A stretch of DNA of 64,000 nucleotides from Paenirhodobacter hankyongi (GTDB taxonomy: Bacteria > Pseudomonadota > Alphaproteobacteria > Rhodobacterales > Rhodobacteraceae), in contig NZ_RCHI01000001.1 of NCBI RefSeq assembly GCF_003664585.1, forward strand, positions 248,001 to 312,000. The letters run 5' to 3'. Below are positions 1 to 64,000 of this stretch, piece by piece; within the stretch, counting starts at the first letter, position 1; the number at the start of each line of letters is the position of its first letter. The notes below the pieces were generated by a model, which worked only from the letters and a program-made list of their open reading frames with translations, made no database searches and was not told the origin of the DNA. A program made the position numbers and the translations under genes.

Positions 1-934
1 TCTCGCCGCCGCCGAAGAGCAGCCGGTCTTCATGCGCGCGCCAGTAGTTCACCACGAATTTCGTGTCATGCGCGGCGATGTTCTCGGTCAGCACCTCGCG
101 CAGGCGGGCGCCCAGCGGTTCGGTGGCGACGATGTAATTGTTGATCGGCATCACGCGCGCGGCGATCTTCGGCTCGAGATGGTCGAGATAGCCGTTGGCG
201 GCGAGGATCACGTGGTCACAGCTGACCTCGCCCGCCGCGGTGATCACCCGGCTCGTCTCGCCCGCGTGATGAGCGTGGCGGATCTTCGTCACCGCCGAGC
301 GCTCGAAGATCTGCGCCCCCGCGGCCTCGGCCAGCCGGGCGAGGCCAAGCGCGAGGTTCAGCGGATGCAAATGCCCCGCGCCGCGGTCGATGTCGCCGCC
401 GACGTAAAGCGGCGAGGGGATCAGCGCGGCAAGCCCGTCGCGGTCAAGCGGCGTGATCGCGTCATAGCCGTACTGGGTGGCGAGGTGCTCGGCCATGTGA
501 TGGGCGTGGGCAACCTCGCGCTCGTGCACGGCGCAATGGGCGATGCCGCGATGGGTCGGCACGCCCGCCTCGGCGGCGAGCGCATAGGTCAGCGCCTTCG
601 CCTCCTCGGCCATGTCCCACATCCGCCGCGCCGCGGGCTTGCCGGCCATATGCTCGAGATCCGTCACCTCGAGCCGCTGGCCCGAACCGATCTGCCCGCC
701 GTTGCGGCCCGAGGCGCCAAAGCCCGCGCGATGCGCCTCGAGCACGACGACGCGCCGCCCCGCGCGGGCGAGATGCAGCGCCGCCGACAGTCCGGTATAT
801 CCCGCGCCGACCACCGCGACATCGGCGCGGACCGCCCCCGCCAGGGCGGGACGGTCGGGCGCGGCATCGCGGCTCGCGGCATAGAAGCTTTGCGGGAATT
901 CCCCGGGACGGTCGTTGGCGAAGAGAAGATTCAT
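1..934 (-). CDS. puuB: Gamma-glutamylputrescine oxidase-like FAD oxidoreductase (C-terminus cut by window edge)
   Basis: Translating the minus strand from the ATG at 934 gives about 311 codons with no stop before the window edge, so the C-terminus is missing. Residues 40-50 carry the FAD-binding GAGYTG loop, followed by RAGFGASGRNGGQ, the flavin motif typical of the DAO/PuuB family. PuuB oxidises gamma-glutamylputrescine to gamma-glutamyl-aminobutyraldehyde with release of ammonia and hydrogen peroxide. The start overlaps the stop of the upstream glutamine-synthetase-like gene as ATGA, so the two are translationally coupled. The operon context supports a role in degrading gamma-glutamylated amines, but the actual amine is not shown by sequence. 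Confidence 0.85.
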   Translation of the reverse strand, partial: MNLLFANDRPGEFPQSFYAASRDAAPDRPALAGAVRADVAVVGAGYTGLSAALHLARAGRRVVVLEAHRAGFGASGRNGGQIGSGQRLEVTDLEHMAGKPAARRMWDMAEEAKALTYALAAEAGVPTHRGIAHCAVHEREVAHAHHMAEHLATQYGYDAITPLDRDGLAALIPSPLYVGGDIDRGAGHLHPLNLALGLARLAEAAGAQIFERSAVTKIRHAHHAGETSRVITAAGEVSCDHVILAANGYLDHLEPKIAARVMPINNYIVATEPLGARLREVLTENIAAHDTKFVVNYWRAHEDRLLFGGGE

Positions 935-2286
935 ACGTTCAGCAGCAGATGTTCCCGCTCCCAGGGCGAGATCACCTGCAGAAACTCCTTGTATTCGTTG
1001 CGTTTCACCGCCTCGTAGACGGTGCAGAACTCGATCCCCAGCACCTCGCGCACCGGCGCGGAATCGGAGAACAGATCCAGCGCGTCGCCGAGGTTGTAGG
1101 GCAGGTCGGTCTCGTTCATGTAGGCGTCGCCGATGCATTCGGGGCGCGGCATCCGCTTCTCCTTGAGGCCCAGATAGATGCAGGCAAGCGAGGCGGCGAG
1201 GCCGAGGTAGGGGTTGCAGTCCATCCCGGCGAGGCGGTTCTCGATGCGCCGCGCGGCGGGGCCCGAGATCGGCACGCGCAGCCCGGTGGTGCGGTTGTCG
1301 CGGCCCCACTCGAGGTTGATCGGCGCGGCGAAGTCCGGCACGTAGCGGCGATAGCTGTTCACATAGGGCGCGAGCAGCGCAATCACCGCGGGCAGGTGGT
1401 TCTGCAGCCCGGCGATGGCATACATGAACTGGATGCTCTCGCTGCCGTCGGGCTCCGAGAAGATGTTCTCGCCGGTCTTCACGTCGACCACCGACTGGTG
1501 GATGTGCATCGCCGAGCCGGGCTCGCCCTCGATCGGTTTCGCCATGAAGGTGGCGAAGCAGTCGTGGCGCAGCGCGGCCTCGCGGATCTGCCGCTTGAAG
1601 AAGAAGATCTGGTCGGCCAGATGCACCGCATCGCCATGGGCGAGGTTGATCTCGACCTGACCGGCGCCGCCTTCCTGCAAGATGCCGTCGATCTCGAAGC
1701 CCTGCGCCTCGGCAAAGTCATAGATGTCGTCGATCACCTTGCCGTATTCGTCGACGGCCGACATCGAATAGGCCTGCTTGCCCGCGGCGCGGCGGCCCGA
1801 GCGGCCCATCGGCGGGATGATCGGCTGGTTCGGGTCGAGGTTGCGCGCGACGAGGAAGAATTCCATCTCGGGCGCGATCACCGGCTTCCAGCCCTCGGCC
1901 TCGTAAAGCGCAAGGATGCGCTTGAGCACGTTGCGCGGCGCGGTCGGCACCGGGTTGCCTTGCTGGTCCTCGACGTTGTGGATGATCTGCAAGGTCACGT
2001 CGGCGGTCCAGGGCGCGGCGGTGGCGGTGGCCCAGTCCGGCGTCAGGATCATGTCGGGCTCGGTGAAGGCGCCCATCGGGTTGTCGACCCATTCGCCGGT
2101 GATCGACTGCAGGAAGATCGAGTTCGGCAGGAAGAAGCGGTCCTGATGCACGAATTTCGAGGCCGGCATCGCCTTGCCGCGCGCCACGCCCGCGATGTCG
2201 GCGACGATGCACTCGACCTCGTCGAGACGGCGCCCGGCGATGTAGTCGCGCGCGGCCTGCGGGATCAGATCGGTCCAGTCTGACAT
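931..2286 (-). CDS. puuA: Gamma-glutamylputrescine synthetase-like glutamine synthetase family ligase
   Basis: This 451-residue protein has the glutamine-synthetase fold: an N-terminal beta-grasp segment, then catalytic signatures including EMEFFLVARNL, QEGGAGQVEINLAHGD, HIHQS and RRIENRLAGMDCNPYL. Family members of this length next to PuuB-like oxidases ligate glutamate to putrescine or another primary amine using ATP. I start it at the ATG at 2286 (MSDWTDLIPQ); longer in-frame openings upstream lie inside the preceding gene. It overlaps puuB by four bases and follows the amidotransferase gene by 17 bases. A second, diverged paralogue lies at 3117-4448, so the pair may have different amine specificities. 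Confidence 0.85.
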   Translation of the reverse strand: MSDWTDLIPQAARDYIAGRRLDEVECIVADIAGVARGKAMPASKFVHQDRFFLPNSIFLQSITGEWVDNPMGAFTEPDMILTPDWATATAAPWTADVTLQIIHNVEDQQGNPVPTAPRNVLKRILALYEAEGWKPVIAPEMEFFLVARNLDPNQPIIPPMGRSGRRAAGKQAYSMSAVDEYGKVIDDIYDFAEAQGFEIDGILQEGGAGQVEINLAHGDAVHLADQIFFFKRQIREAALRHDCFATFMAKPIEGEPGSAMHIHQSVVDVKTGENIFSEPDGSESIQFMYAIAGLQNHLPAVIALLAPYVNSYRRYVPDFAAPINLEWGRDNRTTGLRVPISGPAARRIENRLAGMDCNPYLGLAASLACIYLGLKEKRMPRPECIGDAYMNETDLPYNLGDALDLFSDSAPVREVLGIEFCTVYEAVKRNEYKEFLQVISPWEREHLLLNV

Positions 2287-2303
2287 GATGTGCCTTTCGG
2301 GGC

Positions 2304-2984
2304 TCAGGCCCGGGGTTTGAGGAAGAAGGCCGTGATCCGGTCGGCAAGCGTGCCGGAGTCGTTCGGCTGGCCAAGCCGGGCGCGGGCGGCCTCGAGCCGG
2401 TCGTCGGGGACCACGCCCTTGCCGCGGGCGTTCATCAGCCCCTCGACGAAGCTGTCGCGGAACTCGGGGTGGGCCTGCACGGTGAAGGCGGCATCGCCAT
2501 AGACGAGCGCGGCATTCTCGCAAAAGGCGTTCGAGCCCGCCACCTCGGCCCCCTCGGGGCGCTGCGTCACCTGGTCCTGATGCCAGGCGTTCAGCGTCAC
2601 GGACTCGCCGCCGAAATCATAGTCCTGCGCGCCGACGGCCCAGCCCCCGGGGAATTTCTCGACCGTGCCGCCCATGGCCTGGGCGATGATCTGGTGGCCG
2701 AAGCACACCCCGACCATCGGCACCTTCGCCGCGATCGCCTTGCGGATGAAGGCCTCGAGCGGCTTGATGAACGGGTGGTCCTCATAGGCGCCGAAGCGCG
2801 AGCCGGTGATGAGCCAGCCCTCGCAGTCATGGACGTCGGCGGGGAAGTCCATGTCCTTCACCCGGTAGGTGCGGAAGGTGAATCCGCGTCCGGCCAGAAG
2901 GGTTTCGAACATGTCGGGATAGTCGCCGGAGCCCTCGCGAAGGATGTCGGGGGTTTCGCCGGTTTGCAGGATGCCGATCAGCAT
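2304..2984 (-). CDS. Class I glutamine amidotransferase (GMP-synthase-type)
   Basis: A 226-residue stand-alone GATase1 domain. The nucleophile elbow GVCFGHQIIAQAMGG (Cys near residue 89) and the HPEF motif supply Cys and His. The GVCFGHQ form matches GuaA-type amidotransferases rather than the GICRG form of PuuD peptidase-C26 hydrolases, so I do not call it PuuD. Lying between two gamma-glutamyl ligases, it could hydrolyse a gamma-glutamyl intermediate or supply ammonia; this is inference. The start is the ATG at 2984 (MLIGILQTGE). The open frame extends a little further upstream, but the family begins here. Confidence 0.8.
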   Translation of the reverse strand: MLIGILQTGETPDILREGSGDYPDMFETLLAGRGFTFRTYRVKDMDFPADVHDCEGWLITGSRFGAYEDHPFIKPLEAFIRKAIAAKVPMVGVCFGHQIIAQAMGGTVEKFPGGWAVGAQDYDFGGESVTLNAWHQDQVTQRPEGAEVAGSNAFCENAALVYGDAAFTVQAHPEFRDSFVEGLMNARGKGVVPDDRLEAARARLGQPNDSGTLADRITAFFLKPRA

Positions 2985-3070
2985 GGAAGTCTCATGAAAG
3001 TTGGGTCGGGCAAGCCTAGCCCTCCGTCCCGAAGCGGGCAAGGGGGCCGGAACGGGCGGCGGGCGGGCCG

Positions 3071-3101
3071 TTTGCGCATGGGCGGCGGCCCTTTGCGCAT
3101 G
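3071..3101. repeat. Direct repeat of TTTGCGCATG with 21-base period
   Basis: Two exact copies of TTTGCGCATG start at 3071 and 3092, one 21-base period (two helical turns) apart, in the 132-base gap between the second glutamine-synthetase-like gene and the amidotransferase. Spacing on one helix face is what a dimeric regulator would need. No regulator gene lies nearby, so a function is not established. Confidence 0.45.
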
Positions 3102-3116
3102 ATCCGCCCGGCCATG

Positions 3117-4448
3117 TCACACCGTGTCGAGGTAGAGCTCGGTCTGTTCCTGCTCGGACAGCTCGGCCATGTAATGCACCTCCTGACGCTTGGTCATCAG
3201 GAAGTTCTCGATCAGCTCCTCGTCGAAGATGCGCCGGATCAGCGGGTCTTCGGCGAAGGTGTTGATCGCGAGGTTCCAGGTCGCGGGCAACTGCGCAAGA
3301 CTTTGCGCATAGGCGTTGCCGATGATCGGCTCGTCGGGGCTCATGCCATCCTCGATGCCGATCAGCGCGGCACCGAGAACCGCGGCGATGCTCAGATAGG
3401 GGTTCACGTCGCCGCCCGCCACGCGATGCTCGATCCGCCGTGCCGCGGGGCCCGAGGCCGGGATCCGCAGCGCTGCGGTCCGGTTCTCATAGGCCCAGCC
3501 GATGCCGGTGGGCGCATGGGCGTTCGGCACCAGGCGCTCGTAGCTGTTCGCATGCGGTGCGAAGATCAGGGTCGAGCCGGGCAGGGCGGCGAGGCAGCCT
3601 GCGACCGCGGCGCGCATCGCCTCCGATCCCTTCTCGCTGCCGTCGTTGAAGATGTTGCGCCCCGCCTCGTCGAGGATCGAGAAATGCATGTGCATGCCGT
3701 TGCCCGACCACAGCGAATAGGGTTTCGCCATGAACGAGGCGGCGAAACCGTGGCTGCGCGCGAGCCCCTTCACCAGCATCTTGAAGAACCAGGTGTCGTC
3801 GGCGGCCTTCAGCGCGTCGGGCTGGTGCATCAGGTTCAGTTCGAACTGGCCCGGACCGGCCTCGGAAATCGCGGTGTCGGCGGGAATGTCCATCGCCTCG
3901 CAGGCGTCATAGAGCGCGCTGAAGAAGGCATCGAAGGCATCGAGCGCGCGCAGGGACAGCGTCTCGCCGCCGGTGCGCCGCTTGCCCGAGCGCGGCGAGG
4001 GCGGCACCCGCAGGGTCTTGCCGCTGTCGTCGATCAGGAAGAATTCGAGCTCGGTCGCCACCACGGGCGTCAGGCCGCGCGCCTTGTAGCGGTCGACGAC
4101 GCGGGCCAGCGCCTGACGCGGATCGCCCGCATAGGGCCGGCCGTCCATGTGGAACATCCAGATCGGCAGAAGCGCCGTCGGCGAGGCGAGCCAGGGCATC
4201 GGCATGAAGCCCCGCTCGGTCGGGCGCAAAAGCCCGTCGCAATCGCCGGTCTCGAAGACGAGGGGGCTGTCCTCGATATCCTCCCCCCAGATGTCGAGGT
4301 TCATCACCGAGAAGGGGAAGCGGGTTCCCTCGGTGAAGATCTTGTCCGCGAACCTTGCGGGGATGCGCTTTCCCCGCGCCACCCCGTTCAGGTCCGCCGC
4401 TGCCACGCGAATGGTGCGCACTTCGGGGTGTTCAATCAGCCAGTCCAT
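3117..4448 (-). CDS. Second glutamine synthetase family gamma-glutamyl ligase
   Basis: This 443-residue GS-fold protein is a paralogue of the one at 931-2286. Visible signatures are ATELEFFLID, EAGPGQFELNLMHQPD, NGMHMHFS and RRIEHRVAGGDVNPYLS. The N-terminus has VAAADLNGVARGKRIP, characteristic of the PuuA/GlnT-like subfamily. It would ligate L-glutamate to an amine in the cytoplasm at the expense of ATP. It sits four bases downstream of the permease gene, firmly in the transporter operon. The two ligases differ widely in sequence, which suggests two substrates or a two-step scheme. Confidence 0.85.
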   Translation of the reverse strand: MDWLIEHPEVRTIRVAAADLNGVARGKRIPARFADKIFTEGTRFPFSVMNLDIWGEDIEDSPLVFETGDCDGLLRPTERGFMPMPWLASPTALLPIWMFHMDGRPYAGDPRQALARVVDRYKARGLTPVVATELEFFLIDDSGKTLRVPPSPRSGKRRTGGETLSLRALDAFDAFFSALYDACEAMDIPADTAISEAGPGQFELNLMHQPDALKAADDTWFFKMLVKGLARSHGFAASFMAKPYSLWSGNGMHMHFSILDEAGRNIFNDGSEKGSEAMRAAVAGCLAALPGSTLIFAPHANSYERLVPNAHAPTGIGWAYENRTAALRIPASGPAARRIEHRVAGGDVNPYLSIAAVLGAALIGIEDGMSPDEPIIGNAYAQSLAQLPATWNLAINTFAEDPLIRRIFDEELIENFLMTKRQEVHYMAELSEQEQTELYLDTV

Positions 4449-4452
4449 ATCC

Positions 4453-5286
4453 TCACCTGACGATTTGCGGCCTGATCCTCAGTTTCGGGCGGATCGCGCC
4501 CGGCAGATGCCGGTTCAGGCGGCGGTTGATCCCCCCGAACAGCGCGATCAGGGTGACGGTCAGACAGACGAAGTAGAACGCCGCGATCGGGTAGGGGATG
4601 AAGGGGTTGAATGTCTTGTCCGCGAAGAACTTCGCGTAATAGAGCGCGTCGCCGCGCTGCTGGAACGCCGGGAAGCCCGAGAAGAAGACGAGCGTCGTGG
4701 CGTGGAAGAGGAAAATTGCCTCGTTGGTGTAGGCGGGCCAGGCAAGGCGCAGCATCGTCGGCCAGACGACGCGGCGGAACTTGGTCCAGCCGGTCATGCC
4801 ATAGGCATCGGCGGCCTCGAGATCGCCCTTCGGCACCGCGTTGAGCGCACCATAGAAGATCTCGGCGGAATAGGCGGAGGTGTTGAGGAACAGCACGAAC
4901 AATGCGCCGGCCCAGGCCGAGGTCATCCAGTCGGTGGGGACCAGAAGCCCCCACAGGTCGAAGCCGGTGCGCGGCAGCATCACCAGCGCCTCGTAGGCGA
5001 TGAAGAACTGGATGAAGAGCGGCGAGCCGCGGAAGACGAAGATGAACCACTCGGCGGGCTTGCGCAGCCAGCGGTTCGGGCTGGCCTTCGCGAGCGCGAG
5101 CGCGGTGGCGAAGAAGAAGCCGAAGGCAAGGGCGAAGACACCGAAGTAGATGTTCCAGATCAGCCCCGAGCCGATCAGGGTGAACTGGTCGCACAGGGTG
5201 AAATCGCCGCGCGGCAGAAGCCGCTCGCCAAAGCCGAGCGAGCGCAGGCCGTAATCGGAGATCGTCTGCAGGCAGGAGGAACTCAT
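4453..5286 (-). CDS. Polar amino acid-type ABC transporter permease (HisM/ArtM family)
   Basis: A 277-residue inner-membrane protein with several hydrophobic segments and the EAA-like cytoplasmic loop (AVPKGDLEAADAYGMTGW) that docks on the ATPase. The start is the ATG at 5286, overlapping the stop of the other permease gene by four bases (ATGA). With that permease it forms the heterodimeric channel of a family-3 amino-acid importer. The coupling and shared strand with the ligases suggest that the imported solute is the amine or basic amino acid that becomes gamma-glutamylated. Confidence 0.88.
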   Translation of the reverse strand: MSSSCLQTISDYGLRSLGFGERLLPRGDFTLCDQFTLIGSGLIWNIYFGVFALAFGFFFATALALAKASPNRWLRKPAEWFIFVFRGSPLFIQFFIAYEALVMLPRTGFDLWGLLVPTDWMTSAWAGALFVLFLNTSAYSAEIFYGALNAVPKGDLEAADAYGMTGWTKFRRVVWPTMLRLAWPAYTNEAIFLFHATTLVFFSGFPAFQQRGDALYYAKFFADKTFNPFIPYPIAAFYFVCLTVTLIALFGGINRRLNRHLPGAIRPKLRIRPQIVR

Positions 5287-6164
5287 GCGCCGGCCTTTCG
5301 CATCGCTTCGCCCGCCATCGTCGCCTGGCCCCGCGCGAGCCGCGTCGCGAGCCGGCCGAGCACGATCTCCGAGACCCGGGTCATGCCGAGATAGAAGGCA
5401 AGCAGCAGCAGGAAATACCACAGCCGCCAGTCGGGATGCGGGAAGTCATAGATCTGCGACTTCGTCGCCCCCAGCTCGCGCGCCCAGTAGACGATATCCT
5501 CGACGCCCAGCAGGAACAGCAGCGGTGTGGCCTTGATGAGGATCATCCACAGGTTCGACAGGCCGGGCAGCGCATAGGTCCACATCTGCGGGATCAGGAT
5601 GCGCCGGCGCACCTGTGCGGGTGTCATGCCATAGGCCTCGGCGGTCTCGAGCTGGGCATGCGGCACCGCCCGCATCGCGCCATAGATCACGTTCGAGGCA
5701 AAGGCGCCGAAGACGATGGCGAAGGCCACCACGGCGAGGAGGAAGCCATAGACCTCGTGATAGATCTGCGGCGCGGAATTCAGCGGCAGCTTCGCCGCGG
5801 GGCAGACGAGGAAGTCATTGCCCTGCCGGATCGGCGCGGTCCAGTCCGGGCAGAGGATCTTGTGGCGGATGTATTCCAGCCCCTGGTCCATCGCCACGGG
5901 CACGAACAGGAAGAAGATGATGTCGGGAATGCCGCGCACCATCGAGGTGTAGCCCTTGCCGAACCAGCGCAGCGGCGCGATGTGGGAGCGCGCGGCGAGC
6001 GCGCCGCCAAAGCCGAAGGCCAGCGCCACCGGCGCCACCACCAGCATCAGCGCAATCACCACGAGGAACGAGCCGTAGAACAGCAGGTGCTTGCCCGAAC
6101 TCAGGTAGCACAGCATCCAGGCGAGGCCGTCGAGGGCCTTCGGGTCGGCGCAGCTTGCGAACAT
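5283..6164 (-). CDS. Polar amino acid-type ABC transporter permease (HisQ/ArtQ family)
   Basis: A 293-residue membrane protein with an N-terminal transmembrane helix, the RGIPDIIFFLFVPV segment, and an EAA loop (AVPHAQLETAEAYGMTPAQV). An insertion of about 40 residues around 95-135 contains two cysteines and lies where a periplasmic loop is expected; it makes the protein longer than the usual 230-240 residues. It follows the binding-protein gene by 55 bases and precedes its partner permease with ATGA overlap. Its role is the second half of the translocation channel. Confidence 0.88.
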   Translation of the reverse strand: MFASCADPKALDGLAWMLCYLSSGKHLLFYGSFLVVIALMLVVAPVALAFGFGGALAARSHIAPLRWFGKGYTSMVRGIPDIIFFLFVPVAMDQGLEYIRHKILCPDWTAPIRQGNDFLVCPAAKLPLNSAPQIYHEVYGFLLAVVAFAIVFGAFASNVIYGAMRAVPHAQLETAEAYGMTPAQVRRRILIPQMWTYALPGLSNLWMILIKATPLLFLLGVEDIVYWARELGATKSQIYDFPHPDWRLWYFLLLLAFYLGMTRVSEIVLGRLATRLARGQATMAGEAMRKAGA

Positions 6165-6219
6165 GGAACCTGTCAGGAAGGGGCGGGTGCCGATCGTGAG
6201 ACGGCCCCCGCCGGGGGGA

Positions 6220-6945
6220 TCAGAAGGTCAGGGCGTCGTCGCCGAACCATTTCTTGATCATCGCGTTGAGCGAGCCGTCGGCCTTCATCGCGGTGATGAC
6301 GGCGTTGAACTTCTCCTTCAGCGCGGTGTCGGACTTGCGCAGGCCCATGCCGATGCCTTCGCCAAGCGGAACATCCTCGCCGGTCCAGACGAGCGCGCCG
6401 CCCTGATCGGTGGTGAAGGCTGCCAGGGCGTCCTTGTCGGCGAAGACCGCGTCGGCCTCGCCGTTCTTCACCGCGGCGACGGTGTCGTCGAGGGTGGCGA
6501 ATTCCAGCAGCGTCGCGCCCGATTTCGCGACGTAATCGGCCTGGATCGTGCCGACCTGCGCCGCGACCACACCCTTGAGGTCGGCGCCGTCCTTCAGCGC
6601 GGCATAGGCCGAGGCTGCCGGCGGGTAATAGGCTTCGGTGAAGTCGATGGTCTGCTTGCGCTCGTCGGTGATGCTCATGCCGGCCATGATCGTGTCATAG
6701 TTGCCGCCGAGCAGGTTCGGGATGATGCTGTCCCATTCGTTCGTCACCCAGGTGCACTTGACCTCGGCCTTGGTGCAGAGCGTGTCGCCGAGTTCGCGTT
6801 CAAAGCCGTCGACCTCGCCCTTGTCGTTGATGAAGTTGAAGGGCGGGTAGGCGCCCTCGGTGCCCATGCGCACGACATCCTCGGCGCTGGCAAACCCGGT
6901 CGACAGCGCCAGCGCGGCAGCGGCGGTCAGGATCAGCTTCTTCAT
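6220..6945 (-). CDS. Periplasmic amino acid/amine-binding protein (SBP family 3)
   Basis: A 241-residue protein with a Sec signal peptide (MKKLILTAAAALALSTGFASA) cleaved near residue 22. The mature start RMGTEGAYPPFNFINDKGEV and the DYDTIMAGMSITDERKQTI-like region (actual text NYDTIMAGMSITDERKQTID) are typical of the lysine/arginine/ornithine and histidine binding proteins. A Cys pair (CTKAEVKC) matches the conserved disulfide of that group. It delivers substrate to the permease pair encoded downstream. Ligand identity cannot be read from sequence; basic amino acids or related amines are plausible from family and context. Confidence 0.88.
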   Translation of the reverse strand: MKKLILTAAAALALSTGFASAEDVVRMGTEGAYPPFNFINDKGEVDGFERELGDTLCTKAEVKCTWVTNEWDSIIPNLLGGNYDTIMAGMSITDERKQTIDFTEAYYPPAASAYAALKDGADLKGVVAAQVGTIQADYVAKSGATLLEFATLDDTVAAVKNGEADAVFADKDALAAFTTDQGGALVWTGEDVPLGEGIGMGLRKSDTALKEKFNAVITAMKADGSLNAMIKKWFGDDALTF

Positions 6946-6994
6946 GTGTTTCCCCTGTGCAGTGTTTGCAATCGTTGATTGTCTATCGTTGGCA

Positions 6995-7771
6995 TCAAGC
7001 CGGCACGCTGGCCGACAGGAACTGTTGCAGGCGCTCCGATTTCGGCGCGCCGAAAAGCTGGGCAGGCGGACCTTCTTCCTCGATCAGGCCCTTGTGCAGG
7101 AAAATGACGTGATCCGAGACATCGGCCGCAAGGCGCATGTCATGGGTGACGAGGATCATCGTGCGATGCTCGTTCGCGAGATCCTTGATCACCTTCACCA
7201 CCTCCTGCTGCAACTCGGGGTCGAGCGCCGAGGTGGGTTCATCGAAGAGCAGCGCCTCGGGCTGCATGCACAGTGCGCGCGCGATCGCCGCGCGCTGCTG
7301 CTGGCCGCCCGAGAGCTGTGCCGGCCAGTTGTCGGCCTTGTCGCCGATACCGACCTTGGCCAGCAGACTGCGCGCCAGCACCTCGACCTCCTTCGGGTCG
7401 CGCTTCAGCACCGTCACCGGCGCCTCCATGACGTTTTGCAGGATCGTCATGTGCGACCACAGGTTGAACTGCTGGAACACCATCGACAGGTTGGTGCGGA
7501 AGCGGGTCACCTGCGCTCGGTCGGCGGGACGCCGCGCGAGACCCTCGCCCGCCCATTTCACCGCCTCGCCGCCGAACAGGACCTCGCCGCGCTGGCTGTC
7601 CTCCAGCAGGTTGCAGCAGCGCAGCAGGGTGGATTTGCCCGAGCCCGAGGAGCCGATCAGCGAGATCACCTCCCCACGGTCGGCGCGGATCGAGACGCCC
7701 TTGAGCACCTCGAGCGACCCGTAGCTTTTGTGCAGGTCGCGGATTTCGATGACGGGTGCGGTCGCTGTCAC
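6995..7771 (-). CDS. Polar amino acid-type ABC transporter ATPase (HisP family)
   Basis: A 258-residue ATPase starting at a GTG (7771), which gives the normal HisP length; a frame open further upstream has no support. Walker A is GSSGSGKSTLLRCC, the signature is LSGGQQQRAAIARAL, and Walker B is ALLFDEPTSALD. The His switch is LVTHDMRLA. It is the first gene of the minus-strand transporter and ligase operon and lies 49 bases upstream of the binding-protein gene. The 130 bases before it should hold the operon promoter, but I saw no convincing sigma-70 or sigma-54 boxes there. Confidence 0.9.
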   Translation of the reverse strand: MTATAPVIEIRDLHKSYGSLEVLKGVSIRADRGEVISLIGSSGSGKSTLLRCCNLLEDSQRGEVLFGGEAVKWAGEGLARRPADRAQVTRFRTNLSMVFQQFNLWSHMTILQNVMEAPVTVLKRDPKEVEVLARSLLAKVGIGDKADNWPAQLSGGQQQRAAIARALCMQPEALLFDEPTSALDPELQQEVVKVIKDLANEHRTMILVTHDMRLAADVSDHVIFLHKGLIEEEGPPAQLFGAPKSERLQQFLSASVPA

Positions 7772-7901
7772 TTTTCGGCTTCTCTTTGTCCGGTTGGTAA
7801 AGTTGGCGCGATTCCGGGGGGGAATGCAACGGCGGAGTGACGCTTGACGCTGGGAGATGCGCCAAAATGTCGGGCAGATGCATGCAGAGCGGGCATCCCC
7901 C

Positions 7902-8345
7902 TCAGCCGCGCCGGGCTTCCACCCGTTGTCGCGCCAGAGCCGAATCGCGGTCATTGATGCCCAGAAGGCTTGCGGTCAGGCGGATCAGCGCCTCTTCCTC
8001 GGGGGCGCGGGCGTCGTCCGACAGCGCCACGTCCCACATCGCCTCGATCACCCCGGCGCGGTCTTCATGGGCAATCTTGTCCTTCAGTGCGCGGGTGAAG
8101 CGCACGGTGTCGGGGGCCTCGGCCTCGACCGCCTCGCCGCGCTCGCGCAGCGCCTGCGCGGCCTCGGGCCCAAGCCCGCGGCGCATCGCGAGAACGCGGT
8201 CGATGCGCATCTTCTCGCCCTCGTCATACTGGTCGTCGGCGCGGGCAAGCCGCACCAGAAGCGCCGCCAGCGCCAGTTCCGCATCATCCGAGGTGAGCGG
8301 GGCAGGGCGGGGGTCGGCGAGAAGGTTGAGAAGTGCCTTGAACAT
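7902..8345 (-). CDS. TerB-like tellurite-resistance/DjlA N-terminal domain protein
   Basis: A protein of about 147 residues, acidic and all-helical in appearance. It shows the pattern of the TerB family: a helix with ELALAALLVRLARADD, the EGEKMRIDRVLA motif, and a second repeat with EEALIRLTASLLGI. TerB domains bind metal through acidic residues and are found in stress-associated systems; the cellular role of stand-alone alphaproteobacterial copies is unclear. I prefer the ATG at 8345 (MFKALL), although a GTG nine bases upstream at 8354 is also possible. It is the last gene before the operon promoter region of the transporter. Confidence 0.7.
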   Translation of the reverse strand: MFKALLNLLADPRPAPLTSDDAELALAALLVRLARADDQYDEGEKMRIDRVLAMRRGLGPEAAQALRERGEAVEAEAPDTVRFTRALKDKIAHEDRAGVIEAMWDVALSDDARAPEEEALIRLTASLLGINDRDSALARQRVEARRG

Positions 8346-8387
8346 GGCCGACACTCTAGCGCCTTTCGCGGCCGGGGCAAGGCGGGC

Positions 8388-8702
8388 TCAGCCGGCGTGG
8401 CCCTCGACAATGGCGAGCGAGACCTCGGCCGCGGCATCGCGCCCGGCCAGCGTCGCCTGATACCCCGCGCCGTGATGGCAGGCCCGCGCCGCCGCCAGAC
8501 TGGGAAATTCGACGATCACGGTTTCGGGCGCCATCGTGCCCGCCACCACCTCGGGCGCGCCACCGAGCACCAGAAGACGCCCGCCCGCCGCGGCGATCGG
8601 GGCGGCGGCGGCCGCGCGATAGGCGGCATAGCCCGCGCGGTCGTGCACACGCACCTGCGCCACCCAGTATGCCGGTGTCATCCGCCCGTCGGGCTCAGCC
8701 AT
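8388..8702 (-). CDS. DUF1330 family protein (second of a tandem pair)
   Basis: A 104-residue protein of the dimeric alpha-beta barrel type with YWVAQVRVHD, GGRLLVLGG and VIVEFPSLAAARA, the DUF1330 pattern. DUF1330 proteins resemble EthD-like ferredoxin-fold proteins and have no settled function. The ATG at 8702 has a GAGG ribosome site about 6 bases upstream and makes it overlap the preceding paralogue by eight bases. An internal ATG at 8681 would align better with the paralogue's N-terminus and remains possible. The two genes are clearly a local duplication. Confidence 0.75.
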   Translation of the reverse strand: MAEPDGRMTPAYWVAQVRVHDRAGYAAYRAAAAAPIAAAGGRLLVLGGAPEVVAGTMAPETVIVEFPSLAAARACHHGAGYQATLAGRDAAAEVSLAIVEGHAG

Positions 8703-8997
8703 CCCAGCCCTCGACGATGCAGATGTCGGCCTCGGACACCGGCGTGCGCAGCGCCATTGCGCGCTGGTATTCCGGGCTCAGGTAGCAGGCCCGCGCCGCC
8801 TCGATCGTCGGAAACTCGATCACCACGGCGCGCGGGCGCAGGTCGCCCTCGACCACCTCCTGCGCACCGCCGCGCACGAGAAACCGGCCGCCATATTTCC
8901 CGAAAGCCTCCGCATTCGCCTCGCGATAGGCCGCATAGGCCTGCGGGTCGTCGACAGTGACGTGGCCGATCCAATATCCTTTCGCGCTCTTGCTCAT
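8695..8997 (-). CDS. DUF1330 family protein (first of a tandem pair)
   Basis: A 100-residue paralogue of the following gene, with GYWIGHVTVDD, YGGRFLVRGG and VVIEFPTIEAARACY. The start at 8997 (MSKSAKGYW) has a good GGGAGG ribosome site eight bases upstream, better than the in-frame ATG at 9018. It probably forms a small cytoplasmic dimer. It may be co-transcribed with hisE, which ends 57 bases before it on the same strand. No function is assigned. Confidence 0.78.
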   Translation of the reverse strand: MSKSAKGYWIGHVTVDDPQAYAAYREANAEAFGKYGGRFLVRGGAQEVVEGDLRPRAVVIEFPTIEAARACYLSPEYQRAMALRTPVSEADICIVEGWDG

Positions 8998-9053
8998 CTG
9001 CGCCTCCCATTTTGCCAAAGCGTTGCGGGAGAACGCGGATTTTGCAAGACGAC

Positions 9054-9365
9054 TCAGCGTCGCGCGGCCTTTTCGGCAATCCCCGAGGTGCCCTCGCGGC
9101 GCTCGAGCTCGGCCAGCACCTCGGCAAGGGGGACATCCTTCGCGGCGAGCATCACCAGCAGGTGGTAAAGCACGTCGGCGCTTTCATAGACGAGATTCTG
9201 GCGGTCGTCCTTGGCCACGGCCATGCAGGCCTCGATCGCCTCCTCGCCGAATTTCTGCGCGCATTTCTGCGCCCCCTTGGACAGCAGCTTCGCCGTCCAG
9301 GAGCTGTCGGGATCGGCGCTCTTGCGCGCCGCGATCGTGGCTTCAAGCCGTTCGAGCGTGGTCAT
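9054..9365 (-). CDS. hisE: Phosphoribosyl-ATP pyrophosphatase
   Basis: A 103-residue MazG-fold enzyme that converts phosphoribosyl-ATP to phosphoribosyl-AMP, the second step of histidine synthesis. The family motif is clear: a helix with [17 protein letters not shown] followed by [16 protein letters not shown], where the Glu and Asp residues bind magnesium. Its ATG overlaps the hisF stop by four bases, so it is translated with hisF. Length is normal for stand-alone HisE. Confidence 0.93.
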
Positions 9366-10123
9366 GTCAGCCTCACGGGGATGCCGGCGGCGGCCATGTG
9401 TTCCTTGGCCTGCCGGATGGTGTAGGTGCCGAAGTGGAAGATCGAGGCGGCAAGCACCGCCGAGGCATGGCCCTCGGTCACACCCTCGACCAGATGGTCG
9501 AGCGTGCCGACCCCGCCCGAGGCGATCACCGGCACCTCGACCGCATCGGCGATGGCGCGGGTCAGCGGCAGGTTGAAGCCCGCCCGGGTGCCGTCGCGGT
9601 CCATCGAGGTCAGCAGGATCTCTCCCGCGCCCTTCGCCTCGACGGTGCGGGCGAATTCGACCGCGTCGATGCCCGTCGACTTGCGCCCGCCATGGGTGAA
9701 GATCTCCCACCGGCCCGGTTCCACCGTCTTCGCGTCGATCGCAACGACGATGCACTGGCTGCCGAAGCGGTCGGCGGCCTCGGCCACGACATCGGGGTTC
9801 GCCACGGCGGCAGAGTTGAAGCTGACCTTGTCGGCACCCGCGAGCAGCAGCTTGCGCACGTCCTCGTGGCTGCGCACGCCGCCGCCGACGGTGAGCGGCA
9901 TGAAGCATTGCTCGGCGGTGCGGGTGACGAGGTCGTACATCGTGCCGCGGTTCTCGTGCGTCGCATGGATGTCGAGGAAGCACAGCTCGTCGGCGCCCGC
10001 CGCGTCATAGGCCTTCGCCGCCTCGACCGGGTCGCCCGCGTCGATCAGGTTGACGAAGTTGACGCCCTTGACGACGCGGCCGTCGGCGACATCGAGGCAG
10101 GGGATGATGCGGGTTTTCAGCAT
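9362..10123 (-). CDS. hisF: Imidazole glycerol phosphate synthase cyclase subunit
   Basis: A 253-residue TIM barrel beginning [20 protein letters not shown]. The catalytic aspartates lie in CLDV (near residue 11) and VVAIDAK (near 130). The phosphate loops [11 protein letters not shown] and [12 protein letters not shown] are intact. With HisH it makes imidazole glycerol phosphate and AICAR from PRFAR and glutamine-derived ammonia. The start at 10123 has GGAGGC just upstream. It overlaps hisE by four bases and is separated from hisA by 182 bases holding an inverted repeat element. Confidence 0.95.
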
Positions 10124-10201
10124 GGAGGCGCCTCCTTTGGCGCCTTGATAGCGCCCGTCGCGCGGGATGGGAAGCGAAAGGGCAGGGGCGCTGCCCCTGC
10201 A

Positions 10202-10270
10202 CCCCGAGGTATTTCGGGCAAGATGAAGAGAGGGCCGCGGCGCTTTCATCTTGCCGAAAATACCTCGGGG
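10202..10270. repeat. Inverted pair of a 26-base intergenic repeat
   Basis: Two copies of a 26-base element (core GAGGTATTTCGGGCAAGAT) face each other at 10202-10227 and 10245-10270, separated by 17 bases, between hisA and hisF. The second arm has two mismatches to the first. A transcript through it could form a long hairpin of about 26 bp. The same element occurs singly at 25215-25240 and 59797-59822, both exact matches. It is flanked by GC-rich runs in each case. Confidence 0.8.
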
Positions 10271-10305
10271 AGCCGAGGCAGCGCCTCGGCGGGGCGGAGC
10301 CCCTC

Positions 10306-11025
10306 TTACGCCTTCAGCGCCGCAAGCGCCGCGGTCAGGTCGAGTGCGCCGTCATAGATCGCCCGGCCCGAGATCGCGCCGGCAATGACGCCGGTGTCGC
10401 GCAGCGCGATCAGGTCGGGCAGCGACGACACCCCGCCCGAGGCGATCACCGGGATCGTCACGGCGCGGGCCAGCGCCTCGGTCGCCTCGATGTTCGGGCC
10501 GGTCATCGCGCCGTCGCGCAGGATGTCGGTGTAGATGATCGCCGCAACGCCCGCATCCTCGAAGGATTTCGCGAGATCGGTGACCATCACGTCGGTCTCC
10601 TCGGCCCAGCCCTTGGTGGCGACACGGCCGCCGCGGGCGTCGATGCCGACCGCGACCTGGCCCGGGAATTCGCGGGCCGCCTCGCGCACCAGCGCCGGGT
10701 TCTCGACCGCCACGGTGCCGAGAATGACGCGCGAAAGCCCCTTCGAGAGCCAGCCCTCGATCGTCGCCATGTCGCGGATGCCGCCGCCGAGCTGGGCGGG
10801 AACGGTGATCCGGGCGAGGATCGCCTCGACCGCGGCGGCGTTCACCGGCGCGCCGGCGAAGGCGCCGTTCAGATCGACGAGGTGGACCCATTCGCAGCCC
10901 GCGGCCTCGAACTTGGCGGCCTGGGCGGCGGGATCGTCGCCGAACACCGTGGCCTTGTCCATTTCGCCATGCAGCAGGCGCACGCACTGGCCGTCCTTGA
11001 GGTCGATCGCGGGGTAGAGGATCAT
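10306..11025 (-). CDS. hisA: ProFAR isomerase (phosphoribosylformimino-AICAR-phosphate isomerase)
   Basis: A 239-residue TIM barrel related to HisF, catalysing the Amadori rearrangement of ProFAR to PRFAR. The catalytic Asp in [14 protein letters not shown] (near residue 8) and the second in [16 protein letters not shown] are present, as are the phosphate loops QLGGGIRD and VIASGGVSS. It begins at an ATG with AAGGAGAG upstream. A divergent DUF2147 gene starts 150 bases away, and a 10-bp inverted repeat lies between the two. Confidence 0.95.
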
Positions 11026-11086
11026 CGCGGCTCTCCTTGCCTTCGGGCTTTGGGCTTTCGGGCCTCATGCCACGGGCCGGGGCGCG

Positions 11087-11122
11087 CGGCAAGCCTTGCG
11101 AAACGCCACGTCAGGCTTGCCG
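11087..11122. promoter_or_regulatory. Perfect 10-bp inverted repeat between hisA and the DUF2147 gene
   Basis: CGGCAAGCCT at 11087-11096 is mirrored exactly as AGGCTTGCCG at 11113-11122, with a 16-base spacer. It sits between divergent starts at 11025 and 11175, where an operator would be expected. It could equally act as an RNA hairpin in the hisA leader. No T-tract follows on either strand, so it is not an ordinary terminator. Confidence 0.5.
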
Positions 11123-11174
11123 GGAATCGGGGGGCGTGACCAGATGACGCGCAGGGAAACCGGGAGGAGAGACC

Positions 11175-11558
11175 ATGAAACGCATTCTGCTGGCGGGGCT
11201 GTTTGCGCTCGCCGCGGGCGCCGCGGGCGCCGATCCGATCGAGGGGGTCTGGCAGACCCAGGCCGATGACGGCGCCTATGCGCTGGTGCAGATCGCGCCC
11301 TGCGGGGCGGCCTATTGCGGCAAGATCACCCGCACCTTCAAGGATGGCGGCGAGTACAAGTCGCCCAACATCGGCCGGCAGATCGTCATCGACATGGCGC
11401 CGAAGGGCAATGGCGCCTACGAGGGCAAGGTCTGGCGGCCCTCGAACGACAAGACCTACATCGGCAAGATCGCCCTTGCGGGCGATGCGATGAAGCTGTC
11501 GGGCTGTGTGCTGGGCGGGCTCGTCTGCGCCAAGCAGGACTGGTCGCGGGTGAAGTGA
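11175..11558 (+). CDS. Secreted DUF2147 family protein
   Basis: A 127-residue protein with a Sec signal peptide (MKRILLAGLFALAAGAAGA, cleaved near 19). The mature domain starts DPIEGVWQTQADDGAYALV and contains YCGKITRTF, typical of DUF2147, a small lipocalin-like beta-barrel domain. Four cysteines remain in the mature protein and could pair in the periplasm. A GGGAGGAG ribosome site precedes the ATG. It is monocistronic, divergent from hisA and followed by a strong terminator. Function is unknown. Confidence 0.85.
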   Translation: MKRILLAGLFALAAGAAGADPIEGVWQTQADDGAYALVQIAPCGAAYCGKITRTFKDGGEYKSPNIGRQIVIDMAPKGNGAYEGKVWRPSNDKTYIGKIALAGDAMKLSGCVLGGLVCAKQDWSRVK

Positions 11559-11580
11559 CCGGCCTGCCGGCGGCAACGGA

Positions 11581-11605
11581 AAGGGCGCCTTCGGGCGCCC
11601 TTTTT
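11581..11605 (+). terminator. Intrinsic terminator after the DUF2147 gene
   Basis: A 9-bp stem (AAGGGCGCC / GGCGCCCTT) with a TTCG tetraloop is followed by T residues. It lies 22 bases after the stop codon and touches the 3' end of the convergent hisH gene. Confidence 0.9.
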
Positions 11606-12246
11606 CATGGTTTCCACTGCAGGAAGTTCGAGATCAGCCGCAATCCGGTGCGCTGCGATTTCTCGGGGTGGAACTGCGTCCCCACCATGTTGTCGCGCCC
11701 GACGATCGCGGTGATCGGCCCGGCATAGTCGACATGGGCAAGCAGGTGTGCGGGGTTCGCCACGCGGAAGTGGTAGGAGTGCACGAAATAGGCGTGATCG
11801 CCGGTCTCGATCCCCTCGAACAGCGCATGCGGGCGGTCGATCACCAGATCGTTCCAGCCCATGTGCGGCACCTTCAGCGCCGGATCGGCGGGCTCGATGC
11901 GCACCACCTCGCCCGGGATCCAGCCGAAGCCCTCGGTCGGTTCGAACTCGAGCCCGCGGCTTGCCATCATCTGCATGCCGATGCAGATGCCGAGGAAGGG
12001 CGTGCCCTTCTGGTGCACCGCCTCCTCGATCGCCTCGAAGAGCCCGGTGAAGCGGGTGAGGGCGGCGCGGCACGACGGGAAGGCGCCGTCGCCCGGCAGC
12101 ACGATGCGGTCGGCGCGGGCCACCACATCGGGTTCCGAGGTGACGACGACCGAGCCCTGTCCGAGCTCGAGCGCCATCCGCTCGAAGGCCTTGCGGGCCG
12201 AGTGCAGGTTGCCCGAGTCGTAATCGACCAGAACGGTGAGGCTCAT
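11605..12246 (-). CDS. hisH: Imidazole glycerol phosphate synthase glutaminase subunit
   Basis: A 213-residue class I amidotransferase that releases ammonia from glutamine for HisF. The nucleophile Cys sits in FLGICIGMQMMASRG, and the His-Glu pair in THFHPEKSQ-like text (actual text TQFHPEKSQRTG). The N-terminus LTVLVDYDSGNLHSARKAFER is standard. The start at 12246 is preceded by GAGAGGGGAAGAC. It lies 13 bases downstream of hisB. Its stop codon is built from the tail of the opposite-strand terminator, so transcription of the two genes converges there. Confidence 0.94.
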   Translation of the reverse strand: MSLTVLVDYDSGNLHSARKAFERMALELGQGSVVVTSEPDVVARADRIVLPGDGAFPSCRAALTRFTGLFEAIEEAVHQKGTPFLGICIGMQMMASRGLEFEPTEGFGWIPGEVVRIEPADPALKVPHMGWNDLVIDRPHALFEGIETGDHAYFVHSYHFRVANPAHLLAHVDYAGPITAIVGRDNMVGTQFHPEKSQRTGLRLISNFLQWKP

Positions 12247-12259
12247 CTGTCTTCCCCTC

Positions 12260-12847
12260 TCAGAGTGCGCCCTTGGTCGAGGGCAGGACCCCGGCCATGC
12301 GCGGGTCGATCTCGACCGCCATGCGCAGCGCGCGGGCGACCGACTTGAAGGCCGCCTCGGCGATGTGGTGGCTGTTGATGCCATGCACCTTGTCGACATG
12401 CAGAGTGATGCCGCCGTTGGTCGAGAGCGCCTGGAAGAACTCGCGCACCAGCTCGGTGTCGAAGGTGCCGATCTTCTGCGTCGGGAACTCGACGTTCCAC
12501 ACGAGGAAGGGCCGCGCCGAGAGGTCGAGCGCGGTGGCGACCTGGGTGTCGTCCATCGCAAGCGCGAAATGGCCGTAGCGGCGGATGCCCTTCTTGTCGC
12601 CAAGCGCCTGCACCAGGGCCTGGCCAATGGCGATGCCCGTGTCCTCGACGGTGTGGTGGTCGTCGATGTGCAGATCGCCCACCGCGGTGATCGTCATGTC
12701 GATCAGCGAGTGGCGCGCGAGCTGGTCGAGCATGTGGTCGAAGAAGCCCACCCCGGTGACGTTCCGGTAGCTGCCGGTGCCGTCGAGGTTGATCTCGACC
12801 GAGATCTCGGTCTCGGCGGTCTTGCGGGTGATGGTGGCCTTGCGCAT
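12260..12847 (-). CDS. hisB: Imidazoleglycerol-phosphate dehydratase
   Basis: A 195-residue monofunctional IGPD, the normal length for alphaproteobacteria, which dehydrates imidazole glycerol phosphate. The manganese-binding His-rich motifs [28 protein letters not shown] and [14 protein letters not shown] are intact. The ATG at 12847 has GGAAGGGAG just upstream; a frame open 21 bases earlier is less likely. It heads the hisB-hisH pair. A dyad at 12913-12933 lies between it and the divergent gene at 12971. Confidence 0.95.
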
Positions 12848-12912
12848 CGTCGCTCCCTTCCGTGTCACAGCCTTATAGGGCGCGGGGCGCGGCTTGCAAA
12901 GCAGGGGTGGGG

Positions 12913-12933
12913 CAAGGGTTTCTTAAACTCTTG
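12913..12933. promoter_or_regulatory. Imperfect dyad between hisB and the receiver-like gene
   Basis: CAAGGGTTT and AAACTCTTG form a 9-bp inverted repeat with one mismatch (a possible G-U pair) around a CTT centre, in the 123-base gap between divergent starts at 12847 and 12971. It is a plausible operator, with no identified binding protein. Confidence 0.35.
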
Positions 12934-12970
12934 CGCGGCATCTTTTGCCCGGCGGGGTGGAGAGCGCGAC

Positions 12971-13480
12971 ATGAGAATTCTGGTCCTGGCCGGGCGCTCG
13001 CCCGCGATGAGCCGCTTTTGTTCATTGATGCATGAGACCGGTTTCGAGGTGGCGCAGGCCCTGACCCTGGCCGAGGCGCGCATCCGCGCGCGGCTGCTGC
13101 GGCCCGGGGTGGTGGTGGCGGGGCTGTTCCCCGGGGAAGATGCCGAGGCCGGAGAGAGTGCGCTTGGCCTGATCCTGACGATGCAGGCGCATACGCCGGA
13201 TCTGATGACGATCCTGCTGACCGATTCGCCGCTTTTCGCGCATGGCGAGCTTTTCGACATGCTCGGCTCGCTGCGTTGCGTCCTGGCCGAGACGATCGCG
13301 GCAGAGGACCTGGCCGAGGTGGTCCGGCATCTTCTGGCGCGGGGCCCCGGTCTGTGGGCTGTCCCGCATGCCTGTCTGCGGTGTCGTGTGGCCGATCAGT
13401 GCCACGATGCCGCCGCGGTGCGCGAGGGGGAGGAGGCGGGGGGATGGTCGTGCTGCATCGGCTGCGGTCGCGGCGTCTGA
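12971..13480 (+). CDS. Receiver-like protein with cysteine-rich C-terminus
   Basis: A 169-residue protein of unknown function. Residues 1-125 follow the beta-alpha alternation of a response-regulator receiver: MRILVLAG, a helix with SRFCSLMHETG, PGVVVAGLF as the third strand, and TILLTD as the fourth. The acidic pair after strand one and the phosphoacceptor Asp at the end of strand three are not evident, so phosphorylation is unlikely. The C-terminal 40 residues carry a Cys cluster (CLRCRVADQC, then CCIGC) that could bind zinc or an iron-sulfur cluster. The start at 12971 follows a GGTGGAG site. It is divergent from hisB. Confidence 0.65.
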   Translation: MRILVLAGRSPAMSRFCSLMHETGFEVAQALTLAEARIRARLLRPGVVVAGLFPGEDAEAGESALGLILTMQAHTPDLMTILLTDSPLFAHGELFDMLGSLRCVLAETIAAEDLAEVVRHLLARGPGLWAVPHACLRCRVADQCHDAAAVREGEEAGGWSCCIGCGRGV

Positions 13481-13521
13481 GCGGGGCGCGTGTGTCGGCC
13501 GCAAGCGTGGCGCGGGCCAGA

Positions 13522-13548
13522 AAAGCAAAAGGACCGCCGAAGCGGTCC
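13522..13548 (-). terminator. Intrinsic terminator of the tRNA-Gly transcript
   Basis: On the minus strand the 7-bp stem GGACCGC / GCGGTCC closes a TTCG loop and is followed by TTTTGCTTTT. It lies about 19 bases beyond the second tRNA gene in the minus direction. It may also stop plus-strand transcription from the gene ending at 13480. Confidence 0.85.
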
Positions 13549-13566
13549 GTTTCGCATTCATTTCGC

Positions 13567-13641
13567 TGGAGCGGGCGATGAGATTCGAACTCACGACCCT
13601 TACCTTGGCAAGGTAATGCTCTACCCCTGAGCTACGCCCGC
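13567..13641 (-). tRNA. tRNA-Gly(GCC), copy 2
   Basis: The minus strand folds as a 75-base tRNA with acceptor stem GCGGGCG / CGCCCGC, anticodon loop TTGCCAA (anticodon GCC, glycine), T-loop GTTCGAAT, discriminator T and an encoded CCA end. It is identical to the copy at 13664-13738 and is the promoter-distal one of the pair. Confidence 0.97.
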
Positions 13642-13663
13642 ATGCAGCGATATGTTTCCGAAC

Positions 13664-13738
13664 TGGAGCGGGCGATGAGATTCGAACTCACGACCCTTAC
13701 CTTGGCAAGGTAATGCTCTACCCCTGAGCTACGCCCGC
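13664..13738 (-). tRNA. tRNA-Gly(GCC), copy 1
   Basis: Identical in all 75 bases to the copy at 13567-13641, with anticodon GCC and an encoded CCA end. The two are 22 bases apart and probably processed from one transcript that ends at the hairpin at 13522-13548. Confidence 0.97.
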
Positions 13739-13759
13739 ACCGTTGTTCGGTGGAGGCGA

Positions 13760-13786
13760 TTTATGGGATCGGGCGGGGGGCCGCAA
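13760..13786 (-). promoter_or_regulatory. Possible sigma-70 promoter for the tRNA-Gly pair
   Basis: On the minus strand TTGCGG (13781-13786) is followed after 15 bases by CATAAA (13760-13765), about 22 bases before the tRNA. A GC-rich spacer and a short separation weaken the call. Confidence 0.45.
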
Positions 13787-13852
13787 GAGGAAAAATTCGT
13801 CGCTCCGAAAAAATCCTGTGGGCATCTTCCGGCGCAGGGTGGGCGCGATGCG

Positions 13853-13878
13853 GGAACCGTCAACAGGGCTTGGCCGTT
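13853..13878 (+). promoter_or_regulatory. EcfG-type general stress promoter upstream of csbD
   Basis: GGAAC at 13853-13857 and CGTT at 13875-13878 are separated by 17 bases, matching the alphaproteobacterial EcfG consensus (GGAAC, 16-17 bases, CGTT). It lies about 58 bases upstream of the CsbD-like gene, whose family is stress-induced in many bacteria. Whether this organism encodes EcfG and PhyR cannot be seen here. Confidence 0.6.
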
Positions 13879-13936
13879 GGCAGGGGGAAGGGCGGAAAGA
13901 TCCGCCCCGACCCGAAACCACAGACGGAGGCAAGCG

Positions 13937-14134
13937 ATGAACACCGACATGCTCGAAGGCAAGTGGAAGGAGATCAAGGGCAGCGTGCGCGCCAAATGGG
14001 GCGAGCTGACCGATGACGAGGTCGAGCAGGTGGCCGGCAATACCGAACGCCTGGCCGGGCTGATCCAGCAGAAATACGGCCGCTCGAAGGAAGAGGCGAA
14101 GCGCGAGGTCAACGACTTCATCGATTCGCTCTGA
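13937..14134 (+). CDS. CsbD family stress protein
   Basis: A 65-residue, highly charged protein with MLEGKWKEIKGSVRAKWGEL and the family core of CsbD-like proteins, ending in a second amphipathic helix. CsbD was named as a sigma-B-dependent stress protein of Bacillus; its molecular role is unknown. A GGAGG ribosome site lies six bases before the ATG at 13937. An EcfG-like promoter precedes it and a terminator follows closely, so it is a single-gene unit. Confidence 0.88.
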   Translation: MNTDMLEGKWKEIKGSVRAKWGELTDDEVEQVAGNTERLAGLIQQKYGRSKEEAKREVNDFIDSL

Positions 14135-14151
14135 CCGGGACGATTCCGGTG

Positions 14152-14178
14152 AAAAGGGGGGCTCAGGCCCCCCTTTTT
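14152..14178 (+). terminator. Intrinsic terminator after csbD
   Basis: A GGGGGG-rich stem (AAAAGGGGGGC / GCCCCCCTTTTT, loop around TCAG) with a T-tract follows the csbD-like stop by 17 bases and separates it from the convergent MAPEG gene. The A-tract on the other side lets it work in both directions. Confidence 0.88.
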
Positions 14179-14183
14179 GCGTT

Positions 14184-14552
14184 TCAGGCGAGGATCGCCA
14201 GCACCGCACTTGCGGCGAGCGACAGGAAGGTCAGCCCCATGCCGGCGACGCGCGCACGCATCGGGCCGCCGAAGCCGAGCGCCCAGGCGTGCAGCGCGCG
14301 CCCGAGAATCAGCGCCGCGCCCGACAGGTGCAGCGCGATGGCCCCGGCGCCGGCCAGCTCGGCCAGCAGCAGCATCACGATGCCGAAGGGCGCGTATTCG
14401 GCGAGGTTTCCGTGCGTGCGGATCCGCAGCGCCAGATCCCCGTTGCCGCCATCGCCGATCGAGACGCGCTGCGCCTTGCGCGCGTTCACCACATGCAGCG
14501 ACAGGAAAATGTAAAGCGCCACCAGCGGCAGCGCATACCAGGCCGTGATCAT
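14184..14552 (-). CDS. MAPEG family membrane protein
   Basis: A 122-residue protein with four hydrophobic helices. The family pattern is seen in VNARKAQRVSIGDGG, the charged loop RTHGNLAEYAPFGIVML, and the later helix with LILGRALHAWAL. MAPEG proteins include microsomal glutathione transferases and related membrane enzymes; bacterial copies mostly lack a known substrate. The start at 14552 has GGGAGA upstream and gives standard length. It shares a terminator region with csbD and lies 72 bases downstream of the pyruvate carboxylase gene. Confidence 0.85.
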   Translation of the reverse strand: MITAWYALPLVALYIFLSLHVVNARKAQRVSIGDGGNGDLALRIRTHGNLAEYAPFGIVMLLLAELAGAGAIALHLSGAALILGRALHAWALGFGGPMRARVAGMGLTFLSLAASAVLAILA

Positions 14553-14624
14553 CAATGTCTCCCATGCAATCGCGCCCGCAGCCTGACCGGCCACGGGCGC
14601 GAGAACAAGGGGAAACGGACGGAC

Positions 14625-17600
14625 TTACTCGAGCTCGACGAGCAGGTCCTTGGCGTCGATCTGCGCGCCGGGCGCGACATGCACGGCCTTCACCGTGGCG
14701 GCGCGATCGGCGTGGATGCCGGTTTCCATCTTCATCGCCTCGATGGTCAGCAGCAGGTCGCCCTGCGCCACCTTCTGCCCGACCGCGACGGTGACCGAGG
14801 CGACGGCCCCCGGCATCGGCGCGCCGACATGGGCGGGGTTGCCGGCCTCGGCCTTCGGCCGCGCCTTCACCGCCGATTTCACCGCCCGGTTCGGCACGCG
14901 CACCGCGCGCGGCTGGCCGTTCAGCTCGAAGAACACCTTCACCTCGCCGGCCTCGTCGGTCTCGCTCATCGTCTGATAGCGGATCTCGAGCGTCTTGCCC
15001 GGGTCGATCTCGGCCGAGATCTGCTCGCCCGCCTGCATGCCATAGAAGAAGACCGGCGTCGGCAGGGTGCGCACCGGCCCGTATTGCCGGTGCCGGCCCA
15101 TGTAGTCGAGGAAGACCTTCGGATACATCAGGTAGCCCGCCAGATCCTCGTCATCGACGGCATAGCCGTTCAGCTCGGCCGAGAGCTTTGCCCGCGTCGC
15201 CTCGAGATCGACCGCCGGCAGATGCAGCCCCGGCCGCTCGGTCGAGGCGGGCTCGCCCTTCAGCGCCTTCTTCACGATCGCCTCGGGCCAGCCTCCGGGC
15301 GGCTGTCCAAGGTTGCCCTTCAGCATGTCGACGACCGAGTCGGGGAAGGCCATGTCGCGGTCGGGATCAAGCACATCGGCCTTCGACAGCCCCTGCGCCA
15401 CCATCATCAGCGCCATGTCGCCCACCACCTTCGACGACGGCGTGACCTTCACGATGTCGCCGAAGATCTGGTTCGCGTCGGCATAGGCCTGCGCCACCGC
15501 GTGCCAGCGTTCCTCGAGGCCAAGGCTGCGCGCCTGCGCCTTGAGGTTGGTGAACTGGCCCCCCGGCATCTCGTGCAGCCAGACTTCCGAGGCGGGAGCG
15601 CGCGTGCCCGATTCGAAGGCCGCATATTGCGTCCGCACCGCCTCCCAGTAGTTCGACATCCGCCGGATCGCGTCGATGTCGAGGCCGGTGTCGCGCTCGG
15701 TATGGGCGAGCGCCTCGACGATCGAGCCGAGGCAGGGCTGCGAGGTGCCGCCCGAGAAGGCGTCCATCGCCGCGTCGACGGCATCGACGCCCGCCTCGGC
15801 CGCGGCCAGAACCGTGGCCCCGGCGATGCCCGAGGTGTCATGGGTGTGGAAGTGAATCGGCAGGCCGACCTCGGCCTTCAGCGCGGTGACGAGGGCGCGG
15901 GCGGCGGCGGGCTTGAGCAGCCCCGCCATGTCCTTCAGGCCGAGCACATGGGCGCCCGCGGCCTCGAGCTCCTTCGCCATCGCGACGTAATACTTCAGGT
16001 CGTATTTCGCCCGCTCGGGGTTCAGGATGTCGCCGGTGTAGCAGATCGTGCCTTCGCAGATCTTCTCGGCCTCGATCACCGCATCCATCGCGACGCGCAT
16101 GTTCTCGACCCAGTTCAGGCTGTCGAAGACGCGGAACACATCGACGCCGGTCTTCGCCGCCTGCGCCACGAAGAACCGCACCACGTTGTCAGGATAGTTG
16201 GTATAGCCCACCCCGTTTGAGGCGCGCAGCAGCATCTGCGTCAGCACGTTCGGCATCGCCGCGCGGATGTCGCGCAGCCGCTGCCAGGGGCATTCCTGCA
16301 AGAAGCGATAGGCGACGTCGAAGGTGGCGCCGCCCCAGCACTCGACGGAGAACAGATCGCCCAGATTGGCCGCATAGACCGGCGCCGCCTTGATCATGTC
16401 GATCGAGCGCATCCGGGTCGCCAAGAGCGACTGGTGGCCGTCACGCATCGTGGTGTCGGTCAGCAGCAGCCGCTTTTGCGCCTTCATCCAGTCGGCCACC
16501 GCCTTCGGCCCTTCGGCCTCGAGCAACTGCCGGGTGCCGGGACGGACCGGGCCCTTGATCTCGGGCAGGCGCGGCGGGCGTGCCTCGGCCGGCGGCTTCG
16601 GCCGGCCCGCGGTCTCGGGATGGCCGTTCACCGTGATGTCGGCGATGTAGGTCAGGATCTTGGTGCCGCGGTCGCGCCGCTTCTTGAAGCTGAACAGGTC
16701 AGGCGTCGTGTCGATGAACTTCGTCGTGTAGCCCATGCTCAGGAAAGTCGGGTGCTTGAGCAGGTTGATGACGAAGTCGATGTTGGTGCTCACGCCGCGG
16801 ATGCGGAACTCGCGCAGCGCGCGGTCCATGCGGTGGATGGTCTGGTCGGGGGTCTGCGCCCAGGCGGTCACCTTCACCAGAAGGCTGTCGTAATAGCGGG
16901 TGATGACGCCGCCCGCATAGGCCGTGCCGCCGTCGAGCCGGATCCCCATGCCGGTCGCGGTGCGATAGGCGGTGATGCGGCCGTAATCGGGGATGAAGTT
17001 GTTCTGCGGGTCTTCGGTCGTCACCCGGCATTGCAGCGCGTGGCCGGAAAGCGTCACCTCGGATTGCGCGGCGGCGCCCGTCGCCTCGGCCAGCGTCGCG
17101 CCCTCGGCGATGCGGATCTGCGCCTGCACGATGTCGATGCCGGTGACCTCCTCGGTCACGGTATGCTCGACCTGCACGCGCGGGTTGACCTCGATGAAGT
17201 AGAAACGGCCCTCGTCCATGTCCATCAGGAACTCGACGGTGCCGGCGTTCTGATAGCCGACGGCATTGCCGATCTTCAGCGCCAGGCCACAGACCTCGGC
17301 GCGCTGTTCGGGTGTCAGATAGGGGGCGGGAGCGCGCTCGACCACCTTCTGGTTGCGCCGCTGCACGGTGCAGTCGCGCTCGTAGAGGTGATAGAGATGG
17401 CCATGGGTGTCGCCCAGAAGCTGCACCTCGACGTGGCGGGCGCGCAGGATCATCTTTTCCAGATAGCCCTCGCCGTTGCCGAAGGCGGCCTCGGCCTCGC
17501 GCCGGCCCTCGCGCACCTTCTCGACCAGCTCGTCGGGGCCCATGATCGGGCGCATGCCGCGCCCGCCGCCGCCCCAGCTCGCCTTCAGCATCAGCGGATA

Positions 17601-18062
17601 GCCGATCGCGGCCGCCTCGGTCTTGATCGCGTCGAAATCGTCGCCCAGCACCTCGGTCGCGGGGATCACCGGCACCCCCGCCTTCATCGCCACATGCCGG
17701 GCCGAGGCCTTGTCGCCAAGGGCGCGCATGGTCTCGGCGCGCGGGCCGATGAAGGTGATGCCGGCCTTGTCGCAGGCCTCGACGAAATCGGGGTTCTCCG
17801 ACAGCAGCCCATAGCCCGGGTGGATCGCGTCGGCGCCCGATTCCTGCGCCACACGGATGATCTCGGGGATCGAGAGATAGGCGCCGACGGGGCTCAGCCC
17901 CGCGCCGATGCGATAGGCCTCGTCCGCCTTGAAGCGGTGCAGGGAGAGCTTGTCTTCCTCGGCATAGACGGCGACGGTCTTCTTGCCGAGTTCGTTTGCG
18001 GCCCGCATCACGCGGATGGCAATCTCGCCCCGGTTGGCGATCAGGATTTTGCGGAACATCAT
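14625..18062 (-). CDS. pyc: Pyruvate carboxylase
   Basis: A 1145-residue single-chain biotin enzyme that carboxylates pyruvate to oxaloacetate for anaplerosis. The order is standard: biotin carboxylase with ATP-grasp (residues 1-460, start FRKILIANRGEIAIRVMRA, loop SWGGGGRGMRPI), carboxyltransferase (about 530-830, TTMRDGHQSLLATRMR with metal-binding His pair in FHTHDTSG), PC tetramerisation region, and biotinyl domain with AMKMET, biotin-Lys near 1111. The start is one of two adjacent ATGs (18062 or 18059) behind a GGGGAGGG site. It is divergent from trkH, and the shared region carries a TTTGGAAA/TTTGCAAA pair at 18153-18170. Confidence 0.96.
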   Translation of the reverse strand: MMFRKILIANRGEIAIRVMRAANELGKKTVAVYAEEDKLSLHRFKADEAYRIGAGLSPVGAYLSIPEIIRVAQESGADAIHPGYGLLSENPDFVEACDKAGITFIGPRAETMRALGDKASARHVAMKAGVPVIPATEVLGDDFDAIKTEAAAIGYPLMLKASWGGGGRGMRPIMGPDELVEKVREGRREAEAAFGNGEGYLEKMILRARHVEVQLLGDTHGHLYHLYERDCTVQRRNQKVVERAPAPYLTPEQRAEVCGLALKIGNAVGYQNAGTVEFLMDMDEGRFYFIEVNPRVQVEHTVTEEVTGIDIVQAQIRIAEGATLAEATGAAAQSEVTLSGHALQCRVTTEDPQNNFIPDYGRITAYRTATGMGIRLDGGTAYAGGVITRYYDSLLVKVTAWAQTPDQTIHRMDRALREFRIRGVSTNIDFVINLLKHPTFLSMGYTTKFIDTTPDLFSFKKRRDRGTKILTYIADITVNGHPETAGRPKPPAEARPPRLPEIKGPVRPGTRQLLEAEGPKAVADWMKAQKRLLLTDTTMRDGHQSLLATRMRSIDMIKAAPVYAANLGDLFSVECWGGATFDVAYRFLQECPWQRLRDIRAAMPNVLTQMLLRASNGVGYTNYPDNVVRFFVAQAAKTGVDVFRVFDSLNWVENMRVAMDAVIEAEKICEGTICYTGDILNPERAKYDLKYYVAMAKELEAAGAHVLGLKDMAGLLKPAAARALVTALKAEVGLPIHFHTHDTSGIAGATVLAAAEAGVDAVDAAMDAFSGGTSQPCLGSIVEALAHTERDTGLDIDAIRRMSNYWEAVRTQYAAFESGTRAPASEVWLHEMPGGQFTNLKAQARSLGLEERWHAVAQAYADANQIFGDIVKVTPSSKVVGDMALMMVAQGLSKADVLDPDRDMAFPDSVVDMLKGNLGQPPGGWPEAIVKKALKGEPASTERPGLHLPAVDLEATRAKLSAELNGYAVDDEDLAGYLMYPKVFLDYMGRHRQYGPVRTLPTPVFFYGMQAGEQISAEIDPGKTLEIRYQTMSETDEAGEVKVFFELNGQPRAVRVPNRAVKSAVKARPKAEAGNPAHVGAPMPGAVASVTVAVGQKVAQGDLLLTIEAMKMETGIHADRAATVKAVHVAPGAQIDAKDLLVELE

Positions 18063-18152
18063 GGACCCTCCCCGCAGTGGTGCTGGAAAACCTAGCGTCG
18101 CTGCGATGCAGCGCAAGTCAAATCTGCGAAATTGAGCAAATTAACTGACCAA

Positions 18153-18170
18153 TTTGGAAATGTTTGCAAA
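18153..18170. promoter_or_regulatory. TTTGGAAA-TG-TTTGCAAA motif between pyc and trkH
   Basis: Two octamers, TTTGGAAA and TTTGCAAA, lie two bases apart in an AT-rich patch of the pyc-trkH divergent region. TTTGCAAA half-sites are known targets of the ScfR/PccR and RamB regulators of acyl-CoA and acetate metabolism. The pair here has unusual spacing and one mismatch, so assignment is tentative. Confidence 0.4.
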
Positions 18171-18226
18171 GTTTGGGTGGCCGGGCGGCTATTGACCTGC
18201 GGCAAGGCGGCGGGCAAGCAGGGGGC

Positions 18227-19675
18227 ATGATCGAGTTGCGCCCGGTGGGCTACATCATCGGCCTGCTGGCCACGGCCCTCGGGGCGGCGATGCTGATCCC
18301 GGCCGCGCTCGATTTCCTGCGCGGCGACGTCAATGCCGGCGCCTTCCTCGAGGCGGCGATCGTCACCATGACCGCGGGCGGTCTGGTGGCGCTGGCGGCC
18401 CATGACGGGCGCGGCACGATGCTGAGCCTGCGGCAGAGCTTCGTTGTCACCACCGGCGCCTGGGCGGTGCTGCCCGCCTTCGGCGCGCTGCCCTTCATCA
18501 CCGGGGCGCCGGGGCTCGACTTCACCGACGCCTATTTCGAGGCGATGTCGGGGCTGACCACCACCGGCACGACGGCGATTCCCGAGCTCGACGAGCTGCC
18601 CGCCGGCACCAACCTGTGGCGCGCGATCCTGCAATGGCTGGGCGGGCTCGGCATCATCATCGTGGCGATGATCTTCCTGCCGGTGATGAAGGTCGGCGGC
18701 ATGCAGTTCTTCCGCTCGGAAGGCTTCGACACCTTGGGCAAGATCCTGCCGCGGGCGATGGACATCTCGGCGGCGCTGATCCGGATCTATGTCGGGCTGA
18801 CGGTGGCCTGCGCGGTGACCTATGGCGTGCTGGGGATGACGGCCTTCGACGCGGTGGTGCATGCGCTGACCACGCTCTCGACCGGGGGCTTCTCGAATTA
18901 CGACGCGAGCTTCGGCGTCTATCGCGGCGCGCCGGAATATGCGGCCTCGCTGTTCATGCTGCTGGCCGCGATGCCCTTCATCCGCTTCGTGCAGCTGGCT
19001 CAGGGCAACCCGGCGCCGCTGTGGCGCGACCCGCAGGTGCGCGCCTTCCTGCGCTGGCACGGCTATGCGATCGCGGTGATCGTGCTCTATCGGCTGATCC
19101 GGCACGAAAGCGCGTTCTGGCCGACGCTGCGCGAGGTGACCTTCAACGTCGTGTCGACCTTCACCGGCACCGGCTATGCGTCCGAGGACATCACCTCCTG
19201 GGGGCATCTGGCCTTCGTGGTGCTGATCATCACCGGGCTGATCGGCGGCTGCACCTCCTCGACCGGCTGCTCGGTCAAGGTGTTCCGCTATCTGATCCTG
19301 TTCCAGGCGATCAAGGTGGCGATCCGGCGGCTCTACAGCCCGCACCGGGTGATGGGGATGCGCTATGACGGCCGCGCGGTCGAGCGCGAGGTGCTCGATT
19401 CCGTCGTCGCCTTCTTCACCCTCTTCGTGCTGACCTTCGGCGGGCTGATCGTGGCGCTGTCGCTGACCGGGCTCGCGCCGCGCACGGCGCTGACCGCGGC
19501 CTGGACGGCGATCGCCAATGTCGGGCCGGCCTGGGGGCCCGAGGTGTCGGCAAATGGCGCCGTCGACCGCTTCCCCGACAGCGCGAAATGGCTGATGGCG
19601 CTCGGGATGATGCTTGGCCGGCTCGAGCTGATGTCGGCCTTCGTGCTGCTCTTGCCGAAGTTCTGGCGCGGCTGA
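18227..19675 (+). CDS. trkH: Potassium uptake protein, TrkH family
   Basis: A 482-residue inner-membrane channel subunit with four pore loops carrying the selectivity-filter glycines: LTTTGTTAIPEL, LSTGGFSNYDAS, FTGTGYASED and NVGPAWGPEV. It moves potassium into the cell together with a cytoplasmic TrkA regulator, which is not in this window. The start at 18227 (MIELRPVGYIIG) has GGGGG closely upstream; the frame is open earlier, but that reading is not hydrophobic. It is divergent from pyc and converges on the pseudo-protease gene 29 bases beyond its stop. Confidence 0.93.
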   Translation: MIELRPVGYIIGLLATALGAAMLIPAALDFLRGDVNAGAFLEAAIVTMTAGGLVALAAHDGRGTMLSLRQSFVVTTGAWAVLPAFGALPFITGAPGLDFTDAYFEAMSGLTTTGTTAIPELDELPAGTNLWRAILQWLGGLGIIIVAMIFLPVMKVGGMQFFRSEGFDTLGKILPRAMDISAALIRIYVGLTVACAVTYGVLGMTAFDAVVHALTTLSTGGFSNYDASFGVYRGAPEYAASLFMLLAAMPFIRFVQLAQGNPAPLWRDPQVRAFLRWHGYAIAVIVLYRLIRHESAFWPTLREVTFNVVSTFTGTGYASEDITSWGHLAFVVLIITGLIGGCTSSTGCSVKVFRYLILFQAIKVAIRRLYSPHRVMGMRYDGRAVEREVLDSVVAFFTLFVLTFGGLIVALSLTGLAPRTALTAAWTAIANVGPAWGPEVSANGAVDRFPDSAKWLMALGMMLGRLELMSAFVLLLPKFWRG

Positions 19676-19704
19676 GCGCCGCGCCCGCGGTCAGGGGCGG
19701 GCGG

Positions 19705-21513
19705 TCATTTCCAGCAGGCGATCTGCACGGTGAATTTCTGCGCCTCGACGGCCAGATCCTCTGCCGCAAGCGTGCCCGTTGCCTCCGACGCGGTGGGCAT
19801 GAAGCCATGCTCGGCCAGCACCTGAACCAGCGGCATCGCCTGCACCGCCTCGGTCAGGCCGGCGGGCATCAACTTGGTGCCATCGGCCGCGCGTGGCAGC
19901 ACCACGCCGACCAGTGCGCCCGAGCCATCCAGCACCGGCCCGCCCGCATCGCCCGCCAGCGTGTGCACCGCCAGCCGCGCCCGGTTCGCCTCGCCGGCAA
20001 GGCCGGTCAGATCGGAGAGCGTGCCAAAGCTCAGCACCGGCGCGGTCAGCGTCTCGGGATAGGAAAAGCCCGCCACCGCCACCTGCGCACCGGCGGCGGT
20101 CGCCGCGGTCTCGAAGGCGACGATGCCGGCAGGCGCCATCGCCTTCTTCGGCGTCAGGACGGCGATGCCAAGCGCCGGATCGGAGAAGGCGAGATCCGCC
20201 TCCTCGTCCTCGATGGTGATCTTGGTGCAGGTGTCGAGCCCGGCGCCCGCCGTCAGAACCGCGCCCTTCTCGTCGATGAAGGCGCCCGAGCGGGCAAACT
20301 CCGGGTGCCGCCGCTCGAGCCCCGCCATCAGATCGCCGCGCGTCACCGTCATCGGCGTGCCGAGCGAGGGGTCGAGCGCGGTGCTGCCGATCGGCCGGAA
20401 CGAGGCCTTCATCGCCGCCAGCACGCGCTGCATCTTCGTCTCCTGCCCGGGCGGCCAGGCTAGGGTGAAGCCCTTGATCAGCCCGCCCGCCAGATGCGCC
20501 TCGGTCCAGGAGTGCAGGCTGTCGTTCTGTCCGGCGATGGTGAAGCCGCTGCGGTTTCGGCTGCGCTCGCCCTCGGCGGGCACCAGCGCCAGCGTCTGCA
20601 TCCGGTCGTAAAGCCCGTAAAGCGCGTTCTGGTCGCCGGTGAGCGACAGCAGCAGCGCGGTGACGCCCGAGCCGTCCTTGGCGCGATAGATGACGAAGGG
20701 CGGGTCGTAGCGGTCGAATTCGACCAGGCCGAGCGGCAGGTCGATGGCAATGCCGGCGTCGGTCTCCTCGACGGTCTCGAGGCCGAGCGCGGCGCGGTCG
20801 GCCGCGACGGCGGCGAGAAGCTGCGTCTGCTGCGTCGAGGCGAGCACGCCGGTCGGTGCAAAGCCCTGCGCCGTCTGCCAGGCGGCGATCGCCGTGCGGG
20901 TGCCGCGGCCGAAGGCGCCGTCGATCGTGGCGTTGTAGACTCCCTGCCATTCGAGCGCGGCCTGGATCTCCATCCGTGCCTCGCGGTCAAGTGCCGCCTC
21001 GAGCCGCTGTGACTCGGCCAGCGTCTCGACCGGCATCTCGGGCGCGGGCGCCGGGGCGGCGACGGCAGGCGGGGCCTCGGCCGCGGGCGCGACGGGCGGC
21101 GGTTCGATCGCGGCGGTTTCCGGGGGCGCGGTTTCGGGGGCGGGCGGCTCGGCCGCCGGGGGCAGGGGGGCGCCCGCGCCGGGCCAGAACTGGTCACGGA
21201 AGCGGCCGCCGTCCGAGACATAGCTGTCGCGCGGGATCAGCCCTTCACGGCGCAGCGTGCGCAGCCGCGCCGTTGCCTCCTCGGTGTCGGCGAAGGGGCC
21301 GATGGCGATCGCATACCAGCCTGTCGACATCGCAAAACCGGCGATGTCGGGGAATATGCCGGCCCAGTCCTGCGCGCGCTCCTCGGCCTGCGGGAGCGAG
21401 GGCTGCGCCTCGATCTGCACCCAGACCGGGTCGGCCGCGCCGGGGCCCGTCCAGATCATCCCCGCCAGACCCGCCGCCGTCGCGAGGCGCATCGCCTTGC
21501 GCATTCCCGTCAT
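19705..21513 (-). CDS. Secreted SPOR/peptidoglycan-binding protein with inactive trypsin-like domain
   Basis: A 602-residue exported protein. Order: signal peptide (1-27), SPOR-like domain (about 28-105, WVQIEAQPS and GWYAIAIGPFADTEEATA), Pro/Ala linker (112-165), peptidoglycan-binding-1 domain (about 175-232, GVYNATIDGAFGRGTRTAI), an intermediate region, and a trypsin-like domain (about 375-585). In the last, the usual TNAHVV reads TAGAGLD, the DLAVL reads LGIAVL and GNSGGP reads GDAGGP, so His, Asp and Ser are all replaced. It likely binds cell wall and a partner but cannot cleave peptides. It is convergent with trkH and divergent from glyQ. Confidence 0.8.
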   Translation of the reverse strand: MTGMRKAMRLATAAGLAGMIWTGPGAADPVWVQIEAQPSLPQAEERAQDWAGIFPDIAGFAMSTGWYAIAIGPFADTEEATARLRTLRREGLIPRDSYVSDGGRFRDQFWPGAGAPLPPAAEPPAPETAPPETAAIEPPPVAPAAEAPPAVAAPAPAPEMPVETLAESQRLEAALDREARMEIQAALEWQGVYNATIDGAFGRGTRTAIAAWQTAQGFAPTGVLASTQQTQLLAAVAADRAALGLETVEETDAGIAIDLPLGLVEFDRYDPPFVIYRAKDGSGVTALLLSLTGDQNALYGLYDRMQTLALVPAEGERSRNRSGFTIAGQNDSLHSWTEAHLAGGLIKGFTLAWPPGQETKMQRVLAAMKASFRPIGSTALDPSLGTPMTVTRGDLMAGLERRHPEFARSGAFIDEKGAVLTAGAGLDTCTKITIEDEEADLAFSDPALGIAVLTPKKAMAPAGIVAFETAATAAGAQVAVAGFSYPETLTAPVLSFGTLSDLTGLAGEANRARLAVHTLAGDAGGPVLDGSGALVGVVLPRAADGTKLMPAGLTEAVQAMPLVQVLAEHGFMPTASEATGTLAAEDLAVEAQKFTVQIACWK

Positions 21514-21618
21514 CGTGAAACCCGCTTCCTGTTCTCAAAACAGGGTGAGGTTAGCAGGCTGGCGGCGCACGTCACCCCGGAAATCGCGTGAAATCGGGCC
21601 CGGGCGCGGGGCGGGGCG

Positions 21619-21647
21619 TTGACCCTTGCCCGGCGCTTGCCTAGAGA
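21619..21647 (+). promoter_or_regulatory. Sigma-70 promoter of the glyQ operon
   Basis: TTGACC (21619-21624) and TAGAGA (21642-21647) are separated by 17 bases and lie 28 bases before the glyQ ATG, the best housekeeping promoter match I noticed in the window. The divergent pseudo-protease gene starts at 21513. Confidence 0.65.
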
Positions 21648-21674
21648 GAAGGCGCTTTGAACCAGAGGGAAGCC

Positions 21675-22613
21675 ATGTCGAACCCTGTCGCTCCGCGGTC
21701 GTTCCAGGAAATCATCCTGCGGCTCATGAATTACTGGGCCTCGAAAGGCTGCGCGGTGCTGCAGCCCTATGACATGGAGGTGGGCGCGGGCACCTTCCAC
21801 CCGGCGACCACGCTGCGCTCGCTCGGCTCGAACCCCTGGGCCGCGGCCTATGTCCAGCCCTCGCGTCGCCCGACCGATGGCCGCTATGGCGAGAACCCGA
21901 ACCGTCTGCAGCACTATTACCAGTATCAGGTGCTGATCAAGCCAAGCCCCTCGAACCTGCAGGAGCTCTATCTCGGTTCGCTCGCCGCGATCGGCATCGA
22001 CCTTGACCTGCACGACATCCGCTTTGTCGAGGACGACTGGGAAAGCCCGACGCTCGGCGCCTGGGGGCTGGGCTGGGAAGTCTGGTGCGACGGCATGGAA
22101 GTCAGCCAGTTCACCTATTTCCAGCAGGTCGGCGGGCATGACTGCAAGCCGGTCTCGGGCGAGCTGACCTATGGGCTCGAGCGCCTTGCGATGTATGTGC
22201 TCGGCATCGACCACGTCATGCAGATGCCGTTCAACGCCCCCGACGCGCCGATCCCGCTGACCTATGGCGACGTGTTCCGGCAGACCGAGGAAGAATATTC
22301 GCGCCACAACTTCGACGGTGCCAACACCGAGATGCTCTTGCGCCATTTCGAGGATGCCGAGGCGGAATGCGAGCGGCTGCTGTCCTTCCCGGCCGAGGAC
22401 CCGAACTCGGGCAAGCGCATCCTCATGGTGCACCCGGCCTATGACCAGTGCATCAAGGCCTCGCATCTGTTCAACCTGCTCGACGCGCGGGGCGTGATCT
22501 CGGTGACCGAGCGGCAGGCCTATATCGGCCGGGTCCGGGCGCTTGCGAAGAAATGCGCCGATGCCTTCGTGCAGACCACGGCCGGCGGCTGGACGCCCGA
22601 GGCCGCGCAGTGA
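21675..22613 (+). CDS. glyQ: Glycyl-tRNA synthetase alpha subunit
   Basis: A 312-residue catalytic subunit of the bacterial alpha2beta2 GlyRS. It opens [19 protein letters not shown], and contains the class II active-site text [15 protein letters not shown] and [19 protein letters not shown]. It forms glycyl-adenylate and charges tRNA-Gly in the cytoplasm. The start at 21675 (MSNPVAP) has GAGGGAAG upstream. Its stop overlaps the GTG of the next gene, so glyQ, the small protein and glyS form one operon. Confidence 0.97.
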
Positions 22614-23086
22614 ATGGAAAGCTGGTCGGAGGCAGTCTCGTGCTGGGCGCGCTGATCACCGGGGCCGCGGTCTATTACCTGCAGGTCTACGGCTATTATC
22701 ACGCGGTCGATGCGGCGGCGCCGGCCGCCGAGGTGCGGCTGACCGCGATCGAGACCGGCACGCCCGAACCGATCCTCGCCGAGGATTTCCAGGGCATCGA
22801 CGCCGACAGCTCGCCGCTGCGCTATCGCGGCTGCTTCCGCACGCCGATGAGCCTTGCGCTGCTGACCGAGACCTTCACCGTCTATGACAAGGCCACGCCG
22901 CTCACTGCGCCGGGCTGGTTCTCCTGTTTCGACGCTGCCCGGATCGGTGCCGACATCGAGACCGGCCGGGCGGTGGCCTTCCTGTCCGAACACGACATCC
23001 ACCCCGGCGTCGACCGCGTGGTGGCGATTTATCCCGATGGCCGGGCCTATGCCTGGCAGCAACTGAATGACGAAGCGGAGAAGTGA
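22610..23086 (+). CDS. Small membrane-anchored protein between glyQ and glyS (DUF6446-like)
   Basis: A 158-residue protein with one N-terminal membrane helix ([20 protein letters not shown]) and a predicted periplasmic domain with the pair of cysteines YRGCFRTP and WFSCFDAA. The GTG at 22610 overlaps the glyQ stop (GTGA), so it is translated by coupling. I recall this gene between glyQ and glyS as a conserved arrangement in Rhodobacteraceae, without a known role. The position between two tRNA-synthetase subunits is striking, but it has no RNA-binding features. Confidence 0.75.
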
Positions 23087-23087
23087 C

Positions 23088-25148
23088 ATGCCCGATCTGC
23101 TGATTGAACTCTTCTCCGAAGAGATCCCGGCGCGGATGCAGCCGGGGGCGCGCGAGGCGCTGAAGAAGCTGGTGACCGACGGTCTCGTCGAGGCGGGCCT
23201 GACCTATGGCCATGCCGCGGCCTTCTCGACGCCGCGCCGCCTCACGCTCGCCCTCGAGGGGCTGAGCGCCGAGAGCCCGACGCTGCGCGAAGAGCGCAAG
23301 GGCCCCTCGACCGGCGCGAACGAGAAGGCGATCGAGGGCTTTTTGCGCTCGACCGGCCTGACGCTCGACCAGCTCGAGGTGCGCGACGACAAGAAGGGCC
23401 AGGTCTATTTCGCCGTGGTCGAGAAGCCCGGCCGCACCGCGCCCGAGATCGTCGCCGAGGTGCTGGAAAAGACGATCCGCACCTTCCCCTGGCCGAAGTC
23501 GATGCGCTGGGGCTCGGGCACGCTCAAATGGGTGCGGCCGCTGCATTCGATCCTGTGCCTGCTGACCACCGAGGCCGGCGCCGAGGTCGTCGACCTCGAG
23601 GTCGAGGGCATCCGTTCGGGCAACACCACCGAAGGCCACCGCTTCATGGCGCCGGGCCGCTTCGCGGTGACGGGTTTTGACGATTACGTCGCCAAGCTGA
23701 AGGCGGCGAAGGTCGTGCTCGACAGTGCCGAGCGCGAGGAGATCCTGTGGAACGAGGCGCAGACGCTCGCCTTCGCGCGCGGGCTCGAACTGGTGCCGGA
23801 CCGGGGCCTGCTGGCCGAGGTCGCGGGGCTGGTCGAATGGCCGGTCGCGCTGATGGGCGACATCGCCGAGACCTTCCTCGGCCTGCCGCCCGAGGTGCTG
23901 CAGACCTCGATGAAGGAGCACCAGAAGTTCTTCTCGGTGAAGAACCCGAAGACCGGCCGGATCGAGGGCTTCGTCACCGTGGCGAACCGCGAGACCGCCG
24001 ATCATGGCGCGACGATCCTGAAGGGCAACCTCAAGGTGCTGTCGGCGCGGCTGTCGGATGCCAAGTTCTTCTGGGAACACGACCTGCGGATCGTCAAGAC
24101 CGAGGGGCTCGAGGGCATGGGCGAGGGGCTGGCCCAGGTCACCTTCCACAACAAGCTGGGTTCCCAGGCGGCGCGGATCGAACGCATCGAGGCGCTGGCG
24201 CAGGAGATCGCGCCGATGGTCGGTGCGCAGCCCGATCTGGCCGCCGAGGCCGCGCGGGTGGTGAAATCCGACCTGCGCTCGGCGATGGTCGGCGAGTTCC
24301 CGGAACTTCAGGGCCTGATGGGCAGCTATTATGCCAAGGCCGCGGGCCTGCCCGAGGCGGTTGCGAATGCCTGCAAGGGCCATTACTCGCCGCTTGGTCC
24401 CTCGGACGAGGTGCCCTCGGAGCCGGTGACGGTGGCGGTGGCGCTGGCCGACAAGATCGACACGCTCACCGGCTTCTGGGCGATCGACGAGAAGCCCACG
24501 GGCTCGAAAGACCCCTTCGCGCTGCGCCGCGCCGCACTGGGCGTGATCCGGCTGGTGCTCGCGAACGGGCTGCGGCTTGACCTTGCGAAGGTCTTCGCGA
24601 CGGCGAATGACAAGACCGATGCGGCCGACCTTCTGGCCTTCTTCCATGACCGGCTGAAGGTGTTCATGAAGGACCAGAACATCCGTCACGACGTGATCGA
24701 CGCGGTTCTGGCGATGCCGGGCAATGACGATCTGACGCTTGTGGTGAAGCGGGCCGAGGCGCTCGCGGCGTTCCTGAAGACCGAGGATGGCGGCAACCTG
24801 ATCCAGGGCTTCAAGCGCGCCAACAACATCCTCAGCCAGGCCGAGGCGAAGGACGGGGTCGAATACAGCTTTGGCGCCGATCCGAAATTCGCCGAAGGGG
24901 TCGAGGAGACCGCGCTGTTTGCCGCGCTCGATGCCGCCGAGGCGGCGATCGGGCCGGCGATGGCGGCCGAGGATTTCGGCGCCGCGATGGCCGCGATGGC
25001 CGCCCTGCGCGCACCGATCGACGCCTTCTTCACCGCGGTGCAGATCAATGCCGAGAACGAGATCCTGCGCCGCAACCGGCTCAATCTGCTCTCGCGCATC
25101 CGCCAGATCTGCCTGAGCGTCGCCGACCTGACGAAGATCGAGGGCTGA
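23088..25148 (+). CDS. glyS: Glycyl-tRNA synthetase beta subunit
   Basis: A 686-residue subunit that binds tRNA-Gly for the alpha subunit. It starts MPDLLIELFSEEIPARMQPG, and carries MKEHQKFFSVKNPKTGRIE and the family core around KLGSQAARIERIEALA. The ATG at 23088 directly follows the preceding stop and has CGGAGAAG upstream. It is the third gene of the glyQ operon. A GC hairpin and a repeat element follow before the convergent SorC-type regulator. Confidence 0.97.
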   Translation: MPDLLIELFSEEIPARMQPGAREALKKLVTDGLVEAGLTYGHAAAFSTPRRLTLALEGLSAESPTLREERKGPSTGANEKAIEGFLRSTGLTLDQLEVRDDKKGQVYFAVVEKPGRTAPEIVAEVLEKTIRTFPWPKSMRWGSGTLKWVRPLHSILCLLTTEAGAEVVDLEVEGIRSGNTTEGHRFMAPGRFAVTGFDDYVAKLKAAKVVLDSAEREEILWNEAQTLAFARGLELVPDRGLLAEVAGLVEWPVALMGDIAETFLGLPPEVLQTSMKEHQKFFSVKNPKTGRIEGFVTVANRETADHGATILKGNLKVLSARLSDAKFFWEHDLRIVKTEGLEGMGEGLAQVTFHNKLGSQAARIERIEALAQEIAPMVGAQPDLAAEAARVVKSDLRSAMVGEFPELQGLMGSYYAKAAGLPEAVANACKGHYSPLGPSDEVPSEPVTVAVALADKIDTLTGFWAIDEKPTGSKDPFALRRAALGVIRLVLANGLRLDLAKVFATANDKTDAADLLAFFHDRLKVFMKDQNIRHDVIDAVLAMPGNDDLTLVVKRAEALAAFLKTEDGGNLIQGFKRANNILSQAEAKDGVEYSFGADPKFAEGVEETALFAALDAAEAAIGPAMAAEDFGAAMAAMAALRAPIDAFFTAVQINAENEILRRNRLNLLSRIRQICLSVADLTKIEG

Positions 25149-25159
25149 GCCCCGGCGCG

Positions 25160-25189
25160 GCGCCCTTTCCCCGGCCGGGGAGGGGGCGC
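25160..25189 (+). terminator. GC-rich hairpin after glyS
   Basis: GCGCCCTTTCCCC pairs with GGGGAGGGGGCGC (with two G-U pairs) around a GGCC loop, 12 bases after the glyS stop. No T-tract follows, so termination may be partial or Rho-assisted. Confidence 0.5.
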
Positions 25190-25214
25190 TGCCCCCGCCT
25201 GCCGCTGGCAGGCC

Positions 25215-25240
25215 CCCCGAGGTATTTCGGGCAAGATGAA
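25215..25240. repeat. 26-base intergenic repeat, single copy
   Basis: Exact copy of the element at 10202-10227 (core GAGGTATTTCGGGCAAGAT), here between the convergent ends of glyS and the SorC regulator, again preceded by a C-run. Confidence 0.8.
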
Positions 25241-25266
25241 GGCCCCGGGGTGGTTCCTGCGGCGCC

Positions 25267-26268
25267 TCAGCCGGCCGCGAGGGCGAGGGCTGTCGCCTCG
25301 TCGGTGACGAGGACGCTCGCCAGCCCGCCGCGCAGCATGGCGCGGATCGCCTCCACCTTTTCCGGACCGCCGCCGATGCAGATCCGCTCGGGTACCTGCA
25401 GCAGGTCGCCGAGCGCCATGGTGATGTGGCGGCCGTCGAATTCGCTGTGCACGATCTTGCCTTCGGCGTCGAAGAAATAGCCCGCGGCAAAGCCCACCGC
25501 ACCGAGGTCGCGATAGGCGGCCAGCTCGGCCTCGGTCATGAAGCCGCCCTGCACCAGCAGCGTCTCGCCGGTCAGCTGGGTGACGCCGAACACCGCCTTG
25601 GTGCAGCCGCGCAGCAGCGCGAAATGGTCGCGGATCGCTGGCTCGTGCATCAGGATCTCCTTCACATGCGGCGAGGAGACGACACCCGGCGCATGCAGGT
25701 TGATCGCCCGCGCGTTCAGCCGCGCCGCGATGTTCGAAGTGCACAGCACCGGCGAGAAGTCGAAGGTGGCGGCCGAGGAGCCGGTGATCTGCGCCACGGT
25801 GACGGTCGGGCAGGCGATGGCGCTGAGGTGTTGTGACAGCGCGAGCACGGTGCGCCCCCAGGCGACGCCGATGGTGTCCTCGGGCCGCAGCCGGTTTTCC
25901 AGCACCCGCGCCGCGAGATGGCCGATCTGGCCATGCAGCGATCCGCCCTCGCCCTCGCGCTGGCGCGGCAGGATGTAGCATTCCGCCAGGCCGGTCGCGG
26001 CGCAGATCTTCAGCGACAGCGCCATGCCGGCGATTCGCGTCGGGTCGATCGAGATGTTCACCACCCCCTCGTCGCGCGCTTTCTGCAGCAGGTTGAACAC
26101 CGAGGCGCGGGAGATCCCGAGCTCCTCGGCGATCCGGTCCTGCTTTTGCCCCTGCTCGTAATAGAGCCAGGCCGCCCAGAGCACCTCGTCCATGCCGAAT
26201 TGCGCCGGAACGGCGCGCCGGCCGGTCCGGGGCTCGGTCGTCTCGATCAAATCCGCTTTTTTCGCCAT
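25267..26268 (-). CDS. SorC/DeoR family sugar-responsive transcriptional regulator
   Basis: A 333-residue regulator. The N-terminal helix-turn-helix is visible in YYEQGQKQDRIAEELGISRA, SVFNLLQKARDEGVV; the larger C-terminal part is the SorC sugar-phosphate sensor (GVAWGRTVLALSQHL, and GVTQLTGETLLVQGGFM). Such proteins, including EryD of erythritol loci, bind a phosphorylated sugar or polyol and control the adjacent operon. The ATG at 26268 has AAGGGAAAAG upstream. It is divergent from the ten-gene catabolic set and is its likely regulator. A palindrome at 26382-26394 is the candidate operator. Confidence 0.87.
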   Translation of the reverse strand: MAKKADLIETTEPRTGRRAVPAQFGMDEVLWAAWLYYEQGQKQDRIAEELGISRASVFNLLQKARDEGVVNISIDPTRIAGMALSLKICAATGLAECYILPRQREGEGGSLHGQIGHLAARVLENRLRPEDTIGVAWGRTVLALSQHLSAIACPTVTVAQITGSSAATFDFSPVLCTSNIAARLNARAINLHAPGVVSSPHVKEILMHEPAIRDHFALLRGCTKAVFGVTQLTGETLLVQGGFMTEAELAAYRDLGAVGFAAGYFFDAEGKIVHSEFDGRHITMALGDLLQVPERICIGGGPEKVEAIRAMLRGGLASVLVTDEATALALAAG

Positions 26269-26374
26269 GCCTTTTCCCTTCGTCGGTCGGGGCCGAAATG
26301 CGCCCCGACCTCTCGGGCAGTTTCGCATGAAAGCGGGCGTTTTGGCAAATGCCGACGTTGCGTGAAAATTGTTA

Positions 26375-26403
26375 TTGACGAATGACAGAGTCATCTGGCA
26401 ACT
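26375..26403 (+). promoter_or_regulatory. Candidate promoter/operator of the polyol locus
   Basis: TTGACG (26375-26380) resembles a -35 box, and ATGAC-AGA-GTCAT (26382-26394) is a perfect 5-bp dyad inside the presumed spacer. The -10 box is not clear. The site lies 47 bases before the dehydrogenase ATG, in the gap divergent from the SorC regulator, where its operator is expected. Confidence 0.5.
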
Positions 26404-26440
26404 TTCACATCAAGGGAGAGCACTTGCTTGGGAGGAGCAG

Positions 26441-27781
26441 ATGAGCTTGCCGCTGACGGCGCGCGAGAGCGCGACCGGGGGCTGGAATGCCCTCATCGAA
26501 GACGTCACCACCGGCCGCTGGCAGGACCCGGACACCGGGGCTGCGGTCACCGTGCCGTTCCGCTGCATCGAGATCGGCGACGGGTTTGCCGCCGGGGCGC
26601 GGGATCTGGTCGAGCGGGTGATGCGGGCCGGGAGCTATGCCGTGGTCTGCGATGCCGACACCGCCGAGGCGATGGGGGCGGAGGTTGCCCGGGCGATGGG
26701 GGCGAAGGCACGGCTTGTCGTGCTCGATCACCCGCATGCCGACGAGGCGCAGGTGCGGGCGCTGAGCGATGAGACCCGCGATGTCGAGGCGCTGATCGCC
26801 GTCGGCTCGGGCACGATCAACGATCTGTGCAAATACGCGACCTTCCGCGACGGGCGGGCCTACAGCGTCTTCGGCACCGCGCCCTCGATGAACGGATACA
26901 CCTCGTCGACCGCCTCGATCACCCTCGATTCCGGGCTGAAGACCACGCAGAAGGCGCATGCCGCGCGCGGCGTCTTCATCGACATCGGGGTCTCGGCCGC
27001 GGCGCCGCAATACCTGATCGGGGCGGGGCTCGGGGACAGCCTGTGCCGGCCCACCGCGCAGGTCGACTGGTATTTCTCGCATGTGATGCTGGGCACGCGC
27101 TATGCCACCGCCCCCTATCTTCTGCAGGAAGAGGACGAGGCGGCGGTTCTGGCGCGCAGTGCGGGGCTCGGTGCGCGCGACCATGACGCCATCGGGTCTC
27201 TGCAGCGCCTGCTGACGCTTGGCGGGCTGGGCATCGCGGTGGTGGGGATGAGCCACCCGGGCTCGATGGGCGAGCATCAGATCTCGCACTGGATCGACAG
27301 CTTTGCCGGCGCGCGGCATCCGGGCACGGTGCATGGCCAGCAGGTCGGCGTTGCCTCGGTCACCATGGCGCGGTTGCAGGCGCGGATCCTTGCGATGGAA
27401 GAGGCGCCGCGGCTGCGGCCCTGGCAGCCCGACGAGGCGGCGATTCGGGCCCGCTATCCGGCCGCCGCGGTCGAGGATTGCCTGACCGCGAGCCGGGCGA
27501 AGGCGATGACGGCCGATCAGGCCGAGGCCTTCAACGCCAAGCTTGCCGCGATCTGGCCCGAGCTGCGTGCGACGCTTGGCGCGATGATGCTGCCGCCGGA
27601 CGAGATGGCGGCGCATCTGCGCGCGGCCGGCGGCGGTGCGACGCCGGCCGAGATCGGCCTCGATCGCGACCTCTATATCGAGGCGCTGCGCCACTGCCGC
27701 GAGATGCGCGACCGCTATTCGCTGCTCGATCTAGCCGAGGACATCGGCATTCTGGACGATTTCATCGAGGAGGAAGTCTGA
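26441..27781 (+). CDS. sn-Glycerol-1-phosphate dehydrogenase-like metal-dependent dehydrogenase (AraM/EgsA type)
   Basis: A 446-residue protein of the iron-alcohol dehydrogenase superfamily, AraM branch. NAD binding is shown by AVGSGTINDLCKYAT, followed by APSMNGYTSSTASI. The metal ligands are consistent with Asp in GLGDSLCRP and His in MGEHQISHWID and GTVHGQQVG. The family oxidises sn-glycerol-1-phosphate to dihydroxyacetone phosphate, but members in sugar loci may use other polyol phosphates. A GGGAGGAG site precedes the ATG. It is the first gene of the catabolic operon and overlaps the HAD gene by one base. Confidence 0.8.
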   Translation: MSLPLTARESATGGWNALIEDVTTGRWQDPDTGAAVTVPFRCIEIGDGFAAGARDLVERVMRAGSYAVVCDADTAEAMGAEVARAMGAKARLVVLDHPHADEAQVRALSDETRDVEALIAVGSGTINDLCKYATFRDGRAYSVFGTAPSMNGYTSSTASITLDSGLKTTQKAHAARGVFIDIGVSAAAPQYLIGAGLGDSLCRPTAQVDWYFSHVMLGTRYATAPYLLQEEDEAAVLARSAGLGARDHDAIGSLQRLLTLGGLGIAVVGMSHPGSMGEHQISHWIDSFAGARHPGTVHGQQVGVASVTMARLQARILAMEEAPRLRPWQPDEAAIRARYPAAAVEDCLTASRAKAMTADQAEAFNAKLAAIWPELRATLGAMMLPPDEMAAHLRAAGGGATPAEIGLDRDLYIEALRHCREMRDRYSLLDLAEDIGILDDFIEEEV

Positions 27782-28596
27782 TGCGACCGCTTGCCGAGCT
27801 CGACCCGGCCGCGCTGCGCGGTTGCGTCGCGGTGCTGACCGATATCGACGACACGCTGACCACCGACGGGCAGTTGCCCGCCGCCGCCTATGGGGCGCTC
27901 GAGCGGCTGGCGCAGGCCGGGCTTGCGGTGGTGCCGATCACCGGCCGCCCGGCGGGCTGGTGCGACATGATCGCCCGGTTCTGGCCGGTCGCGGGGGTGG
28001 TGGGCGAGAACGGCGCCTTCTACTTCAGCTATGACCGCACGGCGCGGGTGATGCGGCAGCGCTTCTTCGCCTCCGAGGCCGAGCGTCAGGCGAACCGCGC
28101 CCGGCTGAGCGCGCTGCGCGAGCGGATCCTGCGCGAGGTGCCGGGGGCAGGGATCGCCTCGGACCAGCTTTACCGCGAGGCCGATCTCGCCATCGACTTC
28201 TGCGAGGATGTGCCGGCATTGCCCGAGGCCGAGGTGCAGCGCATCCTCGACATCTTCGCCGAGGCGGGGGCGGTGGCGAAACTGTCGTCGATCCATGTGA
28301 ACGGCTGGTTCGGCGATTACGACAAGCTGTCGATGACCCGGATCTTTGCGCGCGACATCCTCGGGCTCGACATCGACGCCGAGCGGGCGCGGGTGATCTT
28401 TGCCGGCGACAGCCCGAACGACGGGCCGATGTTCGGCTTCTTCCCGAACAGCTGCGGCGTGGCGAATGTGCGCGACTTCGCACCGGGCAGCTTCACGCCG
28501 CCGGCCTTCGTCGCAGGCTCGGAAGGGGGCGCGGGGTTCGTCGAGATCGCCGAGCGGATTCTGAGCGCGCGGGTGCCGGAGGCGGCCGATGCCTGA
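27781..28596 (+). CDS. HAD-IIB family phosphatase
   Basis: A 271-residue HAD hydrolase. The nucleophile loop is LTDIDDTLTTDG (Asp near 21 and 23), motif II is PITGRPAGW, and motif IV is FAGDSPNDGPMFGFF. A C2-type cap of the Cof/MPGP group lies between. It likely dephosphorylates a sugar or polyol phosphate in the cytoplasm. Its start overlaps the previous stop (TGATG) and its end overlaps the GlpD-like gene by eight bases, so the three are coupled. A detoxifying or recycling role is possible; the substrate is unknown. Confidence 0.82.
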   Translation: MRPLAELDPAALRGCVAVLTDIDDTLTTDGQLPAAAYGALERLAQAGLAVVPITGRPAGWCDMIARFWPVAGVVGENGAFYFSYDRTARVMRQRFFASEAERQANRARLSALRERILREVPGAGIASDQLYREADLAIDFCEDVPALPEAEVQRILDIFAEAGAVAKLSSIHVNGWFGDYDKLSMTRIFARDILGLDIDAERARVIFAGDSPNDGPMFGFFPNSCGVANVRDFAPGSFTPPAFVAGSEGGAGFVEIAERILSARVPEAADA

Positions 28597-30118
28597 CATG
28601 GTCGATCTGTTCATCATCGGCGGCGGCATCAACGGCTGCGGCATCGCGCGCGACGCGGTCGGGCGGGGCTATTCGGTGGTCCTGTGCGAGCAGGGCGATC
28701 TCGGTGGGGCGACCTCGTCCTCCTCGACCAAGCTGCTGCACGGCGGGCTGCGCTATCTCGAACATCACGAGTTCCGGCTGGTGCGCGAGGCGCTGATCGA
28801 ACGCGAGGTGCTGTGGAACATCGCGCCGCATATCGTGCGCCCGCTGCGCTTCGTGCTGCCGCACAGCAAGGGGATGCGGCCGGCCTGGCTGCTGCGGCTT
28901 GGCCTGTTCATCTATGACCACCTCGGCGGGCGCAAGCTGCTGCCCGGCACCGCGCGCGTCGACCTGGAGTCGGGGCCGATCGGGCAGGGGCTGCGCGACG
29001 GGCTGACGCTTGGCTTCGAATATTCGGATTGCTGGGTCGAGGACAACCGGCTGGTGATCCTGAATGCGATCGACGCGGTCGAGCGCGGTGCGACGGTGCG
29101 GGTGCGCACCCGCTGCACGAAGGCCGAGCCGCGTCCGGGCGGCGGCTGGCGCGTCACCCTGCGCGGCGAGAGCGGTCGCGAGGAGGTGGTCGAGGCGCGG
29201 ATGCTGATCAACGCCGGCGGTCCCTGGGCGAACGATGTCGCGCGCACCATCGCGCGGCGCCCGCCGAAGGGGCGGGTGCGGCAGGTGCAGGGCTCGCATA
29301 TCATCGTGCCGAAGCTCTACGACCACGATCGCTGCTTCATCTTCCAGAACGGCGACGGCCGGATCGTCTTCACCATCCCCTACGAGGGGCGCTTCACCCT
29401 GATCGGCACCACCGACCGCGACTATCCGGGGGACCCGGCCAAGGTCGCGGCCTCGCCCGAGGAAATCGCCTATCTGTGCACGCTGGCGAGCAGCTATTTC
29501 AAGCGCCCGGTCACGCCCGCCGATGTGGTCTGGACCTATTCCGGGGTGCGCCCGCTCTATGACGACGGCAGCTCCGAGGCGCAGAAGGCCACCCGCGATT
29601 ACGTGCTCGAGCTCGACACCCGGGCCGAGGCACCGGTGCTGTCGGTCTTCGGCGGCAAGATCACGACTTATCGCCGACTTGCCGAATCGGCGCTGGAGCG
29701 CATTGCTTCGTGCCTCGGAGATCCTGAGGGAGGCCCGCGGCTGCCGGCGGGATGGACCGGGCAGAAGGCGCTGCCGGGCGGGGATTTCGCGCCGCTGGCG
29801 TTCGACGCCGAGCGCGACGCGCTACGCGCGGAGTATGGTTTCCTGGCCCAGGCCGAGGCGACCCGGCTGCTGCGCTATTACGGATCGCGGGCGCGACGGG
29901 TTCTGGGAGGGGCCCGCAGCCGTGCCGATCTGGGCGAGACCTTCGGCGGCGGTCTGACCGCGCGCGAGGTCGACTACATGCGCGCGCAGGAATGGGCGCG
30001 CAGCGCCGAGGACATCCTGTTCCGCCGCTCGAAGCTGGGCCTTGTGCTCAGCCCGGACGAGGTCGCCGCGCTCGAGCGCTACATGGAAGGACCGATGCCG
30101 AAACGTCAGAGCGCCTGA
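28589..30118 (+). CDS. glpD: GlpD-like FAD-dependent glycerol-3-phosphate (polyol phosphate) dehydrogenase
   Basis: A 509-residue flavoprotein. The FAD loop is FIIGGGINGCGIARDA; the family motif SSSSTKLLHGGLRYLEHHEF is intact, and INAGGPWANDVA, YEGRFTLIGTTD and SGVRPLYDD match GlpD. GlpD oxidises glycerol-3-phosphate to dihydroxyacetone phosphate and passes electrons to quinone at the membrane. EryB, the erythritol-phosphate dehydrogenase of other alphaproteobacteria, is a close relative, so the substrate could be a longer polyol phosphate. It overlaps the HAD gene and is followed after 86 bases by the XylB-like kinase. Confidence 0.85.
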   Translation: MPDMVDLFIIGGGINGCGIARDAVGRGYSVVLCEQGDLGGATSSSSTKLLHGGLRYLEHHEFRLVREALIEREVLWNIAPHIVRPLRFVLPHSKGMRPAWLLRLGLFIYDHLGGRKLLPGTARVDLESGPIGQGLRDGLTLGFEYSDCWVEDNRLVILNAIDAVERGATVRVRTRCTKAEPRPGGGWRVTLRGESGREEVVEARMLINAGGPWANDVARTIARRPPKGRVRQVQGSHIIVPKLYDHDRCFIFQNGDGRIVFTIPYEGRFTLIGTTDRDYPGDPAKVAASPEEIAYLCTLASSYFKRPVTPADVVWTYSGVRPLYDDGSSEAQKATRDYVLELDTRAEAPVLSVFGGKITTYRRLAESALERIASCLGDPEGGPRLPAGWTGQKALPGGDFAPLAFDAERDALRAEYGFLAQAEATRLLRYYGSRARRVLGGARSRADLGETFGGGLTAREVDYMRAQEWARSAEDILFRRSKLGLVLSPDEVAALERYMEGPMPKRQSA

Positions 30119-30163
30119 GCGCGATCGCGCCGGGAGTGGAGGCCCGGGGCGCTCTGATCCAAC

Positions 30164-30184
30164 CGGCCGCACGGGAGGCGGCCG
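30164..30184 (+). other. Intercistronic hairpin between the GlpD-like and kinase genes
   Basis: CGGCCGC and GCGGCCG form a 7-bp stem around a 7-base loop, with no T-tract. It may set differential mRNA stability inside the operon. Confidence 0.4.
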
Positions 30185-30204
30185 AGCAACAGGGAGGAGA
30201 CGCG

Positions 30205-31650
30205 ATGTTTCTGGGGATCGACCTTGGAACGTCGGGGGTGAAGTGCATCCTGATGGATGACGCCCAGAGCGTGATCGGCGAGGCTTCCTCGCGGCCGCTC
30301 GAGGTGAGCCGGCACCGGCCGGGTTGGTCGGAGCAGGACCCCGAACTGTGGTGGGAGGCGGTGAGCGAGACGCTCGACAGCCTAGCGGCCGGGCATCCGG
30401 CAGCGATGGCGGCGGTCGAGGGGATCGGGCTGTCGGGGCAGATGTATGGCGCGACCGTGCTTGATGCACGCGATCAGCCGCTGCGCCCGGCGATCTTGTG
30501 GAACGACACCCGCAGCGGCGCCGAGTGCGACGAGCTGATGGCGGGGGTGCCCGATCTGGTGGCCCGCGTCGGGCGCCGGCCGACCCCCGGGGTGACGGCC
30601 AGCAAGATCCTGTGGCTGCGCCGGCACGAGCCCGAGACCTATCGCCAGATCCGCAAGGTGCTGCTGCCCAAGGACTATGTGCGGCTGCGGCTGTCGGGCG
30701 AGAAATCGACCGACCTCGCCGACGCGAGCGGCACGATGTGGGTCGATCTGGCGGCGCGGAACTGGTCGGACCGGATGCTCGAGGCCTCGGGGCTGAACCG
30801 CACGCACATGCCGCAGCTGGTCGAGGGCACCGAGGTCTCGGGCCGGCTGCGGCGCGAGCTCGCCGCCCGCTGGGGCATGCACCGTCGCCCGGTGATCGCC
30901 GGCGGCGGCGGCGACAACGCCTGCGGCGCCTGCGGCACCGGAGTGATCGAGGATGGCGACGGCACCGTGTCGCTCGGCACCTCGGGGGTTTTGTTCGTGG
31001 CCAACGACAGCCCGCGCCCGGCCGGCGATTACGCGATCGAGACGCTGTGCCACGCCGTGCCCGGCCGCTGGCACCAGATGTCGGTGCTGCTGTCCGCGAC
31101 CTCCTGCCTGACCTGGCTCGGCGCGCGGCTCAAGCGCGAGCCCGGCGAGCTGGCCCGGGCGCTTGGCGAGGCGCCGCTGCCGGCGACGGGGCTGATCTTC
31201 GTGCCCTTCCTCGACGGCTGCTGGTCGCCGCGCTCGGACGCCTCGGTGCGCGGCGGCTTCTACGGCCTGGCGCATCAGCACGACGATCTGGCGATGGCGC
31301 AGGCGGTGATGCAGGGCGTGGCCTTCGCGCTGCGCGACTGCGCCGACGCCTTCCGCTCGGGCGGCTCCGAGCTGCGCCGGCTGCTGGCGATCGGCGGCGG
31401 CTCGCGCTCGCGCCCCTGGCTGTCGATGATCTCGACCTCGCTCGGCGTCGAGCTCGACGTGCCGCGCACCGGCGCCCTTGGCGCGGCCTTCGGGGCGGCG
31501 CGGCTCGGCATGATCGCGGCGAGCGGGGCGGCGCCCGACACCGTGCTGCGCCGCCCGGCGCTGCGCGAGGCGATCGGGCCCGAGCCCGCCCATGCCGACG
31601 GCTACGCACAGGCCTACGACCGCTGGAGGACGGTCGCGGCGCTGTGCTGA
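30205..31650 (+). CDS. Xylulokinase-like FGGY sugar kinase
   Basis: A 481-residue FGGY kinase collinear with XylB: MFLGIDLGTSGVKCILMDD, WSEQDPELWWEA, LLPKDYVRLRLSGE and catalytic GGGGDNACGACG (Asp near 235). Two segments differ from typical xylulokinases: the substrate loop GQMHGA reads GQMYGA, and the usual GERTPH reads GCWSPR. These suggest a substrate other than D-xylulose, though kinase chemistry should be intact. A GGGAGGAG site precedes the ATG. No xylose isomerase gene is nearby, which also argues against xylose. It precedes the ABC transporter genes. Confidence 0.82.
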   Translation: MFLGIDLGTSGVKCILMDDAQSVIGEASSRPLEVSRHRPGWSEQDPELWWEAVSETLDSLAAGHPAAMAAVEGIGLSGQMYGATVLDARDQPLRPAILWNDTRSGAECDELMAGVPDLVARVGRRPTPGVTASKILWLRRHEPETYRQIRKVLLPKDYVRLRLSGEKSTDLADASGTMWVDLAARNWSDRMLEASGLNRTHMPQLVEGTEVSGRLRRELAARWGMHRRPVIAGGGGDNACGACGTGVIEDGDGTVSLGTSGVLFVANDSPRPAGDYAIETLCHAVPGRWHQMSVLLSATSCLTWLGARLKREPGELARALGEAPLPATGLIFVPFLDGCWSPRSDASVRGGFYGLAHQHDDLAMAQAVMQGVAFALRDCADAFRSGGSELRRLLAIGGGSRSRPWLSMISTSLGVELDVPRTGALGAAFGAARLGMIAASGAAPDTVLRRPALREAIGPEPAHADGYAQAYDRWRTVAALC

Positions 31651-31730
31651 CGAAGGGCGGGCGCCTTGCGGGGCGCCGGCCGAGGACCCCGCCCGGGAAC
31701 AGGGCGGTGCAACAGTGGAGGAGAGACGAC

Positions 31731-32741
31731 ATGACCGAAGAATTCACCGGCGCGGGCCTTGGCCGCCGTGCCTTCCTGACCGGGGCGGCAACGCTCGCCG
31801 CATCGGCCGCGCTCTGGCCGCGCGAGATGCGCGCCGCCGCCGCCGACCGCAAGTTCGCCGCCTCGCTCGGCTGGACGACCTATGACTCGGGCCGCCACCT
31901 GCAGGACGGGTTCAACGCCGCGGTGAAGGAGCTGGGCGGTTCCCTGACCACCACCGACGCGGGCTTTGACGCGCGGGTGCAGTCCGACCAGATCGACTCG
32001 CTCGTCGCCTCGAAGCCCGAGGCGCTCTTCGTCACCCCGGCCGATGCGGTGGCGATCGCCCCGGCGGTGCAGCGCGCGATTGCCGCGGGGATCCCGGTGT
32101 TCTGCGCCGACAGCTCGGTGCCGGGCGCGATGGTCACCACCACCGCGATGTCGTCGAACTTCGGCATGGGCCAGTATTCCGCCGAGTTCATCTGCAAGGC
32201 GCTGAACGGCAAGGGCAAGATCGCCCGGGTGATGCTGCCGCAAAACGAAAGCTGGGATCAGCGCACCTACGGCATGGAATGGACGCTGCGCCGCTATCCC
32301 GGGATCGAGATCGTCACCGAATGGGCCTTTGCGCTGGCCGGCAACGTCACGCCGCGTCAGGCGGTCGACAACATCCTGACCTCGAACCCCGATGTCGACG
32401 CGATCTGGTGCGCCTGGGACGGCGCCTCGGTCGAGGGCACGCTCGCCGCCCGTGCCGCGGGGCGGGCCGATCTGATCCTGACCGGCATCGACGGCGGCTC
32501 GCAGGCCTTCAACTACATTGCCGCCGACACCCCGCTGAAGCTGTCGATGGCGCAGAGCTTCTACGAGATGGCCTATGCCAGCGTCTTCTATGCGCATGAG
32601 GTGCTGGCCGGGCGCAAGGCGCCGCGGCTGATCATCACCCCGACCTATGCGGTGACCAAGGACATGCTGAAGGACGGTATTCCCGACGATTACGACGTGC
32701 CGGGGCGCGCCGGAGAGCTGGGCTGGACCCGCGCGCTCTGA
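31731..32741 (+). CDS. Sugar ABC transporter periplasmic binding protein with Tat-type signal
   Basis: A 336-residue periplasmic binding protein of the ribose/xylose (CUT2, SBP-2) class. The N-terminus GRRAFLTGAATLAASAAL has the twin-arginine pattern (RR at 12-13) followed by a hydrophobic stretch, so export is probably folded through Tat. The mature part has type-I PBP text such as VPVFCADSSVPGAMVTTT-like (actual text IPVFCADSSVPGAM) and NILTSNPDVDAIWCAWDG. A GGAGGAG site precedes the ATG at 31731. It starts the transporter module; a strong hairpin follows its stop. Confidence 0.87.
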   Translation: MTEEFTGAGLGRRAFLTGAATLAASAALWPREMRAAAADRKFAASLGWTTYDSGRHLQDGFNAAVKELGGSLTTTDAGFDARVQSDQIDSLVASKPEALFVTPADAVAIAPAVQRAIAAGIPVFCADSSVPGAMVTTTAMSSNFGMGQYSAEFICKALNGKGKIARVMLPQNESWDQRTYGMEWTLRRYPGIEIVTEWAFALAGNVTPRQAVDNILTSNPDVDAIWCAWDGASVEGTLAARAAGRADLILTGIDGGSQAFNYIAADTPLKLSMAQSFYEMAYASVFYAHEVLAGRKAPRLIITPTYAVTKDMLKDGIPDDYDVPGRAGELGWTRAL

Positions 32742-32749
32742 CCCGGGTC

Positions 32750-32778
32750 GGGCCGCGGGTGACCCCCGCCCGCGGCCC
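32750..32778 (+). other. Strong intercistronic hairpin after the sugar-binding protein gene
   Basis: GGGCCGCGGG (32750-32759) and CCCGCGGCCC (32769-32778) form a perfect 10-bp stem with a 9-base loop, 9 bases after the stop. Without a T-tract it probably protects the binding-protein mRNA and lowers expression of the ATPase and permeases. Confidence 0.65.
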
Positions 32779-32805
32779 GCAAACGCAACATGAGGAACTG
32801 AAGCC

Positions 32806-34320
32806 ATGGCAACGCCCGTTCTGACGGCGTCCGATGTGTCGAAGCGGTTCGGCCCGGTGCAGGCCCTGCGCGGCGTGGACTTCCACGTCGGGCCGGGCGA
32901 GGTGCACGCCCTGCTCGGCATCAACGGCGCGGGAAAATCCACCTTCATCAAGATCCTCTCGGGGATCATCCAGAAAGACGGCGGCACGCTGACCGTCGCC
33001 GGCCGCGAGGTGCATTTCCGCACCCCCGAGGACGCGATCCGCGCCGGCATCGCCACGGTGCAGCAGCACCCCGAGCTCGTGGCCGACATGAGCGGGCTCG
33101 ACAACATCTTCCTCGGCCGCGAGACCGCCGGGCGCGGGCTGTTCGCCCGCATCGACCGCGCCGCGCTCGAGGCCCGGGCCGAGGCGCTGCTGGCGCGCTT
33201 TGCCGTGCCGCTCGACCTGCGGCAGGAAGTCGGGCAGATGTCCGCGGTCGAGCGCGAGGCGGTGGCGATCCTGCAGGCGCTTGCCGTCGACGGCATCCGC
33301 GTGCTGATCCTCGACGAGCCGACCTCGACGCTCACCGAGGTCGAGCGCGAGGACCTCTTCGCGCTGATGAACCAGCTCAAGACCCGCGGCATCTCGATCA
33401 TCTACATCACCCACCAGCTGGAAGAGGTCTTTGCCATCGCCGACAGCTTCTCGGTGTTCCGTGCCGGCACCTGCGTGGCGCGGATGAGCGTCGCCGAGGC
33501 GCGCGAAAGCCGGGTGTCGCTGGCCGAGCTGATGCTGGGCGAGGCGGTGGGGGACGTGTTCCCGCCGAAGGCCGGGGCGCCCGCGGGCGAGGCGCTGCTC
33601 GAGCTCGAGGGGCTCGGCCGGCCGCATGAATTCACCGACATCAGCCTTCAGGCCCGGCGCGGCGAGATCCTCGGCATCTTCGGGCTGGTGGGGTCGGGCT
33701 GCGACGAGCTGTCGAAGACGATCTTCGGCGCGCTGCCGGCCGCGCGCGGCACGATCCGCGTGCATGGCCGCGAGGTGGCGCTGCGCTCGCCGCGCGCGGC
33801 GCTCGATGCCGGGATCTTCCTCGTGCCGGGCGACCGGCGCAGCGAGGGGCTGGCGCTGAGCCGGCCGGCGCTGTTCAACGTGCCGCTCGCCAACCTGCGC
33901 CGCGCCTCGGGCGGGTTCTGGGCACTGCGCCGCGGAAGGCTGCGCCGCGACGCGCAGGAGCTGACACGTCAGGTGGCGCTGCATCCGCCAAGCCTGACCA
34001 CGCCGGCGAGCGGCTTCTCCGGCGGCAACCAGCAGAAGATCGTGCTGGCGAAGGGGCTCTACAGCGAGGCCGACATCTACATCTTCGTCGAGCCCACGGT
34101 CGGCGTCGACATCGGCGCGCGGGCGAAGATCTATGCGCAGATGCGTGCGCTCGCCCGGACCGCCGCGGTGGTGGTGATCTCGAGCGACTGCGACGAGGTG
34201 CACGGCGTCGCCGACCGCACCGTGGCGCTGCACAAGGGGCGTCTGGTGGCGCCGGGGGCACGCGGCTTCAGCCGCGACGACCTGCTGATGGCGGGGATCA
34301 TGGGGGAGGTTGCGGCATGA
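32806..34320 (+). CDS. Sugar ABC transporter ATPase (RbsA/XylG type, two fused NBDs)
   Basis: A 504-residue double ATPase. NBD1 has Walker A GINGAGKSTFIKIL and Walker B VLILDEPTSTL, but its signature reads MSAVEREAVAILQAL instead of LSVGQQQ. NBD2 has the usual degenerate Walker A (GLVGSGCDELSK) and signature FSGGNQQKIVLAKGL with EPTVGVD. So ATP hydrolysis likely depends on asymmetric sites, as in other CUT2 transporters. It energises the two downstream permeases. Its stop overlaps the first permease start (ATGA). Confidence 0.9.
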   Translation: MATPVLTASDVSKRFGPVQALRGVDFHVGPGEVHALLGINGAGKSTFIKILSGIIQKDGGTLTVAGREVHFRTPEDAIRAGIATVQQHPELVADMSGLDNIFLGRETAGRGLFARIDRAALEARAEALLARFAVPLDLRQEVGQMSAVEREAVAILQALAVDGIRVLILDEPTSTLTEVEREDLFALMNQLKTRGISIIYITHQLEEVFAIADSFSVFRAGTCVARMSVAEARESRVSLAELMLGEAVGDVFPPKAGAPAGEALLELEGLGRPHEFTDISLQARRGEILGIFGLVGSGCDELSKTIFGALPAARGTIRVHGREVALRSPRAALDAGIFLVPGDRRSEGLALSRPALFNVPLANLRRASGGFWALRRGRLRRDAQELTRQVALHPPSLTTPASGFSGGNQQKIVLAKGLYSEADIYIFVEPTVGVDIGARAKIYAQMRALARTAAVVVISSDCDEVHGVADRTVALHKGRLVAPGARGFSRDDLLMAGIMGEVAA

Positions 34321-35321
34321 GCCGGCTGAACGATCATTTCCGCGGCGCGGCCCGGGTTCTGGGCTTTGTCGCACTGGTGCTGGGCGTGGGCGCGGTCTTC
34401 GCGCTGATCGAGCCGCGCTTTCTGAGCCACGCCAGCCTGAGCGGCATCGCCCGGCACATGGCGGCGAACGGGCTTGCCGCGCTTGGCCTCACCTTCGTGG
34501 TGATCGTGCGCAAGTTCGACCTGTCGATCGCCGGCATCGCGGCCTTCGCGGCGATGTCGATGGGGGCGCTGATCGCCGCCGGGCTGCCGCTTTGGGCGGC
34601 GATCATGGGCGGGCTGGCGCTCGGTGCGGTGCTGGGCGCCATCTCGGGCATCGCGATCAGCTATTTCGAGCTGCCCGACATCGTCACCACCATCGCCGTC
34701 GGCTCGATCTGCGGCGGGCTGGCGTTCCTCTACACGGGCGGGCGCTCGATCTTCCAGAACTTCTTCCAGAGCGGCATCACCGACCTCAACGATGCCCGGC
34801 TGCTGGGGCTTGGCGTCTCGCTGTGGATCCTGCTCGCCGTCTATGCCGCGGCCTGGTTCGTGATGAGCCGCACCCGCACCGGCATGGCCTTCTATGCCAC
34901 CGGCGAGAACCCGGTCGCGGCGCATTTCTCGGGCATCGCGACGCGGCGCTTCGTGGCGCTCGCCTATGTGCTGTGCGCGCTGTGCACGGTTCTGGCGGTG
35001 CTGCTGATCCTCGCGGAATCGGGCAATGCCGAGACCAACAAGGGCGCGAACCTGATGATGCCGGCCTATGCCGGGGTGTTCCTCGGTGCCGCGGTGATGG
35101 GCGGGACCTCGGTCGTCGCCACCTTCGGGGGGATCCTGCTCATCACCATGCTCCTCGACGGCTTCGCGCTGATGGGGGTGCCCTACTACTACAGCGACGG
35201 GGTCGTCAGCCTGATCCTTCTGGGCGGTGTGATCGCCTTTTCGGACAGCCTGCGTGAGTGGATCACCGGGCTTGGCCTGCTGCGCCCGCGCGCGGCGCGG
35301 AAATCGGAGAACAGGGCATGA
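34317..35321 (+). CDS. Sugar ABC transporter permease (RbsC family), first
   Basis: A 334-residue membrane protein of the BPD-transp-2 family with about 8-10 hydrophobic helices and the conserved MSRTRTGMAFYATGENPVAAHFSGI loop region in part (key run RTGMAFYATGENPVAA). It forms half of the import channel with the next gene product. Start and end overlap its neighbours by four bases each, so expression is tightly coupled. Confidence 0.9.
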   Translation: MSRLNDHFRGAARVLGFVALVLGVGAVFALIEPRFLSHASLSGIARHMAANGLAALGLTFVVIVRKFDLSIAGIAAFAAMSMGALIAAGLPLWAAIMGGLALGAVLGAISGIAISYFELPDIVTTIAVGSICGGLAFLYTGGRSIFQNFFQSGITDLNDARLLGLGVSLWILLAVYAAAWFVMSRTRTGMAFYATGENPVAAHFSGIATRRFVALAYVLCALCTVLAVLLILAESGNAETNKGANLMMPAYAGVFLGAAVMGGTSVVATFGGILLITMLLDGFALMGVPYYYSDGVVSLILLGGVIAFSDSLREWITGLGLLRPRAARKSENRA

Positions 35322-36334
35322 CCATGACCTATATCGACAAGACGACCCGCCCGGGCGGCACCCTGCGCCGGCGCATGGCGCGGCTGACGACCGATCTGTG
35401 GCTGCCGGCGGCGGTGGTGGTGCTGACCCTCGCGGTGGCGAGCGTCCGGCCGCAGATCCTCGACGCCGGCAATATCGCGGCCATGCTGAAATCCTTCTCG
35501 GTGATGGCGGTGATGGTGCTCGGTCTGACCTGGGTGATCGCCGCGGGCAAGATCGACGTCAGCTTCATGCAGGTCGCGGCGCTCGCCAACATGATCTGCG
35601 CCTGGAGCCTGGCGCAGGGCTGGGGCTGGGGCGCGGCGATCGGCGCGGCGCTGGCGGCGGGGCTGGTCGTCGGCGTGGTGAACGGGCTTCTCGTCTCGGC
35701 GATGCGGCTGCCGGCGCTGATCGTCACGATCTCGACCGCGGGGATCTGCGCCTCGATCGCGGCGGCGCTCGGCAAGGGCACGGTGATCCGGATCGAGGCG
35801 CCGGGGCCGCTCGCACCGCTGCTCGACCCGGTGCTCGGGGGCGCGGTGCCGCCGGTGGTGGTGCCGGTCCTGCTGATTGCGGCGCTGGCCTGGGTCGTGC
35901 AGGAGCGGCTGGCGATGGGGCGCTATATCTATGCCATGGCGCAGAACGAGGCCGCGGTGCGCAGCGTCGGCGTGCCGGTGGTGGGGCTTGGCGTGCTGCT
36001 TTTCGCCCTCTCGGGGGTGAGTGCGGCCGCCGCGGGTGTGCTGCTCGCCGAGCATCTCGCGTCGGGGCAGCCGATGATCGGCGGGCCCTACCTGATCAAC
36101 GGGCTCACCGTGGTGCTGCTCGGCGGCATGATGGTGCGGGTCGGCAAGCCGAACATCCTCGGCACGCTGACCGCGACGCTCTTCATCGGGGTGCTGTTCA
36201 GCGGCACGGCGCTGCTTGGTCTGCCTGACTACCAGCGCCAGATCATCCAGGGGGCGCTGCTGCTGATCGGGCTCGCGGTTGCCACGCTGGCGGCCCGCCA
36301 CCACGGCACCGGAGGGCACCGCGATGGCGCGTGA
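35318..36334 (+). CDS. Sugar ABC transporter permease (RbsC family), second
   Basis: A 338-residue inner-membrane permease, paralogous to the previous one; MGRYIYAMAQNEAAVRSVGV is the cytoplasmic coupling loop, and GLTVVLLGGMMVRVGKPNI the conserved late helix. It has a hydrophilic N-terminal extension of about 25 residues. Two separate RbsC-type subunits instead of one homodimer make this a heterodimeric channel. It starts within ATGA of the first permease and overlaps the next kinase gene by 11 bases. Confidence 0.9.
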   Translation: MTMTYIDKTTRPGGTLRRRMARLTTDLWLPAAVVVLTLAVASVRPQILDAGNIAAMLKSFSVMAVMVLGLTWVIAAGKIDVSFMQVAALANMICAWSLAQGWGWGAAIGAALAAGLVVGVVNGLLVSAMRLPALIVTISTAGICASIAAALGKGTVIRIEAPGPLAPLLDPVLGGAVPPVVVPVLLIAALAWVVQERLAMGRYIYAMAQNEAAVRSVGVPVVGLGVLLFALSGVSAAAAGVLLAEHLASGQPMIGGPYLINGLTVVLLGGMMVRVGKPNILGTLTATLFIGVLFSGTALLGLPDYQRQIIQGALLLIGLAVATLAARHHGTGGHRDGA

Positions 36335-37880
36335 TATCACCATCGGGCTTGATTGCGGCACGGGCGGCGCGCGGGCGCTGGTGTGCGACGCGGCGGGGCA
36401 GGTGCTTGCCATGGCAACGCGCGAGTACCCCACCCATTACCCGCGCCCGGGCTGGGCGACGCAGGCGCCGGCCGACTGGTGGCGCGCAGCCTGCGGCGCG
36501 ATCCGCGAGGCGGTCGAGCGCGCCCGGATCGACCCCGCCCGCATCGCCGCGATCTGCGCCGACGGCACCTCGAGCACGCTGGTCGCGCTTGATGCCGATC
36601 TCGAGCCGGTGGCCGAGGCGATCCTGTGGATGGACAACCGCGCTTCGCCGCAGGCGCGCCGGATCGAGGCGACCGGCCATGCCGCGCTGCGCCGCTCGCG
36701 CGCCGGGGTCAGCGCCGAGACCGCGCTGCCGAAGATCCTGTGGCTGCGCGAAGAGGCGCCCGAGCGGTTTGCCCGCACCCGCTGGTTCGTCGAGATGGCC
36801 GATTATCTGGCGCTGAAGCTGTCGGGCCGGCTGACGCTCGGGCAGAACCTGACGATCAACCGCTGGTTCTATGACCCGCGCGCCGGCGGCTGGCCCGAGG
36901 ATTTCCTGAATGCGATCGGGCTTCAGGGCATCACCGCGCGGTTCCCGTCCGAGATGCCCGCGCTTGGCGATCCGATCGGGCCGCTTTGCGCTGCGGCCGC
37001 GGCCGAGACCGGGCTGCCCGCGGATGTGCTGGTGGTGGCGGGCGGCACCGACGCCTATGTCGCGATGGTCGGGCTCAACACCCTGCGCCCGGGCGAGACC
37101 GCCCTCATCACCGGCACCTCGCATCTGGTGCTGCCGGTGGTGGCCGAGGATGTCGAGATCGAGGGCCTCTTCGGCCCGCATCCCGATTGCGTCACCCGGG
37201 GGCGTTTCGTGATGGAGGGCGGGCAGGTCTCGTCGGGGGCGATCCTGCGCTGGTGGCATGACCTTCTGCACGAGGCGGGCGACGGCTATGGGCCGTTGCT
37301 GGCCGAGGCCGAGGCGGCGCCGGCCGGGGCGAACGGGCTCGTCGTGCTCGACTTCTGGCAGGGCAATCGCAACCCCTTCACCGATTACGACCTGCAGGGC
37401 GCGATCTGGGGGCTGACGCTCAAGCATTCGCGCGCCGATGTGACGCGGGCGCTGATGGAGGCGGTGGCACTTGGCACCGCGAACATCCTCGGCCGGCTGA
37501 GTGCGAAGGGCCTTGCCGTCGACAGCATGACGCTCGCGGGCGGGGTGCTGCGCTCGCCCTTCTGGGTGCAGATGCACGCCGATTCCACCGGCACGCCGCT
37601 GCGCATCCCCGAGGTGGGCGACGCCACCGCTTTCGGTGCCGCAATCGCGGCGGCGGTGGGGGCGGGGCTGCATCCCTCGCTCGAGGCGGCGGCGGACCGG
37701 ATGGTGCGGATCCGCGACGAGGTGCACCCCGACCCCGGGCGCACCGCGCAGTTCCGTGCGCAGCTTGACCTTTACCTTGAAACCCATGCCGCGCTGCGGC
37801 CGCTGATGCACCGCATGGCGGCGCGCAGCCGGGCGAGCCCCGCGCCGGTGGCGGCGCCCCCGGCCGCCGTGCCCGCCTGA
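36324..37880 (+). CDS. FGGY family carbohydrate kinase (second in locus)
   Basis: A 518-residue FGGY kinase. It opens DITIGLDCGTGGARALVCDAAG and has AICADGTSSTLVALD, WMDNRAS, catalytic VVAGGTDAYVAMVG, and DFWQGNRNPFTDYDLQG, the last resembling ribulokinase-like members. The LAGGVLRSPFWVQMHAD segment is the C-terminal nucleotide motif. It is more divergent from XylB than the other kinase. A Pro/Ala-rich tail of about 15 residues ends the protein. The ABC operon's last permease overlaps its start. Its substrate is unknown. Confidence 0.84.
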   Translation: MARDITIGLDCGTGGARALVCDAAGQVLAMATREYPTHYPRPGWATQAPADWWRAACGAIREAVERARIDPARIAAICADGTSSTLVALDADLEPVAEAILWMDNRASPQARRIEATGHAALRRSRAGVSAETALPKILWLREEAPERFARTRWFVEMADYLALKLSGRLTLGQNLTINRWFYDPRAGGWPEDFLNAIGLQGITARFPSEMPALGDPIGPLCAAAAAETGLPADVLVVAGGTDAYVAMVGLNTLRPGETALITGTSHLVLPVVAEDVEIEGLFGPHPDCVTRGRFVMEGGQVSSGAILRWWHDLLHEAGDGYGPLLAEAEAAPAGANGLVVLDFWQGNRNPFTDYDLQGAIWGLTLKHSRADVTRALMEAVALGTANILGRLSAKGLAVDSMTLAGGVLRSPFWVQMHADSTGTPLRIPEVGDATAFGAAIAAAVGAGLHPSLEAAADRMVRIRDEVHPDPGRTAQFRAQLDLYLETHAALRPLMHRMAARSRASPAPVAAPPAAVPA

Positions 37881-37981
37881 TCCCGGGCCGACCACACACC
37901 ACTCACGACCTTGCCTCCTGCCGGCTGCGGCGCGCCCTGCGTCGCGGCACGGCCCAACGATGCCTGACGAAAGGAAAGATC

Positions 37982-39760
37982 ATGGCTCATATCGGTGACC
38001 TCATTGCGGAAATGCTGGCGCAATACGGGGTCGAGTATGTCTACGGCATGCCCGGCGGGCAGACCACGGCGCTGCATGACGGGATCTCGCGCCGCACCGA
38101 CCGCATCCGCCACATCCTGATGCGCGACGAACGCAACGCCGCCTATGCCGCCGACGCCTATGCGCGGCTGACCGGCAAGCCCGGGATCTGCGACGTCACG
38201 GTGGGCCCCGGCGCCAACCTCTTGCCCGCGGGCTTCCTCGAGGCGCTGAACGCCTCGATCCCGATGATCGGCATCATCGGCGAGCTGCCGCTCGACTGGC
38301 TGCCGCTGAAGGAGAAGGGCATCGCGAGCCAGGGCTTCGACCAGCTCTCCTTCTTCAAGACCTGCACCAAGGAGGCGTTCCTCGTGCCCTCGGTCACCGC
38401 GCTGCCCGAGCTGATCCGCACCGCCTTCCGCATCGCCACCGCGCCGCGGCCGGGGCCGGTCGCGCTGATCATCCCGCATGACATCTTCGATGCCGAATGG
38501 GACGAGGAGGTGCTGAAGATCCGCGTCGACGACCGCGCCCGGCAGATCCCCTATCTGCGCAGCTGTGCCCCGCATGGCGAGATCGCCCGCGCCGCGGCGC
38601 TGATCCGGCGCGCGAAGCGGCCGGCCCTCGTGTGCGGCGGTGGCGTGCACGGATCGGAGGCAACGGCCGAGGTGACGGCCTTCGCCGACCGGCTCGACGG
38701 GCTGGTCGTGACCTCGCTCTCGGGCAAGGGCTCGGTCCCCGAGACCCGCGACTATGCGGCGGGGGTGCTGAACCCGCTCGGCTCGAAGGCGGCGATCGAT
38801 CTCGTCCGCGAGGCCGATCTGGTGATCTGGTGCGGCTCCAAGGTCAGCCAGAACACCGGCATGAACTGGTCGCTGCCGCTGCCCGAGCAGGCGACGATCA
38901 CCATCGACGCCGACCCGCTCGAACACGGCCGCACCTTCCGCCCGACGGTGGCGCTGCTCGGCGATGTGCGCGAGACGGTGGCGGCGATCGACGCGGCGCT
39001 GGCCGAGATCCCGGCCCATCCCGAATGGCGCGCCCGCATCGCCGAGGTGAAGGCCGCCTGCGACGCCGACAAGCGCGCCGAGATCGAGAGCGACCGGATG
39101 CCGATCCAGCCGCCGCGGGTGATGGACGAGATCGCGCGCCGGCTCGGCGCCGAGGATATCGTGGTCTCGGACGCCTCGTTCTCGGCGGGCTGGATCTCGG
39201 GCTACATCCCGGCGAAGCGGGCGGGGCGGCAGTTCCTGTTCGCGCGCGGGCAGGGCGGGCTTGGCTATTCGGTGCCCGCGGCGATCGGCGCGGCGGCGGT
39301 GCGGCCCGATGCGCGCATCGTCACCGTCGCGGGCGACGGCGCCTTTTCCTATACCGTGGGCGAGCTTGCGACGCAGGCGCAATATGGCCAGCGGATCGTC
39401 AACGTGGTCATCAACAACGGCAAGCTCGGCTGGATCCAGCTGTGGCAGGAGCTCTACTTCAACAACGTGCAATCGGCGGTGCTGGAAACGCAAAGCGTGA
39501 AGCCGGGCTATGCCGGGGCGGCGGCGGCGCTTGGTCTTCTCGGGATCTATGTCGAGACCCCCGACGAGATCGGCCCGGCGCTCGACCGTGCCTTCGCCCA
39601 TGACGGCCCCTCGGTGGTCGAGATCCGCATCGACGACCGCGCGACGCCGATCCACTCGTTCAAGCGGCGCCTGCGCGAGAAGTCGGACACGCCCTTCCCG
39701 CGGCCGGGCACCGTCTACAAGCTGCGCGACTGGAAGGTCTCGCCCGACCTTGCCGAGTGA
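37982..39760 (+). CDS. Acetolactate synthase-like ThDP-dependent enzyme
   Basis: A 592-residue ThDP enzyme of the AHAS/POX superfamily: PYR domain (1-170, VYGMPGGQTTALHDG with the catalytic Glu in MRDERNAAYAADAYARLTG), central domain, and PP domain with VAGDGAFSYTVGEL and VVINNGKLGWIQLW, the magnesium-ThDP motif. The reaction is not identifiable from sequence. Relatives include acetolactate synthase, sulfoacetaldehyde acetyltransferase and IolD, a diketone hydrolase. It is the last gene of the polyol operon, 101 bases beyond the kinase, with its own GAAAGGA site. A GC hairpin follows. Confidence 0.82.
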   Translation: MAHIGDLIAEMLAQYGVEYVYGMPGGQTTALHDGISRRTDRIRHILMRDERNAAYAADAYARLTGKPGICDVTVGPGANLLPAGFLEALNASIPMIGIIGELPLDWLPLKEKGIASQGFDQLSFFKTCTKEAFLVPSVTALPELIRTAFRIATAPRPGPVALIIPHDIFDAEWDEEVLKIRVDDRARQIPYLRSCAPHGEIARAAALIRRAKRPALVCGGGVHGSEATAEVTAFADRLDGLVVTSLSGKGSVPETRDYAAGVLNPLGSKAAIDLVREADLVIWCGSKVSQNTGMNWSLPLPEQATITIDADPLEHGRTFRPTVALLGDVRETVAAIDAALAEIPAHPEWRARIAEVKAACDADKRAEIESDRMPIQPPRVMDEIARRLGAEDIVVSDASFSAGWISGYIPAKRAGRQFLFARGQGGLGYSVPAAIGAAAVRPDARIVTVAGDGAFSYTVGELATQAQYGQRIVNVVINNGKLGWIQLWQELYFNNVQSAVLETQSVKPGYAGAAAALGLLGIYVETPDEIGPALDRAFAHDGPSVVEIRIDDRATPIHSFKRRLREKSDTPFPRPGTVYKLRDWKVSPDLAE

Positions 39761-40471
<711 letters not shown>

Positions 40472-40563
40472 GAACGGGCCTGTCCGGGTCTTCCGGGCGG
40501 GCTTTCCCGTGCTTTGGCTGACGCGGCGGCACCGACGTTGCGTCCGTCACTTGATCGTCGCAC

Positions 40564-40591
40564 TTGCACGGGGCGCGTTTCCGCATATCCT
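40564..40591 (+). promoter_or_regulatory. Sigma-70-like promoter of the PPDK-like gene
   Basis: TTGCAC (40564-40569) and TATCCT (40586-40591) are 16 bases apart and lie 25 bases before the ATG at 40616. Confidence 0.5.
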
Positions 40592-40615
40592 GCGGGGGAC
40601 CGGGGGATTGCTGCA

Positions 40616-43159
40616 ATGCAGAAACATGCTGACTTCGCTGAATTCGTCACGCTGACGCCCTCGGCGCAGATCAGCATCGCGCGCCATGGCTGGCGGGCGA
40701 AGTGCCTGCAACGGCTGATCCGGCTTGATCTGCCGGTGCCGCAGACCGTGGCGCTGCCCTCCGAGACGGTGCGCGCGATCGTCGCCGGGCAATTGCCCGA
40801 CACCGAGAAACTGGCGGCAGTCTTCGGCCCCGATTTCCTTGTCTCGGTGCGCTCGAGCCCGGAAAACCCCGAATGGGGCGGGCCGGGCACGGTGCTGAAC
40901 GTCGGCATGAACGACGCGATGCACGCGCGGCTGACCGACAGCCACGGGCGCGAGGCGGCCGACGCGCTCTATCTGCGCTTCGTGCAGAATTACGCGACCC
41001 ATGTCGCGCGGCTCGATCCCGACATGTTCCATGACGAGCCGGGGCCGGGGGCGCTCGCCTCGGCGCTCGCCACCTATCGTGCCGAGACCGACGAGGACTT
41101 CCCGCAATCGCCGGCGCGGCAGCTGGGCGAGGTGCTGCGCTCGATGGCGCGGGCCTGGGAGGGGACGACGGCGCGGCTCCTGCGTCAGGCGAAGGGCGCG
41201 CCGCTCGAGGCGGTGCTGGGCCTTCTGGTGCAGCGCATGGCGCTTGGCATCGGGCCGGGGCTGTCGGGCTCGGGCACGATGCAATTCGCCGATGGCGTCA
41301 CCGGCGCGCGCCGCATCACCGGCCGCTTCCGCGGCCAGAGCCAGGGCCGCAAGGCCTCGGTCGAGACGCTATATCTCACCCGCGACCCGCGCGGCGCCTC
41401 GCTCGAGGAGGCCTCGCCCGAGGTCTTCGCCGAGCTGCAGGGCTATGGCTTCGCCTGCCGCGCGAAGCTGCGCGAGGAGATGCAGATCGAATTCGCGATC
41501 GAGGGCGGCCGGGTCTCGGTGATCGATGCGGTGCGGGTGGTGCGCTCGGCCCGGGCGGCGGTGAAGATCGCCGTGGCGCTGGCAAAGGACGGCATCATCA
41601 GCCGCGAGGAGGCGCTGCTTCGGGTCGAGCCGCGGGCCCTGTCGGAGCTTCTGCATTATCAGGTCGACCCGCGCGGCGCGCGCGACCGCTTTGCCCGCGG
41701 CATCGCGGCCAGCCCCGGCGCCGCCACCGGCCGCATCGTCTTCACCGCGGCCGCCGCCCAGGCCTCGGCCGCGCGGGACGAACCCTGCATCCTGGTGCGG
41801 CGCGAGACCGTGCCCGAGGACATCCGCGGCATGCACGCCGCCGTCGCCGTGCTGACCGAGCGTGGCGGCATGACCAGTCACGCCGCGGTGATCGCGCGCG
41901 GGCTTGGCCTGCCCTGCATCGCGGGCTGTGCCGACATCTCGATCAACCCGCGCGAGAAGGTGATGCTGGCGCCCGGCGGGCGGATCTTCCGCGAGGGCGA
42001 CGTGATCACCCTCGACGGTACCAATGGCGAGGTGCTGGCGGGTGCGGCCGAGATGCTGGAACCGGCGCTCGACGACGGGTTCCGCACCTTGCTGCACTGG
42101 GCCGACAATGTGCGCGACATCGGGGTGCGGGCGAATGCCGACACCCCCGAGGACGCCCGCACCGCGCGGATGTTCGAGGCCGAGGGCATCGGCCTTGCCC
42201 GCACCGAGCACATGTTCTTCGACGAGGATCGCCTGACGCTGATGCGCGAGATGATCTTTGCCGACACGCCGAACGACCGGCGCATCGCGCTGGAACGGCT
42301 GCTGCCGATGCAGCGCGCCGACTTCATCACGCTCTTCGACATCATGGCGGGCCAGCCGGTCTGCATCCGGCTCTTCGATCCGCCGCTGCACGAGTTCCTG
42401 CCGCATGACCGCGAGGGGATGCGCGAGCTGGCCGAGGCGCTCGACCGGCCGCTGAGCGAGGTCACACGGCGTTGCGAGGCGCTGTCCGAATTCAACCCGA
42501 TGCTGGGCATGCGCGGCGTGCGCCTTGGCGTGACCGTGCCCGAGATCTACGACATGCAGGCCCGCGCGATCTTCGAGGCAGCGGTCGAGGCCAGCCGGCG
42601 CGGCGCCAAGGTGGTGCCCGAGGTGATGATCCCGCTGGTCTCGGCCGCGCGCGAGGTCGAGATCGTCAAGACCCGGATCGACGCGGTGGCGGCCGCGGTG
42701 CGCACCGAGATGAAGGCCGAGTTCACCTATCGCCTCGGCGTGATGGTGGAAACGCCGCGCGCCGCGCTGCGCGCGGGCGAGATCGCCGAGCACGCGCATT
42801 TCCTCTCCTTCGGCACCAACGACCTGACGCAGATGACCTATGGCCTGTCGCGCGACGACGCCGGGCGCTTCATGTCGACCTATGTCAACCAGGGCGTCTA
42901 TGCCGAGGATCCGTTCCACATCCTCGACGTCGAGGGGGTGGGGGAACTGCTGCTGATCGGCGCCGGGCGGGGCAAGGGCGCGCGGCCCGACGTGACGATC
43001 TCGGTCTGTGGCGAGCATGGCGGCAACCCCGAATCGATCGCCTTCTGCCGCGCCGCGGGCTTCGATTATGTGTCCTGTTCCCCCTTCCGGGTGCCGGTTG
43101 CCCGCCTTGCCGCCGCGCATTTCGCCCTTCTTGCGCCGAAGCATCGCGCGGGCCCCTGA
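40616..43159 (+). CDS. PEP-utilising/pyruvate phosphate dikinase-like protein
   Basis: An 847-residue protein with PPDK domain order: N-terminal nucleotide domain (SVRSSPENPEWGGPG), swivelling phospho-His domain (TERGGMTSHAAVIARGLGL, His near 420), and C-terminal PEP/pyruvate barrel (FGTNDLTQMTYGLSRDDAG and CGEHGG). PPDK interconverts pyruvate and PEP with ATP and phosphate. The expected GGKGANL loop near the start reads HGWRAKCL, so nucleotide binding may be altered. I start at 40616 (MQKHADF), where the domain begins. A pyc gene elsewhere in the window handles the other pyruvate branch. Confidence 0.78.
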   Translation: MQKHADFAEFVTLTPSAQISIARHGWRAKCLQRLIRLDLPVPQTVALPSETVRAIVAGQLPDTEKLAAVFGPDFLVSVRSSPENPEWGGPGTVLNVGMNDAMHARLTDSHGREAADALYLRFVQNYATHVARLDPDMFHDEPGPGALASALATYRAETDEDFPQSPARQLGEVLRSMARAWEGTTARLLRQAKGAPLEAVLGLLVQRMALGIGPGLSGSGTMQFADGVTGARRITGRFRGQSQGRKASVETLYLTRDPRGASLEEASPEVFAELQGYGFACRAKLREEMQIEFAIEGGRVSVIDAVRVVRSARAAVKIAVALAKDGIISREEALLRVEPRALSELLHYQVDPRGARDRFARGIAASPGAATGRIVFTAAAAQASAARDEPCILVRRETVPEDIRGMHAAVAVLTERGGMTSHAAVIARGLGLPCIAGCADISINPREKVMLAPGGRIFREGDVITLDGTNGEVLAGAAEMLEPALDDGFRTLLHWADNVRDIGVRANADTPEDARTARMFEAEGIGLARTEHMFFDEDRLTLMREMIFADTPNDRRIALERLLPMQRADFITLFDIMAGQPVCIRLFDPPLHEFLPHDREGMRELAEALDRPLSEVTRRCEALSEFNPMLGMRGVRLGVTVPEIYDMQARAIFEAAVEASRRGAKVVPEVMIPLVSAAREVEIVKTRIDAVAAAVRTEMKAEFTYRLGVMVETPRAALRAGEIAEHAHFLSFGTNDLTQMTYGLSRDDAGRFMSTYVNQGVYAEDPFHILDVEGVGELLLIGAGRGKGARPDVTISVCGEHGGNPESIAFCRAAGFDYVSCSPFRVPVARLAAAHFALLAPKHRAGP

Positions 43160-43258
43160 TCTTGCGTTTTTTCGCTGATTCCACTGGCGTTTCGCCCGGC
43201 GCGGGACTACTCACAGAAACGTGGCTCCGGGGGTGATTCGGGGCGCCAGTCAGCGGAA

Positions 43259-43277
43259 TTCCGCCGTAAAGGCGGAA
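43259..43277. other. Hairpin in the leader of the SleB-like gene
   Basis: TTCCGCC and GGCGGAA form a 7-bp stem around GTAAA, about 107 bases before the sleB-like start. The 224-base gap here otherwise shows no recognisable promoter. Confidence 0.35.
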
Positions 43278-43383
43278 GGAAGTCCTTGTTTTCAAATCGG
43301 TAGGTAGACGCGGTGCAGCCATCTGGGCTATGAGCGCCGGGTCCCGGCATTTGTCGGGGCGACGTCCTTATCGGAAGATACAC

Positions 43384-44076
43384 ATGTCAGTGCTGAAAAG
43401 CTGGACGGGTGGAGCGGTGCTCCTCCTTGCCCTTGCCGGAGGCTTGCGTGCCGAAGTTACGGTAAGCCAGTCAAACGACCCCATCGGGATTGCGCAGCCC
43501 GGCTTCGCTCAGTCGAGCCTTGTCGCGCTGCTGTCCCAGGAACGCAGCGGGTTCGATTCGGTTCCAGCGAGCCGGATTTCCGCAATCACCACCGCGCCCC
43601 GCCCGAAAGCCGGGGAGGCGCCCGATGTCCTCACCGAGGACTGGCTCGCGGCCCAGCCGGTTCCCGCCGGCGGTGACCAGCAGTTTCAGTGCCTCGCCAG
43701 CGCCCTCTATCACGAGGCCCGCGGCGAAAGCGTCGAAGGCCAGCAGGCCGTGGCCGAGGTCATCCTCAACCGTGTCGACGACGGCCGGTTCCCCCACACC
43801 ATCTGCGGTGTCGTGCATCAGCGTGCCGGTGGCAGCTGCCAGTTCAGCTGGGCCTGTGACGGCCGTTCGGATGCCGTGCGCCGCGATGCAACCTACGAGC
43901 AGGTCGCCAAGGTCGCGCGGGCGATGCTGGACGGGATGCCGCGCAGCCTGACCGACGGCGCGACCTTCTTCCACGCCCGCGGCGTCCGCCCGAGCTGGTC
44001 GAACCGCTTCGTCAACACCGCCGAGATCGGCGCGCATCTGTTCTATCGCCGACCGATCCAGACCGCCTCGAACTGA
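43384..44076 (+). CDS. SleB-type cell wall hydrolase
   Basis: A 230-residue secreted protein. A signal peptide covers residues 1-25 (LKSWTGGAVLLLALAGGLRA). The Hydrolase-2/SleB domain occupies about 100-230: ALYHEARGESVEGQQAVAEV, NRVDDGRFPHTICGVV and a GGSCQFSWACDG segment. SleB-domain enzymes cleave peptidoglycan as lytic transglycosylases or amidases; in non-sporulating bacteria they are thought to remodel the cell wall. The ATG at 43384 is chosen because it begins a clear signal sequence. A terminator follows. Confidence 0.85.
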   Translation: MSVLKSWTGGAVLLLALAGGLRAEVTVSQSNDPIGIAQPGFAQSSLVALLSQERSGFDSVPASRISAITTAPRPKAGEAPDVLTEDWLAAQPVPAGGDQQFQCLASALYHEARGESVEGQQAVAEVILNRVDDGRFPHTICGVVHQRAGGSCQFSWACDGRSDAVRRDATYEQVAKVARAMLDGMPRSLTDGATFFHARGVRPSWSNRFVNTAEIGAHLFYRRPIQTASN

Positions 44077-44110
44077 GGTGGGGTCGTTTCAGGCCTGAAG
44101 AATGACGTTT

Positions 44111-44138
44111 CGGGGTGGGCCTTTGCCCGCCCCGTTTC
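44111..44138 (+). terminator. Intrinsic terminator after the SleB-like gene
   Basis: A 10-bp stem (CGGGGTGGGC / GCCCGCCCCG, one G-U pair) with a CTTT loop is followed by TTTCTAT. It separates the gene from folB. Confidence 0.75.
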
Positions 44139-44171
44139 TATAACGGCGGGGCGTGACTGCACAGGACGCCG

Positions 44172-45101
44172 ATGACACCCGATCCCATCTCCGACACCTC
44201 GCTGGCCTTCGCCCATCCCGAAGAGCGGGCGATCGCCTCCGCCTCGGCCGATCCGCGCGACCGGATCTCGCTGCGCGACCATGTGGTCACCGCCGATATC
44301 GGTGCCTTCCAGCAGGAGCGCGGCCACGGCCAGCGGCTGCGCTTCAACGTGGTGGTCGAGGTCCGCCCGGCGCCGGCGCCGCTCGAGGACGACGTCGACC
44401 GCATCCTCAGCTATGACCGGATCACCGAGGCGATCGCGGCCGAGCTGGCGGCCGAGCGGCTGAACCTGCTCGAGACGCTGGCCGAGCGCGTGGCCGAACG
44501 GATTCTGGCCGAACCGCAAGCGATGCGCGTCTTCGTCCGGATCGAGAAGCTCGACCGCGGCCCGGGGGCGCTTGGCGTCGAGATCGTGCGCTCGCGCGCC
44601 TCGGTGCCGGTGGCGGCGCACGAGGGGCAGGGGGCCGACGCGCTGCACCCGGTGGTCGCCTATCTGACGAATGCCGCGATCGCGGCGCCCGACCTCGGGG
44701 CACGGCTCGACCGGCTGGCGGCCTCGGGCGCGCCGGTGATCCTGACCGTGGGTCTGCCCGACACCCCCGTGCCCGAAACCGGGCAGCGCCCGACGCAGCG
44801 GCGCATCGACCTTCTGGCGATCGAGCAGAACGCCTGGCGGCTCGCCGCGCGTGACCGCCGCTGCATGGTCGTCGCGACCCGCACCGAGATCGACTGGGCG
44901 ATGCGCAACGGCGAGATGGTGGTCTGGGCGCCCTCGAAGATCGTGCTCGACGCGGTCGACGGCCCGAAGGGGCCGGCGCGCGACGCGGTGGCGCTGGCGC
45001 TGTGGCTGGCCGAGCAGAGCGCGGCGCTGCGGCTGGAACTTCACGGCGATGTTTCAGCCCCGGCAGGAAGCCGCGTGCCGGTCGTCTCGGTGCCGGTCTG
45101 A
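44172..45101 (+). CDS. folB: Dihydroneopterin aldolase fused to an unknown C-terminal domain
   Basis: A 309-residue protein. Residues 30-145 form a FolB domain (IGAFQQERGHGQRLRFNVVV, LSYDRITEAIA, NLLETLAERVAERIL), with the catalytic Glu, Tyr and Lys positions present. Stand-alone FolB is about 120 residues, so the last 150 or so are extra. They contain LAASGAPVILTVGLPDTP and QRRIDLLAIEQNAWRLA, which I cannot assign. FolB makes 6-hydroxymethyl-dihydropterin for folate synthesis. folP follows after 38 bases, then glmM, so this is a folate and cell-wall operon. Confidence 0.85.
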   Translation: MTPDPISDTSLAFAHPEERAIASASADPRDRISLRDHVVTADIGAFQQERGHGQRLRFNVVVEVRPAPAPLEDDVDRILSYDRITEAIAAELAAERLNLLETLAERVAERILAEPQAMRVFVRIEKLDRGPGALGVEIVRSRASVPVAAHEGQGADALHPVVAYLTNAAIAAPDLGARLDRLAASGAPVILTVGLPDTPVPETGQRPTQRRIDLLAIEQNAWRLAARDRRCMVVATRTEIDWAMRNGEMVVWAPSKIVLDAVDGPKGPARDAVALALWLAEQSAALRLELHGDVSAPAGSRVPVVSVPV

Positions 45102-45139
45102 CGCTTGCCAAGCCGGGCTGCGCGCGCGATACGGGCGGC

Positions 45140-46159
45140 ATGACCCGTCCGTATTACCGCCCGCTCGTCCAGTCCGATGCCCTCCGCCCCGAAGGTGCCC
45201 TGCCGCTTGCCGGTGGCTGGTGCTGGTTCACCGAGGTCGAAGTCCTCGGCCGTGGTGGCGAGAGCGAGATCCTGCCCGCAACACATCTGCCGCCCGAGGT
45301 GGCCGAACGCCTGTGCGCCCCGCGCCGCCCGGTCGCCGGTCTGACGATGGACGCGCCGCGGATCATGGGCATCCTGAACGTCACCCCCGACAGCTTCTCG
45401 GATGGCGGCCGCTATGACGACGAGGAGATCGCGCTCGACCATGCCCGCGCGCTGGCCGAGGCCGGGGCCGACATCCTCGACATCGGCGGCGAATCCACCC
45501 GCCCCGGTGCGCAGGAGGTGCCCGAGGACGAGGAAATCGACCGTACCGCCCCGGTGATTGCCGCCCTGCGCGACGAGGATTTCCCGCTGCCGATCTCGAT
45601 CGACACCCGCAAGGCGCTGGTCGCCGATGCCGCGGTCGAGGCCGGGGCCGAGATGCTCAATGACGTCTCGGCGATGGAATTCGATCCGGCGATGGCGGAA
45701 CTGGCGGCGATCACCGGCCTGCCGATTTGCCTGATGCACGCCCAGGGCCTGCCCGAGACGATGCAGGACGACCCCGAGTACGGCGATGTGCTGCTCGACG
45801 TCTATGACTATCTCGAGGACCGCATCGCGCTCGCCGAGGCGCAGGGCATCGCGCGCGAGCAGATCGTCGTCGATCCGGGCATCGGCTTCGGCAAGACCGT
45901 GGCGCATAACCTGGCGCTCATTCGCGGTCTTGGCCTGTTCCACGGGCTCGGCTGCCCGATCCTTCTGGGCGTGTCGCGCAAGCGCTTCATCGGCACCGTC
46001 GCGGGAGTCGAGACCGCCGAGGCGCGGATGCCCGGCACATTGGCCGTGACGCTCGCCGGGATCGCGCAGGGGGCACAGATCCACCGCGTGCACGATGTCG
46101 CCGAGATCGCCCAGGGCGTCCGGCTGTGGAACGCGATCACGAAAGGGTACGAGCAATGA
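45140..46159 (+). CDS. folP: Dihydropteroate synthase
   Basis: A 339-residue TIM barrel. The DHPS core starts near residue 70: [60 protein letters not shown] and [12 protein letters not shown]. It condenses dihydropterin pyrophosphate with p-aminobenzoate. The N-terminal extension of about 70 residues is a modest extra. I use the ATG at 45140. The stop overlaps the glmM start (ATGA). Sulfonamides target this enzyme class; nothing in the active loops looks altered. Confidence 0.94.
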
Positions 46160-47499
46160 CGCGCAAACTTTTCGGCACCGACGGGGTGCGGGGCGAGGCC
46201 AACAGCTGGCCGATGACCGCCGAGATGGCGCTGAAGCTTGGCGCCGCGGCGGGGCGCTACTTCCGCCGTGACGCCGGCAACGGCCACCGCGTGGTGATCG
46301 GCAAGGACACGCGGCTGTCGGGCTACATGCTCGAGAACGCGCTGACCGCGGGGCTGACCTCGACCGGGATGAACGTGCTGCTGCTCGGCCCGGTGCCGAC
46401 GCCGGCGGTGGGCTATCTGACCCGTTCGATGCGCGCCGATCTGGGGATCATGATCTCGGCCAGCCACAACCCCGCCAAGGACAACGGCATCAAGTTCTTC
46501 GGGCCCGACGGGTTCAAGCTGTCGGACGAGGCAGAGGCCGAGATCGAGGCGATCGTCGCCGGCGAGATCCGCCCGGCGCAGCCGCACAACATCGGCCGGG
46601 CGAAGCGCATCGATGACGGCGTCGGGCGCTATGTCGAATATGCCAAGACCACCTTCCCGGCGCGCGACCGGTTGAGCGGGCTGAAGGTGGTGGTCGATTG
46701 CGCGAACGGCGCGGCCTACAAGGCGGCGCCCGAGGTGCTGTGGGAGCTGGGCTGCGAGGTGATCCCGGTGGGCGTCACCCCGAACGGGCACAACATCAAC
46801 GACCGCTGCGGCTCGACCCATACCGAGACCGCCTCCGAGGCGGTGCTGCGCCATGGCGCCGATCTGGGGATCTCGCTCGATGGCGATGCCGACCGGGTGA
46901 TGATCCTCGACGAGCGCGGGCAGGTGGCCGATGGCGACCAGATCATGGCGCTTTTCGCCCGCCGCTGGGCCGAGGAAGGCAAGCTGCGCGGCGGCGCGCT
47001 GGTGGCGACGGTGATGTCGAACCTCGGGCTCGAACGCTTCCTCGCCGGCCGCGGGCTCCGGCTCGAGCGCACCAAGGTCGGTGACCGCTATGTGGTCGAG
47101 CGGATGCGCGAGGGCGGCTTCAATCTGGGCGGCGAGCAGTCGGGGCATATCGTGATGACCGACTATGCCACCACCGGCGACGGGCTGATGGCGGGGCTGC
47201 AGTTCCTCGCCGCGATGGCGGAAAGCGGGGCGCGCGCCTCGGAACTGACCCAGCAATTCGAGACCGTGCCGCAATTGTTGAAGAATGTGCGTTATGCCGC
47301 CGGGCAAGAGCCCCTTTCGACCGAGAATGTTCGAAAAGTGATCGCCGAGGCGGAGGCACGCCTGGCCGGTCAGGGCCGGTTGCTGATCCGCAAGTCGGGG
47401 ACCGAGCCGCTGATCCGGGTGATGGCGGAATGCGAGGATGCGGCGCTGCTGTCCGAGACCGTCGACGGCATCGTCGCCGCGGTCGAGGCGGCGGCGTAA
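46156..47499 (+). CDS. glmM: Phosphoglucosamine mutase
   Basis: A 447-residue enzyme that converts glucosamine-6-phosphate to glucosamine-1-phosphate for peptidoglycan and LPS. The phosphoserine loop is [16 protein letters not shown], the metal loop DGDADRVMI, the sugar loop GGEQSGHIV and the phosphate-binding loop [12 protein letters not shown]. The ATG overlaps the folP stop, an arrangement seen widely (folP-glmM). It converges with the sulfotransferase-like gene one base after its stop. Confidence 0.96.
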
Positions 47500-47500
47500 C

Positions 47501-48121
47501 TCAGCGCTTGCCGTCGGGGTTCGCGTTCGCCACCCCCCACCAACGGATCTCGTGGCCGAGGAAGGCGCCCAGCCTCTCGGCCGCGTCCGGCGCGGTGATG
47601 TCGAGTTCGAGGAAATTCGGATCGCCCGCAAAGACCTGCCGCATCGCGTCGAGATGCGCCCCGATCCAGCGCGTCACCTCGCCCGGGCGGCCACCGCGGC
47701 CGCGGGGCAGGCCGGGGATGTCGCTTTCGGTGATCCGCTCGACCAGCGTGTTCCAGCGGCCAAAGCTGCTTTCGGTCGCCTGCGGCGGGCGATAGTTCAG
47801 GATGAAGCGGCAGTCGGGATGCAGCCGGCGGATCGTCAGCAGCAGCGCGATGTCGAGGTTCGGCCAGAGGTTCACCCCCTGCGCGGGCATGCAGAAATCC
47901 ATCTGCGTCACCGCGTCGACGCCCTCGAGGAGCGCCAGCGGATCGCCGCGCGAGAACCAGCCGTCATAGATCAGCCGGCCGACCGGGCGGTTGCGCCACA
48001 TCCAGTGCGCGCTGACGAGGCCGCTTTCCTCGAGCGCGCGCTGGATCGTGCTGGTGCCCGATTTCGGGAAGCCGACGACAAGCAGCTTCGGCAGGCGGCG
48101 CGCGTCGGACGTTTCGTCCAT
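47501..48121 (-). CDS. Sulfotransferase family protein
   Basis: A 206-residue protein with the PAPS 5'-phosphosulfate loop KLLVVGFPKSGTSTIQRAL near the start, and the 3'-phosphate region FILNYRPPQATESSFGRWN. It ends in short acidic loops. It would transfer sulfate from PAPS to an unknown acceptor, or, as in several bacterial homologues, act on polysaccharide or lipid. It is paired 12 bases downstream of a small membrane protein on the same strand. No sulfation pathway genes are nearby. Confidence 0.78.
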   Translation of the reverse strand: MDETSDARRLPKLLVVGFPKSGTSTIQRALEESGLVSAHWMWRNRPVGRLIYDGWFSRGDPLALLEGVDAVTQMDFCMPAQGVNLWPNLDIALLLTIRRLHPDCRFILNYRPPQATESSFGRWNTLVERITESDIPGLPRGRGGRPGEVTRWIGAHLDAMRQVFAGDPNFLELDITAPDAAERLGAFLGHEIRWWGVANANPDGKR

Positions 48122-48133
48122 CGGTGCCCCCGG

Positions 48134-48514
48134 TCAGAGCGTCGCGGCGTAGACGACCGCAGTGATCGCCTCGCCCAGCGTCCAGATCAGTCCGACGATG
48201 GGCCAGGCGCCGCGGGCGCCAAGGCGGGCGCGTGCCTTTGCCAGCGCGCGCAGCGTGACCAGCCGCCACAGGCCGAGCGCCGCCGCGAAAAGCCGCAGGA
48301 AGGGCGTCAGCAGGTCGGGCAGCTGCGCATAGAGCAGGCCCGAGATCAGCACCACCAGCGGCACCACGCCCAGAAGCACGCCGTAATTGCCGATCCAGAA
48401 GGTATCGCCCAGACCCAGCCGGCCGGCGACGAGGTCGCCAAACCACGGCGCGGTGAAGATCTTCGCGCGTTCCGCCTCGATCTTCTCGATCTCTCGTTCC
48501 GTCAGTTCGGCCAT
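48134..48514 (-). CDS. Hypothetical membrane protein
   Basis: A 126-residue protein with a charged N-terminus (MAELTEREIEKIEAERAKIF) and two or three hydrophobic helices (YGVLLGVVPLVVLISGLLY, LLTPFLRLFAAALGL, IVGLIWTLGEAITAVVY). I do not recognise a family. The start at 48514 has GGAGAG upstream. It is between the sulfotransferase-like gene, probably co-transcribed, and the ilvC terminator. Confidence 0.65.
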   Translation of the reverse strand: MAELTEREIEKIEAERAKIFTAPWFGDLVAGRLGLGDTFWIGNYGVLLGVVPLVVLISGLLYAQLPDLLTPFLRLFAAALGLWRLVTLRALAKARARLGARGAWPIVGLIWTLGEAITAVVYAATL

Positions 48515-48542
48515 CGCTGCTCTCCTTCTGCGCGCGCAGCGT

Positions 48543-48576
48543 AGAAACAAACGGGGCGCCCCGCAAGGCGCCCCGT
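48543..48576 (-). terminator. Intrinsic terminator of ilvC
   Basis: On the minus strand a 10-bp stem (ACGGGGCGCC / GGCGCCCCGT) with a 6-base loop is followed by TTGTTTCTAC. It lies 22 bases beyond the ilvC stop. Confidence 0.8.
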
Positions 48577-48598
48577 CCGTGGTTCACTGTCGCAAGGA

Positions 48599-49744
<1,146 letters not shown>

Positions 49745-49746
49745 TC

Positions 49747-50205
49747 ATGCTCATCGACGATACCGACCGCAGGATTCTGCGCCAGTTGCTGGCGGAACCG
49801 GCGATGGCGACGGCGGATCTGGCCGAGCGGGCGGGGGTGACCACCGCGACCTGCTGGCGCCGGCTCGAACGGTTGCGCGAGGGCGGGGTGATCCGTGGCG
49901 CGCAGGCGGTGATCGACTGGCGCGCGCTTGGCTGGGAGGTCGAGGTGAGCCTGCGCTTCACCCTCGACAAGACCCATCCGCGCGCCTTCGACGAGTTTCT
50001 GGCCGCCGCGCGCGAGGTGCCCGAGGTGCTGGAGATCCAGACCTTCCTCGGTCAGACCGATGTGCGGCTGAACGTGATCGCCCGCGACATGGCGCATTGG
50101 CAGGAGATCTATCGCGCCCGGATCCTGACCCTGCCGCATATCCAGGATACCGAGGCGCTGATGCTGATCTCGACGATCAAGGACAGTGCGGAGCTGCCGC
50201 TGTGA
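49747..50205 (+). CDS. Lrp/AsnC family transcriptional regulator, first
   Basis: A 152-residue regulator. Winged-helix DNA-binding part at 1-60 (DDTDRRILRQLLAEP, AERAGVTTATCWRRLERLREGG), and a RAM ligand-sensing domain with VLEIQTFLGQTDVRLNVIARD. It should bind amino acids as a dimer or octamer. It is divergent from ilvC, 125 bases apart; the gap has repeated GAAGATT motifs that could be sites. It overlaps the second regulator by four bases (GTGA). Confidence 0.9.
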   Translation: MLIDDTDRRILRQLLAEPAMATADLAERAGVTTATCWRRLERLREGGVIRGAQAVIDWRALGWEVEVSLRFTLDKTHPRAFDEFLAAAREVPEVLEIQTFLGQTDVRLNVIARDMAHWQEIYRARILTLPHIQDTEALMLISTIKDSAELPL

Positions 50206-50660
50206 TCGCGCTCGACGATACCGACCGGGCGATCCTGCGCGCGCTCGAGGCCGATGCGACGCTGAGCGCGGGGGCGCTTGGTCGCCGGCTGGGCCTGTCG
50301 CAGCCCGCCTGCTGGCGCCGGATCCGGCGGCTTGAGGAGGCCGGGGTGATCGCCGGGCGGCGGCTGGTGCTGGACCATGCCGCGCTCGGCTTCGGGGTGA
50401 CGGTGTTCCTGGGGGTGAAGCTGGCGACCAAGGGCCGCGTCAGCCTCGAGGATTTCGAGCGCGCGGTGACCGCCATCCCCGAGGTGCAGGTGGTGCAGCA
50501 TGTGCTGGGCCTCTTCGACTATCGCATCAAGGTGCGCGCCCGCGACATCGCGGATTTCGAGCGCGTGCTGCGCCGGCGGATCATGACCTTGCCCGGGCTT
50601 GGCCAGGTCGAGGCGAATGTGCTGCTGTCGGAGGAGCGGCTGCCGGGGCCGCTTGGCTGA
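50202..50660 (+). CDS. Lrp/AsnC family transcriptional regulator, second
   Basis: A 152-residue paralogue starting at a GTG at 50202, overlapping the previous stop. HTH is in SAGALGRRLGLSQPACWRRIRRLEEAGVI (key run LGLSQPACWRRIRRLEEAG) and RAM in VQVVQHVLGLFDYRIKVRARD. Two coupled Lrp-type proteins could form a heteromer, a feature known from other Lrp pairs. The urease operon starts 141 bases downstream on the same strand. Confidence 0.88.
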   Translation: MIALDDTDRAILRALEADATLSAGALGRRLGLSQPACWRRIRRLEEAGVIAGRRLVLDHAALGFGVTVFLGVKLATKGRVSLEDFERAVTAIPEVQVVQHVLGLFDYRIKVRARDIADFERVLRRRIMTLPGLGQVEANVLLSEERLPGPLG

Positions 50661-50801
50661 TTTTCAAATTGCCCGCTTTGTGGGCATGTCGCCATTCTGG
50701 CGGGCATTGCGGCCTCGTGCCTTCGCCGGGGCAGGGGGTGCCGCAGGGCGCGGGATGGACCTTCCCGCATGCGGGGGATTGGATCGGGGCGAGAGGAAAT
50801 G

Positions 50802-51614
50802 ATGTTCGACACAGCCGGCCAGTCCCGCATGCAGCGCAGCCATGGCGAGGCCGCCGTGGCCTTTGATGGCGCGCGCCTGACCGGGCTGCGGCAGAAGGGC
50901 TCGGGCAAGGCGCTGCTGCCGCGGGTGCGCGGCGTGCCGGAGGTGGTGTTTCTCAACACCTCGGGCGGGCTGACTTCGGGCGATACGCTCTCCTATGCCG
51001 TGACACTCGAGGGCGGCGCGCGCGCCGTGACCACCACGCAGGCGGCCGAACGCGCCTATCGCGCCAACGCCGGCCCCGCCCGTGTCACCGTGCACCACAA
51101 GGTCGGTCCGGGCGGATCGCTCGACTGGCTGCCGCAGGAGACGATCCTGTTCGAGGCGGCGAACCTTGCCCGCGAGACGGTGATCGAGCTTGCTCCAGAC
51201 GCCTCCTGCCTGCTGCTCGAGGCGGTGGTCCTGGGCCGGGCTGCGATGGGCGAGACGGTGGAGACCTTGCAGTTTTCCGACCATCGCACCATCCTGCGGG
51301 CCGGAAAACCAGTGTTTTTCGAGCCTTTCGCGCTGAATTCGAACATTCTGGCCCGTGGGCCGCGTGCGGCGATCCTGGGGCCCGCACGTGCCTTCGCGAC
51401 GCTGGTGCTCTGCGCCCCGGGGGCCGAGGATGCGGTCGCGGCCGCCCGCGCGGCGCTGGCCGAAGCCGGGGTTGAAGGCGCCGCCTCGGGCTTTGACGGC
51501 AAATGCGTGGTGCGGTTGCTGGCCCGTGACGGCTGGCCGCTGCGCCGACAGATCCTGAAGCTGATGGATGCGCTGCGCCGGGGTGCTGCCCCGCCGCGCG
51601 TCTGGCAATTGTAA
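50802..51614 (+). CDS. ureD: Urease accessory protein UreD
   Basis: A 270-residue UreD/UreH protein with FLNTSGGLTSGDTLSYAV, QAAERAYRANAGPARV and the family's WLPQETILFEAANLARE. UreD joins UreF and UreG to load nickel into apo-urease. Adjacent ATGs lie at 50799 and 50802; I prefer 50802 for its spacing from GAGAGG, giving 271 codons including stop. It is the first gene of the urease operon; UreA follows after nine bases. Confidence 0.9.
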   Translation: MFDTAGQSRMQRSHGEAAVAFDGARLTGLRQKGSGKALLPRVRGVPEVVFLNTSGGLTSGDTLSYAVTLEGGARAVTTTQAAERAYRANAGPARVTVHHKVGPGGSLDWLPQETILFEAANLARETVIELAPDASCLLLEAVVLGRAAMGETVETLQFSDHRTILRAGKPVFFEPFALNSNILARGPRAAILGPARAFATLVLCAPGAEDAVAAARAALAEAGVEGAASGFDGKCVVRLLARDGWPLRRQILKLMDALRRGAAPPRVWQL

Positions 51615-51623
51615 GAGGGAACG

Positions 51624-51926
51624 ATGAACCTGACCCCCCGTGAAAAGGACAAGCTGCTGATCAGCCTTGCCGCCATCGTGGCGCGCAACCGGCTCGAGCG
51701 CGGCGTGAAGCTCAACCACCCCGAGGCGATCGCGATCATCTCGGATTTCGTGGTCGAGGGCGCGCGCGCCGGCGTCTCGGTGGCCGAGCTGATGGAGACC
51801 GGCGCCCAGGTGCTGACCCGTGAGCAGTGCATGGAGGGCATCCCCGAGATGATCCACTCGATCCAGGTCGAGGCGACCTTCCCCGACGGCACCAAGCTCG
51901 TCACCGTTCACCATCCGATCCGCTGA
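51624..51926 (+). CDS. ureA: Urease gamma subunit
   Basis: A 100-residue structural subunit with the normal start [20 protein letters not shown] and [20 protein letters not shown]. It forms the trimer of alpha, beta and gamma chains with UreB and UreC. Length matches separate gamma subunits of proteobacteria. A GAGGG site precedes the ATG. Confidence 0.97.
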
Positions 51927-51935
51927 GGTGCCGCG

Positions 51936-52240
51936 ATGATCCCCGGAGAAATCTTCCCCGCCGAAGGCGTGATCACCCTGAACGAGGGGCTCGAGGCGAT
52001 CACCCTCACCGTCTCGAACACCGGCGACCGGCCGGTGCAGGTGGGTTCGCATTACCATTTCGCCGAAACCAACCCGGGCCTCAGCTTCGACCGCGCCGCC
52101 GCGCGCGGCTATCGGCTGGATATCGCCGCGGGCACCGCGGTGCGCTTCGAGCCCGGCCAGACCCGCGAGGTGCGGCTTGTGCCCTATCGCGGCGCACGCA
52201 AGGTGTTCGGCTTCAACCAGACCGTGATGGGGGACCTCTG

Positions 52241-52241
<1 letters not shown>
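51936..52241 (+). CDS. ureB: Urease beta subunit
   Basis: A 101-residue subunit with [38 protein letters not shown] and [13 protein letters not shown], the usual beta-chain signatures. The stop overlaps the ureC start by one base (TGATG). Confidence 0.97.
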
Positions 52242-53947
<1,706 letters not shown>

Positions 53948-53951
53948 GCGA

Positions 53952-54308
53952 TCAGGTCAGGCTGAACCGGGTGAACAGCCTTGCGCGCGGCAATGTGCGC
54001 AGGGCGCCGGCAAGGTCGGGCAGGGCGATCCCCGGTCCCCGCTCCTCGGCCGTGCGGCGCGACGAGCGCAGCACGCGCGAGACCTTCTCGCGGGTATAGC
54101 CGGGGTCGAGGCGGATCTCGTCGGGCAGAAGCCTCGGGTCGAAGACCTGGCTGCGCTGCGTCACCACCTCGATCTTGTGCCAGCGGCCGACGGTCGGCAG
54201 GTCGGGACGGGTGAGGAACGCGGCGCGCAGTTCGGCCTCGCGTCGGCGCAGACGGGCAATCTCGGTCCGAATGGCGACCAGCTCGTCGGCAGGGGGTGTC
54301 AAATGCAT
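53952..54308 (-). CDS. Hypothetical protein antisense within the urease cluster
   Basis: A 118-residue protein on the minus strand between ureC and ureE, with an N-terminal coiled-coil-like helix (ELVAIRTEIARLRRREAELRAAF) quoted in part as IRTEIARLRRREAEL and a basic C-terminus. The middle reads RWHKIEVVTQRSQVFDP. I recognise no domain. It lies head-to-head with ureE (gap 76 bases) and tail-to-tail with ureC (gap 4 bases). The start has GAGGGAG upstream. It interrupts an otherwise continuous urease operon, so ureE may need its own promoter. Confidence 0.65.
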   Translation of the reverse strand: MHLTPPADELVAIRTEIARLRRREAELRAAFLTRPDLPTVGRWHKIEVVTQRSQVFDPRLLPDEIRLDPGYTREKVSRVLRSSRRTAEERGPGIALPDLAGALRTLPRARLFTRFSLT

Positions 54309-54384
54309 CTTCGCCTCCCTCGCGAAGTTAAAGCATCAGTATGCGCCGCCATCTTTAAGAAACGTCTAACAGCGAAGGTCCGAG

Positions 54385-54891
54385 ATGACAGAACTTCCCC
54401 ATGCGCAGGCCGTAGTGCCGAAGGGCCAGTGGCAGGGCGCGGCCGATCACGTCGCGCTGGACTACGAAGGCCGTTTCCTGCGCCGCAAGCGGCTGGTGTC
54501 GGCGGGGGGGATCGCCTTCCTTGTCGACCTGCCCGAGGTGGTGAACCTGACCGGCGGCGAGGCGTTCCGGCTTGATGACGGGCGGCTGGTCGAGGTGCGT
54601 TGCGGGCTCGAGCCGGTGCTGAGCATCTCGGGCGATCTGGCGCGCCTTGCGTGGCACATCGGCAACCGCCATACGCCGTGCCAGATCGAGCCCACGCGGC
54701 TGGTGATCCGCGCCGATCACGTGCTCGAGGCGATGCTGCGCCAGCTTGGCGCGCGGGTCACCGCGACGGTCGAGCCCTTCGCCCCCGAGGGCGGCGCCTA
54801 TGGCATGGGCCGGACGATGGGCCATGACCACGGCCATGCGCACGGGGCGGGGCATTCGCACGGGCCGGGGCAGTTCCATGTCCACCCCTGA
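54385..54891 (+). CDS. ureE: Urease accessory protein UreE
   Basis: A 168-residue nickel metallochaperone. The N-terminal domain includes HVALDYEGRFLRRKRLVSA, the metal-binding domain LAWHIGNRHTPCQIE with a conserved His, and the tail ends in a His-rich run ([19 protein letters not shown]) that stores nickel. It passes nickel to UreG. It follows the antisense gene and overlaps ureF by 14 bases. Confidence 0.94.
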   Translation: MTELPHAQAVVPKGQWQGAADHVALDYEGRFLRRKRLVSAGGIAFLVDLPEVVNLTGGEAFRLDDGRLVEVRCGLEPVLSISGDLARLAWHIGNRHTPCQIEPTRLVIRADHVLEAMLRQLGARVTATVEPFAPEGGAYGMGRTMGHDHGHAHGAGHSHGPGQFHVHP

Positions 54892-55522
54892 GGCGCTTGG
54901 CCTGCTCAGTCTCGTGCAATGGCTGTCGCCGGCCTTCCCGACCGGCGCCTTCGCCTATAGTCACGGGCTTGAACAGGCGGTGGCGGAGGGCGACGTGCGC
55001 GACGCGCCGGCGCTGGCGGACTGGCTTGCCGACATCCTCGCCCATGGCGCGGGCTGGAACGACGCGGTGCTTCTGGCCTGCGCGCTGCGCGGCGAGGATC
55101 TGGCGCCGCTCGCCGATCTGGCCCGCGCGCTGGCCGGCAGTGCCGAGCGGCTGCATGAGACCGAGGCGCAGGGCGCGGCCTTCACCCGGGCGCAGGCCGA
55201 GATGACCGGCGCGCCGCTCGAGCCCCTGCCGCTGCCGCTTGCGGTGGCCCGTGCGGCGCGCGGCCTGGCCCTGCCGGCCGGGCAAGTGATTGCACTTTTC
55301 CAACATTCCTTCGCCTCGAACCTGGTCTCGGCGGGGGTCAGATTTGTCCCTTTGGGACAATCGGCGGGGCAGGCGGTGCTGGCCGGCCTGCACCCGATGA
55401 TCGCTGCGCTCGCCGCCCGCGCAGTCACGGCCACGCGCGCCGATCTGGCGAGCGCGGCCTTCCGCGCCGAGCTGCAGGCGGCGGCGCATGAAACGCTTGA
55501 CGTGAGGATCTTCAAGACATGA
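54878..55522 (+). CDS. ureF: Urease accessory protein UreF
   Basis: A 214-residue helical protein with [21 protein letters not shown], the UreF hallmark, and [21 protein letters not shown] (in part [14 protein letters not shown]). UreF gates UreG GTPase activity during nickel insertion. Start at 54878 lies inside the ureE coding end. Its stop overlaps ureG (ATGA). Confidence 0.92.
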
Positions 55523-56145
55523 CGAACGGACCGCTTCGCGTCGGTATCGGGGGCCCGGTGGGCGTGGGCAAGACCACGCTGACCGAACAGCTGTGCCGCG
55601 CCCTGGCCGGCCGCTGCTCGATGGCGGTGGTGACGAATGACATCTACACCCGCGAGGATGCCGAGGCGCTGATGCGCGCGCAGGTGCTGCCGGCCGAGCG
55701 CATCCGCGGCGTCGAGACCGGCGGCTGCCCGCATACCGCGATCCGCGAGGATGCCTCGATCAACCTCGCCGCCATCGCCGAGCTGAATGCGGCCTTCCCG
55801 GACCTCGACCTCGTGCTGATCGAGTCGGGCGGCGACAACCTTGCCGCCACCTTCAGCCCGGAACTGGCCGATCTGACGATCTATGTGATCGACACCGCGG
55901 CGGGGCAGGACATCCCGCGCAAGCGCGGTCCGGGGGTGACCCGCTCGGACCTGCTGGTGGTGAACAAGACCGACCTTGCGCCCTATGTCGGCGTCGATCC
56001 GGTGCTGCTTGAATCCGACACGCAGCGCGCCCGCGGCGCCCGGCCCTATGTCATGGCGCAGCTGCGCCAGGGCCGGGGCATCGCCGAGATCGTCGCCTTC
56101 CTCGAGCGCGAAGGGGGGCTCGAACTGGCGGCGATTCCGACCTGA
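55519..56145 (+). CDS. ureG: Urease accessory GTPase UreG
   Basis: A 208-residue SIMIBI GTPase. P-loop [15 protein letters not shown], the metal site [18 protein letters not shown] with Cys-Pro-His, and the guanine motif [10 protein letters not shown]. It dimerises with nickel and GTP to deliver nickel to urease. It is the final gene of the urease operon; a terminator follows. Confidence 0.97.
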
Positions 56146-56178
56146 TTGGCAGAAAAACCGACAAATTGATCAAAATGG

Positions 56179-56220
56179 TGCCCGGGCGTTGCGCGACGCC
56201 CGGGCATTCGCCCAATTTTT
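56179..56220 (+). terminator. Terminator of the urease operon
   Basis: An 11-bp stem (TGCCCGGGCGT / ACGCCCGGGCA) with a TGCGCG loop ends at 56206; TTTTT follows 9 bases later at 56216-56220. The displaced T-tract makes it less than ideal. Confidence 0.6.
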
Positions 56221-56230
56221 GGCCGTAATT

Positions 56231-56242
56231 CACGAATTCGTG
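56231..56242. promoter_or_regulatory. Perfect palindrome upstream of urtA
   Basis: CACGAATTCGTG is a perfect 12-base dyad 159 bases before the urtA start. It could be an operator for nitrogen control of the urea transporter. I found no canonical sigma-54 element (TGGCAC, five bases, TTGC) in the same 256-base gap. Confidence 0.4.
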
Positions 56243-56401
56243 CCGGGGGCGTGATCCTCCCGTGCGCCGCCGCTTGCCGCAGCGCGGCGTGCTGCGCTCT
56301 GCTGTCCTCAGCGGCACCGGAACCGGGCCGCGCCGCCGCAACCGGCGGCCGACAATCTGCCCGCGCATCGAACGACGGGCCGGAACAGGGGGATTTTCAC
56401 G

Positions 56402-57709
56402 ATGATGCGGTTTGGGACGCGGTTTGGGACGCTGATGGCGGGCGCGGCGCTGGCCACGCTGTTCGCGGCGGGCGGTGCGCTCGCCGAGGGCGACACGATC
56501 AAGGTCGGCGTGCTGCATTCGCTGTCGGGCACGATGGCGATCTCGGAGACGACGCTGAAGGACACCGTCCTGATGCTGATCGACGAACAGAACAAGAAGG
56601 GCGGCCTTCTGGGCAAGAAGATCGAGCCGGTGGTGGTCGACCCGGCCTCCGACTGGCCGCTGTTCGCCGAGAAGGCGCGCGAGCTGATCACCGTCGACAA
56701 GGTGGATGTGATCTTCGGCTGCTGGACCTCGGTCAGCCGCAAGTCGGTGCTGCCGGTGCTCGAGGAGCTGAACGGGCTGCTGTTCTACCCGGTGCAATAC
56801 GAGGGCGAGGAAAGCTCCTACAACGTCTTCTACACCGGCGCCGCGCCGAACCAGCAGGCGATCCCGGCGGTGGACTATTTCCTGAACGAGCTCGGCGTGC
56901 AGAAATTCGCGCTGCTTGGCACCGACTATGTCTATCCGCGCACCACGAACAACATCCTGACCGCCTATCTGAAGTCGAAGGGCATCGCCGAGAGCGACAT
57001 CTTCGTCAACTACACCCCCTTCGGGCAGTCGGACTGGTCGAAGATCGTGGCTGACGTCAAGGCGCTTGGCGCCGACGGCAAGAAGGTGGGCGTGATCTCG
57101 ACGATCAACGGCGACGCGAACATCGGCTTCTACAAGGAACTCGCGGCCTCGGGGATCACCGCCGAGGACATCCCCGTCGTCGCCTTCTCGGTGGGCGAGG
57201 AGGAGCTTTCGGGTCTGGGCGAGGGCGATCTGAAGAACCTCGTCGGCCAGCTGGCCGCCTGGAACTACTTTGAGAGCGCCGACACGCCCGAGAACAAGGC
57301 TTTCATCGAGGGCTGGCACAAGTATACCGGCAACGACAAGCGCGTCACCAACGACCCGATGGAGGCCACCTATATCGGCTTCAACATGTGGGTGAACGCG
57401 GTGACCGAGGCCGGCACCACCAATGTCGACAAGGTCGAGGATGCGATGATCGGGCAGAAATTCCCGAACCTCACCGGCACCACGGCCGAGATGCTGCCGA
57501 ACCACCACCTGACGAAGCCGGTGCTGATCGGCGAGATTCAGGCCGACGGCCAGTTCGACATCATCTCGCAGACCGACCCGGTGCCGGGCGATGCCTGGAC
57601 CGACTTCCTGCCCGAATCCGCCGTGCTCTCGTCGGACTGGAAGACGCTCAAATGCGGCATGTACAACACCGACACCAAGACCTGCGTTCAGTTGAAGTCG
57701 AATTACTGA
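56402..57709 (+). CDS. urtA: Urea ABC transporter substrate-binding protein
   Basis: A 435-residue periplasmic protein of the branched-chain amino-acid SBP class. A signal peptide ends near residue 28 (LFAAGGALA). The mature start DTIKVGVLHSLSGTMAISE and FYPVQYEGEESSYNVFY are UrtA marks, along with DVIFGCWTSVSRKSVLPV. It binds urea with high affinity. Encoded just after urease, it begins the urtABCDE set. A stable hairpin follows before urtB. Confidence 0.95.
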   Translation: MMRFGTRFGTLMAGAALATLFAAGGALAEGDTIKVGVLHSLSGTMAISETTLKDTVLMLIDEQNKKGGLLGKKIEPVVVDPASDWPLFAEKARELITVDKVDVIFGCWTSVSRKSVLPVLEELNGLLFYPVQYEGEESSYNVFYTGAAPNQQAIPAVDYFLNELGVQKFALLGTDYVYPRTTNNILTAYLKSKGIAESDIFVNYTPFGQSDWSKIVADVKALGADGKKVGVISTINGDANIGFYKELAASGITAEDIPVVAFSVGEEELSGLGEGDLKNLVGQLAAWNYFESADTPENKAFIEGWHKYTGNDKRVTNDPMEATYIGFNMWVNAVTEAGTTNVDKVEDAMIGQKFPNLTGTTAEMLPNHHLTKPVLIGEIQADGQFDIISQTDPVPGDAWTDFLPESAVLSSDWKTLKCGMYNTDTKTCVQLKSNY

Positions 57710-57725
57710 TCGGCTTCGGCACCCA

Positions 57726-57749
57726 GGAGGGGGCGTTCGCGCCCCCTCC
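57726..57749 (+). other. UUCG-loop hairpin between urtA and urtB
   Basis: GGAGGGGGCG and CGCCCCCTCC form a perfect 10-bp stem closed by a TTCG tetraloop, 16 bases after the urtA stop. No T-tract follows, so it probably stabilises urtA mRNA and limits read-through. Confidence 0.7.
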
Positions 57750-57773
57750 GACGACCCTTGCAGGGAAACCGAG

Positions 57774-59765
57774 ATGCGCAAATTCCTTCTGGCGCTGAGT
57801 GCCTCGCTGTGCCTCGCGCTGCCCGCGCCCGCGCAGGAAAGCGCTGCCCCCGCTCCATCCGAAACGACGATTGCCGCGCCGGCCCTCACCGGCCTCGCCG
57901 CAGTGATCGCCGGGAATGCCGAGGCGATCGCCAGGCCCTCGCGCCAGACCATCGGGCCTGTTGTGGCGGCGATCGTGGCCGCAGGGGAGGGCGCGCCCGG
58001 CTTCCTCGCCGCCTGGGCCGACAAGCGGCTGGGGCAACGCAAGTCCGACGGGGCGATCTTCGTGGTCGAGAAGCAGGGCGCCGATTATGCGCTGAGCGAC
58101 CCGGTCAGCGGCGCCCTGGCCGGCACCGCGGCGAAAGCCGAGATCGCCGAGATCAAGCCGAATTCCGGCGTGCGCGGGCTGATCGCCGGTGCGCTGGTGC
58201 AGTTCCAGCTCTCCGACCCCGACCCGGCCCAGCGTCGCGCCGCGCTCGAGGCGCTGGCCCGCGAGGGCGGGGCCGAGCATCTCGCCCCGCTCGCCGCCGC
58301 GATCTCGGGCGAAAGCGACCCGGTGATCCGGGCGCAGAAGGAGCGCCTGCTCGGCCTTCTGACCATCCGCTTCGGCGCGACGCCCGCCGCGCGCGTTGCC
58401 GCGATCGAAGGGTTCGGCGCCGATATGGGGCTTGATTTCCGTGCGGCGCTGAACCCGATCCGCGCCACCGCGCGCGCGGCCTTCGACGGCGCCCCTGCGG
58501 GCAATGTGGCGAAAGAGCTGCGCCCGGGGCAAGGCGGCTTCACCGCCGAGGAAGCCTATGCGCTGCTTGTCGCCCAGGGGCTCGCGCCGAAACGGCTCAC
58601 CCGCGCCGACCTGCGCGCCGCGCTCGAGGCGCATGTGGAGAACGGCGCGGTCGGCGGCGTGCCGCTGGCCGCGCTCGACGACCCGGCAAAGCGCGACGCC
58701 GCCTATACCGCGCTTGAAGCGGCCGGGGCCGTTCCCGCCGCCGCCACCGATGACGAGGTCGCAAACGCCGTCGCCGCACACCGCTATGCCGAGATCTACG
58801 CCGAGCCCGAGGCCGCCGTCACCACGGCCGCCGCCGCGGCGCTGCAATCGGTCTCGCTCAAGGTCGACGCGATGCAGGGGATCGACCTCGGCCTCGACGC
58901 ACTGTCGCTCGCCTCGATCTATTTCCTCGCGGCGATCGGCCTTGCCATCACCTTCGGCGTGATGGGCGTCATCAACATGGCGCATGGCGAGTTCATCACC
59001 ATGGGCGCCTACACCGGCTATGTCGTGCAGCTCTGGATCCACGATTACACCGCCTCGATCCTCGTGGCCCTTCCCCTCGCCTTCGCCGTCACCTTCACCG
59101 CCGGCGTGGCGATGGAGCGGCTGGTGATCCGCCATCTCTACAAGCGCCCGCTGGAAACGCTTCTGGCCACCTTCGGCATCTCGATCGCGCTGCAGCAGCT
59201 CTTCAAGAACATCTTCGGCACCCAGGCCCGGCCGCTCACCGCGCCCGACTGGCTGGACGGGGCCTGGGTGCTGAACGACATCGTCGGCATCTCCTATATC
59301 CGCATCGCGATCTTCGTGCTGGCGCTGGTCTTCCTCGGCCTCTACCTCTTCGTGATGAAGCGCACCCGGCTCGGCCTCGAGGTCCGCGCGGTGACGCAGA
59401 ACCCCTCGATGGCGGCCTCGATGGGGATCAACCCCGACCGTATCAACATGCTGGCCTTCGGGCTCGGCTCGGGCATCGCGGGCATCGCGGGGGTGGCCAT
59501 CGGCCTCTTCGCCAAGGTCACCTCGGAACTCGGCTCCGATTACATCGTGCAGAGCTTCATGACCGTGGTCGTCGGCGGCGTCGGCAATATCTGGGGCACG
59601 CTCGCGGGCGCGACGCTGGTCGGCTTCCTGCAAAAGGGGATCGAGGCGCTGAACCCCTCGAACACGCTGGCCGCGCAGACCTACATGATCCTCTTCATCA
59701 TCATCTTCATCCAGTTCCGGCCGCGGGGCATCATCGCCCTCAAGGGCCGCGCGGCGGGGGATTGA
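57774..59765 (+). CDS. urtB: Urea ABC transporter permease UrtB
   Basis: A 663-residue permease. A signal peptide (1-21) leads an extracytoplasmic region of about 350 residues with helical repeat-like text (DPAQRRAALEALAREGG) before the LivH-like permease (about 375-655: GLAITFGVMGVINMAHGEF, FVMKRTRLGLEVRAVTQNP). The permease part alone is usual size; the N-terminal domain is longer than in most described UrtB proteins. It forms the urea channel with UrtC. Confidence 0.93.
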   Translation: MRKFLLALSASLCLALPAPAQESAAPAPSETTIAAPALTGLAAVIAGNAEAIARPSRQTIGPVVAAIVAAGEGAPGFLAAWADKRLGQRKSDGAIFVVEKQGADYALSDPVSGALAGTAAKAEIAEIKPNSGVRGLIAGALVQFQLSDPDPAQRRAALEALAREGGAEHLAPLAAAISGESDPVIRAQKERLLGLLTIRFGATPAARVAAIEGFGADMGLDFRAALNPIRATARAAFDGAPAGNVAKELRPGQGGFTAEEAYALLVAQGLAPKRLTRADLRAALEAHVENGAVGGVPLAALDDPAKRDAAYTALEAAGAVPAAATDDEVANAVAAHRYAEIYAEPEAAVTTAAAAALQSVSLKVDAMQGIDLGLDALSLASIYFLAAIGLAITFGVMGVINMAHGEFITMGAYTGYVVQLWIHDYTASILVALPLAFAVTFTAGVAMERLVIRHLYKRPLETLLATFGISIALQQLFKNIFGTQARPLTAPDWLDGAWVLNDIVGISYIRIAIFVLALVFLGLYLFVMKRTRLGLEVRAVTQNPSMAASMGINPDRINMLAFGLGSGIAGIAGVAIGLFAKVTSELGSDYIVQSFMTVVVGGVGNIWGTLAGATLVGFLQKGIEALNPSNTLAAQTYMILFIIIFIQFRPRGIIALKGRAAGD

Positions 59766-59796
59766 GCATGACCCGGCACGCATCCCTCGCTCTGCA

Positions 59797-59822
59797 TTCA
59801 TCTTGCCCGAAATACCTCGGGG
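59797..59822. repeat. 26-base intergenic repeat, single copy in the urt operon
   Basis: Exact reverse complement of the 10202-10227 element, located between urtB and urtC, which are otherwise expected to be close. Followed by a G-run and a GGGGGGCTGGCCCCCC hairpin. Confidence 0.8.
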
Positions 59823-59874
59823 GGCCCGGGGGGCTGGCCCCCCGGCACGCCGCCGCAATCCCGGAGGCCCGGAG

Positions 59875-61101
59875 ATGAAACCCGGCTTTCTCGCAAAGAA
59901 CCCCTCGGTTCTCGCCTTCCTCGCACTGCTTGCGCTCTTCACCCTCGCGGTGACGCTGCTTTCGACCGCCTATGGGGCCGAGATCGTCTCGACCTCGATG
60001 GTCAAGACGCTGGGCAAGACGCTCTGCCTGTGCCTCATCGCAATCGCGATGGATCTGGTCTGGGGCTATACCGGCATCCTCAGCCTCGGCCATTTCGCCT
60101 TCTTCGGGCTTGGCGGCTACATGATCGGCATGTGGCTGATGGTCGCCCGCACCCGCGAGATCGTGCTCGCCTCGGCTGCGGGCGTGCTGCCGATGACGCC
60201 GCAGGAGCTGAGCGACGCGATCGCCACGCAGATCTTCGGCGTCGTGGGCTCCTCCGAGCTGCCGGCGATCTGGCATTTCGCCGGATCGCTGCCGATGCAG
60301 CTCCTGTTCGTCGTGCTGGTGCCGGGGCTCCTCGCCTTCCTCTTCGGCTGGCTCGCGTTTCGCTCGCGCGTCACCGGCGTCTATCTCTCGATCCTGACCC
60401 AGGCGATGACGCTCGCGCTGTCGCTGTATCTCTTCCAGAACGACTCGGGGCTGCGCGGCAACAACGGGCTCTCGGGGCTGCAGAACATCCCCGGCCTTGC
60501 CGCCGATCAGGATCACCTGTCGGTGTGGTTTCTCTGGGCCTCGGCCGTGGCGCTCGGGCTCGGCTATCTGCTCGCCAGCTTCGTCACCTCGGGCAAGTTC
60601 GGCTCGGTGATGCGTGGCATCCGCGACGACGAGGCGCGGGTGCGCTTCCTCGGCTATTCGGTCGAGAGCTACAAGCTCTTCGTCTTCACCCTGACCGCGG
60701 TGATCGCCGCGATCGCCGGCGCGCTCTACTACCCGCAGGCGGGCATCATCAACCCGGCCGAGATGGCGCCGATCGCCTCGATCTATCTTGCGGTCTGGGT
60801 GGCGATCGGGGGCAGGGGGCGGCTTTACGGGGCGGTGATGGGCGCGGCCTTCGTCTCGCTCGTCTCGACCTGGTTCACCGGCGGGCGCGCGCCCGACCTG
60901 ACCCTCGGGATCTACACGGTGAAATGGGTCGACTGGTGGCAGGTGCTCTTGGGCCTCAGCTTCGTCCTTGTCACGCTCTTCGCGCCGAAGGGGCTCTCGG
61001 GGCTTGTCGACCTGCTTGCCGGGCTGCGGACACCCTGGCGTGGCGGCACCCCGCTCGGCCCCGATGACGGCTCGCTGCGCGAAGAGGAGGCGGTGGAATG
61101 A
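59875..61101 (+). CDS. urtC: Urea ABC transporter permease UrtC
   Basis: A 408-residue LivM-like permease with SLGHFAFFGLGGYMIGMWLM, the UrtC-type SGLRGNNGLSGLQNIPGL, and the cytoplasmic loop GSVMRGIRDDEARVRFLGYS. The start at 59875 has CCGGAG upstream, and the stop overlaps urtD (ATGA). It pairs with UrtB to form the channel. Confidence 0.94.
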   Translation: MKPGFLAKNPSVLAFLALLALFTLAVTLLSTAYGAEIVSTSMVKTLGKTLCLCLIAIAMDLVWGYTGILSLGHFAFFGLGGYMIGMWLMVARTREIVLASAAGVLPMTPQELSDAIATQIFGVVGSSELPAIWHFAGSLPMQLLFVVLVPGLLAFLFGWLAFRSRVTGVYLSILTQAMTLALSLYLFQNDSGLRGNNGLSGLQNIPGLAADQDHLSVWFLWASAVALGLGYLLASFVTSGKFGSVMRGIRDDEARVRFLGYSVESYKLFVFTLTAVIAAIAGALYYPQAGIINPAEMAPIASIYLAVWVAIGGRGRLYGAVMGAAFVSLVSTWFTGGRAPDLTLGIYTVKWVDWWQVLLGLSFVLVTLFAPKGLSGLVDLLAGLRTPWRGGTPLGPDDGSLREEEAVE

Positions 61102-61838
61102 AGGCGCTGCTCGAGGTCTCCGGCATCTCCGTCTCCTTCGACGGTTTCCGCGCGATCAACAACCTGTCCTTCTCGATCGGCCCGGCCGAGCTGCGCGCGG
61201 TGATCGGCCCGAACGGGGCGGGCAAGACCACCTTCATGGACATCGTCACCGGCAAGACCCGCCCCGACGAGGGCCGCGTGCTCTGGGGCGAGAAATCGGT
61301 CAACCTGCTGCGGATGAACGAGGCCCAGATCGCCCGCGCCGGCATCGGCCGCAAGTTCCAGCGCCCGACGGTGTTCGAGGACCAGTCGGTGGCCGAGAAC
61401 CTGATGATGGCGCTGAAGGCGGCGCGCGCGCCGTGGAAGGTGCTGGTCTGGCGCCCGCGCCCGGCCGATCACGCCCGTGTCGCGGCGCTGGCGGCGCAGG
61501 TCGGGCTTGCCGATAGTCTGACGCGGAAATCCGGGGAATTGTCGCACGGTCAGAAACAATGGCTCGAGATCGGCATGCTGCTCGCGCAGGAACCCCGGCT
61601 TTTGCTGGTCGACGAGCCCGCGGCCGGGATGACCTTGGCCGAGCGCGAGCAGACCACCGCGCTGCTGGTCGATCTGGCGAAGACCCGCGCCGTGGTGGTG
61701 GTCGAACACGACATGGATTTCGTGCGCCGGCTGAACTGCCGGGTCACCGTGCTGCATGAGGGATCGGTGCTCGCCGAGGGCTCGCTCGATCACGTCACCG
61801 CCGACCGGCAGGTCATCGAAGTCTATCTGGGGCGCTGA
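61098..61838 (+). CDS. urtD: Urea ABC transporter ATPase UrtD
   Basis: A 246-residue LivG-like ATPase: Walker A GPNGAGKTTFMDIV, signature LSHGQKQWLEIGMLLA, Walker B LLLVDEPAAGM, and VVEHDMDFVRRL. It overlaps urtC by four bases and precedes urtE by two. Confidence 0.94.
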   Translation: MKALLEVSGISVSFDGFRAINNLSFSIGPAELRAVIGPNGAGKTTFMDIVTGKTRPDEGRVLWGEKSVNLLRMNEAQIARAGIGRKFQRPTVFEDQSVAENLMMALKAARAPWKVLVWRPRPADHARVAALAAQVGLADSLTRKSGELSHGQKQWLEIGMLLAQEPRLLLVDEPAAGMTLAEREQTTALLVDLAKTRAVVVVEHDMDFVRRLNCRVTVLHEGSVLAEGSLDHVTADRQVIEVYLGR

Positions 61839-61840
61839 AG

Positions 61841-62536
61841 ATGCTGGAAACCAAGGGGCTTACCCTTCACTACGGCGGGTCGCAGATCCTTTACGGCATC
61901 GACATGGTGGCGAAGGCGGGCGAGGTGACCTGCATCATGGGCACCAATGGCGTGGGCAAGACCTCGCTCCTGAAGGCGATCTCGGGCACCCATCCGCGCT
62001 CGGGCGGCACGCTTGTCCTTGATGGCGAGGAGGTGCCGCGGGTCCCGCCGCAGGGCATGGCGCGGCGCGGACTTGGCTATGTGCCGCAGGGGCGGATGAT
62101 CTTCCCGCTGCTCACCGTGCGCGAGAACATGGAAACCGCCTTCGCGGTGCTGCCGAAATCCGAACGCTTCATCCCCGACGAGATCTATGATCTGTTTCCG
62201 ATCCTGAAGGAATTCCTGCATCGGCGCGGCGGCGATCTGTCCGGCGGGCAGCAGCAGCAGCTGGCGATTGCGCGGGCGATGCTGATGAAGCCGAAGATCC
62301 TGCTGCTCGACGAGCCGACCGAAGGGATCCAGCCCAACATCATCCAGCAGATCGGCCGCGTCATCGCCTATCTGCGCGCGCGCGGCGATATCGCGATCAT
62401 CCTGGTCGAGCAGTATTTCGACTTCGCCCATGACCTCGGCGACCGCTTCTATGTGCTCAAGCGCGGCACGGTGGCGATGGAGGGCACGAAGGTGTCGCTC
62501 ACCCGCGAGGCGCTGCGCGAGGTGGTGAGCGTGTGA
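61841..62536 (+). CDS. urtE: Urea ABC transporter ATPase UrtE
   Basis: A 231-residue LivF-like ATPase: Walker A GTNGVGKTSLLKAI, signature LSGGQQQQLAIARAM, Walker B ILLLDEPTEGIQPN, and LVEQYFDFAHDL, characteristic of UrtE. It completes the urea transporter and ends the urt operon. Confidence 0.94.
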   Translation: MLETKGLTLHYGGSQILYGIDMVAKAGEVTCIMGTNGVGKTSLLKAISGTHPRSGGTLVLDGEEVPRVPPQGMARRGLGYVPQGRMIFPLLTVRENMETAFAVLPKSERFIPDEIYDLFPILKEFLHRRGGDLSGGQQQQLAIARAMLMKPKILLLDEPTEGIQPNIIQQIGRVIAYLRARGDIAIILVEQYFDFAHDLGDRFYVLKRGTVAMEGTKVSLTREALREVVSV

Positions 62537-62556
62537 GGGCAGCGCCCCCTGTCTGT

Positions 62557-63765
62557 TCAGCGCACGCCAAGCCCCGCCCGCATCAGCGTCTTGCGCACCG
62601 GCTTGAGCGAATAGAGCGCGCCCAGAACCCCCGCGCGCAGGTCGCGCAACGGTTGCGGCGCGACCATCGAGGCGCGGTTGAGGAAGTCGATGCCGATCTC
62701 GCGCGCCTTCACCTCGGGCCAGCGCCGGCGGTTATAGGCGGCAAGCATCGCCGGTTCGCCGAGATGCGCCGGGTCCTTCTCGGCCAGCCGCAGCAGGCAG
62801 GTCAGATCGGCAAGCGACATGTTCAGCCCCTGCGCCCCGATCGGCGGGATCACATGCGCGGCCTCGGCAATGAGCGCGACGCGCTCGGCCGCGAAGCGCG
62901 CGGCGATCTGCGTCATCATCGGCCAGACCGAGCGGCGGGTGACGAGGGTGAGCGGGCCCAGAAGCCCGGTCGAGCGCGCGTTCATCGCCGCCTCGAACTC
63001 CGGCACCGGCAGGGCGGCCAGACGCTCGGCCTCGGCGCCGCGTTCCATCCAGACGATGGCCGAGCTGTGCAGCCCGTCGCGGTCGGGCAGCGGGATCAGG
63101 GTGAAGGGGCCGCCCGAGCGGTGGATCTCGGTCGAGACGTCATTGTGCGGCAGCGGGTGGGTCACGGCGAAGGCGAGCGCCTTCTGGCCATAGCGGGTGG
63201 TCTTCACCGGGATGCCCGCGGCCTCGCGGATGAAGGAGTTGCGGCCATCGGCGGCCACCACCAGCTTCGCGCGCACCCGGCTGCCGTCCGACAGCGTCAC
63301 CTCGGCCCCGCTTTCGCGGGTGACGAGGCCGGTCGTGGCGACGCCCGGGCGGAAATCGACGAGCGGCAGTTCGGCGAGCCGCGCCACCATCTCGCGCCGC
63401 AAGAGCCAGTTCGGGAAGTTCCAGCCGAAGGGCTCGTCCGACAGATCGGCGGCGTCGAAATCGCGGGTGAGGCGGGCGACGGGCTCGGCCCCGCCCGCGT
63501 CGATGATGCGCATGATCTGCAGGGGGGCCGCATAGGGGGCGAGCCGCGCCCAGAGCCCCGCGCCCTCGAGCACGGCGCGCGAGGGGTGCAGGAAGGCGGT
63601 GGTGCGCATGTCGGCGCCGGCCTCGCCCTCGGCGGTGACGGGGGGCTGCGGGTCGACGCAGATCGTGGTGAAACCGGCCGCCCCGAAGGCCGCCGCGGCG
63701 GTCAGGCCGGCGACACCGCCGCCCGAGATCAGGATGTCGGTCGTGCGCAGGGTCTGTTGCTCCAT
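62557..63765 (-). CDS. UbiH/UbiL-family FAD monooxygenase (ubiquinone biosynthesis)
   Basis: A 402-residue flavoprotein hydroxylase. FAD loop ILISGGGVAGLTAAAAFGAAG (short quote GGGVAGLTAA), the DG motif VVAADGRNSFIREAAG, and the C-terminal motif usually GDAAH reading VALIAEAAHVIPPIGAQGL here. It fits the UbiH/UbiF/COQ6 group that hydroxylates the ring of ubiquinone precursors, and the alphaproteobacterial UbiL branch. The start at 63765 has GGAGGCCCGAG upstream. It converges with the urt operon. Confidence 0.83.
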   Translation of the reverse strand: MEQQTLRTTDILISGGGVAGLTAAAAFGAAGFTTICVDPQPPVTAEGEAGADMRTTAFLHPSRAVLEGAGLWARLAPYAAPLQIMRIIDAGGAEPVARLTRDFDAADLSDEPFGWNFPNWLLRREMVARLAELPLVDFRPGVATTGLVTRESGAEVTLSDGSRVRAKLVVAADGRNSFIREAAGIPVKTTRYGQKALAFAVTHPLPHNDVSTEIHRSGGPFTLIPLPDRDGLHSSAIVWMERGAEAERLAALPVPEFEAAMNARSTGLLGPLTLVTRRSVWPMMTQIAARFAAERVALIAEAAHVIPPIGAQGLNMSLADLTCLLRLAEKDPAHLGEPAMLAAYNRRRWPEVKAREIGIDFLNRASMVAPQPLRDLRAGVLGALYSLKPVRKTLMRAGLGVR

Positions 63766-63867
63766 CTCGGGCCTCCGTTTCAGCGCGCCCAAGATGCCCC
63801 GGCGGGCGGCGCGTTGCAATCGGGTGCGGCGATCGGTCCGCGCCGCGGAAGCGAACGGCCTCGCACA

Positions 63868-63904
63868 CAAGCAGAAACGGCCCGGAGCCGGAGGCTCGGG
63901 CCGT
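63868..63904 (-). terminator. Intrinsic terminator of the small membrane protein gene
   Basis: On the minus strand ACGGCCCGAGCC pairs with GGCTCCGGGCCGT (one bulge) and is followed by TTTCTGCTT. It lies 26 bases beyond the partial gene's stop. Confidence 0.7.
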
Positions 63905-63929
63905 GTGCGGCGTGCCGTGCCGTGCCGGC

Positions 63930-64000
63930 TCAGCCGCCCGCGGTCATCACCACGAGGAAGGCCAGCATGATCCAGGTGGCCACAACGGCCCAGAGGATCA
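63930..64000 (-). CDS. Small membrane protein, C-terminal end only
   Basis: Reading from the window edge, the minus strand encodes a hydrophobic helix ending WIMLAFLVVMTAGG before a TGA at 63930. Only about 22 codons are visible, too few to name a family. A terminator follows it, supporting a real gene that begins outside the window. Confidence 0.5.
   Translation of the reverse strand, partial: ILWAVVATWIMLAFLVVMTAGG

Follow-up and report, generated by a model that had tools for sequence, protein, structure and literature searches.

Members of a protein family of Rhodobacteraceae carry a trypsin-like domain that has lost its catalytic triad, and this loss is a trait of the whole family and not a local decay. 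The member described here is encoded in the window, that is, the whole stretch of 64,000 nucleotides of Paenirhodobacter hankyongi that was analysed. The Pfam match of its last domain would probably lead to the protein being labelled a peptidase, yet none of the members examined has the classical serine-peptidase set of residues. The observation goes beyond chance because the loss spans 182 distinct members and the gene divergently adjoins glyQ in 61 of 66 distinct loci. We consider it probable that the protein is a secreted, peptidoglycan-targeted pseudoprotease, whose non-catalytic domain docks a partner in order to position or regulate it.

Domain architecture

The open reading frame at 19705-21513, on the minus strand, runs from ATG to stop and encodes 602 amino acids, exactly where the original prediction had placed it. 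The fusion of SPOR, peptidoglycan-binding and trypsin-type parts which that prediction proposed is also borne out, all three Pfam domains scoring above their curated cut-offs (Table 1). By eye, residues 1-27 resemble a Sec signal peptide, and a comparable hydrophobic start precedes xWVQIEA in many orthologues. An Ala/Pro/Glu-rich linker occupies residues 113-165, and the conserved region extends past the Trypsin_2 match to the C-terminus (CWK). When 30 members were scanned (E up to 0.1), PG_binding_1 and Trypsin_2 were matched in all 30 and SPOR in 28. The middle domain (residues 245-378) has no credible Pfam match in the window protein; in 14 members searched against Pfam it gave just two matches, both at E 0.23, in one member each and not credible, and against the PDB the best E of 0.31 is not credible either. 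A distant form of this domain of about 135 amino acids (18-19% identity) was seen in two proteins from other alphaproteobacterial families, L093 and L095. Scanning 19640-21720 for promoters and terminators gave no hit.

Table 1. Coordinates in the window of the pseudoprotease gene, its parts, its key residues and its neighbour.
Feature	Position	Strand	Basis
Whole gene, 602 aa, predicted secreted SPOR/PG_binding_1/Trypsin_2-like pseudoprotease	19705..21513	-	ORF and Pfam
Predicted signal peptide, residues 1-27	21433..21513	-	by eye from sequence
SPOR domain, residues 28-91	21241..21432	-	PF05036, 26.6 bits (cut-off 21)
PG_binding_1 domain, residues 177-224	20842..20985	-	PF01471, 40 bits (cut-off 23)
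Conserved middle domain, residues 245-378	20380..20781	-	family conservation
Trypsin_2-like domain, residues 409-537	19903..20289	-	PF13365, 40.3 bits (cut-off 27.6)
Catalytic His column, Ala424	20242..20244	-	alignment with intact relatives
Cys429, first of the conserved Cys pair	20227..20229	-	182/182 members; 29/30 intact relatives
Catalytic Asp column, Gly449	20167..20169	-	alignment with intact relatives
Catalytic Ser column, Ala523 in GDAGGP	19945..19947	-	alignment with intact relatives
Cys600 in C-terminal CWK, second of the Cys pair	19714..19716	-	181/182 members; 27/30 intact relatives
Divergent neighbour, taken to be glyQ (glycyl-tRNA synthetase alpha)	21657..22613	+	start listed as TTG; ATG at 21675

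A 30-row profile, run against solved chains, retrieves for the last domain MarP, HhoA, HTRA1/2, DegQ and DegP-like proteases (best E 2.9e-8), the nearest trypsin-like chains being MarP of M. tuberculosis (3k6y/3lt3) and HtrA-type proteases; for the PG-binding domain it retrieves SleB (E 1.3e-9). MarP and the HtrA-type proteases are catalytic families that are not known to have SPOR or PG_binding domains. AlphaFold models built from three sequences only (the window protein, L031 and L032) reach a mean pLDDT of 37.4 for residues 245-602 and 31.7 for residues 395-602; both means being below 40, the predicted trypsin-like fold, a double beta-barrel, rests on the sequence profiles.

Loss of the catalytic triad

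The family set comprises 182 distinct members with a profile score of at least 150, drawn from the matches listed and from re-searches of chosen genomes for weak ones, and not all of the 186 matching genomes are represented in it; 16 duplicate loci were removed, and L031 and L032 were excluded as copies of L002 and L004. The catalytic columns were fixed by an alignment that included 30 intact (H-D-S) relatives. The motifs had been read correctly in the window protein (TAGAGLD from residue 421, LGIAVL from 448, GDAGGP from 521), and the claimed loss of the triad stands, the three catalytic columns falling on Ala424, Gly449 and Ala523.

His occupies the first column in none of the 182 members, against 30 of 30 intact relatives, and is replaced by Glu (93), Asp (32), Ala (28), Gln (10) or other residues (18), with one gap. 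At the Asp column, where all 30 intact relatives have Asp, Gly is found in 165 members and Asp in four (other residues in seven, gaps in six). The Ser column is occupied by Ala (129), Val (27), Thr (9), Ser (6) and others (11). No triad residue is retained in 172 members, although in seven of them one of the three columns is gapped and so uninformative; ten members retain one residue and none retains two. Whether orthologues share the substitutions of the window protein thus has a mixed answer: the change from Asp to Gly is shared (165/182) and that from Ser to Ala or Val largely so (156/182), but the His column is variable and Ala is one of several residues found there.

Conservation and selection

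Around the dead serine the loop is still GDxGGP: Gly521, presumably position 193 by trypsin numbering, is kept in 171 of the 182 members, Asp522 in 173, Gly524 in 182, Gly525 in 174 and Pro526 in 176. Three residues are specific to the family, namely Gly449 (165/182, vs. Asp in 30/30 intact relatives), Asp522 (173/182, vs. Asn in 27/30) and Arg513 (174/182, vs. Gln in 28/30). Thr421 is kept in 181 members. The Cys429/Cys600 pair is a trait of the wider subfamily and would probably form a disulphide, which its presence in intact relatives makes more likely than a catalytic use.

Selection was estimated as dN/dS by the Nei-Gojobori method with Jukes-Cantor correction on four close pairs (window/L002, L003/L004, L006/L007 and L009/L011). 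In this order, the trypsin region gives 0.092, 0.061, 0.078 and 0.092, the whole protein 0.227, 0.160, 0.095 and 0.119, above the trypsin region in each pair, and the linker 0.436, 0.436, 0.128 and 0.159. A value lower than that of the trypsin region is seen for PG_binding_1 in two pairs and for the middle domain in one; for the more distant pair window/L003 the dN/dS of the trypsin region is 0.32. The suggestion that the domain is conserved rather than decayed is therefore upheld, since it is retained family-wide and is under purifying selection (0.06-0.09 in the four close pairs), which argues against simple decay.

Distribution in Rhodobacteraceae and the glyQ locus

The survey covered 219 Rhodobacteraceae genomes of 218 genera, with a completeness of at least 90% and a match threshold of 1e-45. 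A match was found in 186 genomes (85%) and 33 were without one, which makes the protein common across the family but not universal. Outside the family, in 289 genomes of the class, no full-length match is present among the matches listed; these are confined to the trypsin part, to the PG-binding part or to the PG-binding part together with the middle domain. A 93% identical orthologue occurs in genome G016; viral contigs yielded no relative, and a single plasmid record matches, from Pseudorhodobacter turbinis (44%).

The divergent neighbour in the window was recognised from its sequence, and we take it to be glyQ. Orthologues of merely 22-31% identity (L108, L109 and L111-L113) still adjoin glyQ. 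As for the five loci in which the divergent arrangement was not seen, three end on the glyQ side (L100, L104 and L107) and two have no glyQ within 1.5 kb (L019 and L023). Of the 33 no-match genomes, 20 were re-examined; glyQ was located in 17, and in 15 of these no trace of the gene was found in about 1.5 kb beyond glyQ. In G410 the gene is present at glyQ and is cut by the contig end, and in G326 the glyQ locus (L126/L270) holds a divergent copy with SPOR, PG-binding and middle domains and without the trypsin domain. The loss of the domain in G326 and the 15 genomes without a trace of the gene indicate that the protein is not indispensable everywhere. The G326 copy has two SPOR-like stretches, and G326 also has, on a different contig, an intact H-D-S relative, L114. 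Between glyQ and glyS, positions 22610-23086 of the window (plus strand) encode a small uncharacterised protein with a hydrophobic N-terminus; L292, inferred to be from Rhodobacter sphaeroides, has a reading frame in the corresponding position that looks similar by eye.

Intact relatives and origin of the dead form

Intact alphaproteobacterial Trypsin_2 proteases (L039-L063, L114 and L245-L248) share with the family the same domain, a similar C-terminus and, mostly, the same Cys pair; they differ in their intact H-D-S triad, and L114 does not adjoin glyQ. A search with L114 in 120 genomes of the family (E up to 1e-25, candidates sorted by eye) gave matches in 13, and about seven of these, judged by reading the sequences, have an intact H-D-S protein of similar layout (G326, G352, G370, G335, G031, G021 and G421). 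The remaining matches are to shorter proteins, to proteins of a different build or to the pseudoprotease (G338 and G347). Pfam recognises PG_binding_1 in L246 and L095 and not in L114 or L245; the PG-binding-like regions of L114 and L245, as well as the SPOR-like region of L245, are visible by eye only. The window genome gave no match in this search, and its other Trypsin_2 proteins are a DegP-like one of 516 amino acids and a small trypsin-like one.

A quick maximum-likelihood tree was built from 60 of the 182 members (the window protein, all 14 scoring under 620 bits and 45 randomly chosen ones) together with 39 relatives, after the three catalytic columns had been taken out and five incomplete rows dropped. 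One branch (SH-aLRT 99) separates the 60 members from the 39 relatives, 38 of which are H-D-S, so that one change is needed, in a tree that is unrooted, with groups set by profile score and six long end branches. The exception among the relatives is L093, a long-branched protein with its own degenerate triad. In L093 and L094 (from G319 and G225, of the other alphaproteobacterial family f70), a PG-binding-like part is joined to a version of the middle domain and to a trypsin-like part that is degenerate, with S-G-S in the catalytic columns of L093; here the triad may have been lost a second time, independently, within the same domain arrangement.

The probable orthologue in Rhodobacter sphaeroides

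In G351 the orthologue, at 450,486-452,267, is a protein of 593 amino acids with E-G-A in the catalytic columns. FolE2 lies two trkH-like genes before it, and folE2 is reported as RSP_1852 (PMC7074977); counting genes onward, the orthologue should be RSP_1855 and glyQ RSP_1856. An ORF of G351 at 435,323 fits RSP_1844, placed at 435,330 (PMC9275681). In the searchable literature, supplements apart, RSP_1852 is the only one of RSP_1852 to RSP_1857 that is named, and RSP_185x genes go unmentioned in the main text of PMC9275681.

RSP_1880 is a putative peptidoglycan-binding protein; CenKR is listed as lowering its expression (PMC9275681), and it co-precipitated with DalA (PMC10470522). A CenR site of 15 bases is published for it at 478,200 (PMC9275681), and this site was found in G351 (C4) at 478,118, one of five hits in 394 genomes; RSP_1880 was rejected as the orthologue because this position differs from that of the orthologue. 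Among the matches listed for the window genome, no PG_binding_1 gene adjoins potA. RSP_0465, described as a "putative protease", is conditionally essential when cells grow photosynthetically (PMC5513736); no link to the present protein could be made and none is claimed. Nor was the protein linked to Dshi_0924, a SPOR protein of Dinoroseobacter vesicles listed as an outer-membrane lipoprotein (PMC7901474).

Known pseudoenzymes and possible role

Pseudoproteases (MamO and CspC) and degenerate LytM regulators are already known; in the open-access literature searched we found no description of a SPOR/PG_binding pseudoprotease family and no published function for it. MamO is not known to have SPOR or PG_binding domains. 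DipM has LysM domains and is not known to have SPOR or PG_binding_1. The closest precedent is MamO, the magnetosome protein of Alphaproteobacteria, likewise a dead, clade-conserved protein of the Trypsin_2 superfamily with a degenerate triad, which is reported to activate MamE-dependent proteolysis (PMC4794232). It differs in having a surface di-histidine that binds metal and, at position 193, a residue other than glycine (PMC4794232), whereas the Rhodobacteraceae family mostly has Gly there and no conserved His. DipM and other degenerate LytM factors are likewise dead hydrolase domains of the alphaproteobacterial envelope, with a groove that docks wall enzymes (PMC10336132); their fold is another one, and the stimulation of autolysins described for DipM (PMC10336132) is, for the Rhodobacteraceae protein, an extrapolation. 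CspC of Clostridioides difficile is likewise a dead protease domain, acting in signalling, but it is subtilisin-like and serves spore germination (PMC6636752).

The main rival explanation sees in the trypsin-like domain an inert structural remnant, its fold kept for the stability of the SPOR and PG_binding parts and binding nothing. It would agree with the variation of the His column, with the partly free Ser column and with the G326 copy, which keeps the SPOR, PG_binding and middle parts without the trypsin domain. We nevertheless regard it as rather unlikely, because the near-fixed Gly449, Asp522 and Arg513 would hardly be needed for folding alone, the dN/dS of the domain is within the range of PG_binding_1 and below that of SPOR, and the domain has been retained in the 182 members. 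Far less credence is given to an active peptidase with an alternative catalytic set (a displaced His, Ser-Lys, Thr, Asp/Glu or Cys). Ser is kept in six members and Asp in four, and the His column carries Glu or Asp in 125 of 182; in the alignment of window residues 327-602, however, no column has His in more than 32% of members, and the columns conserved at 90% or more in the trypsin region, from residue 395, include no Ser, His or Lys. The sole potential nucleophiles conserved to that extent are the two Cys, Thr421 and Thr433, and Thr421 is common to all 30 intact relatives, as the Cys pair is to 29 and 27 of them.

Two further explanations are modelled on MamO. A metal-binding pseudoprotease, for which acidic ligands are conceivable, would share with MamO the superfamily, the bacterial class and the kind of loss (PMC4794232), but we hold it to be very improbable, given that metal binding in MamO relies on the di-histidine and that its position 193 is not a glycine (PMC4794232), features which contrast with the lack of a conserved His and with the retention of Gly521 in this family. 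The protein might instead serve an active paralogue as its dedicated partner, in the way that MamO serves MamE; this is suggested by four genomes (G352, G370, G335 and G031) in which the dead form (L129, L162, L211 and L106) coexists with an intact H-D-S relative of similar layout (L245-L248). It is still an improbable account, since an intact relative is found in about seven of the 120 family genomes and was not found in the window genome; such a paralogue therefore cannot be the partner in most hosts, for which DegP would be possible.

Docking of a partner at the wall is thus the reading that we prefer, and wall binding, septal place, partner and regulatory role are all inferred within it. 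Anchoring is favoured because both N-terminal domains point to the wall: as families, SPOR and PG_binding_1 would be expected to hold the protein there, and SPOR would prefer bare glycan strands, as at the septum. Docking is favoured because the cleft loop, the Cys pair and the family-specific residues persist without a catalyst; the trypsin-like domain, deprived of serine-protease chemistry while keeping the loop that shapes the cleft, would most likely dock a peptide or protein partner and then position or regulate it. As partner, either a hydrolase or a synthase of peptidoglycan would be a candidate, as would an active protease of the periplasm, for instance DegP. We advance only tentatively, as a possibility, the narrower proposal that the protein was fixed at the glyQ locus in an ancestor of Rhodobacteraceae and, steered by SPOR and PG_binding_1 to bare glycans of the septum, acts as the subunit that docks and activates DegP or an enzyme of peptidoglycan remodelling, a part taken elsewhere by degenerate LytM factors (EnvC, NlpD and DipM).

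New divisome proteins, such as DalA, are still emerging in the same bacterial group (PMC10470522). In Rhodobacter sphaeroides, the family would lend itself to asking whether dead proteases regulate the remodelling of the wall as dead LytM enzymes do.
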